From Chloroflexota bacterium (GTDB taxonomy: Bacteria > Chloroflexota > Dormibacteria > CF-121): DNA of 46,626 bases. Where the stretch lies: NCBI GenBank assembly GCA_005881715.1, contig VBEE01000055.1, positions 1-46,626 of the forward strand, given 5' to 3'. Within the stretch, counting starts at the first letter, position 1. Every line of letters starts with the position of its first letter. This document shows positions 1 through 46,626 of the stretch, piece after piece. Both the position numbers and the translations under genes were made by a program. The notes beneath the pieces were generated by a model. That model searched no databases. It was not told where the DNA came from and saw only the letters and a program-made list of their open reading frames with translations.

Positions 1-114
1 TCATTGTGCCTGCCAGTCGATGCCGCGCGACGACCCACCGGCGTTCGGTGACGTAACGTTCGACGAAATGTTGCGATCGTGACGCAGGGATAGGCTGAGG
101 TCGAGGCACTTGAG

Positions 115-624
115 ATGGTCATCAGCATGACGAACCGGCTGCTCGCCCTGGTCATCGCCCTCGCCCTGTCGGGCGGGATCGCCGCGCACGCGGCCCAGGA
201 TCCCCAGCAGCCGCTGGCGCCCATCGCCCTGCCCTCGGCCAGCGCCCTGCCGGCCGCCCTGCAGACCGCCGCCAGCCGGATCACCGAGACGGCCACCGGC
301 GCGATCGACCCGAGCGCGGCCATCCGGTCCGCCTACCAGCGCAACCGGGTCGCTCTCGAGCACCTTCGCCAGCAAGGCTCGCAACTCAAAGGCAGCGCTC
401 ATCCGGCGTTCAATCAACTGATCTCCGACGACGAGCGGGCGCTGACCGAGCTGGAGCGGGCCGCGCTGGCCACCACTCGGCCGGTGGCATCCAGCACGAT
501 CGCGGCGATGGACAAGCTGGTGGCCTCGGCCCAGGCCGAGCTCAACCGCCAGCTCTCGCAGCCGGGCGCCGCGAAGGCGCAGGGCTCAAGCCAGTCCGGC
601 AAGTCGCACGGCAACGACCGCTAG
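115..624 (+). CDS. Small secreted protein of unknown function
   Basis: I do not recognise this 169-residue protein. Residues 5-26 form a signal peptide (basic MTNR, a hydrophobic LLALVIALAL core, then an AHAA-type cleavage site). The mature part is Ala/Gln/Leu-rich and probably helical, with amphipathic stretches around residues 65-150, and ends in a Ser/Gln/Gly-rich tail. An in-frame ATG at 127 (MTNRLLAL) is an equally plausible start; neither has a strong Shine-Dalgarno sequence. A TAGGCT box at 91-96 could be a -10 element but has no convincing -35. The gene is followed by 84 bases before the CapA-like gene and seems to be a single transcription unit. The 114 bases upstream show nothing else. 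Helical, exported and small is all that can be said; export is a prediction from the N-terminus. Confidence 0.6.
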   Translation: MVISMTNRLLALVIALALSGGIAAHAAQDPQQPLAPIALPSASALPAALQTAASRITETATGAIDPSAAIRSAYQRNRVALEHLRQQGSQLKGSAHPAFNQLISDDERALTELERAALATTRPVASSTIAAMDKLVASAQAELNRQLSQPGAAKAQGSSQSGKSHGNDR

Positions 625-694
625 ACGCCGGACACGGCCCTCGATCAGCCGGAAGGTGGAAGCAGTCTGGCTGGTCGCCAAAAGCCGGGTAGTG

Positions 695-700
695 TATCCT
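695..700 (+). promoter_or_regulatory. -10 box TATCCT of a probable leaderless promoter (capA-like gene)
   Basis: TATCCT lies 8 bases before the TTG start at 709, the spacing expected if transcription begins at the start codon. No Shine-Dalgarno sequence is present. This is one of about twelve such boxes in the window. Confidence 0.5.
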
Positions 701-708
701 ACCGGCGC

Positions 709-1800
709 TTGAAGCGCTCGGTCCTGCTCCCGCTTCTCCTCATTCCGCTGGTCACGGCGTGCTCCGCGCCGGCCGCAGGGAATACCGCGGGCTCCCCGAT
801 TGCCGCGCTGGCCGCCACGCCGAAGCCGACGCCGACGCCAACCCCGACGCCGCCCCAGCTGAGCCTGGCGAGCATCTTCGGCAGCGACAAGCCTGACCTG
901 AGCAAATACGACGCGTCACAGCTTCGGGTGATCATCGCCACCGGCGACGTGATTCCGGCACGCGAAGTCAACTACCAGACCGTGCTTCACCACGATTGGC
1001 TGTACCCCTGGCGCAAGACCGCCGACTACCTCAAGTCGGGAGACCTGCTCTACATCAACCTCGAATCGCCGCTGATCAAGAACTGCCCCATCATCCACGG
1101 TGGCTTCAAGTTCTGTGGCGACGCGCGCGCCATCGCCGGGCTCGACTTTGCCGGCGTCAACGTCGCCAACCTCGCCAACAACCACCTGACGAATTTCGGT
1201 CCGGCCGGCACCAATGAGACCCAGATCCTGCTGGCAAAGCACGGGATCGGCATGTCGGGCCTCGGCCTCTACGAGATCCGGGACATCCGCGGCATCAAGT
1301 TCGCCTTCCTCGGGTTCAACGGCGTCGGCACCCATATCGACCGGGCGGAGCTGAAGCGTGAGATCGACCTGGTCCGCCCGCAGGTGGACGTCGTGGTGGT
1401 GGCGTTCCACTGGGGCAAGGAATACGAGTTACTGCCGGTGGCTGGGGCCGGCATCGCGCCCGACAATCCCCGCGAAATCGGTCACCTGGCGATCGACGAC
1501 GGCGCCGACCTGGTGATCGGTAACCACCCGCACTGGGTCCAGCCGGTCGAGATCTACAAGGGAAAGCTGATCACCTATGCCCACGGCAACTTCATCTTCG
1601 ACCAGATGTGGTCGCAGGAAACCCGGGAGGGCGTGGTCGGGAGCTACACCTTCTACGGCAACCGGCTGGTTCGGGTCGATTACCGTCCGTTGGTGATCGA
1701 CAACTACGCCCAGCCGCGCTGGCTGGACGAGACCACCGGCGAGGGGAAGACCATCATCGACCGGATGGCTGGCGCGTCGGAGCGGCTGGCTGCAGGTTGA
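709..1800 (+). CDS. CapA-family lipoprotein (PGA_cap metallophosphoesterase fold)
   Basis: 363 residues from a TTG start. A lipoprotein signal peptide ends in the lipobox LVTAC (Cys18), followed by a Pro/Thr linker (about residues 37-48) that would hold the domain away from the membrane. The rest is the CapA/PGA_cap domain, a calcineurin-like metallophosphoesterase fold: GDVIPARE at 79-86, NLESPL at 117-122, NLANNHLTNFG at 154-164, then AFHWGKEYE, GNHPHWVQP and YAHGNFIFDQ. These His/Asn/Asp positions are the metal-site motifs of the family. CapA proteins are linked to poly-gamma-glutamate or other capsule synthesis and many homologues have unknown substrates. No capB/capC genes are nearby, so a role in poly-gamma-glutamate is not supported here. 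Its 3' end overlaps the convergent glycosyltransferase gene by 47 bases. Confidence 0.87.
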   Translation: MKRSVLLPLLLIPLVTACSAPAAGNTAGSPIAALAATPKPTPTPTPTPPQLSLASIFGSDKPDLSKYDASQLRVIIATGDVIPAREVNYQTVLHHDWLYPWRKTADYLKSGDLLYINLESPLIKNCPIIHGGFKFCGDARAIAGLDFAGVNVANLANNHLTNFGPAGTNETQILLAKHGIGMSGLGLYEIRDIRGIKFAFLGFNGVGTHIDRAELKREIDLVRPQVDVVVVAFHWGKEYELLPVAGAGIAPDNPREIGHLAIDDGADLVIGNHPHWVQPVEIYKGKLITYAHGNFIFDQMWSQETREGVVGSYTFYGNRLVRVDYRPLVIDNYAQPRWLDETTGEGKTIIDRMAGASERLAAG

Positions 1801-2896
1801 GCATCGCAACGGCCGTCGCGCTTGGTGCGGCCAGGGGCTCGACTTCGACCGACCCGCGCCGGTAGACGGAGATGTAGCGCTCGGCCATGTGTTGCGGTCC
1901 GAACCGCTCGCGGGCCACTTCCGCGCAGCGGAGGCGATCGATTTGATCCAGGCGACCGGCGGCCTCGACGAGGTCCTCGACGTCTTCGGCGAGAAAACCC
2001 GTAACGCCGGGTTCGATCAACTCGGGGGTTGAGCCCGTTCGCAGCGCCAGCACCGGGGTGCCGGCCACCATGCACTCCACCATGGCCAGCCCGAAGGGCT
2101 CGGACCACTGCAACGGAAAGATGCCGGCGGCGGCGCGGGAGATCAGCCGAGCTTTCTGCTGGCCGGCCACGTTGGGGTAGTACTCGACAGTCGGACTCAG
2201 AAACGGCTCGATCTGCTCCTCGAAGTAGCGCTTGCCCTCTTTGGTCCGCTCCACCTTGCCGGCCAGAATTACTTTGCGGCCGGCCCGCTGCGCCACCTCG
2301 ATGGCCAGGTGCTGGCCCTTGTCAGGCGTGATCCGGGCGACCTCGATCAAGTAGCGCTCGTGGCTGGTGCTGGGCGGCGCGGTCGGGAGTTCGACCGCGT
2401 TGTGCACGATGCCGGCGATCCGTAGCGCGGGGGCGGCCGCCGCCTGGTTGACACTGATGGCGCACAGGCGGGCGCGGGTGTGAACCTCCTTATAAAACGT
2501 GCGCATGGGCTCGATGAGCTCGCCGTGGATGGTGTGGACGACGGCCGGCGCTGCGCCGCTGTAGAGCGCCAGGAGCAACCCCTCGAAGCCCGTATGGTCG
2601 TGGATGACGTCGAATCGTTGACCGCCAAGGGCGTCGTAGACCCTGGCCAGGTAGGTCGCCAGCCGAGCGATGTGGTCGGGCCCGCCGAGGTCGTGGCTCC
2701 AGGCGGCGTCGGCCAGCATCGTCACCCCGGGCTCGGAGTCCGCGGCCCCGAATACGGTCACATCGTGTCCCAGGCGGCGAAGCTCCCGGTGCAGGAGGTG
2801 GACGACCAGTTCTGTGCCGCCGTATCCCTTGGGAGGCAGCGGGTACCAGGGCGGCGCGACGATCGCGATCCGAAGGGCGTCCTCCGCCGCGCTCAC
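1754..2896 (-). CDS. GT4-family glycosyltransferase
   Basis: 380-residue GT-B glycosyltransferase. The N-terminal acceptor domain opens with IAIVAPPWYPLPPKGYGGTE, including the GGTE loop that touches the nucleotide sugar; the C-terminal domain holds the GT4 signature EPFGLAMVE (E-x7-E) followed by GTPVLALRTGSTPELI. It probably transfers a sugar from a nucleotide donor onto a lipid or glycan acceptor at the cytoplasmic side of the membrane; donor and acceptor cannot be read from the sequence. I chose the GTG at 2896 because it directly precedes the first beta strand and sits behind a GGAGGAG run; the frame stays open upstream but that stretch looks non-coding. The gene converges on the CapA-like gene with a 47-base overlap and diverges from the histidine kinase gene. 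Confidence 0.85.
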   Translation of the reverse strand: MSAAEDALRIAIVAPPWYPLPPKGYGGTELVVHLLHRELRRLGHDVTVFGAADSEPGVTMLADAAWSHDLGGPDHIARLATYLARVYDALGGQRFDVIHDHTGFEGLLLALYSGAAPAVVHTIHGELIEPMRTFYKEVHTRARLCAISVNQAAAAPALRIAGIVHNAVELPTAPPSTSHERYLIEVARITPDKGQHLAIEVAQRAGRKVILAGKVERTKEGKRYFEEQIEPFLSPTVEYYPNVAGQQKARLISRAAAGIFPLQWSEPFGLAMVECMVAGTPVLALRTGSTPELIEPGVTGFLAEDVEDLVEAAGRLDQIDRLRCAEVARERFGPQHMAERYISVYRRGSVEVEPLAAPSATAVAMLNLQPAAPTRQPSGR

Positions 2897-3031
2897 CTCC
2901 TCCTCTGCCTTCCCGGGGCCGCCTCGATCATACCGGTCGGCTGAACCCCAACCGATGGGGGAAAAGCTGATAGCGTCGGATTGACGATGGATAGCGGTGT
3001 TGCTGTGTCGCTTTTCCTGAGTTACTGGCGG

Positions 3032-3037
3032 TAAAGT
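3032..3037 (+). promoter_or_regulatory. -10 box TAAAGT of a probable leaderless promoter (histidine kinase)
   Basis: TAAAGT is 7 bases upstream of the ATG at 3045. It almost touches the ATG at 3039, which makes the second ATG the more likely start. Confidence 0.4.
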
Positions 3038-3044
3038 TATGTCG

Positions 3045-4730
3045 ATGACCGGGGCGCTGCAAGTCGTGCAGGCGGTCGTCAGCCTCAGCTTCCTGGTGCT
3101 CGGTGCGTCAACTGTCATCGACTGGCTGCGGCGTCGAGAGCGCAACCTCGGGTACCTGGCCCTCGCGCTGGGCACCCTCGGATTGACCAGCGTCCTGGGC
3201 CAGTTCAACACCCGCACCGAGTACCGCTTCGGAACGCTGATGGGCGATATCACCCTGGTGCTCCTGATGACGTCGGGCTACGCCCTCCTCCTCTTCCGGG
3301 ACAGTTTCATACCCCTCAGCCGCCGGCTGCGCATCGGCGCGCTGGTGCTCTGCGTGGCGGTCACGGCGGCGGCCCTGGTGGTCGTCGTCCCCGTATCGCC
3401 GACCGCCCGGCCAACTTCCGTTCAGCTGGCGGCGACCATCGCGCTCGTCCTGGTCTGGACCGCCTGCGTCGCGGAGCCGATCGTCCGGCTCTGGGCTGCC
3501 TCCCGCGGCCGGCCCGCGGTTCAGCGGGCACGGCTCCGGGCCCTGGGCGGGGGCTATGCGGCCATCGTGATCATCCTTCTGGTGTCCGTCTTTGGCGGCT
3601 CGGCCGTCGCCAACCCGTTCGTGCAGTGGCTCTTCGAAGTTGGGGCGATCATCGCCTTACCCCTCTGGCGGCAGGCGGAGGAAGACCAGCTTCGCGAGGC
3701 CGTCCATGATCTGGTGCTCTTCAGTCCAGACCGGCCAACGCTGGCGAAGCGCGCCGCGGACTGGGGGCTGCGTCTGGTGGGCGCGGATGGAATCGGCATC
3801 GTCGACGCCAACGGGGATATCCTGGCGCTCCACGGGCTGAGCGCCGAGTCCGCCCGGCAGCTCGCCACCCACGCGGCCGGCGGCGGTCGACCGCGACTGC
3901 TGGCCACCAGCGGGTCGGCTCGGGAGAACGCGATAGTGCTTCCCCTCCCGCTCGACGCCGGGATCGGCGCCATGGTAGTGGTCTCCGGTCCATATACGCC
4001 CTTCTTCGGGACCGACGAGGTCAGTCGCTTGCGGGGGTACGCCGCGAACATCACGGCCGCGCTCGACCGCGCCCGGGTGACCGAACGGCTGGCCGCCCTC
4101 GAGAAGACCAAGAGCCAGTTCCTGAACCTGGCCTCGCACGAGCTGCGCAGCCCGCTGGGGGTGATCAACGGCTACCTCTCGATGCTGGAGCAGGGTGTGT
4201 TCGGTCAGCTCAAGGAGTCAGGGATGCGCGCCCTGGAGGTGTTGAAAGCCAAAACCGTCGAGATGAATTTGCTGGTGGCGCAGATGCTCGATGCGGCGCG
4301 TCTCGAGGATGGACGGCTGGCGTTGAAACGTGATCGCCTGGATCTGCGCGAGGTTGCTCGCGAGGCGATGCAGGTAGTGCGGCCGCTGGCCGGCGCGGAT
4401 CATGACCTCTCGCTCGATGCGCCGGCCCAAGCAGTCACCGTTTTCGGCGATGTGGGGCGGATTCTTACGATCATCACTAATCTGCTGGAGAACGCCATCA
4501 AGTATTCCCCACAGGGCGGCCGGGTTCAGTGCATCGTTGCCGCCGCCGACCATACCGCCAGCGTTACCGTCATCGATGGCGGCATCGGCATCGCCCGCGA
4601 GGACTCGTCAAGGCCAGTCACGTCGGCGGAACCGGTCTTGGCCTCTATCTCTCGCGAGAGCTGGCTCGGCAGCATAGCGGCGACATCCAGGTTGAATCCC
4701 GGCCAGGGGCCGGAAGCCGCTTCACCTTGA
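3045..4730 (+). CDS. Membrane sensor histidine kinase, frameshifted in the ATPase domain
   Basis: About six hydrophobic helices form an N-terminal sensor region (roughly residues 1-205). A GAF-like segment follows (about 225-345), then a HisKA domain with the phospho-acceptor in [16 protein letters not shown] (His365 counted from this start), and an ATPase domain with the N box [11 protein letters not shown] and the G1 box DGGIGIA. Immediately after GIAREDS the frame changes: the F box is missing and the G2 box [13 protein letters not shown] appears in the +2 frame (4604-4852). About ten residues are absent and the reading frame is lost, so the encoded protein ends in about 50 unrelated residues and should lack kinase activity. 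Either the gene is decaying or the assembly lost roughly 30 bases. No response regulator is adjacent. ATG 3039 is an alternative start. Confidence 0.8.
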
Positions 4731-4852
4731 CGCTGCCGCTGGCCGCGCCAATCGAGGAGCCGGAGGCGCCGATGGTCGCAGAACCCGACATATTGGCGCC
4801 CCGACTCCACGTCCTGACGCCCGACGCGGAGTCGGAATCGCAGCCAGCCTAG
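4604..4852 (+). pseudogene. Out-of-frame 3' end of the histidine kinase (G2 box and tail)
   Basis: In this frame the DNA reads [20 protein letters not shown] and continues through a normal end of a histidine-kinase ATPase domain ([12 protein letters not shown]), then an acidic tail ending at TAG 4850-4852. It belongs to the kinase upstream but lies in another frame. Restoring about 10 codons plus the correct phase between 4590 and 4610 would rebuild a complete kinase. The TAG stop overlaps the stop of the convergent dinB-like gene (CTAG, 4849-4852). Confidence 0.75.
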
Positions 4853-5385
4853 CGGGCGGCCCGGATCAGCCCAAGCGTGTGACGCATCTGGTCCAGATGG
4901 AAGCGGTCGTGGCCGGCCAGCATGCGAAACATCAGCTCATAACTTTCGGCGCCGCGCTCGGCGTGCAGCGCGACCCGCCGACGATCCTCGGCTGACGACC
5001 GATCCCACAGCCGAAGGTTGGCGGTTCGCAAAGTCGAGAAGACCTCGAGCAGCTCGTCGGGTGACTCATCGTTGTGGCGCAGGCGCTCGACCCAGCGATC
5101 CTGGTCGTAGCCGAGCAGTGGGGGACGGTCGTGGCTGAGAACCCACCGGTAGCGGCCTGACAGCACGATCTCGGCGTCGACAAGATGGCCCAGTAGCTCG
5201 AGCACGGACCACTCGCCGGGGGCCGGCGTTCGGCGAAGGTCCGAACCTGCGTCCTCGAGAACCGCGAGGAGTCGCGCGCGCGTCGCTGCCTGAACCTGCG
5301 CGGGGTCGTCCTGGCCGAGCAGGCCGAGCAGGTGCTGCTGGTACGCGGCGGCCTGCGTGACGGGATCCGGCGACGCGGTGGCCAT
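4849..5385 (-). CDS. DinB-superfamily protein
   Basis: 178 residues with the four-helix DinB/YfiT-like layout. Metal-binding His candidates sit at the usual places: one in LLGHLVDAE (first helix pair) and two in [11 protein letters not shown] near the C-terminus. [18 protein letters not shown] is the typical helix-entry motif of the DinB_2 group. Family members act as metal-dependent thiol transferases or have unknown roles; those of Actinobacteria and Bacillus often use bacillithiol or mycothiol, but no thiol pathway is evident here. The gene begins 9 bases after dxs ends, so the two are probably co-transcribed. It converges on the kinase gene with interlocked stop codons. Confidence 0.75.
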
Positions 5386-5394
5386 CTCGCGACG

Positions 5395-7317
5395 CTAGCT
5401 GCCGGGTTGCGTGGCTGGTTCCGGCATCGTCTCGGCCTCCGCCAGCGTCTGCCGGATCCGAGCGGCGACGCCCGTTGGGTCAAGCCCCAGCTGCTTCAGC
5501 AGTTCGGGCTGGCCGCCCTGTTCGATGAAGGCGTCGGGAGCCGCCATGATCGTGACCGGGATTCCGTGCGGGGCGAGCGCTTCGGCAACGGCCGATCCAA
5601 ACCCGCCGGTCGCGACGTTGTCTTCCAGGGTCAACACCACGGGATGGCGGCGTGCCCAGCTCGGAAGCCTCGGATCGAGCGGCTTGATGTACCGGCTATT
5701 CACGACCGTCACCGGCACACCCTCCTTGTCGAGTAGCGCGGCCGCATCCATCGCCACCGATACCAGCTTGCCGGTCGCCAGCAGCAGGGCGGCACTACCC
5801 TGGCGCAGCACCTCCCACTCACCGACCGGCAGAAGCCGCGGGGGATGAATCTCCGCATTGGCGGAGACCCCCACCGCCCCCTTCGGAAAGCGGATCGCGA
5901 ATGGCGCGTCGCCGGCGATCGCGGTATGAACCAGGTCGCGCAACTCCTGAGGGTCGCTGGCGGCGGCGAGAATCATTCCCGGCATCGCACGCAGGAAGGT
6001 CAGGTCGAAGATGCCGTGATGCGAGGGACCATCGTCACCCGTTATCCCGGCACGGTCGAGGACGAACGTCACCGGCAGCCGGTGCAGACAGACGTCCATC
6101 ATCACCTGGTCGAGGGCGCGCTGAAGGAAGGTGGAGTAAATGGCGAGGACCGGTCGCATGCCGGCCATGGCCAGGCCGGCCGCGAAGGTGACGGCGTGCT
6201 GTTCGGCGATGCCGACGTCGAAGAAGCGGTCCGGAAAGCGCTCCGCAAACGGCCCCAGCCCGGCGCTGCTGCCCATGGCGGCGGTGATCGCGATCACGCG
6301 CGGCTCGCGTTCCGCCTCTGCGACCAGCGCCTCACCGAACACGTCTGTGTAGGTAACCTTCCGGCTCAACGGCTTGGCCGTCAGCACGTCGAAGGCGCTA
6401 ACGCCGTGCAGGTGGTCGATCTCGTCCTCTTCCGCCGGGCCATAGCCGCGTCCCTTCGTCGTGATGACGTGCACCACCGCCGGACCCTTGAGGCGGCTGA
6501 CCTGGCGGAGCGTCCGCTCGACGGCCTCAATGTCATGGCCGTTGATTGGACCGGAGTATTTGATGCCGAGATACTCGAAGAACGTGCGCGGCGAGACCAG
6601 CTCTTTGAGGCCCTCCTTCATGCGCCGGCCCGCTTCGATCGCCTTGTCCCCGGCCGGAAGGGCCCGCAGCACGCGGTCGACGCGGTTCTTGGTCGCGTGA
6701 TAGGTGGGATTGAGCACCGTGAGCTGCTGCGCCAGATGCTGCGCCAGGCCGCCAATGGTGGGCGCGTAGGACCGGCCGTTGTCGTTGACGACGATGATCA
6801 CCGGTGTCTTCTTGTGGCCGATGTTGTTCAGCGCTTCGTAGGCCATGCCGCCGGTCAGCGCGCCGTCGCCCACCACGACGACCACACGACCGGTGTGAGC
6901 CTGCCGGCGCAATGCCTCGGCCATGCCGGCGGCGTAGCTGAGCCCGGTCGAGGCGTGGCTATTCTCGATGAAGTCGTGCTCGCTCTCCGACCGGTTCGGA
7001 TAGCCACTCATGCCGCCGAGCTTGCGCAGCCGGGCAAAGCCTTCCCGCGGCCGCGTCAGCAGCTTGTGGACGTAGGCCTGATGACCGGTGTCCCAGAGGA
7101 TCCTGTCCTGCGGGCTTCGAAAGACGCGGTGCAGCGCCAGGGTTAACTCGACGACCCCGAGGTTGGGCCCCAGATGGCCTCCCGTCTTGGACACCGTCGC
7201 GACCAGGAACTGGCGGATCTCTTCGGCCAGCGCGCGCAACTCCGGCTCGCTGAGCGAGCGAAGATCCGCGGGGCTCGTGATCCGGTCAAGCACCGGGGTA
7301 CTGGAGATCTGGTCCAT
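5395..7317 (-). CDS. dxs: 1-deoxy-D-xylulose-5-phosphate synthase
   Basis: 640 residues, the normal length for Dxs, which condenses pyruvate and glyceraldehyde 3-phosphate with thiamine diphosphate in the first step of the MEP isoprenoid pathway. Visible signatures are SKTGGHLGPNLGVVELT (43-59), DTGHQAYVHK (76-85), the ThDP/Mg motif GDGALTGGMAYEALN (150-164) with NDN at 178-180, NGHDIE, and the catalytic Glu region DVGIAEQHAVTFAAG in the second half. The C-terminal transketolase domain ends with TGGFGSAVAEAL. I chose the ATG at 7317; the open frame extends to 7455 but that extension is Arg-rich and not Dxs-like. TAGACT at 7331-7336 on this strand may be the -10 box, giving a leader of only a few bases. 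It heads a two-gene operon with the DinB-like gene. Confidence 0.96.
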   Translation of the reverse strand: MDQISSTPVLDRITSPADLRSLSEPELRALAEEIRQFLVATVSKTGGHLGPNLGVVELTLALHRVFRSPQDRILWDTGHQAYVHKLLTRPREGFARLRKLGGMSGYPNRSESEHDFIENSHASTGLSYAAGMAEALRRQAHTGRVVVVVGDGALTGGMAYEALNNIGHKKTPVIIVVNDNGRSYAPTIGGLAQHLAQQLTVLNPTYHATKNRVDRVLRALPAGDKAIEAGRRMKEGLKELVSPRTFFEYLGIKYSGPINGHDIEAVERTLRQVSRLKGPAVVHVITTKGRGYGPAEEDEIDHLHGVSAFDVLTAKPLSRKVTYTDVFGEALVAEAEREPRVIAITAAMGSSAGLGPFAERFPDRFFDVGIAEQHAVTFAAGLAMAGMRPVLAIYSTFLQRALDQVMMDVCLHRLPVTFVLDRAGITGDDGPSHHGIFDLTFLRAMPGMILAAASDPQELRDLVHTAIAGDAPFAIRFPKGAVGVSANAEIHPPRLLPVGEWEVLRQGSAALLLATGKLVSVAMDAAALLDKEGVPVTVVNSRYIKPLDPRLPSWARRHPVVLTLEDNVATGGFGSAVAEALAPHGIPVTIMAAPDAFIEQGGQPELLKQLGLDPTGVAARIRQTLAEAETMPEPATQPGS

Positions 7318-7401
7318 GTTCCGTTGTTCGAGTCTAGCGAAGAGCCGGCGGGCCCCCCGGGAGGATGCAACGCGGCTCAACCGGATTTGGTTTCTGCCTG
7401 A

Positions 7402-7430
7402 TTGACGGGATTCGGGCGATCGCGTACCAT
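7402..7430 (+). promoter_or_regulatory. Candidate sigma-70 promoter for the ScyD/ScyE-like gene
   Basis: TTGACG (7402-7407) and TACCAT (7425-7430) are separated by exactly 17 bases. Transcription would start near 7437, leaving a leader of about 68 bases that carries the AGGAGG ribosome binding site at 7491-7496. Confidence 0.5.
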
Positions 7431-7504
7431 GCCCGCTGGCCACCGGGTGTGGCATAAAGCGGCGTTAAGGGGGACCAACAGGGGACGAGTAGGAGGTGGA
7501 GGAC

Positions 7505-8668
7505 GTGCGCGCGAAAACCCGATTTACGTTAGCGGCGATCCTGTTCATGGCGATGGGGGCTCTACTACCGGCACCGGCGGCCGGGGCGGGTGCGCCCACG
7601 CCCGCGTTTGTCGCGGGCGGGTTCGATAGCCCGCGGGGCGTTGAATTCTTCCAGGGCACGCTGGTGGTGGGCGAGGCCGGCCACGGTGGCAAGAATTGTT
7701 TCGGCACCCAACCCGTGATCTGTTTTGGGCGCACGTCGCAGATCTCGTGGGTGAATAGGGTCAGCGGAACGCACACCCCACTCGTCGACCACCTGTTCTC
7801 CGCCGCCGAGTTCTTTGCGCCCGGCGAGGGCGAGGCCCTGGGCGTGGACGGGATCTCCGCACGTGACGGCAACCTGATGGCGATCCTCGGCGTGTTCCCG
7901 CAGGCGTTCGCAAACTATCAATGCGCCGCGGGCGACTCGGAATGCCAGGCGGACCTGGCCGCGGCAAAGCAACAGGCCGGAGCCCTGCTCTCGGTCGGCG
8001 CTAACGGCTCCTGGCGCAAGGTCGCCGGGGTGGGCGCCTTCGATTACGACTTCACCGCCAATATCCCGAACCAGGAGCATGACGCCAACCCATACGGCGT
8101 CCTGGCGGACAAAAATGGAACCTATGTCGCCGATGCCGGATCGAACACCCTGAATTTCGTCAGCGACGGTGGCCGCATCAAGATCCTCCACTACTTCCCG
8201 TTCCGTCAGGCCGAGTTCCCAACCGATGAGGTGCCCACCTGCATCGCGAAGGCGGGCAATACGTTCTGGCTGGCTACTCTTTCCGGCCACCTGTACCGGG
8301 TGCACGGCGGATCGGCGAAGCGTATCGATAACCCGAACATCAAGCACGTGACCGGCTGCGCCGCCGACCGGAACGAGAACGTCTACTTCGTCAACATGTG
8401 GACGACGCCTGGTGCCCCGAACCCATTCACGGGCGACATCGTAAAGCTCGATACCGAGAAGGGAACCTCCTCGGTGGTGGCGTCCGGGCTCAACTTCCCG
8501 AACATGGACGTGGTGGGGCCCGATGGCAATCTCTACTTCAGCGCCGACAGCATCTGCCCGGCGGAGGGAATCGCGGGATTCTGTCCGCAGGGCGGCACCG
8601 TCTGGAAGCTCGGGTTGGCGCAAGCGTCGGATACGGGCGACCGCCACCATCACGGCGGTCGGGACTGA
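7505..8668 (+). CDS. Secreted ScyD/ScyE-family beta-propeller protein
   Basis: 387 residues with a signal peptide (hydrophobic LAAILFMAMGALL, then APAAGAGA). The remainder looks like a six-bladed NHL/YncE-type propeller. The segment NPYGVLADKNGTYVADAGSN closely matches the ScyD/ScyE family signature, and repeated PDGNLYF / NENVYFVN strands mark the blades. In cyanobacteria ScyD and ScyE belong to the scytonemin cluster, but most homologues elsewhere are secreted proteins without a known role; nothing here points to scytonemin. Four or more Cys residues (NCFG, VICFG, NYQCAAGDSECQ, DSICPAEGIAGFCPQ) could form disulfides outside the cell. The tail DRHHHGGRD may bind metal. I chose GTG 7505 because AGGAGG at 7491-7496 is 8 bases upstream; a GTG at 7496 overlaps that site. 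A hairpin follows the gene. Confidence 0.8.
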   Translation: MRAKTRFTLAAILFMAMGALLPAPAAGAGAPTPAFVAGGFDSPRGVEFFQGTLVVGEAGHGGKNCFGTQPVICFGRTSQISWVNRVSGTHTPLVDHLFSAAEFFAPGEGEALGVDGISARDGNLMAILGVFPQAFANYQCAAGDSECQADLAAAKQQAGALLSVGANGSWRKVAGVGAFDYDFTANIPNQEHDANPYGVLADKNGTYVADAGSNTLNFVSDGGRIKILHYFPFRQAEFPTDEVPTCIAKAGNTFWLATLSGHLYRVHGGSAKRIDNPNIKHVTGCAADRNENVYFVNMWTTPGAPNPFTGDIVKLDTEKGTSSVVASGLNFPNMDVVGPDGNLYFSADSICPAEGIAGFCPQGGTVWKLGLAQASDTGDRHHHGGRD

Positions 8669-8687
8669 CGAGCGGCCGGTTTCTCAT

Positions 8688-8713
8688 GGGGCTGGTGGCT
8701 GACCACCAGCCCC
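8688..8713 (+). terminator. Perfect 11-bp hairpin, terminator-like without a U tract
   Basis: GGGGCTGGTGG (8688-8698), loop CTGA, then the exact complement CCACCAGCCCC (8703-8713). It starts 20 bases after the ScyD-like stop and lies 77 bases before the next gene. No T-run follows, so it may be a Rho-aided terminator or an mRNA 3'-end stabiliser. Confidence 0.6.
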
Positions 8714-8789
8714 GCCGCGAGCTTGCCCACTCGACTCCACTCGGACTAAACTCGGCAGCAAAGCCCGGGCCGCGGGAGGAGGAAGGTCG

Positions 8790-10364
8790 ATGGAGACGCC
8801 GCTCACGCCACTGGAGTTCATGCGGCGGACTCGACGGTTGCACCCCCAACGGGAGGCCGTCGTCGATGGCGACCTGCGGCTGACCTACGAACAGTTCTTT
8901 GACAGGTGCGACCGCTGGTCGTCAGCCCTCCAGAAGCTCGGCGTCGGGCAGGGCGATCGCGTCGCCTACATTGCGCCGAACGTGCACCAGCAGCTCGAAT
9001 CCTTCTATGCGGTGCCCCAGATTGGCGCGGTCCTCGTCCCGATCAACTACCGCCTCTCAGCCGACGACTTTGCGTACATCATCGAGCACTCGGGCGCGAC
9101 GGTCGTCTGCGCGTGCGACGAGTACCTGGAAGCCGTCGACGGCATTCGGGACCAGATCCCTGGGGTCAAGCATTTCGTCGCGCTGACCGGGAAGCGCGAG
9201 GGCTGGCTGGATTACGAGACGACGCTCGCGGCACAGCCACCCGACGTCGCGCGGCCGGACGTCGCCGAAGGCGACCTCCTCACCATCAATTACACAAGCG
9301 GCACGACCGCGCGACCCAAGGGGGTCATGATCACCCACCGCAATGCCTATCTCAACGCGGTGGGCACGCTGATTCATCTTCGATTGGGGATCGGTGATCG
9401 TTATCTGTGGACCTTGCCGATGTTCCACGCCAATGGCTGGACCTTCGTGTGGGTGGTGACCGCCGCCGGCGGAACGCATGTCTGCCTCTCGAAGCCCGAG
9501 CCGGCCGCGGTCTTCCGCCTGATTCGGGAGGAGCACGTCAGCTGGCTCTGCGCCGCGCCCACGGTGCTGATCAGCCTGGCGAACGCCCCCGCCGACGTCC
9601 GCCGCGACGCCCCGCGTGGCGTGCATGTTGTGACCGCCGGGGCGCCACCCGCCGCGACCACCATCGAGCGGCTCGAGGGCGAGCTGGGCTGGGACGTCAC
9701 GCAGGTTTATGGCTTGACCGAGACTTCGCCCTTCATCACCGTTTGCGACCCACTACCGGAACATCAAGCGTTAGCCCCCGCCGAACGGGCCGTCATCAAA
9801 GCTCGGCAGGGTGTCGAGCTGATCACCTCCGGCGAGCTCCGGGTGGTGGACACCGAGACCGGTGAAGAGGTCCCGCACGATGGCGGCACGATCGGCGAAA
9901 TCGTCGTGCGCGGCAACGTCGTGCTCGACGGTTACTACCGCGACCCGGAGGCTACCGACAAGGCGATCCGCGACGGCTGGTTCCATACGGGGGACGCCGC
10001 CGTGGTCCACCCGGACGGATACGTCGATATCCGCGACCGGATCAAGGACGTCATCATCAGCGGCGGCGAAAATATCTCATCCATCGAGGTCGAAGGATGC
10101 CTGCTTCGTCATCCGGCCGTCCAGGAGGTGGCCGTCGTTGGCGTTCCACACCAGCGTTGGGGTGAGGCGCCCTCTGCGTTCGTCGTGTTGAAGGCCGATC
10201 AGACGGCGACCGAGCAGGAGCTTCGGGAGTTCGCGCGGGAACGGCTTGCCCACTTCAAGGTGCCGCAGTCGGTCACGTTTGTCGACGAGCTACCGAAGAC
10301 CGCAACCGGAAAAATCCAGAAATTCGTCTTGCGAGGGCGAGTCCCAGCGATCGCCCGGCAGTAG
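8790..10364 (+). CDS. AMP-forming acyl-CoA synthetase (FadD-like)
   Basis: 524 residues of the adenylate-forming ligase superfamily, which activates a carboxylic acid with ATP and transfers it to coenzyme A. The motifs are complete: P-loop YTSGTTARPKG (168-178), YGLTETSP (307-314), GWFHTGDAAV (397-405), hinge region RIKDVIISGGENI, and the catalytic lysine in TATGKIQ (Lys508). The pattern SGGENISSIEVE is typical of medium- and long-chain acyl-CoA synthetases, but substrate length cannot be set from sequence. The ATG at 8790 follows GGGAGGAGGAAGG at good distance. It appears monocistronic: a hairpin precedes it, and the next gene is convergent 19 bases downstream. Other adenylating enzymes such as cinnamate- or benzoate-type ligases remain possible. 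Confidence 0.9.
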   Translation: METPLTPLEFMRRTRRLHPQREAVVDGDLRLTYEQFFDRCDRWSSALQKLGVGQGDRVAYIAPNVHQQLESFYAVPQIGAVLVPINYRLSADDFAYIIEHSGATVVCACDEYLEAVDGIRDQIPGVKHFVALTGKREGWLDYETTLAAQPPDVARPDVAEGDLLTINYTSGTTARPKGVMITHRNAYLNAVGTLIHLRLGIGDRYLWTLPMFHANGWTFVWVVTAAGGTHVCLSKPEPAAVFRLIREEHVSWLCAAPTVLISLANAPADVRRDAPRGVHVVTAGAPPAATTIERLEGELGWDVTQVYGLTETSPFITVCDPLPEHQALAPAERAVIKARQGVELITSGELRVVDTETGEEVPHDGGTIGEIVVRGNVVLDGYYRDPEATDKAIRDGWFHTGDAAVVHPDGYVDIRDRIKDVIISGGENISSIEVEGCLLRHPAVQEVAVVGVPHQRWGEAPSAFVVLKADQTATEQELREFARERLAHFKVPQSVTFVDELPKTATGKIQKFVLRGRVPAIARQ

Positions 10365-10383
10365 TCGACCATCGACGGGTGGG

Positions 10384-10875
10384 TTAGGGCTTGACCAGGC
10401 TCCAGCCGGTGTAGTTGCCGTTGGTGTCACCGGGCTTACTGTCGCTGTGGAAAAAGTAGAGTGGCAAGCCCTTGTATGTCACCTGCAAAGAGCCGTCATC
10501 GCGGGTGATCGTCCCCAGCTGCCCGGTCACACCGGTCCCACCCATCGGCGTGCTCCCGGATGGTACGGATAGGGGCGGCCATGCCGAGATGCATCCACCC
10601 TTGCAGTTGCTGACGCCGGGTGTATCGCTCTTGAACGTGTACACGGTATGGCCGTTGGACGCCGCCACCAGGATGGTACCCATGCTGCCGACCACCTGGG
10701 CGAGGACGACGGGCGACGCCGAGGGGGCCGGGGTTGCGGTCGGTGTGCCGGATGGCGACGATGACGGCGACGCCGTCGGGCCCGCGCCAGACGACTGACC
10801 ACCACACGCCGCAAGCATCAGGGCGGAGGTGGCCGCGACCAGCGCGGCACCCGCACCTCGTTTCCCAAAGGTCAT
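10384..10875 (-). CDS. COG4315-type lipoprotein (secreted repeat of unknown function)
   Basis: 163 residues. A lipoprotein signal peptide ends in LAAC (Cys24), followed by a Ser/Pro/Thr-rich linker (about 26-55). The globular part has the two-copy secreted-repeat pattern: first GHTVYTFKSDTPGVSNCKGGC followed by AWPPL, then GLPLYFFHSDSKPGDTNG followed by WSLVKP. The paired Cys residues in NCKGGC probably form a disulfide. Family members are exported proteins of unknown function. The start is well set by AGGAGG 6 bases before ATG 10875. It lies 62 bases downstream of the Rieske gene in the same direction, so it may belong to the sigma-Rieske unit or be one of its targets. Confidence 0.82.
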   Translation of the reverse strand: MTFGKRGAGAALVAATSALMLAACGGQSSGAGPTASPSSSPSGTPTATPAPSASPVVLAQVVGSMGTILVAASNGHTVYTFKSDTPGVSNCKGGCISAWPPLSVPSGSTPMGGTGVTGQLGTITRDDGSLQVTYKGLPLYFFHSDSKPGDTNGNYTGWSLVKP

Positions 10876-10937
10876 TCGAACCCTCCTCGAGCAGAGATCG
10901 CTGCCGGCTTCTACGGTGGCCCGTTACGCAGCGACGC

Positions 10938-11612
10938 TCAGACCGAATACACCTCCACCTGCCCGCGTTCGATGCGCACCTGCAGCAATGGCAGCCTCGG
11001 CAGGGGTGTGTCGTACTGATCGGTCGGCCTGCCGGTGATCTCGAAGGTCGCCCCGTGACAGGGGCACTCGAACTGGTTGCGAAACTTGCTGAAGTTGAGG
11101 ATGCAACCCATGTGGGTGCAGACGGCGGAAAGGCCCTTCACCTCATCGCCCTGACGGATGAGAAATCCCTCGATCGCCCCCGAACGAAAAGCGACAGGGG
11201 TGCCCTGCGGCAGATCGGCCAGCGCTTTCACCGGCTTCCAGGCACCCTTCTCGACCAGCGCCTGGGCCGGACCGGGCGCCACCGCCTTCGGCACCAGCCG
11301 CTCGACCCCGACGGCGGCCGCCACCCCGGCTGCGATCCCTGCGGCGCCGGTCAGCAGCAACGACCGGCGGCTCGGTCGTGCCGCCGGCTGCGGCCGGGCC
11401 GACTGCTCACCGACCCATCCACCGATCGATCCCTGCATCCGCTCCAGGAATTCTTTCGACGGCAAGCCAGCGCCAGGCTTGGCCGCGCGCAACATGGCAG
11501 CCGTCTGCCGGGCGCGCAGCGCGTCTTCGTCTGACAGGGGGGTGCGTTCGGGTTTGCGGTCATGGAGCAGGTCGTCGACGTGCCGGTCGAGCTGTTCGGG
11601 ATCGTCGTTCAT
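10938..11612 (-). CDS. Membrane-anchored Rieske [2Fe-2S] protein with cytoplasmic N-terminal domain; candidate redox anti-sigma factor
   Basis: 224 residues in three parts. Residues 1-78 are charged and helical (DRHVDDLLHDRKPER, then LSDEDALRARQTAAM) and have no metal motif. SRRSLLL at 81-87 followed by a hydrophobic helix to about 102 resembles a Tat signal-anchor. Residues 120-224 are a Rieske domain with both cluster motifs, CTHMGC (165-170) and CPCH (183-186). The topology would leave the N-terminal domain in the cytoplasm and the iron-sulfur domain outside, the same arrangement as membrane anti-sigma factors. Its ATG overlaps the stop of the ECF sigma gene (ATGA), and such translational coupling is typical of sigma/anti-sigma pairs. 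No cytochrome b or c genes are near, so a bc1-complex subunit is unlikely from context. The regulatory role is inference; the Rieske fold is clear. Confidence 0.85.
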   Translation of the reverse strand: MNDDPEQLDRHVDDLLHDRKPERTPLSDEDALRARQTAAMLRAAKPGAGLPSKEFLERMQGSIGGWVGEQSARPQPAARPSRRSLLLTGAAGIAAGVAAAVGVERLVPKAVAPGPAQALVEKGAWKPVKALADLPQGTPVAFRSGAIEGFLIRQGDEVKGLSAVCTHMGCILNFSKFRNQFECPCHGATFEITGRPTDQYDTPLPRLPLLQVRIERGQVEVYSV

Positions 11613-12166
11613 GACATCCTCCCCCGCTCCCGGCCGGCGCGGTTCAGCGCCCGAAACTGCAGGACCTTGACGTTCGCCTCACTCAGGCTCAGCTCCTGGG
11701 CGGTCTCGCGCACGGAATAACCCCGCAGGAAGCGGAGCTCCAGGACTCGCCGGTAGCTCTCCGGCAGCGTCGCCAGCAGCGCGTCAACCCGATGCACCGC
11801 CTCCGGGTTTTCGCGGGGAGCCGGCGGCCGGGTGACATCTTCATCGAGTTCGCCGGCACCCTCGGCGTAGTACTCGCGCCAGTGATCGGCCAGGGTGGTC
11901 TGCGCCACCCGGTAGAGCCAGCTGCGTAGCTCGGGGACCGACACATCGTTGCGCATGCCGCTGATCGCCTTCATGAATACCTGGGCCGTGAGATCCTCGG
12001 CGTCGGGACGGTTCCCGACGCGGCTGTAGATGTACTGGTAGATCGCCGTGACATGTGTCTGGTAGGCCCAGGTGAGGTGGTCCTGGCCGTGCGGAGGGTC
12101 GGCGTGAGGCAGGGACACCAGGTTGGCCCGGGAAACGGCGGCGCCACTTGTCTTACCCTCACGCAT
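11609..12166 (-). CDS. ECF-family RNA polymerase sigma factor
   Basis: 185 residues with region 2 (YQTHVTAIYQYIYSRVGNRP, then DAEDLTAQVFMKAI and the -10-binding RSWLYRVAQTTLADHWR) and region 4 (LPESYRRVLELRFLRGYSVR, then a helix-turn-helix through AQELSLSEANVKVLQFRAL). There is no region 3, as in ECF sigma factors. DAEDLTAQVF is the usual core-binding stretch. The stop overlaps the Rieske gene start by 4 bases (11609-11612), so the two proteins should be made in step. On this strand TATAAC (12178-12183) lies 11 bases upstream of the ATG and is a candidate -10 box. The gene diverges from trxB, a common target of thiol-stress sigma factors, but I found no well-spaced GGAAC/CGTT-type promoter. 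Confidence 0.92.
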   Translation of the reverse strand: MREGKTSGAAVSRANLVSLPHADPPHGQDHLTWAYQTHVTAIYQYIYSRVGNRPDAEDLTAQVFMKAISGMRNDVSVPELRSWLYRVAQTTLADHWREYYAEGAGELDEDVTRPPAPRENPEAVHRVDALLATLPESYRRVLELRFLRGYSVRETAQELSLSEANVKVLQFRALNRAGRERGRMS

Positions 12167-12278
12167 CCGCTTCCGCAGTTATATACCGGCCGAGGTTACG
12201 CTGCGCGGAACCGGCGGCGGCCTCCGTTCAACAGCCGCCGATTTGGGAATACTCGAGTACAGAAAGGGCTTAGATAAC

Positions 12279-13295
12279 ATGGGAGTTTCGCAACCGATGG
12301 AGAAGGACCGGCGATACGACGTCGTGATCATCGGCGGTGGGCCGGCTGGCCTCACCGCGGCGCTCTACGCCGGCCGGGCACGGGTCAAGACCGTGCTGCT
12401 CGAGCGGGGCGCACCGGGCGGCCAGTTGCTCAACACCGAGGCGATCGAGGACTATCCCGGTTTCGATCACATCACCGGTCCCGAGCTGGCGCAGCGGATG
12501 GCGGACCAGGCGGTCAAATTCGGCGTCGATTTGGAGACCGCCCGGGTCACCGCCATCCGGCAGCACGGTGATAAGAAGGTCGTCGAGACGGAGGACGGCG
12601 AGTATGTGGCCGACTTCGTCATCCTGACGGCGGGCGGCGAGCCGAAGAAGCTGGGCATCCCCGGCGAGGGTGAGTTTCAGGGCCGCGGCGTGTCGCAATG
12701 CGCCGTCTGCGATGGCGCCTTCTTCAAGGAAGAGGTGGTCGCGGTGATCGGTGGCGGCGACGCCGCCCTGGAGGAGGGCGTCTTCTTGACTCGCTACGCG
12801 AGCAAGGTCTACATCATCCATCGGCGCGAGCAGTTTCGAGCCCAGGCGATTCTGGTGGAGGCGGCGCGCAAGAATCCAAAAGTCGAGCTGATCACCAATA
12901 GCGTCGTGACCGAAATCAAAGGTGAAGAGGGCCAGGTGAGGGAGATCAATGTGAAAGACCTGGTGTCCGGGCGGACCCGTCCGCTCGCGGTCACCGGGGT
13001 CTTCGTCTTCATCGGCTTCCAGCCGAACGTGCAGTTTTTCGATCATCGAGTCCACCTGGAGCACGATCCACTTGGGTTCCTCGTGACCGACTCGACGATG
13101 CAAACAAGTCTGCCCGGTCTGTACGCGGCTGGCGACGTCCGCTCGCAGCTGACCCGACAGATCACGACCGCCGTCGGCGACGCCACGACAGCGGCGATCG
13201 ACGCCGTCAAGAAGCTCGAGGCCAAGAAGCACGAGCCCACCCCGGTTCCGGTCGACCTGTACGGGCCAACCCGGCCAGACCTCGTCGGCAGTTAG
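12279..13295 (+). CDS. trxB: Thioredoxin reductase (NADPH)
   Basis: 338-residue FAD/NADPH enzyme that reduces thioredoxin. FAD site GGGPAG (19-24), APGGQLLNTEAIEDYPGF, active-site pair CAVC (141-144) followed by DGAFF, NADPH site GGGDAA (158-163) with HRREQFRA (181-188) whose arginines select NADPH, and the closing FAD motif YAAGDVRSQLTRQITTAVGD. CAVC replaces the more usual CATC, a common variant. I chose ATG 12279, preceded by AAAGGG; the frame is open upstream to 12123 but that extension runs antisense to the sigma gene. ATG 12297 (MEKDRRYD) is possible. The 112 bases to the sigma gene hold a perfect TACTCGAGTA palindrome at 12250-12259. No thioredoxin gene is in the window. Confidence 0.93.
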   Translation: MGVSQPMEKDRRYDVVIIGGGPAGLTAALYAGRARVKTVLLERGAPGGQLLNTEAIEDYPGFDHITGPELAQRMADQAVKFGVDLETARVTAIRQHGDKKVVETEDGEYVADFVILTAGGEPKKLGIPGEGEFQGRGVSQCAVCDGAFFKEEVVAVIGGGDAALEEGVFLTRYASKVYIIHRREQFRAQAILVEAARKNPKVELITNSVVTEIKGEEGQVREINVKDLVSGRTRPLAVTGVFVFIGFQPNVQFFDHRVHLEHDPLGFLVTDSTMQTSLPGLYAAGDVRSQLTRQITTAVGDATTAAIDAVKKLEAKKHEPTPVPVDLYGPTRPDLVGS

Positions 13296-13338
13296 CCCCG
13301 CTCGCGGGCCGCGGTTCGGCCGCGCAGCGGTCTCCGGA

Positions 13339-14907
13339 TTGTTCGTGGTCGGCCTTGGCCTGCGACTTTGGGGTATCAACTTCGGCCTGCCGGCGCTCTA
13401 CCGGCCGGACGAAGACGTCACCGTGGGACGCGCGATGGGGATCCTACATGGCATCGCCGATCCGCACTTCGCGAATTGGCCGCATCTGTACTTCTACCTC
13501 GCGGCGGCCTGGCTGGCGCCGTTTCATCTGCTCGGACTGGTGTCCGACCAGGCGTCAGCGTATCTCGGGGTTCGCGCGCTGGACGCGATCTTCGGCAGCC
13601 TCACCGTCCTGGTCGTCTTCGAGTTCGGCCGGCACGCCTACGGCTGGCTGGCGGGCTTTCTTGCAGCGGCGGCATTGACGGTGGCGTTTCTCCATGTTCG
13701 CGACAGCCACTTCGCCACACTGGACGTTCCGCTGGCGCTGGCGATCACTGTCGGGCTCTACGTTGCCTATCGGACCATGACCATGAGCGGCGCCCGACCG
13801 CTGCTGCTCAATGGTGTGATCCTCGGCATCGCAACGAGTCTGAAATACAACGGCGCCTTCGTCTTCGCCGGCATCGCGGCCGCCCAGACGCTGCGGGGGC
13901 GCGCCGCGCGGTCGGCCTGGCTGCCGCCGGTCGCTCGACTGGTGCTGGTCGCCGTTGTTGGTGTCGGGACGCTGGCCGTTACCTCACCGTTCCTCGTGCT
14001 CGATCCGGCCGTGAGCGGGCATGGCCTCCGTTACATCTTTCAGCACCTGGCCACCACGTCGGCGCCCGCCATCGGCTACGTGGAATTGGCAATCGGACTC
14101 TGGTTTGGGATCGATCCCGTGCTGGTGCTGACGGGCCTGATCGGCGTCGGCTACGCCGCATTTCGCCGCCAACCCGCCGATTGGATCGTCCTCGCGTTCC
14201 TGCTCATCTATTTCATCGTCATCGGCGCCGGCGGTTCAGTTTTCTTCCGCTACGCCGACCCGATGATCCCGGCCTTGCTGCTCCTGGGCGGGCGGGCGCT
14301 CGCCGACCTCGTACGCCACGGGGTGACCCCGGCGTTCCGGCACGCCGTCCTCGCAGGCGTCATCCTTCTGGTCCTCGCACCGCCGCTCGTCCACGACGTG
14401 CGCTACGACCTGTTGATCCAGCAGACCGATACGCGGACGCTGGCCTACGACTGGCTGGCGCAGCACATGCCGCCCGGGCAACGCGCGGCCGTGCCCTATA
14501 TGGCCGGGCCGGCCCATGACCAGGCGATGGTGGCGAGCCGTAAGTACAGCCACGGGGCGACTGACCCTTATGTCGCGGCCTTCCTCGACAGCCGGCTCGA
14601 AACCCGATACACGATTCGCGAGCTCACCAGCGATGACCTCCAGCTGTCTGCGCTCGAGAGTTTTCGAGCGCAGAGCATTCAGTACATCGTGGTTGGATAC
14701 CAAACGCCCGGCACCGGATGCCGACCGGATAGTCCGCTCGAACGTGCGCTGCTGGCCGAGGGTCCCCCGGTCGCCAGCTTCTCCCCAACCGCGGGCTGTC
14801 CGGTAAGCGTCTTTGATCCGATCGATAGCTATTACGTTCCACTGGCCGGCTATGGCGGCTGGATCCGCCCGGGGCCGCCCATCCGCATCTATCGGCTCGG
14901 TGGCTGA
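13339..14907 (+). CDS. GT39/ArnT-like membrane glycosyltransferase (PMT_2 family)
   Basis: About 522 residues with roughly ten hydrophobic helices and a C-terminal soluble part. The first loop contains YRPDEDVTVGRA, in which the Asp-Glu pair is the catalytic signature of the dolichyl/undecaprenyl-phosphate-sugar mannosyltransferase (PMT_2/ArnT) group, followed by NWPHLYFYL. Such enzymes use a polyprenyl-phosphate sugar donor to glycosylate lipids or proteins on the outer face of the membrane. The start is uncertain: TTG 13339 is given, but it cuts into the first membrane helix (VVGLGLRLWGI), the frame is open back to the trxB stop, and no ATG or GTG exists there. It begins 43 bases after trxB on the same strand. 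The acceptor is unknown; the C-terminal domain (residues 370-520) has no recognisable motif. Confidence 0.82.
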   Translation: MFVVGLGLRLWGINFGLPALYRPDEDVTVGRAMGILHGIADPHFANWPHLYFYLAAAWLAPFHLLGLVSDQASAYLGVRALDAIFGSLTVLVVFEFGRHAYGWLAGFLAAAALTVAFLHVRDSHFATLDVPLALAITVGLYVAYRTMTMSGARPLLLNGVILGIATSLKYNGAFVFAGIAAAQTLRGRAARSAWLPPVARLVLVAVVGVGTLAVTSPFLVLDPAVSGHGLRYIFQHLATTSAPAIGYVELAIGLWFGIDPVLVLTGLIGVGYAAFRRQPADWIVLAFLLIYFIVIGAGGSVFFRYADPMIPALLLLGGRALADLVRHGVTPAFRHAVLAGVILLVLAPPLVHDVRYDLLIQQTDTRTLAYDWLAQHMPPGQRAAVPYMAGPAHDQAMVASRKYSHGATDPYVAAFLDSRLETRYTIRELTSDDLQLSALESFRAQSIQYIVVGYQTPGTGCRPDSPLERALLAEGPPVASFSPTAGCPVSVFDPIDSYYVPLAGYGGWIRPGPPIRIYRLGG

Positions 14908-14952
14908 GATACGTCTCGAATCGAGCGCTTGGCGGGGCGCCAATGTGCCGTT

Positions 14953-14958
14953 TATAGT
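14953..14958 (+). promoter_or_regulatory. -10 box TATAGT of a probable leaderless promoter (CxxC protein)
   Basis: TATAGT ends 8 bases before the GTG at 14967. AAAGGAG also lies here but abuts the GTG and would be too close to serve as its ribosome binding site. Confidence 0.5.
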
Positions 14959-14966
14959 GGAAAGGA

Positions 14967-15293
14967 GTGAACCTGATCGCGTTGATTAAGGAGCGGGCCA
15001 AATACTACAAGTGCCTCGCCTGCTCGCAGGCGCTGGCCGACTGCCAGGTCAAGCTGCTGAATGAGGCGGACGGACATTGCACGGTCGAAGTGACCTGCGC
15101 AAACTGCGGCGTGAGCTTCGTCGCGGTCCTGTTGCTCAAGAAAGCCAAGCACCCGGACGGTCTGCCGAAGGCGGCGAGCGACGGGCCCATCAGCGGCGAC
15201 GAAATGCTCGACGTCCATCAGTACATGAAGGCCTTCAGCGGCTCCATGAAGGAACTCGCCCGCGGCCGTCCGCCGCGGCAGGCGTCCAGCTAA
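14967..15293 (+). CDS. Small two-CxxC protein, probable zinc ribbon
   Basis: 108 residues. CLAC and CANC pairs, about 28 residues apart (YYKCLACSQALADC and VTCANCGVSF), fit a zinc-ribbon fold with strands between them; two extra Cys residues lie in ALADCQVK and DGHCTVE. The C-terminal half is polar, with a helical EMLDVHQYMKAFSGSMKEL. I do not recognise the family. The start could be GTG 14967 (leaderless, TATAGT box) or TTG 14982 (MIKERAKYYKCLAC). It lies 59 bases after the GT39 gene and 55 bases before the cysteine desulfurase gene, each with its own -10 box, so it is probably expressed alone. Confidence 0.7.
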   Translation: MNLIALIKERAKYYKCLACSQALADCQVKLLNEADGHCTVEVTCANCGVSFVAVLLLKKAKHPDGLPKAASDGPISGDEMLDVHQYMKAFSGSMKELARGRPPRQASS

Positions 15294-15335
15294 CTGGGCG
15301 CGTTCCGCTCAGCCGACCTCGCGCGCGGCTCACCA

Positions 15336-15341
15336 TAGAAT
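15336..15341 (+). promoter_or_regulatory. -10 box TAGAAT of a probable leaderless promoter (cysteine desulfurase)
   Basis: TAGAAT is 7 bases before ATG 15349 and overlaps the alternative ATG 15340, which argues for the downstream start. Confidence 0.5.
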
Positions 15342-15348
15342 GGTGCCG

Positions 15349-16506
15349 ATGGTGTACCTGGACCATTCGGCCACCACGCCGCTCGACCCCGAGGTTCTCC
15401 AGGCCATGATGCCGTACCTGACCGAGGAGTTCGGCAATGCCTCCAGCGTCTATGGTCTCGGCCAGCGCGCCAGGCAAGCGATCGACCAGGCCCGCGACGA
15501 GGTCGCGGCTTTCTACGGCGTCGAGGCAAGGGACGTGATCTTTACCTCCGGCGGCACCGAGGGTGACAACTTTGCCCTGCGAGGCATTGCCTACCGAAAT
15601 GCGGACCGTGGCCGGCATCTGATCACCTCGACCATCGAACACGATGCCGTGCTCCGTTCCGTCGAGTCCCTCGAGCGCGATGGCTTCGAGGTAACCCGGC
15701 TGCCGGTCGACCGCTACGGGCTCGTGGATCCGGACGCCCTGCGGCACGCGCTGCGGCCGGACACGACGCTGGTGAGCATCATGCACGCGAACAACGAGAT
15801 CGGTACCATCGAGCCAATTTCGGACCTGGTGGCCGTGACTCGGGAGCACAGCGATGCGTACTTCCACACCGACGCGGTGCAGTCGACCGGGAAGATCGCG
15901 ACGCGAGTGGATGAGCTCGGTGTCGACCTGCTCTCGATGTCGGCGCACAAGCTTCACGGTCCAAAGGGCGTCGGCTGCCTGGTGGTACGGTCCGGCGTTC
16001 GACTCGAGCCCTTCATGCTCGGCGGGGGGCACGAGCGCAACCGTCGGGCGGGGACCGAAAACGTGGCGGGCATCGCCGGGCTGGCGAAGGCCGTCAGCAT
16101 TGCCCAGCGCGACATGGCGCAGAACATCGCCCAGCTGACCGCACTTCGCGATCGCTTGCTGGAGGGGGTGCTTGACCGGATCCCTGCTGCCGAAATCACC
16201 GGGCACCCGGCGAAACGGCTTCCCCACCACGCCAGCTTTCTCTTCCAGGGCGTCGAGGGCGAGTCGCTCCTCCTCCAGCTCGATATGGAAGGTATTGCGG
16301 CGTCGTCCGGATCAGCCTGCACCTCGGGGTCGCTGGAACCGAGTCACGTCATCCTCGCGCTTGGGTATCCGCGCGAGCGGGCGCTGGGCAGCCTGCGGCT
16401 GTCGGTTGGTAAGGACAACACGCAGGCCGACGTCGATCTCGTTCTCCGGCGCCTGCCGGATATGGTGGCCCGGTTGCGCGCCATGGCGCCGATCTCCGCC
16501 GCCTGA
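15349..16506 (+). CDS. Cysteine desulfurase, NifS/IscS type
   Basis: 385-residue class-V aminotransferase-fold enzyme that takes sulfur from L-cysteine for Fe-S clusters or thio-modified tRNA. It starts with the family hallmark VYLDHSATTPLDPEV. PLP-binding motifs are TSGGTEGDNFAL, HANNEIGTIEP and SAHKLHGPKG (Lys201 from this start), and the catalytic cysteine loop is SGSACTSGSLEPSH (Cys324), which identifies the IscS/NifS subgroup rather than SufS. GGGHERNRRAGTENV is also conserved. No iscU, mnmA or thiI is adjacent, so its acceptor is unknown. ATG 15340 is an alternative start three codons upstream but falls inside the probable -10 box. DUF2203 follows 10 bases downstream, probably in the same transcript. 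Confidence 0.94.
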   Translation: MVYLDHSATTPLDPEVLQAMMPYLTEEFGNASSVYGLGQRARQAIDQARDEVAAFYGVEARDVIFTSGGTEGDNFALRGIAYRNADRGRHLITSTIEHDAVLRSVESLERDGFEVTRLPVDRYGLVDPDALRHALRPDTTLVSIMHANNEIGTIEPISDLVAVTREHSDAYFHTDAVQSTGKIATRVDELGVDLLSMSAHKLHGPKGVGCLVVRSGVRLEPFMLGGGHERNRRAGTENVAGIAGLAKAVSIAQRDMAQNIAQLTALRDRLLEGVLDRIPAAEITGHPAKRLPHHASFLFQGVEGESLLLQLDMEGIAASSGSACTSGSLEPSHVILALGYPRERALGSLRLSVGKDNTQADVDLVLRRLPDMVARLRAMAPISAA

Positions 16507-16516
16507 GGTCCGCCTG

Positions 16517-16891
16517 GTGCCCGAGAAGTTCTACAGCGTCGAGGAGGCAAACGCGCTGTTGCCCAAGCTCAAGCCGGTGCTCCAGCGCATCCGGGACACG
16601 CAGGAGGCGCTGGCTCGGGACAAGACCGTGGCGGCCGTCCGAGAGAAGGCCGCCCACAACGGAGGCGGTTTGCCCGGTCGCCACCTCTCCGAGCTGACCA
16701 GGGCGCTGGATCGCGATCTGCGCCAGCTCCAGGAATGGGGCATCCTGCTGCGAGACCCCGGCATCGGACTGATCGACTTCTTTCACCAGCGGGAGGGAGA
16801 GACCGTGTTTCTGTGTTGGAAGCTCGGCGAGACCAATCTCGAGTGGTGGCATCCGGTTAATACCGGGATCGCCGGACGCGAGCACCTCTAG
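16517..16891 (+). CDS. DUF2203 protein
   Basis: 124 residues. FYSVEEANALLPKLKPVL at the N-terminus and the C-terminal pattern DPGIGLIDFFHQREGETVFL followed by CWKLGE and WWHPVNTGIAGR are diagnostic of DUF2203, a small soluble family of unknown function. The middle is a long helix pair (about 20-75). The GTG at 16517 follows a GAGGT at 16505-16509. It is 10 bases after the cysteine desulfurase gene, suggesting co-transcription but not proving a role in sulfur transfer. Its TAG stop overlaps the TAG stop of the opposing RDD gene (CTAG, 16888-16891). Confidence 0.83.
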   Translation: MPEKFYSVEEANALLPKLKPVLQRIRDTQEALARDKTVAAVREKAAHNGGGLPGRHLSELTRALDRDLRQLQEWGILLRDPGIGLIDFFHQREGETVFLCWKLGETNLEWWHPVNTGIAGREHL

Positions 16892-17961
16892 CCGGACCGA
16901 AAGACGATCCCGACGATGAAGAGCAGCAGGATGATCGACGACATCGCCAGCCCGATGATGCCCAGCAGTCGGCCGGTCTTCGCCCGATCCTCTCCCTGGT
17001 AGCGGTTCGGCTGCTCGCGAATCTCCCTGACGGCGTCGCCGCCGAAGACGATCGACAGAATCCCGGTGGGGATCGCGATCAGGGGCATCCAGAAAAAGAC
17101 GAGAGTGGCGATGCCCCAGGCCATCGCGCTGGAGGCCTGCCGGTGCATTGGACGGTGGGGCGAGACGCCTTCGCGCTCGGCGAGGTTGTCAAGGGCGGCA
17201 AGCGGTCCGGCGGTCGCCACGATATCGGGCAGAGCCTGCCGTAAGGCCGGTTCCGCGCTCTGGGCGAGCGCCTGGCGCCGGGCCAGGGGGAGCTCCTCCC
17301 GGCGTGCGGCGTAGGCGACGACCAGCCGGCGCAATCCAGGGTCGAGGGTCTGCGGCTTGGCGGGCGCCACCGGCGCCGGGGCGGGCGTGGCTGAGGGCGC
17401 CGCCCAGATCGAGGAGGGCATCGCGGGAGCCGGCGTCGGGCTTGCCGCTGTCCCGGACAGGTCGTAGAGGCTGATGCGTTGCCGGTCGCGCACCACCAGC
17501 GTCCCTGCGGCGAAATCTCCCAGCCGCTTGCCGCGGCCGTTGATGAAGAGCGTCAACATGCCGACGGCGTAGAAAACTGGGAGAAAGTCGACGATCCGGA
17601 CCAGGTTACGGATGGCGGCCTGCCCGATGCTCAGCGGCTCTCCATGATCCCCGACCACTCGCAGCCGGGTGGCACGCTTGCCCAGCGTCTGCCCGTTCCA
17701 GGCGGCCTCGCTGATCAGAAAATAGCCCGCCAGCAGGACAAACCCGAGGATGATTTCGACCAGGATGGCCAGTTCGCCTGAGCTGAAGATTCCACCGAGC
17801 GAGGCGGCCAGGATGGAGATCGCGATCAGGATCACGGTGATGACCAGGGTATCGACGACCTGCGCCAGGAAACGGCTCCCGATACCGGCGATCTCATACT
17901 GGAACGCCACCCGCTCCGGGGTCGAGATGACAAGGTCGTCGGAGGTATCGGGCGGCTGCAC
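16888..17961 (-). CDS. RDD-family membrane protein with C-terminal two-helix domain
   Basis: 357 residues. The first 160 form an RDD domain: [16 protein letters not shown] (the R-x4-D), then [15 protein letters not shown] and [12 protein letters not shown], with three to four membrane helices. An Ala/Pro-rich linker (about 170-205) and a soluble helical stretch follow (205-270). The C-terminus has two more hydrophobic helices separated by [17 protein letters not shown], similar to the DUF4190 type. RDD proteins are often encoded beside SpoIIM, MoxR and DUF58 genes, as here; some act in Na+/H+ transport, most are uncharacterised. The start GTG 17961 has TAGAGT 6 bases upstream. The gene is divergent from the SpoIIM-like gene. 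Confidence 0.83.
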
Positions 17962-17967
17962 GCTTTC

Positions 17968-17973
17968 ACTCTA
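17968..17973 (-). promoter_or_regulatory. -10 box TAGAGT of a probable leaderless promoter (RDD gene)
   Basis: On the minus strand TAGAGT is followed by GAAAGC and the GTG start at 17961, a 6-base spacing. No Shine-Dalgarno sequence is visible. Confidence 0.5.
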
Positions 17974-18030
17974 CGCGCCGATTTCGCGATAGCGCGTCGC
18001 GGTTCTGCGACAGGCGGGGCGGAACCGGCG

Positions 18031-19020
18031 GTGTCCGTCATCATGGATGACGTGCGTGCTGACGAATTCGTGACCCGCCGGCGACCCGAGTGGGACCGGC
18101 TGGAAAAACTCCTGACGCGAGCCGGAACCAGCCGGGTCGGAGGCCTGCGCGCCACCGAGGTCCTGGCACTCGCGGCGCTCTATCGCCGGGCGACGGCGGA
18201 CTTCGCCCGGGCGAAGCGGGACTGGCCGACCGAGCCGGTGGCGGGTTACCTCAACGGGCTGGTTGCCAGGGGCCACGCCGCCGTTTACCGGCAGGGCGGC
18301 AACCTGGGCGAGCGGATCGCCCGCTTCTACGGGCAGACCCTCCCGCAGACCTATCGGGAAGCGGCGCCCTACCTGATCGCGGCGGCCGTGCTTCTCTTCG
18401 GTCCGGCGCTGGTGGCCTTTATCGCCATCACCCTCGACCCACAGCTGGCCTACGCGCTGGTGCCGGCGGAACTCGTGCAACTCGTCCACAACCATCAACT
18501 CTGGACCCAGATCCCGGCGGACAAACGCCCGCTGATGTCCGGCGTGATCATGACGAACAACATCAACGTTTCGATCCTGGCCTTCGCGTTTGGCGTGTTG
18601 CTCGGCCTGCCGACCATCTATCTCCTGATGACGAACGGCATCCAGCTCGGCGGCCTGCTCGGACTGACCAATGCCTATGGCATCGCCCCCGGCCTGCTCG
18701 ATTTCGTCGTGGGTCACGGCGTGCTCGAGCTGTCCGTCGTGGTGGCGGCCGGGGCCTGCGGCCTGATGATGGGCTGGGCGATCCTGCTCCCCGGCGCCTA
18801 TCGCCGCCGCGACGCGCTCGTGCTGGCCGCCCGCAAGGCCGTGATCATCCTCGCCGGCATGGCCCCCCTGCTGATCGTCGCCGGCATCATCGAGGGCAAC
18901 CTCAGCCCTTCCGATGCGCCGACCGCCCTCAAGGTCCTGGTCGGGTTGACCACGGGCGTCTTGCTCTACGCCTACCTGCTGCTGACCGGCCGGCGAAGCC
19001 GCCCGACCACGACCGGCTGA
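18031..19020 (+). CDS. SpoIIM-like (DUF95) integral membrane protein
   Basis: 329 residues. The soluble N-terminal part (about 1-105) reads as helices ([38 protein letters not shown]) typical of stage II sporulation protein M homologues in non-sporulating bacteria. Five to six membrane helices follow, with the conserved [20 protein letters not shown], then [10 protein letters not shown] and [20 protein letters not shown]. In Bacillus SpoIIM helps peptidoglycan hydrolysis during engulfment; the broad family has no known activity, and nothing else here suggests sporulation. Its place next to RDD, DUF58 and MoxR genes matches conserved clusters in Actinobacteria. The start may be GTG 18031 or ATG 18043; neither has a clear ribosome binding site. 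It converges on the 161-residue secreted protein gene with 4 bases between the stops. Confidence 0.87.
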
Positions 19021-19024
19021 CCAG

Positions 19025-19510
19025 TCATTTCGATGCCGGAGCCTGCAGGTCGAAATCGGCGACCCAGTTCGCGTTCGGATCCCCCAGGATGCGCGTAACG
19101 ACCAGGTGAATGTGCCGAGGCGTACCACCCGACCAACGCCAGCTGAAATCGCCCGTCACAAACGGATTCTGTGGATCGCCGCCAACGTTGCCTTCCAGCG
19201 GAGTCAACGCCTTCCCATCGACCGTCACGCTTAACTGGGTCGGCGGTTGACCCGCAGGGGATAACCCCTCGGCATCGAACGAGGTCCCTGTCGCTCGATA
19301 CTGAATGGTCAGTCGGTCCGAGGTCACGATCACGTTGCCGATGGTCAGATGATTGCCCTGGGCATTGACGACGTCCTCGCCCGCCCACAGGGTGACCGCC
19401 GGCGGTCTCGCCTTTTCCGAGGAGCCGGCCCCAATCTTGTTGAGGAGAACGATCGCCCCCACCAGGATCAGCGCCGGAACGAGCGCAAATGCTGCGACGC
19501 GTTTTTTCAC
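19025..19510 (-). CDS. Exported or membrane-anchored protein of unknown function
   Basis: 161 residues starting at GTG 19510 (KKRVAAFALVPALILVGAIV), an uncleaved anchor or signal peptide. The exported part (about 30-160) is strand-rich (VIVTSDRLTIQYRATGTSF, QLSVTVDGKALTPLEG, FSWRWSGGTPRHIHLVVTRI) and looks like an immunoglobulin-like sandwich, similar in style to DUF4179/DUF5643-type domains; I cannot name the family with confidence. It starts 8 bases after the DUF58 gene, making it the last gene of the MoxR operon. The open frame extends to 19672, but that extension is antisense-like and runs inside DUF58. Confidence 0.65.
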   Translation of the reverse strand: MKKRVAAFALVPALILVGAIVLLNKIGAGSSEKARPPAVTLWAGEDVVNAQGNHLTIGNVIVTSDRLTIQYRATGTSFDAEGLSPAGQPPTQLSVTVDGKALTPLEGNVGGDPQNPFVTGDFSWRWSGGTPRHIHLVVTRILGDPNANWVADFDLQAPASK

Positions 19511-19518
19511 AGGCGTGC

Positions 19519-20835
19519 CTAGAGCAGGGCCCGCTCCTTCAGCTCGAAGTAGCGCTCGACCAGCGAGGGACTGAGCTGGCCCGCCTCGACATCGAGGCCC
19601 AGCACACCCCCCTGCCGCAACTGCTCGAAACTGGCGCGCCGGGCAGCGAGCAACTCCTCGGCAGCCGCCCATTCGTAGGCGCGCGAGACCCGATCGATGG
19701 GCGCGTTGCGGGCGGCCAGCACCTCCGGGTCAGCCATGGCAACCACCATCACCAGGTGTCGATGACTCAATCGGATGGCATGGCCCACCAGCTCGCGTGA
19801 AGCCTCGGGATCGAGCACGTCGGTCAGCACCACGACCAGGGAGCGGCGGCTCACGCGCAGCGCCAGGTGCGAGAAGGCCTCGGCAAAGTCGGGCTCGGTG
19901 TATTCCGGCTTGACGTCGTACAGCACCCGGTTGAGGTGCGACACCTGGGCCGGTCCGCGTTGCGGCGCGACGAAACGTCGAACCCCGTCGCTGAAGGTCA
20001 GCATACCGACCCGGTCCCCCTGGCTCTGCGCCACCCAGGCCAGCAGCAGGGCGGCGTTCACGGCATGGTCCAGCTTGGTCAGCAGCCCGGCCGGCGCGGT
20101 CATCAGGCGACCGCAGTCGAGGGCGATGATCGCCTGCTGACCGCGCTCGGCTTCGACCTCCATCACCACCGGTCTGTCGCGGCGCGCGGTCGCCTTCCAG
20201 CTGATGCGTCGCACCTCGTCACCCGGCAGGTAATCGCGCAGGCCGGCGAATGCGGTGGTTGCGCCAGGCGGCCGGGCCCGGCGCAACCCGGCCATGATTC
20301 GCATCCCGCGGCGCAGCATCAGCTCGTAACGCTTGATGGCAAGGATGTCGGGGTAGACGGCGGCCTTCTCCTCCGCCTTGATTCGGACCTGGCGGGTCAG
20401 CCAGCCGCCGGGCCGCCAGCACCGAAGGTCGACCGGGCCGAAACGGTAGGCCCCGCGGTGGGGCGGCTGGACCGAGTATTCGACCGCCAGCAGGCCTTCA
20501 CCGTCGAACCGCCCGGAGAGCACGCGCCGGTCCGGCCGGAGGTCGGCGGGTACGTGGTCGGCCAGCTCGGCAGGGAATCCGGCGGCGTCGCCGTGCGCAA
20601 CCAGCACCTGGACCGCCTGGACTTCGCCCAGCGAGAACGGCTGGGGCAGAACGCGGCTCGCCATGAAGCCCGACCTGCGCGGGAGACGCCGCGAATCCGC
20701 CAGGATGAGAGCTCCCATCGCCGCGTAATAGAGGAGCGGCACGATGATGAATACCGGGCTCAGCAGCAGAAGCAGGAACAGGACGGAACCGGCGATCAGT
20801 GCCGCCAGCAACCGCGGCCGCGGAACGAGCGTCAA
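19519..20835 (-). CDS. DUF58 / von Willebrand A-like protein
   Basis: 438 residues. Two membrane helices (about 10-27 and 29-46) are followed by a beta-rich region and the DUF58 signature FAGLRDYLPGDEVRRISWKA (196-215). The C-terminal part resembles a von Willebrand A domain: AIIALDCGRLM takes the MIDAS place (usual D-x-S-x-S is not intact), and VVVLTDVLDPE is a later strand. DUF58 proteins act with MoxR AAA+ ATPases, which are thought to remodel or insert metals into target proteins at the envelope. Gene order here, MoxR then DUF58 with a 16-base gap, is the conserved arrangement. Confidence 0.9.
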   Translation of the reverse strand: MTLVPRPRLLAALIAGSVLFLLLLLSPVFIIVPLLYYAAMGALILADSRRLPRRSGFMASRVLPQPFSLGEVQAVQVLVAHGDAAGFPAELADHVPADLRPDRRVLSGRFDGEGLLAVEYSVQPPHRGAYRFGPVDLRCWRPGGWLTRQVRIKAEEKAAVYPDILAIKRYELMLRRGMRIMAGLRRARPPGATTAFAGLRDYLPGDEVRRISWKATARRDRPVVMEVEAERGQQAIIALDCGRLMTAPAGLLTKLDHAVNAALLLAWVAQSQGDRVGMLTFSDGVRRFVAPQRGPAQVSHLNRVLYDVKPEYTEPDFAEAFSHLALRVSRRSLVVVLTDVLDPEASRELVGHAIRLSHRHLVMVVAMADPEVLAARNAPIDRVSRAYEWAAAEELLAARRASFEQLRQGGVLGLDVEAGQLSPSLVERYFELKERALL

Positions 20836-20851
20836 GCGCCCAGCCGGCGCA

Positions 20852-21799
20852 TTAGCGCGGCGGGGTCACGCGGGCGATGACCGCGTCGAGCAGGCTGTCG
20901 GCAGTCTGCCCGCCGACCTCGGCCTCCGGTCGGAGCAAGAGCCGGTGGCGGAACGTTGGCCGGAGGAGCCCTTTCACGTCATCCGGCGTCACGTAGTCGC
21001 GGCCCTCGAATGCCGCCGCGGCTTTGGCGGCGAGCAGAAGGAGCACCTCGGCTCGCGGGCTTGCCCCCAGCACCAGCTCGGCTGCCTGGCGCGTGGCGAC
21101 GGCCAGCTCGATGATGTAGCGTCGGAGCCGCTCATCGACGGTGACCTTGCGCGCCTCGGCCTGGCATTCCGCGACGGCGGCGGCATCGAAGATCGGCTCT
21201 ACGCCGGCCCGCGCCGGGTCGCGAAGCTCGATGCCGGCATCCCAGCGGCGGAGCATCTCCAGCTCTTGCTCGGGGGTTGGGTAGTTCATGAACGCCTTGA
21301 ACAGGAAACGGTCCTGCTGTGCCTCTGGCAGCGGATAGGTCCCCTCGTACTCGATCGGGTTCTGCGTCGCCAGCACCATGAACGGATCGGGCAGGGGAAG
21401 TTGCTGACCCTCGAGACTGACGCCCCGCTCCTCCATCGACTCGAGCAACGCGGCCTGGACTTTTGCCGGGGCGCGGTTGATCTCGTCCGCCAGCAGGATA
21501 TTGGTGAACACCGGACCCTGCCGAACGCGGAATGAGCGCGACTGCAGGTCGTAGACCGAGGTGCCCACGATGTCGGCCGGCATCAGGTCGGGGGTGAACT
21601 GGACCCGGCCATATTGCAATGAGAGCAAGCGGGCGATCGTCTTCGCCAGGAGCGTCTTGCCCACCCCGGGAACCCCCTCGAGCAGGACGTGGCCCTGCGC
21701 GATCAGGGCGAGGGCGCAGAGGCGCACGGCATCGTCCTGGCCGACGATCGCCTTTGAGGCCTCCGATCGGAAGCGGGCGTAAAAATCGGCGGCTTTCAT
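20852..21799 (-). CDS. MoxR-family AAA+ ATPase
   Basis: 315 residues. Walker A GVPGVGKT (42-49), Walker B ILLADEINR (101-109), sensor 1 in MVLATQNPIEYEGTYPLPEA, and the MoxR helix-2 insertion around QFTPDLMPADIVGTSVYDL. The C-terminal lid has the sensor-2 region (DYVTPDDVKGLLRPTFRHRL). MoxR ATPases use ATP to remodel partner proteins, usually VWA/DUF58 proteins coded next door. Its ATG overlaps the DUF4350 stop (ATGA at 21796-21799), which argues for translational coupling within the operon. Confidence 0.94.
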   Translation of the reverse strand: MKAADFYARFRSEASKAIVGQDDAVRLCALALIAQGHVLLEGVPGVGKTLLAKTIARLLSLQYGRVQFTPDLMPADIVGTSVYDLQSRSFRVRQGPVFTNILLADEINRAPAKVQAALLESMEERGVSLEGQQLPLPDPFMVLATQNPIEYEGTYPLPEAQQDRFLFKAFMNYPTPEQELEMLRRWDAGIELRDPARAGVEPIFDAAAVAECQAEARKVTVDERLRRYIIELAVATRQAAELVLGASPRAEVLLLLAAKAAAAFEGRDYVTPDDVKGLLRPTFRHRLLLRPEAEVGGQTADSLLDAVIARVTPPR

Positions 21800-22923
21800 G
21801 CGGACTCCTTCATGGACAACGGATAGGCGAGGTCATGCAACCGGCGGGCCATCTCCAGGACTTCGGCCTCGCCCGCGGTGGCGAGCTCGAGCTCGCGCTC
21901 CGCGCGCGACAGCTCGGCCGCGGCAGCCGGCGCGCGTTGGGCGATGGTGGCGGTGAGGCGATCGCTGGGAACGTCGGCGCCGAGACCGACCCGCTGGGCG
22001 ACCGCGCGGCGCGTGGCGGCGAGCAAGGCCTCCAGCGTAACCCGCCGGGCGCCGGTGCGATGCAGGAGGCTTCCGACCGCCACGGCGTACTCCGCCGTCG
22101 ACCGGTCCTCGCGAGCTCGCAGGGGGATCGCCGGGCCGAAGGCTCGGCCGCGCATGGCCAGGCCGGCGAACGTGATGACCACGGCGAGGAGGAGGGCGAA
22201 GCCCCAGGGTGTCGTCATCCAGGCCGTTTCGGTCGAGGCGCCGGCGGCCGCCCCATGATGGAATTCGTCGAACCAGACGCGGCCACCCGCCGGCGTCAGC
22301 GCCATCAGGTCGGCCGCGAAACGACCGTTGTCAGGCTTGCCGAGATAGCCGTTGCAGAGGATCAGCGGATCGGTGAGCGCTACCAGCTGCCCCTGTCCCA
22401 CGGTCTGGCGAAGCCCGAGCACCTCACCCGCGTCGTTGCGAAGCAACGGCACCTGCGTCGCCGTCGGCTTGAACGCGGGGGCCGCGTCGGCGCCGCCGAC
22501 TGACTCCACTCCGCCGAAGATGGGCGCGGCGGCATGCGCCTTCGCCGAGACGGCGGTGCCCGAGCGGCGCAAGCCGAATTGGGTGTCGAGCTGTGGGTCG
22601 CCCTCCTCGGCTGCGTAAACGACGACGCCCCCCGCTTGCATCCAGCTGTTCAGCTGGGCAACCTGGTCGGCACTGAAGCCATTTGAGGGCGTGAACACGA
22701 AGAGCAGGCCCGCAGCGGCGGGCAGGCTGAAGGTGCCCTCGACCGAACCGCTCGGGTACCCGAGGGCGTCGGCGTATGCGCGCAGCGCAGAGGTGCCATC
22801 AGCGGCATCGCTGGTCGAGGCATGGTTCGGCGATTGGCGCTGGGTGGTGCCTCCACGCAGCAGCACCAGGACAAGAACCAGCACCCCCAGCCCGCCCAGC
22901 ACCATCCAGCCGCGGCCTTTCAT
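21796..22923 (-). CDS. DUF4350-domain membrane protein
   Basis: 375 residues. An N-terminal membrane helix (about 7-22, MVLGGLGVLVLVLVLL) leads to a DUF4350 domain (about 40-220; ALRAYADALGYPSGSVEGTF, then FTPSNGFSADQVAQLNSWM, GGVVVYAAEEGDP), a flavodoxin-like fold seen in MoxR clusters. A second membrane helix (about 240-256, GFALLLAVVITFAGLAM) is followed by a cytoplasmic helical domain. The function is unknown; it is presumed to be an envelope partner of the MoxR/DUF58 machine. It overlaps both neighbours by 4 bases (22920-22923 upstream and 21796-21799 downstream). Confidence 0.82.
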   Translation of the reverse strand: MKGRGWMVLGGLGVLVLVLVLLRGGTTQRQSPNHASTSDAADGTSALRAYADALGYPSGSVEGTFSLPAAAGLLFVFTPSNGFSADQVAQLNSWMQAGGVVVYAAEEGDPQLDTQFGLRRSGTAVSAKAHAAAPIFGGVESVGGADAAPAFKPTATQVPLLRNDAGEVLGLRQTVGQGQLVALTDPLILCNGYLGKPDNGRFAADLMALTPAGGRVWFDEFHHGAAAGASTETAWMTTPWGFALLLAVVITFAGLAMRGRAFGPAIPLRAREDRSTAEYAVAVGSLLHRTGARRVTLEALLAATRRAVAQRVGLGADVPSDRLTATIAQRAPAAAAELSRAERELELATAGEAEVLEMARRLHDLAYPLSMKESA

Positions 22924-23816
22924 GCTGCCTGCCGGTACGGCGCCGCCGCCTCGGCGGCGCGGGCGTAGGTGGCCGCATCGGGCGTTCGATGACCGTAACT
23001 CGCCTCTTCAAAGGAGAGCAGCAACGGCCGCAACCCTTCGGCCCGGTCCGATTGCTGGAACAGTTCGCGCACCGTGAACGGGCTGTGTTCCCACGCCTGC
23101 TCGCCTCGAAGCCGAACGGAAACGGCGCCGGCGAGCGCCCTGATGGCCGCCGCGTAGTCATGACCGGCGGCCAGCCGGTCGGCATCGGCGAAGAAGTCGA
23201 GATGGGGGCGGCCCGGCAACCGGTCCGCCCGTACCCGAGCCCCCCTTCCACCCCGGCCCAGGACGCCACGCATGAGCCAGACCACGATGAGGATCACGAC
23301 CGCGAGGCCGAGCCCCAGCCAGACCCAGATCGGGACGTTGAGGCGGAGGTTACCGACCCCGGCCCACGAGAGAAAATCCGCGATCTTGTGGACGATGAAG
23401 CTGAGAATCTGCTCGAGCAACGACGGACCGGCACGCAGCCCGGAATAGCGCGGCTGGGAAAGGATCCGTTGCAACTGGTCCCTTGCGCTGGCGGGGTCGG
23501 GCGTATCGACCCGCGCCTGCAACGTGGTGTACAGCGCTTGCAACCGCTGGTCCGCGTCGGCAAGGTCCGGCGGGGCCTGGCGAAGGTCACGCAAAACCTC
23601 GGGCTGGCTTCTGCCCGTTTCCTGGACGAGGACGTCGATCGCCTGCTGGATCGAGGGCAGGTCGCCGCGCTCGGCGAATTGCACCAGGGTCAAGGCCCGA
23701 TGCACGGCGTTGGTGTAATCGTCCGCGGGGCTCGCCGAGGCGGAGCTTCCCCCGAACGCGGCCAGCAGCCCCGCAACGACCAGCAGCAGGATCGGCGCCG
23801 ACGCCCCCCGGCGCAA
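22920..23816 (-). CDS. DUF4129-domain membrane protein
   Basis: About 298 residues from TTG 23816, which directly precedes a signal peptide (APILLLVVAGLLAAFGGSSASA). The exported part (about 30-150) is helical (SIQQAIDVLVQETGRSQPEV). A membrane helix (about 170-195, VWLGLGLAVVILIVVWLM) leads to the cytoplasmic DUF4129 region: HDYAAAIRALAGAVSVRLRG and SPFTVRELFQQ at the usual places. DUF4129 proteins accompany MoxR/DUF58/DUF4350 genes and sometimes transglutaminase domains; their role is unknown. The frame stays open to 23948, but that extension runs antisense-like through the preceding gene and is not used. The start codon is the least certain part. Confidence 0.75.
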   Translation of the reverse strand: MRRGASAPILLLVVAGLLAAFGGSSASASPADDYTNAVHRALTLVQFAERGDLPSIQQAIDVLVQETGRSQPEVLRDLRQAPPDLADADQRLQALYTTLQARVDTPDPASARDQLQRILSQPRYSGLRAGPSLLEQILSFIVHKIADFLSWAGVGNLRLNVPIWVWLGLGLAVVILIVVWLMRGVLGRGGRGARVRADRLPGRPHLDFFADADRLAAGHDYAAAIRALAGAVSVRLRGEQAWEHSPFTVRELFQQSDRAEGLRPLLLSFEEASYGHRTPDAATYARAAEAAAPYRQAA

Positions 23817-23820
23817 CGGT

Positions 23821-24078
23821 CTAGGCCGGCGCAGGGCCCGGGACGGCCTGTCGGGCAAGCTGGTCGAGATCCAGACCTTCCTTGCGAACCCGCAGGTCGA
23901 GGTAGAGCATGGTGATGGCGATCGGCGTAATGGCGCCCACCAGGGCATTGACGAGAGTCGCGACGGTCGTCACCAGGCCGGCGCGGAGGTCATCGCTCAA
24001 GCCTGGCATCAATGCCGCAATGCCGGTGAAGAGCAGGACGAGGGCGCCCTGGATCAGCCCGACCATGAACGAATGTCC
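23821..24078 (-). pseudogene. Out-of-frame 3' part of the polytopic membrane protein
   Basis: In this frame the DNA encodes GHSFMVGLIQGALVLLFTGI and two further hydrophobic helices, then LYLDLRVRKEGLDLDQLARQ, the usual C-terminus of this membrane family. It continues the protein begun at 24659: adding one G to the GG at 24077-24078 gives LGRSWNLTKGHSFMVGLIQG, a natural join. An in-frame ATG at 24066 could start an 81-residue fragment by itself. Either the gene is disrupted or the assembly is missing one base in a short G run. Confidence 0.7.
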
Positions 24079-24659
24079 TTGGTGAGATTCCAACTTCTTC
24101 CGAGCGCCTGCACGGGTCCGGCTCCCTCCGCGAAGAGCGCCGGCAACGAAACCGCCCAACGAACCAGGACCCAGATCACCACCGGGATCGTCACGATAAA
24201 GACGGAACCGGCGATCACGCACCCCCAGAGAAACCGGTTTCCGAAAATGCCGAAATAGCGGCGGGCGGTGCCTCCCAGCACCGAACCGATGGTTTCGACG
24301 TTGCCGGCCGCCAGCGACGTGGCCGCCCGATACAAGGCGCCCGCGGTGAACGGATACAGCAGGAGGGCGATGGGGAATGTCAGCAAGTACAGCACCGAGT
24401 TCGTGTATTGCGACTGGCGATTCTGAATTGCCTGGAGCGCTTGCGGGTCGTTCAGGTTCTGAAAAACCTGTTGCAGATAGCTGAATGGATTGGCACGGTA
24501 CGATCCCGAGATCAAGGTCAGCAGCAGGTTCGGGAGGATGACGACCAGCGCAACGCCACCGATGACGGTGAATTCGCGCCGATAGAGCTTGAAGCTCTCG
24601 TCGAGGAGTTCCGCCAGGGGCAGCGGCCGGAGACGAACGGGAATGCCGGCGGTCGCCAC
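24054..24659 (-). CDS. Polytopic membrane protein of the MoxR operon, 5' part (frameshifted)
   Basis: 201 residues as read. PVRLRPLPLAELLDESFKLY at the N-terminus is the common entry of a family of membrane proteins often annotated as glycerophosphodiester-phosphodiesterase membrane-domain or DUF7544-like proteins (function unknown). About three to four helices follow, with TAGALYRAATSLAAGN and LGGTARRYFGIFGNRFLWG. The frame breaks after LGRSWNLTKD and stops at 24054, before the last two or three helices (see the fragment at 23821-24078). Start GTG 24659 has no clear ribosome binding site. It lies 54 bases after the FmdB gene and 4 bases (fragment end to TTG) before DUF4129, as the second gene of the operon. 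Confidence 0.72.
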   Translation of the reverse strand: MATAGIPVRLRPLPLAELLDESFKLYRREFTVIGGVALVVILPNLLLTLISGSYRANPFSYLQQVFQNLNDPQALQAIQNRQSQYTNSVLYLLTFPIALLLYPFTAGALYRAATSLAAGNVETIGSVLGGTARRYFGIFGNRFLWGCVIAGSVFIVTIPVVIWVLVRWAVSLPALFAEGAGPVQALGRSWNLTKDIRSWSG

Positions 24660-24713
24660 CTGGCAATCATGCGGGAAAGATCGCCTTCGTGTCCAGCGGT
24701 TAAAAAGACCGGG

Positions 24714-24932
24714 TCAGTTCGAGCACGAGCAGCTGCCGCCGCAGCCACAGCCACCCGCGGTGGAGGCGCGCGTCGCGTCGCCACTTCCGACGACCGCGAA
24801 CGTGGAAAACATCGCCCTGGTGTTGGTGCCCTCGCACTGCGGGCAAACCTGGCTTTCGTCACGGCTGGCGTAGCTGCCGAAGACATCGAACGTGTGGCGG
24901 CAGGTCAGACAGGAGAACTCGTAGATCGGCAC
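24714..24932 (-). CDS. FmdB-family zinc ribbon protein
   Basis: 72 residues. PIYEFSCLTCRHTFDVFGSY and QVCPQCEGTNTRAMFS carry the two CxxC pairs of the FmdB/CxxC_CxxC_SSSS zinc ribbon, and the C-terminus is a Cys/Gly cluster (GGCGCGGSCSC). FmdB was named as a putative regulator of formamidase and amidase genes; most homologues are uncharacterised. I chose GTG 24932, giving the canonical PIYEF N-terminus; it lies 6 bases behind a TACAAT box. ATG 24938 would add Met-Val. It is divergent from rsmG, with 17 bases between start codons, and its promoter may drive the whole MoxR operon behind it. Confidence 0.85.
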   Translation of the reverse strand: MPIYEFSCLTCRHTFDVFGSYASRDESQVCPQCEGTNTRAMFSTFAVVGSGDATRASTAGGCGCGGSCSCSN

Positions 24933-24937
24933 GACCA

Positions 24938-24944
24938 TATTGTA
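24938..24944. promoter_or_regulatory. Overlapping bidirectional -10 boxes between fmdB and rsmG
   Basis: On the plus strand TATTGT (24938-24943) lies 6 bases before the rsmG GTG at 24950. On the minus strand TACAAT (24944 to 24939) lies 6 bases before the fmdB GTG at 24932. The two boxes share five base pairs, so both genes would be transcribed leaderless from the same opened DNA segment. Confidence 0.55.
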
Positions 24945-24949
24945 AGGAT

Positions 24950-25579
24950 GTGAGCCCGCCGCTTCGGCGCTACGCCGAGCTGCTGCTCGACTGGAACCGG
25001 TCCGTCAACCTGACGGGAGCCCGCACCGTCGAGCAGGTCGAGGCGCAGGTCAAGGACGCCGCCGCCTTGCTGGCTGTCTCGTGGAAAGGAATCCGGCGGG
25101 TGATCGACATCGGCAGTGGCGGCGGACTGCCGGCTGTGCCGCTTGCGCTGGCGCTGCCACAGGTCCAGTTCACCCTGCTCGAGGCGAACGCCAGGAAGTG
25201 CGCCTTCCTGGAACATGTCGCCGTCACCCTCGAGCTGCGCAATGTCGCCGTGCTCTGCGGTCGAGCCGAGGACCTTGGCCACCAGCCCTTGGTTCGGGAG
25301 CAATTCGACCGGGCGATCTCGCGGGCGGCGGCTCCCGCGCCGGTGCTGCTGGAGCTTGCCCTTCCCTTCGTTACAACCGGGGGAGACCTCATTGCCGAAG
25401 TCAGCGCCGTCGACCCGCCCCGACTCGACCAGGCGGCCCGCCTCCTGGGAGGCGGCGCGCCAAGGGTCGAACGGCCTGTGGCCGGCGGGACCGCCCTGCT
25501 TGTTGTGCAGAAATTGGCCCCGACCCCAGCCAAATTTCCGCGTCGGCCCGGGCTGCCGAACCGCCGGCCACTGGCGTAA
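24950..25579 (+). CDS. rsmG: 16S rRNA (guanine-527-N7)-methyltransferase
   Basis: 209 residues. LRRYAELLLDWNRSVNLTGA, the SAM motif VIDIGSGGGLPAVPLALALP (51-70), LLEANARKCAFLEHV and the C-terminal PRRPGLPNRRPL identify RsmG (GidB), which methylates G527 of 16S rRNA. The N-terminus is a few residues shorter than usual, consistent with a leaderless GTG start. An ATG at 24948 is out of frame. It is isolated from its frequent partners mnmG, parA and parB, which are not in this window. Confidence 0.93.
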   Translation: MSPPLRRYAELLLDWNRSVNLTGARTVEQVEAQVKDAAALLAVSWKGIRRVIDIGSGGGLPAVPLALALPQVQFTLLEANARKCAFLEHVAVTLELRNVAVLCGRAEDLGHQPLVREQFDRAISRAAAPAPVLLELALPFVTTGGDLIAEVSAVDPPRLDQAARLLGGGAPRVERPVAGGTALLVVQKLAPTPAKFPRRPGLPNRRPLA

Positions 25580-25603
25580 CTCCGCCTTCCCGGGGGCCGT
25601 TGC

Positions 25604-26470
25604 ATGACCATGAGGTCGGCTCTCCGCCTAATCCCCCTGATGGCTATCGGCGCCGTGGCGGCCTTCCTGCTGGCTGGACCGCTAACGTCCCTCTACAAGA
25701 CCCACGCCGTGGCGAGCCGGCCTCAACCATCCGCCTCCAGCAGCATCGATCCGCACGCCTCACCAACATCGTGTCCGGCGTCGTTGCCGGTGCCGAAGTC
25801 CACGACCGTGGTGGTGCCCTCGGCGCCGGCGCTGCCGTTTGCGATCTGGGTCAACGATCCCCTGGGTGTGAACCTTCGGAGTGCCGCCAGCGCCTCGAGC
25901 GGTCGCGTCGCGACCCTCTCACAGGGTACCCAGGCCACGGCGGACGCTCGGGCTCCCGACGCCTCGGGACAGCTCTGGTATCACGTCAAGCTGGGGAGCC
26001 AGGCCGGCTGGCTGCGGGCCGACTTCGTCAGTAGCTCGCCGCTGCACGTGGCGAGCGGATTCGGCTGGAGCCTGATGCTGCCCCAGGGATACCAGGCCGC
26101 AGGTTCCGACCCGTCGCTGACAACGGTCACCAAGTCCGGCGACGAGGTCCCCTTCCTGCTCCTGCAGACCTCGAACGCGAGCACCCTGACGGTACAGTTA
26201 CCCGCCACCGTTCGCGCCGACCTGGCGCCGCTCGCCGACCACACGGCAACCATCCAGGTCTGGAGTTATACCGTTTCCGAACAGGTCGCGCGCGTGGCGC
26301 TCGACACCTGCAGAGTGACCTCGGCATGGGCCCGCCCGGATCAGGGCTGGCCCTACATGTCGTCGGTCTATATCCATACGACCGGCCGAAACTATCTGCT
26401 CACCTTTCTGACCCCCGATGCCGGCAGTGCGCTGGTCAAGCAGGTGCTCGACAGCGTCGCTTTAAGCTGA
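25604..26470 (+). CDS. Exported SH3b-domain protein
   Basis: 288 residues. An N-terminal signal peptide or anchor (RSALRLIPLMAIGAVAAFLL) is followed by a Ser/Pro/Thr linker (about 38-72). An SH3b domain occupies about 78-140: NDPLGVNLRSAASASSGRVA, then LWYHVKLGSQAGWLRADFVS, the classic bacterial SH3 pattern that binds cell-wall peptides. The C-terminal 145 residues (SGFGWSLMLPQGYQAAG onward) are strand-rich and unrecognised; similar regions occur in PsbP-like or lipoprotein-type folds. It starts 24 bases after rsmG and may be read through from it. A cell-wall-facing role is inferred. Confidence 0.75.
   Translation: MTMRSALRLIPLMAIGAVAAFLLAGPLTSLYKTHAVASRPQPSASSSIDPHASPTSCPASLPVPKSTTVVVPSAPALPFAIWVNDPLGVNLRSAASASSGRVATLSQGTQATADARAPDASGQLWYHVKLGSQAGWLRADFVSSSPLHVASGFGWSLMLPQGYQAAGSDPSLTTVTKSGDEVPFLLLQTSNASTLTVQLPATVRADLAPLADHTATIQVWSYTVSEQVARVALDTCRVTSAWARPDQGWPYMSSVYIHTTGRNYLLTFLTPDAGSALVKQVLDSVALS
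26463..26468 (+). promoter_or_regulatory. -10 box TAAGCT of a probable leaderless promoter (methyltransferase)
   Basis: TAAGCT overlaps the end of the SH3b gene and lies 6 bases before GTG 26475. Confidence 0.45.
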
Positions 26471-26474
26471 GCGC

Positions 26475-27230
26475 GTGACAGGCGGCGCACACCGCTGGGA
26501 GAAGGCAGCGCACGCGTACGCGACCGGCGAACACAAGACCGGGCACGAGCTGCAACTCGCTGTTGATTTTGCGCGGCCGAGCGGAACCGAACGCGTGCTC
26601 GACATCGGCACCGGAGCCGGGCATACCGCCCTGGCCCTGGCCCCGAAGGTCGCCCGCGTGGTGCTCACCGACCCGGTCGACGCGATGCTGGCCACCGCCC
26701 GCCGACTCTTTCAGGATGCCGGCGTACGAAATGCGGAATTCGTGGCCGCCGCGGCGGAACGGCTGCCATTCCCCGATGCGAGCTTCGACATCGTGACCAC
26801 CCGCCTTGCCGCCCATCATTTCGATGACGTGGCGCTGGCGATGCGCGAGGTCGCCCGGGTCCTGCGGCCGGGCGGTCGCTTCATCTTCATCGACACGCTC
26901 GCCCCCGACGATCCGCCGAGTGCGACGTTCCAGGACGAGGTCGAATCGCTGCGAGACCCGACCCATCGCCGGATCTATACGCAGGGGGAGTGGATCGCGT
27001 GGTGCGAACAGGCCGGCTTTCGCGTGGAGAAGACGGAAGTGGTGCGCAAGGCCCACGATTTCGAGCCCTGGCTCGAGCGCGGCGGCGAAGACGCCCTCAC
27101 CATGCGGCGGGTCAGGGAACGTTTTCTGACGGCACCGGCATCCGCCGTCCGGGACCTCGCGATCGTGGTTCGGGATGACGTCGTGCTTTCGTTTACCGAC
27201 CGCAAACTCGTCCTCGCCGCCCGGCGCTGA
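26475..27230 (+). CDS. Class I SAM-dependent methyltransferase (UbiE-like)
   Basis: 251 residues. SAM motif I VLDIGTGAGHTALALAPKV (about 38-56), motif II acidic end VVLTDPVDAMLATARRLF, DIVTTRLAAHHFDDVALAMR and VLRPGGRFIFIDTLAPDDP place it in the Methyltransf_11/UbiE-COQ5-like group. Members methylate quinones, lipids or small metabolites; the substrate is not evident here. The start GTG 26475 is 4 bases after the SH3b stop and has a TAAGCT box 6 bases upstream. It converges on murE with 25 bases between the ends. Not near menaquinone genes, so assignment as ubiE/menG would be unsupported. Confidence 0.85.
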   Translation: MTGGAHRWEKAAHAYATGEHKTGHELQLAVDFARPSGTERVLDIGTGAGHTALALAPKVARVVLTDPVDAMLATARRLFQDAGVRNAEFVAAAAERLPFPDASFDIVTTRLAAHHFDDVALAMREVARVLRPGGRFIFIDTLAPDDPPSATFQDEVESLRDPTHRRIYTQGEWIAWCEQAGFRVEKTEVVRKAHDFEPWLERGGEDALTMRRVRERFLTAPASAVRDLAIVVRDDVVLSFTDRKLVLAARR

Positions 27231-27255
27231 TTCCCTCTGAGAAAGACCGCTCTCC

Positions 27256-28752
27256 CTAGTTGGCGAGGCCGCGGATCGCTCCTTCCGCAGCGGCGCGCTC
27301 ATCCCAGGGCTCTTTGCCTCGGCCGATCAAAATGCTGCGTTCGTGGCCTTTTCCCGCCAGCAGGATGGTGTCGCCCGGGCCGGCCCGCCGGACCGCATGC
27401 GCAATCCCCTGACGCCGGTCCTCGATCCGGGCATACTGTTCGCCCTCTCTCCATCCGACCTCTTCGGCTCCAGCGGCGATCGCATTCAGGATGGCCATCG
27501 CGTCTTCCTCGCGCGGATCTTCGTTGGTGAAGACGGCATAGTCGCTGAGGCGGGCGGCGATCTCGCCCATCCAGGGTCGCTTCTCGCGATCCCGATCGCC
27601 GGCGCTGCCGAAGACGGCGATCAGCTTCCCCTTCGTGATGGGCCGCAGCTCGCGAAGCACCTTCTCGAGGCTCTGCGGCGTGTGCGCGTAATCGATGATC
27701 ACGTTAAAGGGCTGGCCGAGGTCAACCCGCTCCATCCGGCCGCTCACCCCGCTGAAGCGTTCCAGCCCGTTCCGGATCTCGTCGAGGGTCAGGCCGACGG
27801 CGATGCCGACGGCCGCGGCCGCCAGTGCGTTGGCGGCGTTCCATCGGCCACTCAACTTCAGCCGCAATCCCAGCGGGCCGAGCGGGGTGGATGCTTCAAG
27901 GCGCAAACCATCGGCCGTCGCCTCCACCCGGCTGGCCTTGAGATCCGCGTCCATCTGGATGCCGTATGTGATCTGGCGGGCGATCGGCCGGTTGACGAGG
28001 TAGGCGTAGCTTGGATCGTCGCGGTTCAGCACCGCGGTTTTCGTCACGCCCTTCGCTACGCTACCGGCGGTCAGATCGATCAGCCGCGCCTTCGCCTCCT
28101 GGTAGGCCTCGATCGTCTTATGGAAATCGAGGTGTTCGTGGGCGATGTTGGTGAAGGCGGCGACGTCGTAGTCAACGCCCACTACCCGCTGCAAGGCGAG
28201 ACCGTGGGAGCTGGTCTCGATCACGGCGTACTTCAGCCCACTGTCACGCATCCGCGCCAGCTGCTCCTGGATCTCCAGCGCCTCCAGGGTGGTCTGGCGC
28301 GAGTCGTTCAGGTCGACGTTGTCTCCATGTCGGATATCAACAGTGCTCATGGAACCGGAAGGACGGCCGGCCGTCAGCAACATCTGCTGGATCATGGTTG
28401 TGGTTGTCGTCTTGCCGTCGGTCCCGGTGACGCCGATGACCACCAGCTCGCGGCTCGGGTGGCGATACAACGTGCTGGACATCAGCGCCAGCGCCTCGCG
28501 AGTATCCGGAACCACGACCTGCGGCCAGGCGGTCCCCACGCGCCGGGCGACGACGGCGGCCACCGCGCCGTCGCGCAGCGCCGTCTCGACGTAGCGGTGC
28601 CCGTCCGTGTGCGTACCTGGAATGGCGACGAAGCAATCGCCGGCTTTCAGCCGCCGCGAGTCGTAGCAAAGGCCTACCACCTCGGGGTCGGTCGGCGGCG
28701 CCTCGAGCACCGTCACACCCTCGAGGAGGCGGCTCAACTTGATGCCAGTCAC
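27256..28752 (-). CDS. murE: UDP-MurNAc-tripeptide ligase (MurE)
   Basis: 498 residues. MurE adds the third amino acid to UDP-MurNAc-L-Ala-D-Glu in the cytoplasm. Domain 1 CYDSRRLKAGDCFVAIPG; ATP site GVTGTDGKTTTT (107-118); TSSHGLALQRVVGVDYDVAA; AHEHLDFHKTIEAYQEAK with the likely carbamylated lysine (Lys221); SGRWNAANALAAAAVG; VIIDYAHTPQSLE; and the amino-acid specificity loop TNEDPREEDAM (EDPR at 411-414). meso-diaminopimelate enzymes carry DNPR there, so the third residue may be another diamino acid such as ornithine, lysine, or still diaminopimelate; this needs a test. Unusually, no other mur or fts gene is adjacent. The GTG start 28752 is divergent from the folPK gene, with 29 bases between. 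Confidence 0.92.
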   Translation of the reverse strand: MTGIKLSRLLEGVTVLEAPPTDPEVVGLCYDSRRLKAGDCFVAIPGTHTDGHRYVETALRDGAVAAVVARRVGTAWPQVVVPDTREALALMSSTLYRHPSRELVVIGVTGTDGKTTTTTMIQQMLLTAGRPSGSMSTVDIRHGDNVDLNDSRQTTLEALEIQEQLARMRDSGLKYAVIETSSHGLALQRVVGVDYDVAAFTNIAHEHLDFHKTIEAYQEAKARLIDLTAGSVAKGVTKTAVLNRDDPSYAYLVNRPIARQITYGIQMDADLKASRVEATADGLRLEASTPLGPLGLRLKLSGRWNAANALAAAAVGIAVGLTLDEIRNGLERFSGVSGRMERVDLGQPFNVIIDYAHTPQSLEKVLRELRPITKGKLIAVFGSAGDRDREKRPWMGEIAARLSDYAVFTNEDPREEDAMAILNAIAAGAEEVGWREGEQYARIEDRRQGIAHAVRRAGPGDTILLAGKGHERSILIGRGKEPWDERAAAEGAIRGLAN

Positions 28753-28764
28753 CGAAACGACATG

Positions 28765-28774
28765 ATGCTACGCT
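28765..28774. promoter_or_regulatory. Overlapping -10 boxes between murE and folPK
   Basis: TACGCT on the plus strand (28769-28774) is 7 bases before ATG 28782. TAGCAT on the minus strand (28770 to 28765) is 12 bases before GTG 28752. They share the TA step at 28769-28770. Confidence 0.4.
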
Positions 28775-28781
28775 CAGGCCG

Positions 28782-30068
28782 ATGGCGGCCACCATGCGGT
28801 CGCTTCGCATCGGCGGGCGCGAGTTCCATTGGGGGACGCGCACCTACCTGATGGGGATTGTCAACGTCACGCCCGACTCCTTCTCGGGCGACGGTGTGAC
28901 CGATCTCAAGAAAGCGGTCGGCCAGGCCCGCCAAATGGAGCAGGACGGCGCCGACCTGATCGACATCGGCGGTGAGTCCACGCGGCCCGAGACCTGGGTG
29001 GGTCCGGGCCTGAGCTCGGATGAGGAGCTGGCGCGCGTGATCCCGGTGCTGGAGCAGGCCGTCGCCACCGTCACCGTACCGATCTCGATCGACACGTATA
29101 AGGCTGCCGTGGCCGAGCGTGCCATCGCGGCCGGCGCGGCGATGGTGAACGACGTGTGGGGACTGCGGCGCGATCCCCGGATGGCAGCAACGGTTGCCGG
29201 GGCCGGCGTGCCGGTGGTGCTGATGCATAACAATCCCGGTGGGGGCTATCGCGACCTGATCGGCGAAATCGCGGCCAGCCTCAGTGGGAGCGTCGAGCTC
29301 GCGCGGTCGGCCGGCATCGCAGAGGATCGCATCATCGTGGACCCGGGCATTGGTTTCGGGAAAACGCGCGAAGAGAACCTCGAGATCATCCGTCGCCTGT
29401 CCGAGCTGCGCCGGCTTGGTTTTCCGTTGTTGATCGGCCCCTCCAGGAAATCGTTCATTGGCAAGACGCTCGATCTGCCGGCGGGTGAGCGGCTCGAAGG
29501 CACGGCCGCGGCGGTCGCGCTCAGCATCGCCGGCGGCGCCGACATCGTCCGGGTCCACGACGTCAAGGCGATGGTTCGGGTGGCGCGGATGGCGGACGCG
29601 ATCCGGCAATCGGGCCCGCCGGCCCACGCGAGCGGCGCTTCAGTGCCAGGCGAGCGTTTGAGGCGTTCGTCTACGGTGTGGCTCGCCCTGGGAAGCAATC
29701 TGGGTGACCGTGCAGGGTACCTGCGGGCGGCACGGAAGGCGTTGCCGGAGGCGGGCGTCACGGTGGTGCGCGCCTCCCGCGTTGCCGAGACGGAGCCGGT
29801 CGGCATTCGTGACCAGCCGCACTTCCTGAACCAGGTGCTCGAGGTCGAAACCTCGCTCGAGCCGCGACCCCTGCTGGACACTCTCAAGCAAATCGAGCGC
29901 CAGCTTGGCCGGACCGCGCGCCAGCGTTGGGGACCGCGCGAGATCGACATCGACATCCTTCGCTACGACGGTCGCACCGTCGACGAGCCCGGCCTCCACA
30001 TCCCCCACGCGCAACTTCAGAGCCGCCCCTTCCTGCTCGACCTCCTCGAGGACATCGACTCCCGATGA
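28782..30068 (+). CDS. Fused dihydropteroate synthase - HPPK (FolP-FolK)
   Basis: 428 residues carrying two consecutive steps of folate synthesis. Residues about 20-278 are dihydropteroate synthase (FolP): NVTPDSFSGDG (28-38), DIGGESTRP (61-69), SIDTYKAAVAE, VLMHNNPGGGY, and the C-terminal LIGPSRKSFIG. A linker (279-297) joins the HPPK (FolK) domain at 298-428: LALGSNLGDR (301-310), ETEPVGIRDQPHFLNQVLEV and RWGPREIDIDIL (382-393) with the metal-binding acidic residues. The order is FolP first, FolK second; better known fusions place HPPK first. FolB is absent here. ATG 28782 has a TACGCT box 7 bases upstream; ATG 28794 is possible. The stop overlaps the next gene (ATGA, 30065-30068). Confidence 0.93.
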   Translation: MAATMRSLRIGGREFHWGTRTYLMGIVNVTPDSFSGDGVTDLKKAVGQARQMEQDGADLIDIGGESTRPETWVGPGLSSDEELARVIPVLEQAVATVTVPISIDTYKAAVAERAIAAGAAMVNDVWGLRRDPRMAATVAGAGVPVVLMHNNPGGGYRDLIGEIAASLSGSVELARSAGIAEDRIIVDPGIGFGKTREENLEIIRRLSELRRLGFPLLIGPSRKSFIGKTLDLPAGERLEGTAAAVALSIAGGADIVRVHDVKAMVRVARMADAIRQSGPPAHASGASVPGERLRRSSTVWLALGSNLGDRAGYLRAARKALPEAGVTVVRASRVAETEPVGIRDQPHFLNQVLEVETSLEPRPLLDTLKQIERQLGRTARQRWGPREIDIDILRYDGRTVDEPGLHIPHAQLQSRPFLLDLLEDIDSR

Positions 30069-31192
30069 ATGAGCCGCTGCGGATCGCCTGGCTCGGTCAC
30101 CAGAGCGGCCGCGCCGGCGACGGCCTGCTGACCTATTCCCGCGAGATCGTGGCCGGACTTCGGGCGCGGGGCGTCAAAGTCTTCTTCGTCCATCACGGCG
30201 CGCTGGCCGCCGTCACCGACGACACGCTCACCCTGCGGTCGCTGACGGGCAGTCACCGGTACATCATCTCCTCGCCCAGGACAAAGCGCATCATCACCGA
30301 CCTGCTACGCCGGGAGCGGGTCGACCTGGTGCACGTCTCGCTCAGCTTCTCGACCCTGATCGATTTCGGGCTCCCCGAGCTCTGTCACGAGCTGGGCCTG
30401 CCGGTGGTGGCGACCTTTCACGTGCCGTACGATTCGCGCTTTTCCCTGTGGCAGGGGATCAGCTCGGCGGTGTATCGTCTCTACGCGCAGTCGCTGGCGA
30501 GCTTCGACCGGGTGATCATCTTTTCGGAACAGCAGAAGAGCCTGCTCGAGAATTACGGCGTCCCGGCCGCGAACGTTGCCGTCATCCCGAACGGAGTCGA
30601 CGTCGACAAGTACGCGCCCGGATCGTCAGCGTTCAAGCAGACGTCGCAGGCGAGCACGCTGGTCGGATACCTGGGCCGGGTCGATCCGGAGAAGAATGTC
30701 GATGTGCTGGTGCGAGCGTTTCAGGACGTCGACGCGGCCGAGGACGTCAAGCTGGTGGTGGTCGGCAGCGGCGGCGAGCGGCGCCGGCTCGAACGGCGCT
30801 ACGGCAGCCGGCGCATCATCTTCACCGGCCAGGTGCTCGAGGAGGCCGAGCGCATCGCCATGCTGCGCGCCATGGACATCTTTGTGCTGCCGTCGCTTGT
30901 CGAAGGGCTGTCTCTATCGCTGTTGGAGGCGATGGCCTGCGGCGTGGCCACGGTGGCGACCGACGTCGGCTCCGATGGGGAGGCGCTGCGGGGGGCGGGC
31001 CTGGTCGTCGACCCCCGGGACCTGGACGGCCAGCTCCGGCTGGCGCTGCGTACCCTGATCGAGTTCCCCGACTTTCGCGCCGAGCTGAGCCGGCGGGCCC
31101 GCGCGCGCGCTGTGGAACGCTACAGCCTATCCGACAACCTCAATCGCCTACTGGCGGTTTACCAGGAACTTCGGCCGGCGGCGGGTTCCTGA
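30065..31192 (+). CDS. GT4-family glycosyltransferase
   Basis: 375-residue GT-B enzyme. RIAWLGHQSGRAGDGLLTYS at the N-terminus, VVATFHVPYDSRF in the acceptor domain, VIPNGVDVDKYAPG, GYLGRVDPEKNVDVLVRAF and the donor-site LPSLVEGLSLSLLEAMACG (E-x7-E) are GT4 signatures. The donor sugar and acceptor are unknown; similar genes build phosphatidylinositol mannosides or exopolysaccharides. Its ATG overlaps the folPK stop by 4 bases, so it is translationally coupled to folate synthesis, an association with no obvious biochemical reason. It converges on the response regulator gene with a 10-base gap. Confidence 0.87.
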   Translation: MNEPLRIAWLGHQSGRAGDGLLTYSREIVAGLRARGVKVFFVHHGALAAVTDDTLTLRSLTGSHRYIISSPRTKRIITDLLRRERVDLVHVSLSFSTLIDFGLPELCHELGLPVVATFHVPYDSRFSLWQGISSAVYRLYAQSLASFDRVIIFSEQQKSLLENYGVPAANVAVIPNGVDVDKYAPGSSAFKQTSQASTLVGYLGRVDPEKNVDVLVRAFQDVDAAEDVKLVVVGSGGERRRLERRYGSRRIIFTGQVLEEAERIAMLRAMDIFVLPSLVEGLSLSLLEAMACGVATVATDVGSDGEALRGAGLVVDPRDLDGQLRLALRTLIEFPDFRAELSRRARARAVERYSLSDNLNRLLAVYQELRPAAGS

Positions 31193-31202
31193 CGGTCGAC
31201 CA

Positions 31203-31913
31203 CTAGCCGAGCTTGCCGGCGCTCGTGAAGCGGTAGCCGATCCCGGGCACCGCCAGGATGAAGAAGGGGTGCGATGGATCCTGCTCGATCTTCCGCCGCA
31301 AGTTGCGGATGTGGACGTCGATGACGCGGGTCTCGATCGGGTACTCGTAGCCCCACACGTGGTTGAGGATTTTTTCGCGGGAGAGAACTTTGCCTGCGTT
31401 CGAGGCGAGGAACGCCAGCAAGTCGAACTCGGTGTGCGTCAGCAGCACCTCACTGGAATCGTGGAAGACGCGGCGCTCGTTCAGATCGATGACCAGGTCT
31501 TTGAATTCCAGGCGACCCTGGTTGACGGCTTCCTCTTCCTGGCGCGCCTTGCGTAAATGGGCCGCGATCCGGGCCAGCAACTCGCGGGTGCGGAAGGGTT
31601 TGGTGATGTAGTCGTCGGCGCCGATCTCCAGCCCGACCACGACGTCAATCTCTTCGGTCTTGGCGCTGAGGATGATGATCGGCACCCGCAGGCCGGCTTT
31701 GCGAATGTCCCGGCAGACGTCGAAACCCGAAACATCGGGAAGCATGATGTCGAGCAAGATCAAGTCGGGCTTGTTGAGCTCGATGCGGCGGAGGGCCTCG
31801 CCGCCGGTCTCCGCCTCGACCACCTCGTAGCCTTCTTTCTCGAGGGCGAGATGGATCGCCTTGCGGATCATCGCCTCATCGTCGACGATCAGGATCCTCT
31901 TGGGCGGCGGCAT
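31203..31913 (-). CDS. OmpR/PhoB-type response regulator
   Basis: 236 residues. Receiver domain: acidic pair DD (11-12), phospho-acceptor Asp55 in LILLDIMLPD, Ser83 and Lys105 (DYITKPF). A winged-helix OmpR/PhoB DNA-binding domain covers about 137-235: LLTHTEFDLLAFLASNAGKV, SREKILNHVWGYEY, RVIDVHIRNLRRKIEQDPSH, GIGYRF. It begins 6 bases after the histidine kinase stop, forming an operon with it, and shares the transcript of the FemAB pair. It probably controls envelope genes; its binding sites are not identifiable here. Confidence 0.94.
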   Translation of the reverse strand: MPPPKRILIVDDEAMIRKAIHLALEKEGYEVVEAETGGEALRRIELNKPDLILLDIMLPDVSGFDVCRDIRKAGLRVPIIILSAKTEEIDVVVGLEIGADDYITKPFRTRELLARIAAHLRKARQEEEAVNQGRLEFKDLVIDLNERRVFHDSSEVLLTHTEFDLLAFLASNAGKVLSREKILNHVWGYEYPIETRVIDVHIRNLRRKIEQDPSHPFFILAVPGIGYRFTSAGKLG

Positions 31914-31919
31914 CAGCGG

Positions 31920-33032
31920 CTAGTGCGCGCCGACGGCGAGGCGCGGCCGGGTCCGAGCGGTCGTTTCCGCCCGCGGCACCGTGACGGTGAAGACCGTGCC
32001 CTTTCCATGCCGGCTTCGCACGTGGACCTGGCCACCCAGCATGGTGACCAGACTGCGCACGATGTACAGCCCGAGCCCGGTGCCGGAGGTACGCCGGACG
32101 GCCGGGTCGTCGGCGCGATAAAACTTCTCGAAGAGGCGGGGCATATGTTCCTTGCGGATTCCGACCCCCTGGTCTGAGACCTCGAACCTCACCGCCGACG
32201 GGTCGCCTCGCGCGCTGAGGGTGATCTGGGTGCCGGGTTCGGAATATTTTATGGCATTGTTCACCAGATTCACCAGGATCTGGTGCAGCTTCCGCGCCTC
32301 ACCCATAACGGCGGGCAGGCCCTCGGGGATCCGGCATTTCAGGGTGCGGCCCTTGAGCATCGGACGGACCTCGTCGCAGACGTGCTTCACCACCGAGACG
32401 ACGTCGACGCGCGAGAAGTCCACCGAGATCCGGCCGGAGTCGATCCGGCTCACCGACAGGATATCGCCGATCAGCCGCTCCATCCGGTCGGCCTGGCCGT
32501 GCAGATCCTGCAACAGCTCACGCCGTTGGGCCTCGCTCAAGTCAAAGTCGAGCAAGAGCTCGCTGAGACCCTTGAGCGTCGTGAGTGGCGTCTTCAGCTC
32601 GTGCGACGCCGCCAGCATCAGCGCATCGCGGGCTTCGATGGTCTCCAGCTCCGGCGTCACGTCGTGGATCACGATCACCGCCCCGTCGGGGGTGCGGCCT
32701 TTGATGTGCAGTGGCGAGACCGAGTAGGCGACTCTGACCGGATCGTCGCTGGTGCGCAAGCGGAATAGATAGGCAAAGTGGGTGTTGATCCGGGTTCCGA
32801 GCCGCAGCGCCCGTCGCAGCGCGCCGTTGGGTGCGCACAGGTTGACACCCGTCTCGGTGCGCACCTCGAGGATGTCGGCGGCCGGCCGCCCAAGCGCATC
32901 GCCCCGGCCCCACCCGGTCAGGCGCTCAGCGACCGGGTTCAAGGCAATCACGGTCGCTTCGCGGTCCACGAGGATCAGGGCCTGGGGGAACTGCTCAAAC
33001 GCTTGCTCGGAGAGCGTTCGCTCCCTCGCCAT
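31920..33032 (-). CDS. Soluble PAS-domain sensor histidine kinase
   Basis: 370 residues without membrane helices. A PAS domain (about 8-127; LILVDREATVIALNPVAERL, then TGWGRGDALGRPA) is followed by HisKA with AASHELKTPL (His144) and a complete ATPase domain: N box NLVNNAIKYSEPG, G1 DQGVGIRKE, F box LFEKFYR, G2 GTGLGLYI. It resembles the cytoplasmic half of PhoR-type kinases; the signal is probably sensed in the cytoplasm, possibly redox or a bound cofactor. It starts 1 base after the FemAB-like gene 33034-34059, and TATACT inside that gene (33041-33046) is a possible private promoter. The partner is the OmpR-type regulator immediately downstream. Confidence 0.93.
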   Translation of the reverse strand: MARERTLSEQAFEQFPQALILVDREATVIALNPVAERLTGWGRGDALGRPAADILEVRTETGVNLCAPNGALRRALRLGTRINTHFAYLFRLRTSDDPVRVAYSVSPLHIKGRTPDGAVIVIHDVTPELETIEARDALMLAASHELKTPLTTLKGLSELLLDFDLSEAQRRELLQDLHGQADRMERLIGDILSVSRIDSGRISVDFSRVDVVSVVKHVCDEVRPMLKGRTLKCRIPEGLPAVMGEARKLHQILVNLVNNAIKYSEPGTQITLSARGDPSAVRFEVSDQGVGIRKEHMPRLFEKFYRADDPAVRRTSGTGLGLYIVRSLVTMLGGQVHVRSRHGKGTVFTVTVPRAETTARTRPRLAVGAH

Positions 33033-33033
33033 G

Positions 33034-34059
33034 TCACCGCAGTATAGGCTGGCGAACTCGCGCCTTCAATTGCTGCAGCCGGCGCTCCAGCTTGAAGGGC
33101 CCCGGGCGCAGCACCCGCTGGTAGAGGCCGATGTAGCGGACCGTCTCGCCGCCGAAGCCGGTCTTGAACCGGTACAGGCCGAACCACGGATGGTCGGGTG
33201 CCGGCTCTTCCGGTATTCCCCACCAGTCGTAGGTATCGCAACCCAGCGCCCGAAAGTCGAGCATCGCCCGCCAGTGCAGCAGGTAGTTCGGCATCAGCTC
33301 GCGTTTGTGTTCGGTGGAGCCACCGAACAGGTAGTAGGCGGTCTTACCGAAGCGGAAGACCATGATCCCGGCCAGCGTGTCGCCCTCGTGCTGCGCCAGG
33401 TACAGGCGGACCTCATCCCGTGGTGAGAACAGGTCGATGGCCGCCTGGTAGTACGCGACGCCGGGAAGATGAATCCCTTGCCGTTTCGCGGTTTCGCCGG
33501 CGAGGCGGGCGAAGATTTCGACATCGCGTGAACCGATGACCGTGACGCCTTTGCGCTCAGCCAGGTTGAGGTTGTAGCGGGTCTTCGGCTTGAAGCCCGC
33601 TTTCAGCGTGGCCGGTTCAAGGTCGATGCGCAGCAGCTGGGTCGCCTGCGGCTGCACGGACTCCCCCTGCACAAATCCACGCCCCTCGAAGAAGGCCGGC
33701 CACTGGTCGCCAACCCGGTCGTTGGGCTCGACCCGCAGCACGATGCCGCCGCCGGCGCGTGCCCGTCGCGCCAGATCGTCGAGGACCTGGATTCGCGCCG
33801 CCGCGACCACGGCTGGGCCGCGGGGTACGTAATAGAGCGCGGCTCGGGGCAGCAGCGTCGTGGTGCGCTGCATCGAGCAGAGGCCGTGTCGGCCATCCTG
33901 GACGAGCAGGCGTTCGATGCGCCAGCCGAATCGTGCCTGCAACTCGCCCCAGGTCCAGCTCTGCAGCAGGTTGCCTTCCGGCTGCTCGAGCAGAAGCCGG
34001 TCCCAGGCCTGCGCGCCCAGGGCGTGGCCGTGGGTGATGGCCGCTGCGGTTTCAGACAA
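33034..34059 (-). CDS. FemAB-family aminoacyltransferase (second of pair)
   Basis: 341 residues of the FemABX fold, two GNAT-like halves. LLQSWTWGELQARFGWRIER at the N-terminus and the C-terminal block AYYLFGGSTEHKRELMPNYL, LHWRAMLDFRALGCDTYDWW, GLYRFKTGFGGETVRYIGLY are family hallmarks. FemABX proteins use aminoacyl-tRNA to add bridge amino acids to the peptidoglycan stem peptide on lipid II, on the cytoplasmic side of the membrane. The amino acid transferred cannot be read from sequence. The ATG overlaps the preceding paralogue by 8 bases (34052-34059), and the histidine kinase follows after 1 base. Paralogue of 34052-35071; the two probably add successive residues. Confidence 0.88.
   Translation of the reverse strand: MSETAAAITHGHALGAQAWDRLLLEQPEGNLLQSWTWGELQARFGWRIERLLVQDGRHGLCSMQRTTTLLPRAALYYVPRGPAVVAAARIQVLDDLARRARAGGGIVLRVEPNDRVGDQWPAFFEGRGFVQGESVQPQATQLLRIDLEPATLKAGFKPKTRYNLNLAERKGVTVIGSRDVEIFARLAGETAKRQGIHLPGVAYYQAAIDLFSPRDEVRLYLAQHEGDTLAGIMVFRFGKTAYYLFGGSTEHKRELMPNYLLHWRAMLDFRALGCDTYDWWGIPEEPAPDHPWFGLYRFKTGFGGETVRYIGLYQRVLRPGPFKLERRLQQLKARVRQPILR
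33041..33046 (-). promoter_or_regulatory. -10 box TATACT, possible internal leaderless promoter (PAS kinase)
   Basis: On the minus strand TATACT lies inside the end of the FemAB-like gene, 8 bases before ATG 33032. Confidence 0.4.
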
Positions 34060-35071
34060 ACTCGGGCTGGCCGGCCCGCGCGAATCGCTCGGCCAGGCGG
34101 ATCGTCAACGTGGCGGCCCGGTTGACCGGTAGGTCGTAGAGCCCGATAAAGCGGACCAGGCGACCGTTGAAGCGCGATTTGAAGACGTAATAACCGTAGC
34201 CACGCTGGCCCGGTTGGGGATCGAGCGGTACGCCCCACATGTCGTAGCTGGTGCATCCTCGTCGCTGGGCGTCCTCGATCGCTCGCCAGTGCAACAGGTA
34301 GCCGGGTTTGAGGTCCTTCGCCTCCGAGCGCGTGCCACCGTAGAGGTAGATGAGCTTCGACCCGAAGAAGAGCATCACCGCCCCCGCCAGCAATCGATCC
34401 TCGAGTCGGGCGAGGTAGACGCAGACCTGGCCTCGCTCGCGAAACAGGCCGAGCAGGTCCTGGTAATAGGCGCGGCCGCGGATGGTGAACTGCTCACGGG
34501 CGGCCGTCTCAACAAGCAGGTCGTAGAAGCTGTCCATCGCCGCCGACGCTTCCGAGGCTTCCACCATGATGCCCTGGCGGCTGCCCGATCGGATGTTTCG
34601 CCGCGTCGACTCCTTCAGCCGCATCAGCGCCGCATCACCACCGCTGATGTCGACCAACATCGTCGCCTGGTGCTGGATCGGATGCCGGCTTGGCAGCGCC
34701 CCGCTGGCGGTCAGCGCGGCGCGTTGGGCATCAGTGGTCCATTCCGGATCGACCTTGAGGACCGTGCCGCCCTCCGCCGCCAGGTGTTCGCGCAGCGTCT
34801 GCCAGAAGTCGGGCCAATTCTCGAGGTGGCCGTCGAGGATCGGCCCTCGTGGAGCGTAGTCCAGGTAGAGCCCACCGGGAAGGCGGCGGCGCAAGACGGC
34901 GGCCGCCGCGATCGGCCGGGCGGCCTCGACCCAGAGGTAGCGGCGGGGCTGCCAGCCGTAGCGCGACTTGAGGCTACCCCATGCCCAGGCTTGCAGCAAC
35001 GATGCGTCGGGGGCCCGCGAAACGAACGCGTCCCAGGCGGACGCATCCTCGCAGGTCGTCAACTCGGGCAT
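34052..35071 (-). CDS. FemAB-family aminoacyltransferase (first of pair)
   Basis: 339 residues. LLQAWAWGSLKSRYGWQPRR, LYLDYAPRGPILDG, LKESTRRNIRSGSRQGIMVE, and the C-terminal LIYLYGGTRSEAKDLKPGYL, LHWRAIEDAQRRGCTSYDMW, YYVFKSRFNGRLVRFIGLYD identify the FemABX family. The lysine/arginine-rich segment after LKEST is the usual substrate-side loop. It heads a minus-strand operon: FemAB, FemAB, histidine kinase, response regulator. The TAAGCT box 8 bases before the ATG (35080-35085) suggests a leaderless transcript. With the unusual MurE nearby, it suggests a branched peptidoglycan cross-bridge. Confidence 0.88.
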   Translation of the reverse strand: MPELTTCEDASAWDAFVSRAPDASLLQAWAWGSLKSRYGWQPRRYLWVEAARPIAAAAVLRRRLPGGLYLDYAPRGPILDGHLENWPDFWQTLREHLAAEGGTVLKVDPEWTTDAQRAALTASGALPSRHPIQHQATMLVDISGGDAALMRLKESTRRNIRSGSRQGIMVEASEASAAMDSFYDLLVETAAREQFTIRGRAYYQDLLGLFRERGQVCVYLARLEDRLLAGAVMLFFGSKLIYLYGGTRSEAKDLKPGYLLHWRAIEDAQRRGCTSYDMWGVPLDPQPGQRGYGYYVFKSRFNGRLVRFIGLYDLPVNRAATLTIRLAERFARAGQPEFV

Positions 35072-35079
35072 CCGCCCTC

Positions 35080-35085
35080 AGCTTA
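35080..35085 (-). promoter_or_regulatory. -10 box TAAGCT of a probable leaderless promoter (FemAB operon)
   Basis: On the minus strand TAAGCT is followed by GAGGGCGG (8 bases) and ATG 35071. The GAGG within the spacer is too close to act well as a ribosome binding site. Confidence 0.45.
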
Positions 35086-35129
35086 GCGGGCCACCCGGCC
35101 GAGCGGCGGCAAACCCGGGTTGCGAACAC

Positions 35130-35160
35130 TTGGAGTATCGTATTTGGCCTGTGCTAGCAT
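35130..35160 (+). promoter_or_regulatory. Candidate promoter with extended -10 (DUF4388 gene)
   Basis: TGCTAGCAT (35152-35160) is an extended -10 (TG-n-TAGCAT). A -35-like TTGGAG lies at 35130-35135 with a 19-base spacer, slightly long. The transcript would include the GGGAGG ribosome binding site at 35183-35188. Confidence 0.5.
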
Positions 35161-35194
35161 TGGGAAGAAATCTCGGGGCGGTGGGAGGCTTTTT

Positions 35195-36667
35195 TTGAGT
35201 TCCATCGAGCAAGCGCCGAGACTTGTGGACTACAAGGGATCGTTAGACCAAACCCCCCTGCTATCTCTCTTGCAGTCGATGCAAGCTCAGCGCGCCACAG
35301 GGACCCTTCAAGTACGCAGCGGTGGCGAGGCGTTCTCGCTGTTTTTTCTCTTCGGTCACCTGTTTCACGCATACGGCAACGGGAGTCAGGGCGAGGAGGC
35401 GGTCTTCGAACCCCTCGCCTGGCGCCAGGGCGACTACACCTTTGACCCCAAGTCGAAGCTCCCGACCGAGGAGACGATCACCGCGCCCACGGCGGACATT
35501 CTGGCGGAGGCGAAGCGTCGGGGCGTGCCCGGCGCCGACAACGGCCCGGTGGCGGCCATCCGGTCGCCCGCTCCGCAAGCCACATCACCCGCGGCCGCTG
35601 CGCCGGTCGCCCCCCAGGTCAGCGAGCGGCCCGTCGTGAGCCAGCCGCCCCAGGTAGCTGCGCAGCCCACCGCCGAGGAGGGACCACCCCCGACCGAGCT
35701 CTACCCCTTGCCGGTCGGCAAGCTCGTCTACGAGTCACTGAAGACGGCCTTCGTCGACTTCCCCAAGCTACTGCGCTCGCTGAGCACCGATCGGCTGACC
35801 GGCTATCTGCGGCTCACGGGTCAGGCCTCCCGCGGCATGATCCTCTTCTACCAGGGCAGCCTGATCGAGAGCTTTTACGACGGGGGCGCGGTCGTCTCCA
35901 CCGGCCGGACCGCCTTCTCGCTGTTCAAGAACGACGTCGATCGCGGCGAGGGAAGCATGGACGTCATCGAGCTCACCGCCGAGGTCGTGACGGCCATCTA
36001 TCAGCTGCTGACCGCGCCGACCATCCTGCAGGGTTTGCTGGCGCGCTTTGTCGATGTCCGCGCCCTTCTGCAATACCTGCAAGAGGAAAAGATCCATGGA
36101 AGTCTGCTGGTCCGCGCCCCGGAGGAGATGGGTATCGTCTTGCTGCGTGACGGCCAGCTGCTGGGCGCCTTCACCCGCGGCCAGCCACAGCTGATGCAGG
36201 ATCCGGAGATCGTGACCCGCTTGTGCGCCGATCCCAAGACGCGGATCGAGGTCAAGGCCGTCGCCGACCTCGAGGAGCCGGCTTCGGTAAGCCTGGAAGA
36301 GATGCTGGCCATGACGCCCTCGGTGCCGGCGACGGTCTACCGGCCGGCGCCGCCCCAGCCCTCGAGCGCCCCGGCGGCACCGCGAGCCCAGCAGCACGCG
36401 CCCGCTCCGGCGGCCGCCGCGCCGGTCAGTGCCGAGCCCGATATCGACTGGCCGTCGCTGATGAGCCAGCTGAATCAGATGGCCGACAGCGCGCTCCAGA
36501 GTCGCTCGAAGAAGGTGAAGGAGATGCTGAGCTCAACCGAGCACAATGTCGACGCGCTGGACCGGACGATCGACCGGATCTCGCAGACGTCGATCATGTT
36601 CGTCGACCCGGCGCGGCTGACGAACCTGGCGAATGAGATGCGCCAGCTGCTCGAAGAACAGCGCTAG
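35195..36667 (+). CDS. Multi-domain DUF4388 protein
   Basis: About 490 residues from TTG 35195, which is 6 bases after GGGAGG. The N-terminal domain (about 15-95) is DUF4388: YKGSLDQTPLLSLLQSMQAQ, RATGTLQVRSG, FLFGHLFHAYGNGSQGEEAV, RQGDYTFDPKSKLP. A Pro/Ala-rich linker (about 120-165) follows. Residues 170-350 hold two more segments of the same style (LLRSLSTDRLTGYLRLTGQA / GMILFYQGSLIESFYDGG, and LLQYLQEEKIHGSLLVRAPE / MGIVLLRDGQLLGAFTRGQP), each reading like a degenerate DUF4388 repeat. A second Pro/Ala linker leads to a C-terminal coiled-coil-like helix (about 415-490). No membrane segment, so cytoplasmic. DUF4388 occurs in gliding and regulatory proteins (PatA-like); the function is unknown. 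Confidence 0.78.
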   Translation: MSSIEQAPRLVDYKGSLDQTPLLSLLQSMQAQRATGTLQVRSGGEAFSLFFLFGHLFHAYGNGSQGEEAVFEPLAWRQGDYTFDPKSKLPTEETITAPTADILAEAKRRGVPGADNGPVAAIRSPAPQATSPAAAAPVAPQVSERPVVSQPPQVAAQPTAEEGPPPTELYPLPVGKLVYESLKTAFVDFPKLLRSLSTDRLTGYLRLTGQASRGMILFYQGSLIESFYDGGAVVSTGRTAFSLFKNDVDRGEGSMDVIELTAEVVTAIYQLLTAPTILQGLLARFVDVRALLQYLQEEKIHGSLLVRAPEEMGIVLLRDGQLLGAFTRGQPQLMQDPEIVTRLCADPKTRIEVKAVADLEEPASVSLEEMLAMTPSVPATVYRPAPPQPSSAPAAPRAQQHAPAPAAAAPVSAEPDIDWPSLMSQLNQMADSALQSRSKKVKEMLSSTEHNVDALDRTIDRISQTSIMFVDPARLTNLANEMRQLLEEQR

Positions 36668-36739
36668 GTCGACACCCCGTTCGCTGCCCGGCCGCGCACG
36701 CCCGTTCTGCCGGCTTAGAGTCGGCTAATTTCGCTCTCC

Positions 36740-36745
36740 TAGTAT
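36740..36745 (+). promoter_or_regulatory. -10 box TAGTAT of a probable leaderless promoter (PD40 lipoprotein)
   Basis: TAGTAT lies 6 bases before ATG 36752. The GTG at 36749 is only 3 bases away and is less likely the start. Confidence 0.5.
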
Positions 36746-36751
36746 CAGGTG

Positions 36752-38443
36752 ATGCGGCGCGGCATCGTTCTCACGCTGGCCCTGGTCGCGTGCCTGTTGA
36801 GTGCCTGCGCCCTCAATCCACCGCGAATCGTGAGCATCTCGCCCAGCCGGGACGTGACCGATGTGGCGACCAATCAGGCAATCAGCATCAGCTTCGACCG
36901 GCCCATGAACCGCGATTCGGTCGAGAAGCGGTTTGCGCTCTCGCCCGTCCTGAAGGATTGCGAAGGGTCAAAGAATTGCCGCTTCGCCTGGACCGGCAAC
37001 ACCCTGATGTTCATCCACACGCACGTCAATTTCGCGTTATCCACCGCATATACCGTCGCGATGCACGCCGGCTACGCCGACGCCAGCGGTCAGCAGAACA
37101 CCCTCGACCACTCCTGGCACTTCACCACCGAAGGCCGGCCGATGCTGAGCTCGGTCGACCCGGGAGACAACGCCGGCTCCGTCGCCCCGGATCGAAACAT
37201 CGTTCTCAGCTTCAGCCGGGCGATGCGGCCCGACACGATGCGGGCGGCGGTGCAGCTCACTCCGGATACGTCCTTTCTGCTGCGCACGCGCCCGGGCGGC
37301 GACGGCTCCCAGTTCGAAATCATTCCGCTCTCGGTCCTCCAGTCCAATCAGGCGTATACCGTCTCGGTCGACCGGCCGCTGGACGTCCACGACAACGCGC
37401 TGGACGGTCGGGTGCAAACCCATTTCCGCACCGGGACGCTTTCGGTCTCGCGAAAGATCGGCTACCTGGTCGGGCAGCGCGAGCAGCCGGCATTCGCGAT
37501 TGGCCTTGTCGATCCCCATGCGGACAGCTTTCTCTCGCGCGCCACCCCCAAGATCCTGTACCAGCTTCCTGGACAGGGCCAGGCGCAGGACGCGATCCTC
37601 TCCTTCGACTGGGCGCCCGATGGACGGCGGCTGGCGCTGATCCGGGCGCCCCGCGGCGCCAGTAGCGGCGCGATCCAGATCGTCGACGTGTCCACCGGGG
37701 CCGTCGTCAGCTCCGGAATCAGCGGGTCGCAGGTCTACTGGTCGGCCGACGGGACGATCGTCTATCAGAAGGACGGGAGCTTGCGCCGTTTCCGGCCGGC
37801 CACGCTCACCGATGTCGCCCTCACCGATCCGAGCGACGGGCTGGTTTTCGGTCCGGTGGCGCTCAGCCCTGATGGCCGGTCGGTTGCCTACAGCACGGTG
37901 GATCGGCTGGGCCAAAACCATCTCTGGATCATGAATCTCGACCTGCGTAGTCGCTACCGGCCGGCCGGCCTCGATGACCCCGCGGACCATCCGGCCTGGT
38001 CGCCGAACGGCACCAAGCTCGCCTTTCGCCGGATGACGGCCACCGGCCCGGAGCTGTGGGTCTACGACCTCTCCGCCAGCGGGGCGAGTGCCTATCGCCG
38101 CGGTGGTCCGCTCGACATCAGCGCGGCCGCCTGGCTGAGCGACAACAGCACTCTCTTTGCCGCCACCGGCGTGGGCGTCTCGGCAGCGCTCTATCGGGTC
38201 AACATTTTTTCCGCGGGCGAGGTCGGTGGCGTGGTCAAGGTCACCGGAGGCAAGGACGCGCCCAACGGATCGACCCCGAATACCCCCGCGTACGATCGCC
38301 GGGTTAGCTTTACCAGCGAGGTTGGTGAGCTACCGCAGATTTACCTGATGAACGGCGACGGCTCGCGCCCCCAGCAGCTCACCGAATGGGAAGCGGATTA
38401 CCCATACACCGGGACCTCGCCAAACTGGAACCCGGCCGGCTAG
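36752..38443 (+). CDS. Lipoprotein with Ig-like (Big_5) domains and a TolB-type PD40 propeller
   Basis: 563 residues. The signal peptide ends in the lipobox LLSAC followed by ALNPPRI. Two Big_5-type Ig domains come next: ISPSRDVTDVATNQAISISF (about 28-125) and VDPGDNAGSVAPDRNIVLSF (about 130-225). The C-terminal 330 residues form a TolB/PD40-like six-bladed propeller with repeated FDWAPDGRRLALI, ALSPDGRSVAYST, AWSPNGTKLAFRR and YLMNGDGSRPQQLT strands. The protein would be surface-anchored and likely binds protein or carbohydrate; no catalytic motif is seen. ATG 36752 is preferred over GTG 36749. The TAG stop interlocks with the stop of the opposing MFS gene (CTAG 38440-38443). Confidence 0.82.
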   Translation: MRRGIVLTLALVACLLSACALNPPRIVSISPSRDVTDVATNQAISISFDRPMNRDSVEKRFALSPVLKDCEGSKNCRFAWTGNTLMFIHTHVNFALSTAYTVAMHAGYADASGQQNTLDHSWHFTTEGRPMLSSVDPGDNAGSVAPDRNIVLSFSRAMRPDTMRAAVQLTPDTSFLLRTRPGGDGSQFEIIPLSVLQSNQAYTVSVDRPLDVHDNALDGRVQTHFRTGTLSVSRKIGYLVGQREQPAFAIGLVDPHADSFLSRATPKILYQLPGQGQAQDAILSFDWAPDGRRLALIRAPRGASSGAIQIVDVSTGAVVSSGISGSQVYWSADGTIVYQKDGSLRRFRPATLTDVALTDPSDGLVFGPVALSPDGRSVAYSTVDRLGQNHLWIMNLDLRSRYRPAGLDDPADHPAWSPNGTKLAFRRMTATGPELWVYDLSASGASAYRRGGPLDISAAAWLSDNSTLFAATGVGVSAALYRVNIFSAGEVGGVVKVTGGKDAPNGSTPNTPAYDRRVSFTSEVGELPQIYLMNGDGSRPQQLTEWEADYPYTGTSPNWNPAG

Positions 38444-39705
38444 GCCGCCAATGGCGTGACGTCGTCCTGGACCACGTCGATCTGTGGCGGCTTCAGATAG
38501 TTCGCGTGGAAGTAGGCCCGGACGACGACCGTGATCAGCACGGCGACCGCCATCAGCACCGCCGATGACCAGAACGGTGTCCCCGCCCCGATCCCGTACA
38601 TCCAGCCGCCGATCGGGTAGGCGGCCACCACCACCGCCCCGGTGATCAATGCGAACAGGCCGTAGCCCCGCGCCATGGCATGGTCGGGGAGCACCTCGCC
38701 GATGACGGCGGTCATCACCTGGCGGAACGACCAGAACGCGCCCCGCAGGAAGAAGGCCAGGCCGAGGATCGGCAGCGCCGTCGAGGAGAGCAGCAGCACC
38801 GCGGACACGACGTAGGCGGCCTCGAAGCAGAGGACGATGCCGACACTGCCCAGCGACCGTCGCAAGCGGCCAAGGCTGAGCCCTAAGAGCACCGATCCCA
38901 GATACAGGATGCTCATCAGGACGCCGATCCAGACGTTGTCGACATGGGCCGCTTCGCGCGCATACAGGGCCGTGAAGGTCCAGGGGATGAAGATGATGAC
39001 GGTCACGACTGAGAACAGCACCAGCAGCACCCGGAACGCCGGATACCGCATCAGGTCGCGGTAACGCAAGGCGGGCAGGACCAGCCGCGGCGGCTCCTTC
39101 GCCGGCAAGAACCAGATGCAGAGCGCCGCCAGCGCGGAGAATCCGGTCGCCATCCAGAACAGGGCTCGCAATGAAATGACCTGGGCCAGCACCCCGGTGA
39201 GCAAGGTGGAGGCGATCAGCCCCAGGGAATAGGCGGACAGCACGGTCGTCATCACCATGGCGATCCGATCCCGGGGCACGCCCAGCGTGAGGTAGACGCT
39301 GATGGCCGGGGTGTTGATGACGGCAGCCTGCATCAAGGCGACGCCGAGTGCGGTCCAGGCCCAGTGAGGCGCGAGGGCGAAGCAGAGCGGGCCGGGGATC
39401 GCGATCAACCAGCCGGCGATGATCGTCTTGTGAAGGTCGCGGCGCTCGGCCAGGCGGGTGCCGGGGAAGATCACGAGGGTTGCCACGAGCATGCCGACCG
39501 CGGCGACGAGCCCGATCTCGAAGGCGCTGGCGCCCAGATCATGCTGGTAGATGGCTCCAAAGGCGACAAAGGGCCCCGCGCCGAGGCCCGAGAGCCCGTG
39601 GGCGAAGAAGAGGAGCCAGCCGCCGCGATCGATCCGGACCCGGGTTTCTGGCCGGTGTCCGCCAATGGGGGCCGGTCGGGGACGGGGTACCCGGGCGGGG
39701 CGCAC
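38440..39705 (-). CDS. Major facilitator superfamily permease
   Basis: 421 residues with 12 hydrophobic helices. The loop after helix 2 (FPGTRLAERRDLHKTIIAGW) is the MFS motif A region, and RLRRSLGSVGIVLC is the matching half in the second set. The substrate is unknown; the gene is downstream of the MMPL transporter in the same direction with 78 bases between, so it may be a second efflux pump of that unit. The Pro/Arg-rich first 25 residues are unusual and could mean that the true start is later; the next in-frame start would cut into helix 1. GATATATC just before GTG 39705 could be a -10 element. Confidence 0.82.
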   Translation of the reverse strand: MRPARVPRPRPAPIGGHRPETRVRIDRGGWLLFFAHGLSGLGAGPFVAFGAIYQHDLGASAFEIGLVAAVGMLVATLVIFPGTRLAERRDLHKTIIAGWLIAIPGPLCFALAPHWAWTALGVALMQAAVINTPAISVYLTLGVPRDRIAMVMTTVLSAYSLGLIASTLLTGVLAQVISLRALFWMATGFSALAALCIWFLPAKEPPRLVLPALRYRDLMRYPAFRVLLVLFSVVTVIIFIPWTFTALYAREAAHVDNVWIGVLMSILYLGSVLLGLSLGRLRRSLGSVGIVLCFEAAYVVSAVLLLSSTALPILGLAFFLRGAFWSFRQVMTAVIGEVLPDHAMARGYGLFALITGAVVVAAYPIGGWMYGIGAGTPFWSSAVLMAVAVLITVVVRAYFHANYLKPPQIDVVQDDVTPLAA

Positions 39706-39783
39706 CCTGATATATCGCGCCGCATTCGACGACCCATCGGGCGTGCGGCGACGAAGCCGTGAAGGGTTTAGGCAGCGCGGTCG

Positions 39784-42006
39784 CTACGCTGCAAGTGGCT
39801 CATCCATGCTGATCCGCCGGTGCAGCCGCGCCAGCCGCCGGGGCGCCCACCAGTTGGCGCGGCCCAGCAGCCGCATCACCGCCGGCACGATCAGCGCCCG
39901 CACCAGCGTGGCGTCGAGGGCCACGGCGATCGCCAGCCCCAGCCCGATCGACTTGATCAAGACGACGTCCGCCAGCCCGAACGCCAGGAAGACCGCCACC
40001 ATGATGGCCGCCGCGCCGGTGATCAGCCGTCCGCTTCTCTCCAGTCCATCGGCCACCGCCTGGGTCGTGTCCCGAGTGCGCCGGTACTCCTCCTGGATCC
40101 GGCTGATCAGGAGCACCTCGTAGTCCATCGACAGCCCGAAGACGATGCAGAACAACAGAACCGGGACCGAGGGGTCGAGCGGAGCGGCGGTGAAGTTGAG
40201 CAACGAGCTGAGATGGCCCTGCTGGAAGATCCAAACCAGCGCCCCGAAGGAGGCGCCAATTGACAGGATGTTCATGATCACCGCCTTCAAGGGCAAGACC
40301 ACGGACCCGGTCAGCAGGAACAGCACGAGGTAGGTGACGACCATCACGTACGCCACCGCCAGCGGGATGCGCGCAAGGATGAAGTCGGTGAAGTCGATCG
40401 AGAAGGCCGCCACCAGCATCGAGCTTCCGGCAGGCGGCGGCATGCTTCGCAACGAACGAACGATGGAGCGCGCCGCCTCGCTTTCCTGGCCGTGCTTGGT
40501 CACCACGGAGAGCACGGCGATCCGAGAGCCTGTCGTGCCGTGAACGATCGCCTGGACCCGGGCCGGCTGTGCAGACGCCGGCTGCGTCAGTAAGGTCTGG
40601 TACTCGGCGCGCGTCAACGATCCGTCGTAGCTCACCAGGCTCTCGACGCCCGCCACCCCCGGGACCCGCTTGATTCGCTGGGCCAGGTCGTAGAGCTCGC
40701 CCACCCGATCGCTGGTGAGCGGGCCGCCGCTTGCGTAGTGAACGACGACGCTGAAGAAGGTCTGACCCTGCCCCGGAAAGGTTTGGAGCTGGTCGTAGCC
40801 GCGCCGGGTCTCGGCATTGGGCGGCAGCATGCCGACGTCGCCGTTCGCAATCCGGATCTGGAAGAAGGGCAGGACCATCAACAGCAGCAGCGCCACGACG
40901 GGAACCAACACCAGCACGGGGTGCCGCATCACCCGGATGGCGAGGCCATGCCACAACCCACGGCCGGTGGCACGGCGTGGCAGCGGAAGGCGTGCCCAGT
41001 TCACTCGATGGCCGAGGATCGCGAGGAGCGATGCCAGGAAGGTCAGCGCGTAGAGCACGGCGATCGCGACCACGATGGCGCCGGCAAAGCCCATCGACGC
41101 CAGGAAGGAGTCCTGGAAAAAGAGCATGGCACTCAGCCCGATGGCGACCGTGATCCCCGAAAACGTCACCGCCCGACCGGAGGTTCGCATGCTGGCGATC
41201 AGCGCCTGCTCAGGGGGGCTTCCCCCGGACAGCTCTTCGCGGAACCGGTTGACGATGAAGAGCGAGTAGTCGATCGCCACCCCCAAGCCGATCAGGGTGA
41301 CGATATTGGTGGAATAGGTCGAGACATCGGTGAAATGCGCCAGCACGCCAACCCCAGCCAGGCCGCCAACCACCGCAAGCCCGCCCACCCCAAGCGGCAG
41401 CAACATGCTCACCACGGTGGCGAAGACGATCAGTAGCAGCGGAACGATGATGACGAGCGAGACCACCTCGGCGCGCTGCAGGTCGGAGGCCAGGTACTTG
41501 TCGAAGTCGGAACCGATCGCGACGTTCCCCGTGCCGAGCACCTGGAGCCGGTCCGAGCGGACCTCGGCGCGCAGCTGCGCGTAGTACTGTCGTGCAGTGG
41601 GGTAATCGTCCTTGAGGGAGACCTGGGCGAAGGCATGGTGGCCGTCGGTCGAGGTCATGGCGCGGGCTTGCTCGGCCGGCAGATCAAAGGGGGTGTCGAC
41701 GGTCTTGACGCGAGGATCCGCTTTCAACGGTTGTAGCGCGGTCAGCATGGCTTGCTTGAAGGCGGGGTCGCCGACGGCCATGGCGTCGCTGCCGAAGACG
41801 AGCACGAATGAGGAGCCGGCGCCATTCTGTGGCAGCTGGTCCTGCATCAGCGCGAGGGCCCGCCCCGACTCGGTATTCCGTCCGCCGCTGTTCTTCAGCG
41901 TGCCGCCGTTGAAGAGGGCGACGATCGAGCCGGCCAGCATGACGGCGGAAACGCCCAGGACTGCCCATCGGTGCCGGTACACGAATTGACCCCACCAGGC
42001 AAACAT
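39784..42006 (-). CDS. MMPL-family RND transporter
   Basis: 740 residues with about 12 membrane helices in two six-helix blocks. The N-terminal helix (HRWAVLGVSAVMLAGSIVAL) is followed by a large exported loop (about 35-190), then MMPL domain 1 with the hallmark TNIVTLIGLGVAIDYSLFIV and FRE in VNRFREELSGG; a second loop; and domain 2 with VLLFCIVFGLSMDYEVLLIS and RIQEEYRRTRDTTQAVADGL. The acidic/aromatic DY pairs in these helices are proton-relay positions of MmpL/RND pumps. Likely exports lipids or drugs. It begins 1 base after the TetR stop, so repressor and pump are one operon. Confidence 0.93.
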   Translation of the reverse strand: MFAWWGQFVYRHRWAVLGVSAVMLAGSIVALFNGGTLKNSGGRNTESGRALALMQDQLPQNGAGSSFVLVFGSDAMAVGDPAFKQAMLTALQPLKADPRVKTVDTPFDLPAEQARAMTSTDGHHAFAQVSLKDDYPTARQYYAQLRAEVRSDRLQVLGTGNVAIGSDFDKYLASDLQRAEVVSLVIIVPLLLIVFATVVSMLLPLGVGGLAVVGGLAGVGVLAHFTDVSTYSTNIVTLIGLGVAIDYSLFIVNRFREELSGGSPPEQALIASMRTSGRAVTFSGITVAIGLSAMLFFQDSFLASMGFAGAIVVAIAVLYALTFLASLLAILGHRVNWARLPLPRRATGRGLWHGLAIRVMRHPVLVLVPVVALLLLMVLPFFQIRIANGDVGMLPPNAETRRGYDQLQTFPGQGQTFFSVVVHYASGGPLTSDRVGELYDLAQRIKRVPGVAGVESLVSYDGSLTRAEYQTLLTQPASAQPARVQAIVHGTTGSRIAVLSVVTKHGQESEAARSIVRSLRSMPPPAGSSMLVAAFSIDFTDFILARIPLAVAYVMVVTYLVLFLLTGSVVLPLKAVIMNILSIGASFGALVWIFQQGHLSSLLNFTAAPLDPSVPVLLFCIVFGLSMDYEVLLISRIQEEYRRTRDTTQAVADGLERSGRLITGAAAIMVAVFLAFGLADVVLIKSIGLGLAIAVALDATLVRALIVPAVMRLLGRANWWAPRRLARLHRRISMDEPLAA

Positions 42007-42007
42007 C

Positions 42008-42631
42008 TCAGCCCTCCACCGACGCCCGGCGTCGCCTGTTGGCGAATGCCATCGTCATTTCGCACAGGGCGTCGATCGCGGCGTCCGCATCAAACACCGG
42101 ATTCATCACCTTCTGCAGATAGATGCCGTGCAGGCTGCCCCAGATGCTCGCCGCGATCGCGTCAACCGACGCGGCCGGCGGCTCGGCCATGCCCGCAATG
42201 ACCCCCTGGGTGATACGGGCGACAAAGGCCCGGCGCTCATCGATGAAGGTCCGTACCGCCGACGCGATTTTCGGATTGTGCAGGCCCACGCCGAACATGT
42301 CGAACGTCAGCACGAACAGCCCTGAATAGGCCTTGAGCTCCTGTTTTGCCAGCTCGAAGCCGATGCGGGCGAACGCCATCGGATCGGCATCCTCCGGCAG
42401 GGGTCCCGTGAGATTAAGGCCGGCCTGCTCCCAGGCGCGCATCGCCGGCTCGCACCCACGCTCGATCGCCGCCACCAGCAGATCCTCTTTGGTCCCGAAG
42501 TAATAATGGGCCAGCCCGGGCGCGACCCCGGCCTCGGCGGCAATATCCTTCATCGAGGTTTCGTGGTACCCCTGCCTGACCAGGGCACGGTAGGCCGCAT
42601 CGATGATCCGGTCCTTGGTCTGATCGGGCAC
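42008..42631 (-). CDS. TetR/AcrR-family transcriptional repressor
   Basis: 207 residues. N-terminal helix-turn-helix: TKDRIIDAAYRALVRQGYHE, TSMKDIAAEAGVAPGLAHYY, FGTKEDLLVAAIERG, the standard TetR_N pattern. The C-terminal ligand-binding domain is helical (about 60-200) and resembles the BetI-type TetR_C family (FVLTFDMFGVGLHNPKIASA). GTG 42631 follows AGAGGGGAGG at 7 bases. The only downstream gene is the MMPL transporter, 1 base away, so it probably represses itself and the pump until a toxic ligand binds. A possible operator is at 42654-42669. Confidence 0.92.
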   Translation of the reverse strand: MPDQTKDRIIDAAYRALVRQGYHETSMKDIAAEAGVAPGLAHYYFGTKEDLLVAAIERGCEPAMRAWEQAGLNLTGPLPEDADPMAFARIGFELAKQELKAYSGLFVLTFDMFGVGLHNPKIASAVRTFIDERRAFVARITQGVIAGMAEPPAASVDAIAASIWGSLHGIYLQKVMNPVFDADAAIDALCEMTMAFANRRRRASVEG

Positions 42632-42653
42632 CAGCGACCTCCCCTCTGCTTAG

Positions 42654-42669
42654 TTGGTCAATCAATCAA
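42654..42669 (-). promoter_or_regulatory. Candidate TetR operator
   Basis: TTGGTCAATCAATCAA is AT-rich against the local background and lies 23 bases upstream of the TetR start. It has partial dyad symmetry (TTGGTC/GATTGA around the centre, 8 of 12 positions) and a tandem TCAA repeat, as in many autoregulating TetR operators. Confidence 0.35.
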
Positions 42670-42713
42670 AGGTCTTGGCCATTCAACCAGACCCGGGCCC
42701 TGGCGTCAAGCCT

Positions 42714-44021
42714 TCAGCCGGCGACAGCCGGCCGCAGCTCGGGCAGGCGAGGCGCGCCGTATTCGGCGACCAACCGGTCAACCGTGTCGGTCCAGCTGAA
42801 CTGGGTGGCCACCAGCCGGCTCCGCCGGCTGAAGCACCGCCGCAGCTCCTCATCGTGAAGGAGTCGACCGATCCGCTCCGCATATTGCGCGGGATCGTGG
42901 GAACTGAGGGTGAAACCGGTCAGGCCATCCTTCACGATGGCTGGCACGCCACCCACGCGGGCGGCCACCACCGGAGTGCCGCATGCGCTGGCCTCGAGGG
43001 CCACCAGGCCGAACGACTCGCTGTACGAGGGCACCACGCAGACCGCGCCCAGGCTGAGGTAGCTGGCCAGCTCCGCCTGCTCGACCGATCCCAGGAACCG
43101 GACCTGGCCGTCGACGCCCAGCGCCCGAGCCAGCGCCTCCAGCCGCGCTCGCTCGCCGCCGCTGGCGCGGCTTTCACTGGCGCCGTTGTGGCTGTCCGCC
43201 CCGATCACGATCAGAACTGGCCGTTCGGAAGCCTCGCTGGACCCAGCCAGGAGTGCGACCGCGCGGATGACGATCTCTGCTCCCTTGAGCCGCTCGAGCC
43301 GGCCGGCGAAGACGACCACGGGCGCATCGCCCAACCGCAGCTCGATTCGCAAAGCCTCGGTCGGCCGGGGGGCGAAAAGGCGTAGATCGACGCCAGGCGC
43401 GACCACGCTGACCCGGCTGCGCGACGCGCCATACAGGCGCACCAGGTCGTCGGCCTCCTGGAGACTGGAGGCAATCAGGCGATCGCTGTTGCGCACGATG
43501 GCCTGCTCGACTGCGATCCGGTGCTCGGGTTCGACGATCGCGCCCTCCGCCGCGCGCTCGTTCTTGACCCGCGCCAGGGTGTGGAACGTATGGAACCAGG
43601 GGACCTTCCACTCGTCACGTAGCCGCGCGCCGACCCAACCGGACAGCCAGTAATGGCTGTGGACCAGGCCGTAGCCGATACGGCGCCGCCGCTGCTCGCC
43701 GAGCACCGCCTCGGTGAAGCTGGGGAGCAAGTCGAAGAGTCCGCCCTTATCGAGGTCTTCGGCGGGCCCAACCCGCAGCCGGGTTACCCAGCTCTTCTCT
43801 GCCAGCCGCACCCGCTCGGGTCCGTCGACGCTGGTCCGCCTGGTGAAGACCTCGGTGGGGATACCGCGCCGGCTGAGCTCCTCGCAGACCGCCCGGACAT
43901 AGACGTTCATCCCGCCGTTTTCTCCCGCCCCCAGGGCGGCAACCGGCGAGGCATGCAGGCTCACGATGGCGAGCGGTTTCAGCGCCGTCCCTCCTTGCGT
44001 GGCGATCGAGCGCCACTCCAT
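42714..44021 (-). CDS. MshA-like GT4 glycosyltransferase
   Basis: 435 residues as given. LAIVSLHASPVAALGAGENG and GGMNVYVRAVCEELSRRGIP then EVFTRRTS match the MshA/sucrose-phosphate-synthase subgroup of GT4; donor-site SYSESFGLVALEASACGTPV (E-x7-E) is intact, with VVFAGRLERLKGAEIVIRAV. MshA proper starts mycothiol synthesis from inositol phosphate, but mshB-D are not here and the family is broad, so the acceptor is unknown. Start problem: ATG 44021 is the only standard start, but a perfect AAGGAGG (43990-43996) sits 7 bases before a CTG at 43982, exactly where homologues begin (LKPLAIVSLHAS). The gene diverges from the MGDG-synthase-like gene across 201 bases, in which I see no clear promoter for this gene. 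Confidence 0.85.
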   Translation of the reverse strand: MEWRSIATQGGTALKPLAIVSLHASPVAALGAGENGGMNVYVRAVCEELSRRGIPTEVFTRRTSVDGPERVRLAEKSWVTRLRVGPAEDLDKGGLFDLLPSFTEAVLGEQRRRRIGYGLVHSHYWLSGWVGARLRDEWKVPWFHTFHTLARVKNERAAEGAIVEPEHRIAVEQAIVRNSDRLIASSLQEADDLVRLYGASRSRVSVVAPGVDLRLFAPRPTEALRIELRLGDAPVVVFAGRLERLKGAEIVIRAVALLAGSSEASERPVLIVIGADSHNGASESRASGGERARLEALARALGVDGQVRFLGSVEQAELASYLSLGAVCVVPSYSESFGLVALEASACGTPVVAARVGGVPAIVKDGLTGFTLSSHDPAQYAERIGRLLHDEELRRCFSRRSRLVATQFSWTDTVDRLVAEYGAPRLPELRPAVAG

Positions 44022-44222
44022 CGTCGCGGTTTGGTTGTCATCCGGTCAACTTCAAATCAGTACAAGGGGGCGGCGAACCGGCAGCAAACCTGCACCGTCC
44101 GCTTGACAGGGCCGGTCACCTCAACCTTGGCAGTGGTCATTCCAATTCTTAGCCACCGTCGGCTGAGCCCAAACGTACGATCGCGCTCTACCTCGGACGG
44201 TACGCTAGGATGCGCCTCGGCC

Positions 44223-45344
44223 GTGTCCGCCCCCAAGCGCCTTCTCTTTCTCTTCTCCGACACCGGTGCTGGGCATCGCGCCGCCGCGGAGGCGGTCGCC
44301 GCGGCGTTGCAACTGCGCTACCCGAACCGGTTTATGATCGACTGCTTCGACCCCATGGCGGACCAGCGGGTCGTGGCCGGGCGGCTGACCGCGCTGTATG
44401 GACCGATCACGCGGCACGTACCCATCCTCTGGGGGCTCGCCTATAACCTCACGAACGTACAGCCCACGGTGCGGCTCTTCCAGCACGCCATCGGCCGCGG
44501 CCTTCGGCGCAAGCTGCGCCGGGCACTCGAACCCCGTCCGGCGCTGGTTGCCAGCTTCCATCCTCTGCTCAACCACGTCGCCGCCGATGTCATGCCCCAC
44601 GGGGTGCCGCGGGTGACGGTCATCACGGACTGGATCGACTTTCACCAAGCCTGGACCGACCTGACCGCAGACTCCATCATTTGCCCTTCGCAGGCGGCCT
44701 ACGACCTCTGCCGGCGGCGGGGTGTGCCGGCCGATCGGCTGGTCAGGGCGGGACTCCCGATCCATCCCCGCTTTTCGGAGGCCATCCGTCGCTTCACCGA
44801 CAAGACCGCGATGCGGCTCCGACTCCGGTTGCGACCGCACGCACCCACCGTGCTGCTGACTGGCGGTGGCGATGGGACGGAGCCCTTGCGGAAGTACGCG
44901 GCCGCGCTGGCCCGTTCGCCGCTCGACGTCCAGGTGCTGGCCGTCTGCGGGCGCAACACGACGCTCGCCCAGCGAATCCGCGAGGACAACCACGCCGGCG
45001 TGCACGTCTTCGGGTTCGTCGACAACATGCCCGAACTCCTGCTCGCCGCCGACCTGCTGGGGACGCGTGCCGGTCCCGGCATGATCGCCGAAGGGCTCGC
45101 TTGCGGCTGCCCGTTGCTCTTGACCGGGTATCTTCCCGGACAGGAAGCGGGCAATGTTCGGGAGGTCACCGGACGGAACCTTGGCCGTTATGTCCCTCGG
45201 CCGCGTGACCTGGTCGACGCGGTCGCGGCCTGGTTTGCCAAGCCCGAGTCGGAGCGGATGGACGACGCGGAGCGGGCGCGGGCGGCGGCGGACCCGGCCG
45301 CCGCCTTTGAGATTGCCGACGTCCTCAATCGGATGAGTGACTGA
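44223..45344 (+). CDS. MGDG-synthase-like glycolipid glycosyltransferase
   Basis: 373 residues. FLFSDTGAGHRAAAEAVAAA at the N-terminus (the MGDG_synth domain), LVASFHPLLNHVAAD, VTVITDWIDFHQAWTD, VLLTGGGDGTEPLRKYAAAL, and the donor site LGTRAGPGMIAEGLACGCPL followed by LLTGYLPGQEAGN are typical of GT28 diacylglycerol glycosyltransferases (MGDG synthase, UgtP). It probably adds a hexose to diacylglycerol or a related lipid at the inner face of the membrane. GTG 44223 is chosen as the start because it directly precedes the first strand; TAGGAT (44206-44211) is 11 bases upstream and may be the -10 box. It converges on the helicase gene with a 10-base gap. Confidence 0.86.
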   Translation: MSAPKRLLFLFSDTGAGHRAAAEAVAAALQLRYPNRFMIDCFDPMADQRVVAGRLTALYGPITRHVPILWGLAYNLTNVQPTVRLFQHAIGRGLRRKLRRALEPRPALVASFHPLLNHVAADVMPHGVPRVTVITDWIDFHQAWTDLTADSIICPSQAAYDLCRRRGVPADRLVRAGLPIHPRFSEAIRRFTDKTAMRLRLRLRPHAPTVLLTGGGDGTEPLRKYAAALARSPLDVQVLAVCGRNTTLAQRIREDNHAGVHVFGFVDNMPELLLAADLLGTRAGPGMIAEGLACGCPLLLTGYLPGQEAGNVREVTGRNLGRYVPRPRDLVDAVAAWFAKPESERMDDAERARAAADPAAAFEIADVLNRMSD

Positions 45345-45354
45345 GTGTTGCTGG

Positions 45355-46626
45355 CTACACGGCGGCGCTGGGACAGAGCAGCTTGAAGTCGCAGCCCGAA
45401 CATTTCATCCGGTCTGGCTTGGCAGGGAAGAGCTCGGCACGAATCCCATCGGCCACCCGCACGATTGTCTGCCGGTCTTCCTCGAGACGTTCCGATGGTT
45501 TGTCGACCGTGACTCGCTCGCTCGTCTCCAGGTAGTAGTAAGAGAGCGTCAGCGGTTCGAAGCGGAACACCTCACGCGCGGCGAGCGCGTAGACACCCAG
45601 CTGAAGGTCGCGCTGCAGCTCGGTGGCTCGCCGGGTCGAACCGGTCTTGTAATCGATGACCTCATACATCCCGTCGGCGTGGCGGTCCACCCGATCGATG
45701 CGGCCGCTGAGCCGTAGCCCATCGACCCGCAGGCTGAACGGTTGCTCCAGCAGGAGCGGCTTGCTCAGGTCGCCCGCATCGAAGGCCCGGCGCAAGTAGC
45801 TCCGGCCGAGGTCCTGCAATGAGGGCGCTTGCTCCGGTGCGCAGAACCGCTCGCGCGCCCAGGCCGCCACATAGGCGGCGTTCACCATCTCCCAGGTCAG
45901 CGGCCGGTCCCGCTCGATGCTGCCCAGTGAATCTTTGAGCGCCTCGTGGAGGATGCGACCGAACTGCATTTGCGGCCGCGGTCGGGTGGGCAAGCGGAAG
46001 ACGAAACGGTATTGATACATCTGCGGACAGCGAAGGTAGGTGTCGACCTGCGTGTAGGAGAGCGCGGCGATCGGCGGTGCGTCGTTGAGGGGGAGCTCGA
46101 CCTGGCGCGCGACCTCAACCAACCCACCGACCGGCGGCGTGAGCAGCTGGCGGGCGGCCAGTTCTCGGCCCTCATCACCGCGAATCGGCTGCAGGAAGCG
46201 CGACGGTCGCCAGTCTTTGACCCCTTCGTATCGACCCGCCAGGGTGCAGACGACCTCTTCGCGAGCCCGGGTGAGCGCGACATAGGCGAGGCGGCGCTCT
46301 TCCGCCATGTGCAGCTCGGCCGGCGGCAGCTCCTCCTTCAGGAGATCGTTCGGCAGGGTCAGGCCTTCGCTTCGCCGGCTCGAGGGAAACCTGCCCTCGA
46401 CCAGATGCGGGACGATCACGAGCCCGAACTCGAGACCCTTGGCCTGGTGCACGGTCATCAGGTGGACGGCATTCACCGTCTCGTCCAGGGGGGCGATCTC
46501 CTCATCCGCCTGCGCCGCCTCCGTGGCATTCAGGTGCTTGAGATAGGCCGCCAGGTGCTGGTCCGGGTGCTCGTCGCAATAGGCACCGATCAGCTCGGCC
46601 AGCTTCTGGACGTTCGCGCTGACCTG
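45355..46626 (-). CDS. UvrD-type helicase with PD-(D/E)XK Fe-S nuclease domain (5' part outside the window)
   Basis: Partial: the last 423 residues are present and the gene runs off the right edge. The first part is the C-terminal UvrD helicase region: NAVHLMTVHQAKGLEFGLVI (motif V) and EERRLAYVALTRAREEV (motif VI). The rest is a RecB-like nuclease: YLRCPQMYQYRF, GRILHEAL, SGRIDRVDRH, YEVIDYKTG (active-site Asp and Lys), and the terminal KCSGCDFKLLCP. One Cys before the nuclease and C-x2-C-x5-C after it match the 4Fe-4S clamp of AddB/AdnA-AdnB nucleases. It probably resects double-strand breaks for recombination. Which subunit it is (AddA-, AdnA- or AdnB-like) cannot be told from this part. 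Confidence 0.9.
   Translation of the reverse strand, partial: QVSANVQKLAELIGAYCDEHPDQHLAAYLKHLNATEAAQADEEIAPLDETVNAVHLMTVHQAKGLEFGLVIVPHLVEGRFPSSRRSEGLTLPNDLLKEELPPAELHMAEERRLAYVALTRAREEVVCTLAGRYEGVKDWRPSRFLQPIRGDEGRELAARQLLTPPVGGLVEVARQVELPLNDAPPIAALSYTQVDTYLRCPQMYQYRFVFRLPTRPRPQMQFGRILHEALKDSLGSIERDRPLTWEMVNAAYVAAWARERFCAPEQAPSLQDLGRSYLRRAFDAGDLSKPLLLEQPFSLRVDGLRLSGRIDRVDRHADGMYEVIDYKTGSTRRATELQRDLQLGVYALAAREVFRFEPLTLSYYYLETSERVTVDKPSERLEEDRQTIVRVADGIRAELFPAKPDRMKCSGCDFKLLCPSAAV

Follow-up and report, generated by a model that had tools for sequence, protein, structure and literature searches.

Two overlapping genes on the minus strand form the locus in the window, the 46,626-nucleotide stretch of DNA that was analysed. 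The source genome is a 2.4 Mb assembly of 125 contigs, the named genomes nearest to it are 'Chloroflexi bacterium' MAGs from soil, and the locus sits on contig C83. The upstream gene (11609–12166) encodes a 185-residue ECF sigma factor with the Pfam domains Sigma70_r2 and r4_2, and the downstream gene (10938–11612) encodes a 224-residue protein with a Pfam Rieske domain, which is a putative anti-sigma factor. The Rieske ATG lies within the ATGA of the sigma stop codon, giving an overlap of 4 bp that was pointed out by a first-pass annotation of this DNA and is confirmed by the reading frames. The next gene on the minus strand (10384–10875) encodes a COG4315 lipoprotein (Lipoprotein_15, PF03640), and a trxB gene, with a TIGR01292 score above the cut-off, is divergent; Pfam and NCBIfam agree with the annotation on both neighbours. 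Two promoter-like motifs are present on the minus strand, GTAACCTCGGCCGGTA (12184–12199) upstream of the sigma gene and GTAACGGGCCACCGTA (10912–10927) between the Rieske gene and the COG4315 gene, which thus has a motif of its own. A gene for a NifS-type cysteine desulfurase (Fe-S biogenesis; 15340–16506, plus strand), scoring just below the NifS cut-off, is found 3.2 kb beyond the sigma start. PADLOC gave no match to anti-phage defence.

The Rieske protein is a fusion of three parts. The N-terminal helical domain of about 80 residues (residues 1–80; 11373–11612, minus strand) is predicted to be cytoplasmic and is the candidate anti-sigma domain. It is followed by a twin-arginine signal-anchor region, R82 and R83 and then a hydrophobic segment (11295–11372, minus strand), and by a bc-type [2Fe-2S] Rieske domain defined by Pfam and alignment (residues 125–197; 11022–11240, minus strand). 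The ligands of this domain are C165, H167, C183 and H186, the disulfide is C170/C185, and A188 and F190 occupy the positions of Ser163 and Tyr165. The SRRSLLL, CTHMGC and CPCH motifs reported earlier were all found in the protein. Rieske domains of this type bear a [2Fe-2S] cluster. The twin arginine fits Tat insertion with the N-terminal domain inside.

Homologues of the fusion were gathered from the class and the phylum (400 genomes, and 47 genomes of one class), and loci were selected by similarity to the fusion irrespective of linkage. This search for the fusion and the gene pair across genomes, which the first-pass annotation had proposed, gave 94 N-domain/Rieske fusion loci (inspected as 47 + 40 + 7) in Chloroflexota and on one Mycobacteroides plasmid. 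At 94/94 an ECF sigma gene was directly upstream on the same strand, with a short N-domain-related frame between the sigma and fusion genes at L061 and L062. A position directly after the sigma gene and co-inheritance with it, as looked for in a membrane anti-sigma factor, were found at all of them. The junction was measured at 85 loci, and the two genes overlap at 60 of these (exactly 4 bp in 38, other overlaps in 22), while 13 are separated by 0–30 bp and 12 are farther apart. The genes flanking the pair vary by clade but the sigma gene never does, therefore the constant pairing is not a mere absence of rearrangement. When 72,556 plasmids were searched, the single full-length fusion match came from Mycobacteroides abscessus subsp. 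bolletii 50594 (plasmid 1). There the pair is annotated 'RNA polymerase sigma factor' and 'Rieske (2Fe-2S) protein', overlaps by 4 bp and has a cupredoxin gene downstream. None of five plasmid Rieske genes without the N-terminal domain had a sigma neighbour. In one member of the genus (L010:5812–6396) the fusion ends after residue 172, owing to a broken frame or an assembly error.

The sigma factor has regions 2 and 4 only (Pfam r2 and r4_2), which places it among the ECF factors, and it scores 71.7 bits against TIGR02937 (cut-off 42.9). The best NCBIfam model was TIGR02952, the BldN family, with 90.4 bits, which is under the equivalog cut-off of 206.45. The closest solved structure was BldN (6dxo_A, E=2e-26 with the family profile), taken from the RsbN-BldN complex. 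The source genome has 21 sigma genes, and a Rieske partner was found at only one of the 21.

The N-terminal domain is kept in all fusion homologues in the alignments, and its profile is single-copy in the source genome. Consistent with the earlier claim of a domain without a known metal motif, residues 1–80 contain no zinc motif and match no Pfam or NCBIfam family. The domain profile likewise found no sequence relative in Pfam, NCBIfam or PDB, the N-domains of 46 members had no Pfam or NCBIfam match, to class I anti-sigma domains or otherwise, and RsbN was absent when PDB chains were searched with profiles to E=10. Known families of anti-sigma domains were therefore rejected for it. In L115 and L055 the sigma and fusion frames are in register, and the read-through chains were folded, giving models of homologues and not of the window protein. 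Three confident N-domain helices were predicted in each (210–224, 237–252 and 261–284 in L115; 194–204, 216–230 and 240–254 in L055), together with the sigma and Rieske folds. Three helices, as in the cytoplasmic domain of class III anti-sigma factors, are therefore predicted in two homologue models. Over 85 pairs, mutual-information (MI) coupling between sigma and N-domain was no stronger than that between sigma and Rieske domain, and the sigma distance-matrix correlations were similarly high for both parts of the fusion (0.853 and 0.839). The N-terminal domain appears to be separable, because genes for this domain alone exist. One (L061:4374–4607, minus strand) is an additional gene between the sigma and fusion genes, and another, without a Rieske domain (L222:3560–3928), has the promoter-like motif upstream in both directions, at 3555 (+) and 3494 (−).

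The cluster-binding pattern CxHxxC ... CxCH and both disulfide cysteines were found in 85/85 fusions if Asp is accepted for the first His in four, and the ligand set was complete in 81/85. The four with Asp are L051, L058, L068 and L110 (CTDQGC, CSDLPC, CTDMGC), and their remaining ligands are intact. The twin arginine was present in 84/85 fusions; R82, R83, C170 and C185 are invariant in the alignment of 44 sequences. Hydrogen bonds from Ser163 and Tyr165 make the reduced cluster of bc1 Rieske proteins more stable (PMC12445004), and a link has been made between Tyr165Phe and lowered bc1 activity (PMC10715153). In the fusions the Tyr165 position is Phe in 83/85, and Ser is kept at the Ser163 position in 1/85. 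Because these hydrogen-bond residues are lost, we infer that the fusion cluster is of lower potential and unsuited to quinol oxidation.

The fusion shares with bc1/b6f Rieske subunits the bc-type ligands, the two disulfide cysteines and the twin-arginine N-terminal anchor, and an ordinary subunit of a cytochrome bc complex that lies beside a sigma gene by chance would show the same cysteines and Tat anchor. It differs from them in its extra cytoplasmic N-domain, in the lack of a nearby cytochrome b gene and in the loss of the Ser163/Tyr165 residues (PMC12445004, PMC10715153). The source genome contains two further respiratory-type Rieske genes, on contigs C65 and C86, each adjoining cytochrome b and lacking the N-domain. 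Tyr165 is kept in the cluster loops of both, CPCHGGLY and CPCHGSRY, whereas the loop of the fusion is CPCHGATF. All three cytochrome b matches of the genome are on C65, C86 and C40 and none is on C83, which bears out the annotated lack of cytochrome genes near the locus. Consistent linkage of homologues to cytochrome bc, which would have spoken against an anti-sigma role, was looked for and was absent. With true bc Rieske genes elsewhere and the sigma linkage at 94/94, a bc-complex subunit was ruled out, its probability being negligible.

A motif, GTAAC-N6/7-SGTA, was found upstream of the sigma genes phylum-wide, usually in the form (T/C)GTAACC-N5/6-CGTA. Among 85 loci the gap was 7 in 55 and 6 in 9, and other gaps, from 2 to 25, occurred at most three times each. 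The strict motif gave 88 matches in 1.0 Mb of loci versus 2 in shuffled DNA, its logo showed no further conserved positions, and the other sigma genes of the source genome lack it. In 13 loci the motif also lies just after the Rieske gene, mostly before COG4315 or cupredoxin genes (reversed control, 0), and on the Mycobacteroides plasmid it precedes the cupredoxin gene. Two genes elsewhere in the source genome, a second COG4315 gene and a TIGR03118 gene, also have it upstream. Of their orthologues in the genus (best orthologue per genome), 11/13 and 12/13, respectively, have the strict motif, with 0 for the reversed control in the main scan. Genome-wide, the exact motif in 61 genomes was not enriched over the reversed control (about 50 each), therefore the regulon must be very small. 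In the genus it would putatively consist of the sigma operon, the two COG4315 genes and the TIGR03118 gene, all of them read from motif positions. Of the two outputs named in the first-pass annotation, the COG4315 lipoprotein gene of the window is a probable target, with a conserved motif shared with the sigma gene upstream of it. In contrast, trxB was rejected as a target, since its strand carries no motif and a divergent trxB is seen only in the family of the window. Single distant matches in L170, L172, L173, L178, L182 and L196 were also dropped, as the counts were not above the reversed control.

The spacing of the motif is unusual. No consistent match to a canonical ECF promoter (GGAAC-N-CGTC type) was found upstream of the sigma genes. 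GTAAC and CGTA are similar to known ECF boxes. The motif resembles the ECF −35 and −10 boxes yet is about 10 bp too short, with boxes 6–7 bp apart where about 16–18 bp is expected of an ECF-type promoter. Several lipoprotein genes start 8–9 bp past the SGTA box and lack an obvious ribosome-binding site, which fits SGTA as the −10 box of a leaderless transcript; GTAAC would then be near −24 rather than −35. Either the sigma factor binds with an unusual geometry or GTAAC is read by another factor. We lean towards reading of the short motif by the paired sigma factor itself, which would agree with the motif accompanying the sigma locus phylum-wide and recurring at the Mycobacteroides cupredoxin gene, with the likeness to ECF boxes, and with the failure to find a recurring gene for a third regulator at the loci. 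The motif could instead be the operator of another regulator beside a −10 box, not read by sigma region 4. The spacing some 10 bp under the ECF standard is in its favour, as ECF factors are reported to need a rigid spacer of about 17 bp, with 17 bp optimal for sigma-H (PMC6411747), and we hold it at rather less than even odds.

A protein with a membrane anchor and an N-terminal domain in the cytoplasm is commonly an anti-sigma factor when its gene immediately follows an ECF gene. The earlier sigma/anti-sigma reading is strongly supported by an obligate and mostly overlapping linkage that extends through the phylum and to a plasmid from another one, and also by the N-domain-only genes and the absent cytochrome bc linkage. 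These results indicate that the Rieske fusion protein is very likely an anti-sigma factor. Its cluster is fairly likely to be the sensor, and redox sensing is inferred from the intact ligands. As a whole, a membrane sigma/anti-sigma switch with a Rieske [2Fe-2S] sensor is the preferred explanation, to which a probability of about 0.6 was given. The Rieske protein would be co-translated with the sigma factor, and would fold and receive its cluster in the cytoplasm. The Tat route would then insert it with the N-terminal domain inside and the Rieske domain outside, and the N-terminal domain would keep the BldN-like sigma factor at the membrane. Oxidation, reduction or loss of the external cluster would alter the protein and so release the sigma factor, the polarity being a presumption. 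Oxidative or metal damage is favoured as the trigger, since in other clades the module occurs together with genes for cupredoxins, YtkA/FixH-like proteins and second Rieske proteins, but reduction by the quinone pool is equally possible. From GTAAC-N6/7-SGTA promoters, the freed sigma factor would transcribe the operon that encodes it and a small set of envelope-protein genes (for COG4315 lipoproteins, the TIGR03118 protein and, in some relatives, cupredoxins).

The anti-sigma factor could also carry a Rieske module without a redox role, in which the signal comes from the domain, the integrity of its cluster, or a partner or metal bound to it, and electron transfer has no role. The Asp in place of a His ligand in 4/85 fusions would suit such a protein, and the invariant C170 and C185, the bc-type disulfide positions in the 44-row alignment, could be the sensor themselves. 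However, the ligands are complete in 81/85, and a conserved Tat-type twin arginine is expected of cofactor-loaded export, which makes this reading unlikely. It is also conceivable that the Rieske protein transfers electrons in the envelope and is merely under the control of the sigma factor, with the N-terminal domain as a docking or stability element. Consistently, second Rieske, cupredoxin, YtkA/FixH-like or COG4315 genes are often found downstream of the fusion. These downstream genes vary by clade, however, whereas the sigma gene is constant, the linkage goes with the N-domain, which also occurs in genes without a Rieske domain, and the N-domain is on the predicted cytoplasmic side. Such a role is thus quite improbable.

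Compared with known systems, the sigma/anti-sigma switch proposed here is closest to RsbN/sigma-BldN of Streptomyces. RsbN defines the class III anti-sigma domains, which are membrane-anchored and have three helices, of which helices 1–2 bind sigma4 and helix 3 binds sigma2 (PMC7406223, PMC8103513). The sigma factor is nearest BldN by sequence and structure search, and three helices are predicted for the N-terminal domain here, but sequence similarity of this domain to RsbN is undetectable. The module thus looks RsbN-like in layout, as far as the models go, without demonstrable homology. We know of no RsbN with a Rieske domain. A functional likeness is found in SoxR, where a [2Fe-2S] cluster is the transcriptional redox sensor. 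SoxR binds DNA, resides in the cytoplasm and has a cluster ligated by Cys alone, whereas the fusion is predicted to hold its cluster outside the membrane and would have a sigma factor as its output. To our knowledge, Rieske proteins are electron carriers and not transcription sensors. With the class I anti-sigma factors (RseA, ChrR, RskA, RsiW) the fusion shares a candidate anti-sigma domain at its predicted cytoplasmic N-terminus, a putative C-terminal sensor and a gene directly 3' of the sigma gene. In contrast to class I, its N-terminal domain has three predicted helices instead of four (PMC7406223), no Pfam or NCBIfam match and no zinc motif.

In the open-licence literature 'anti-sigma' and 'Rieske domain' were never found together, looser pairs of terms gave only papers apparently unrelated by title and abstract, and 'sigma factor' was not found together with COG4315; an earlier mention in the ECF reclassification (NAR 2021) is possible. 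A respiratory-type iron-sulphur protein as the sensor of a sigma switch therefore appears to be undescribed in that literature. If the switch is as proposed, it would be a new input to sigma/anti-sigma systems, in which the external redox state or the integrity of a cluster is read inside the membrane. It would also give a function to a family now annotated merely as Rieske (2Fe-2S) protein and a handle on the unknown families COG4315 and TIGR03118, and the spacing of the promoter boxes would be outside current models of ECF recognition. The full combination of a phylum-wide transmembrane redox switch, an undescribed three-helix anti-sigma domain and a sigma factor using promoter boxes one helical turn closer than in any ECF promoter known to us is doubtful; if it were true, sigma regions 2 and 4 could not take up their usual geometry on RNA polymerase.

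The genes after the fusion differ among clades. At L056:6492–7049 and L059:5499–6128, a second Rieske protein without the N-domain is encoded after the fusion and is followed by a COG4315 gene. A conserved protein of 81–87 residues, to which no family was assigned, is encoded at L067:2740–3000 (minus strand) and likewise at L068, L069, L072–L076 and L083; within one family of the class, its gene and the 3' end of the Rieske gene often overlap or adjoin. A small YtkA/FixH-like membrane protein is encoded at L117:645–1073 (minus strand) and at L110, L112, L118, L119 and L153–L155, in a clade with Ktedonobacteria-like large genomes, and in most cases its gene shares 4 bp with the 3' end of the Rieske gene.
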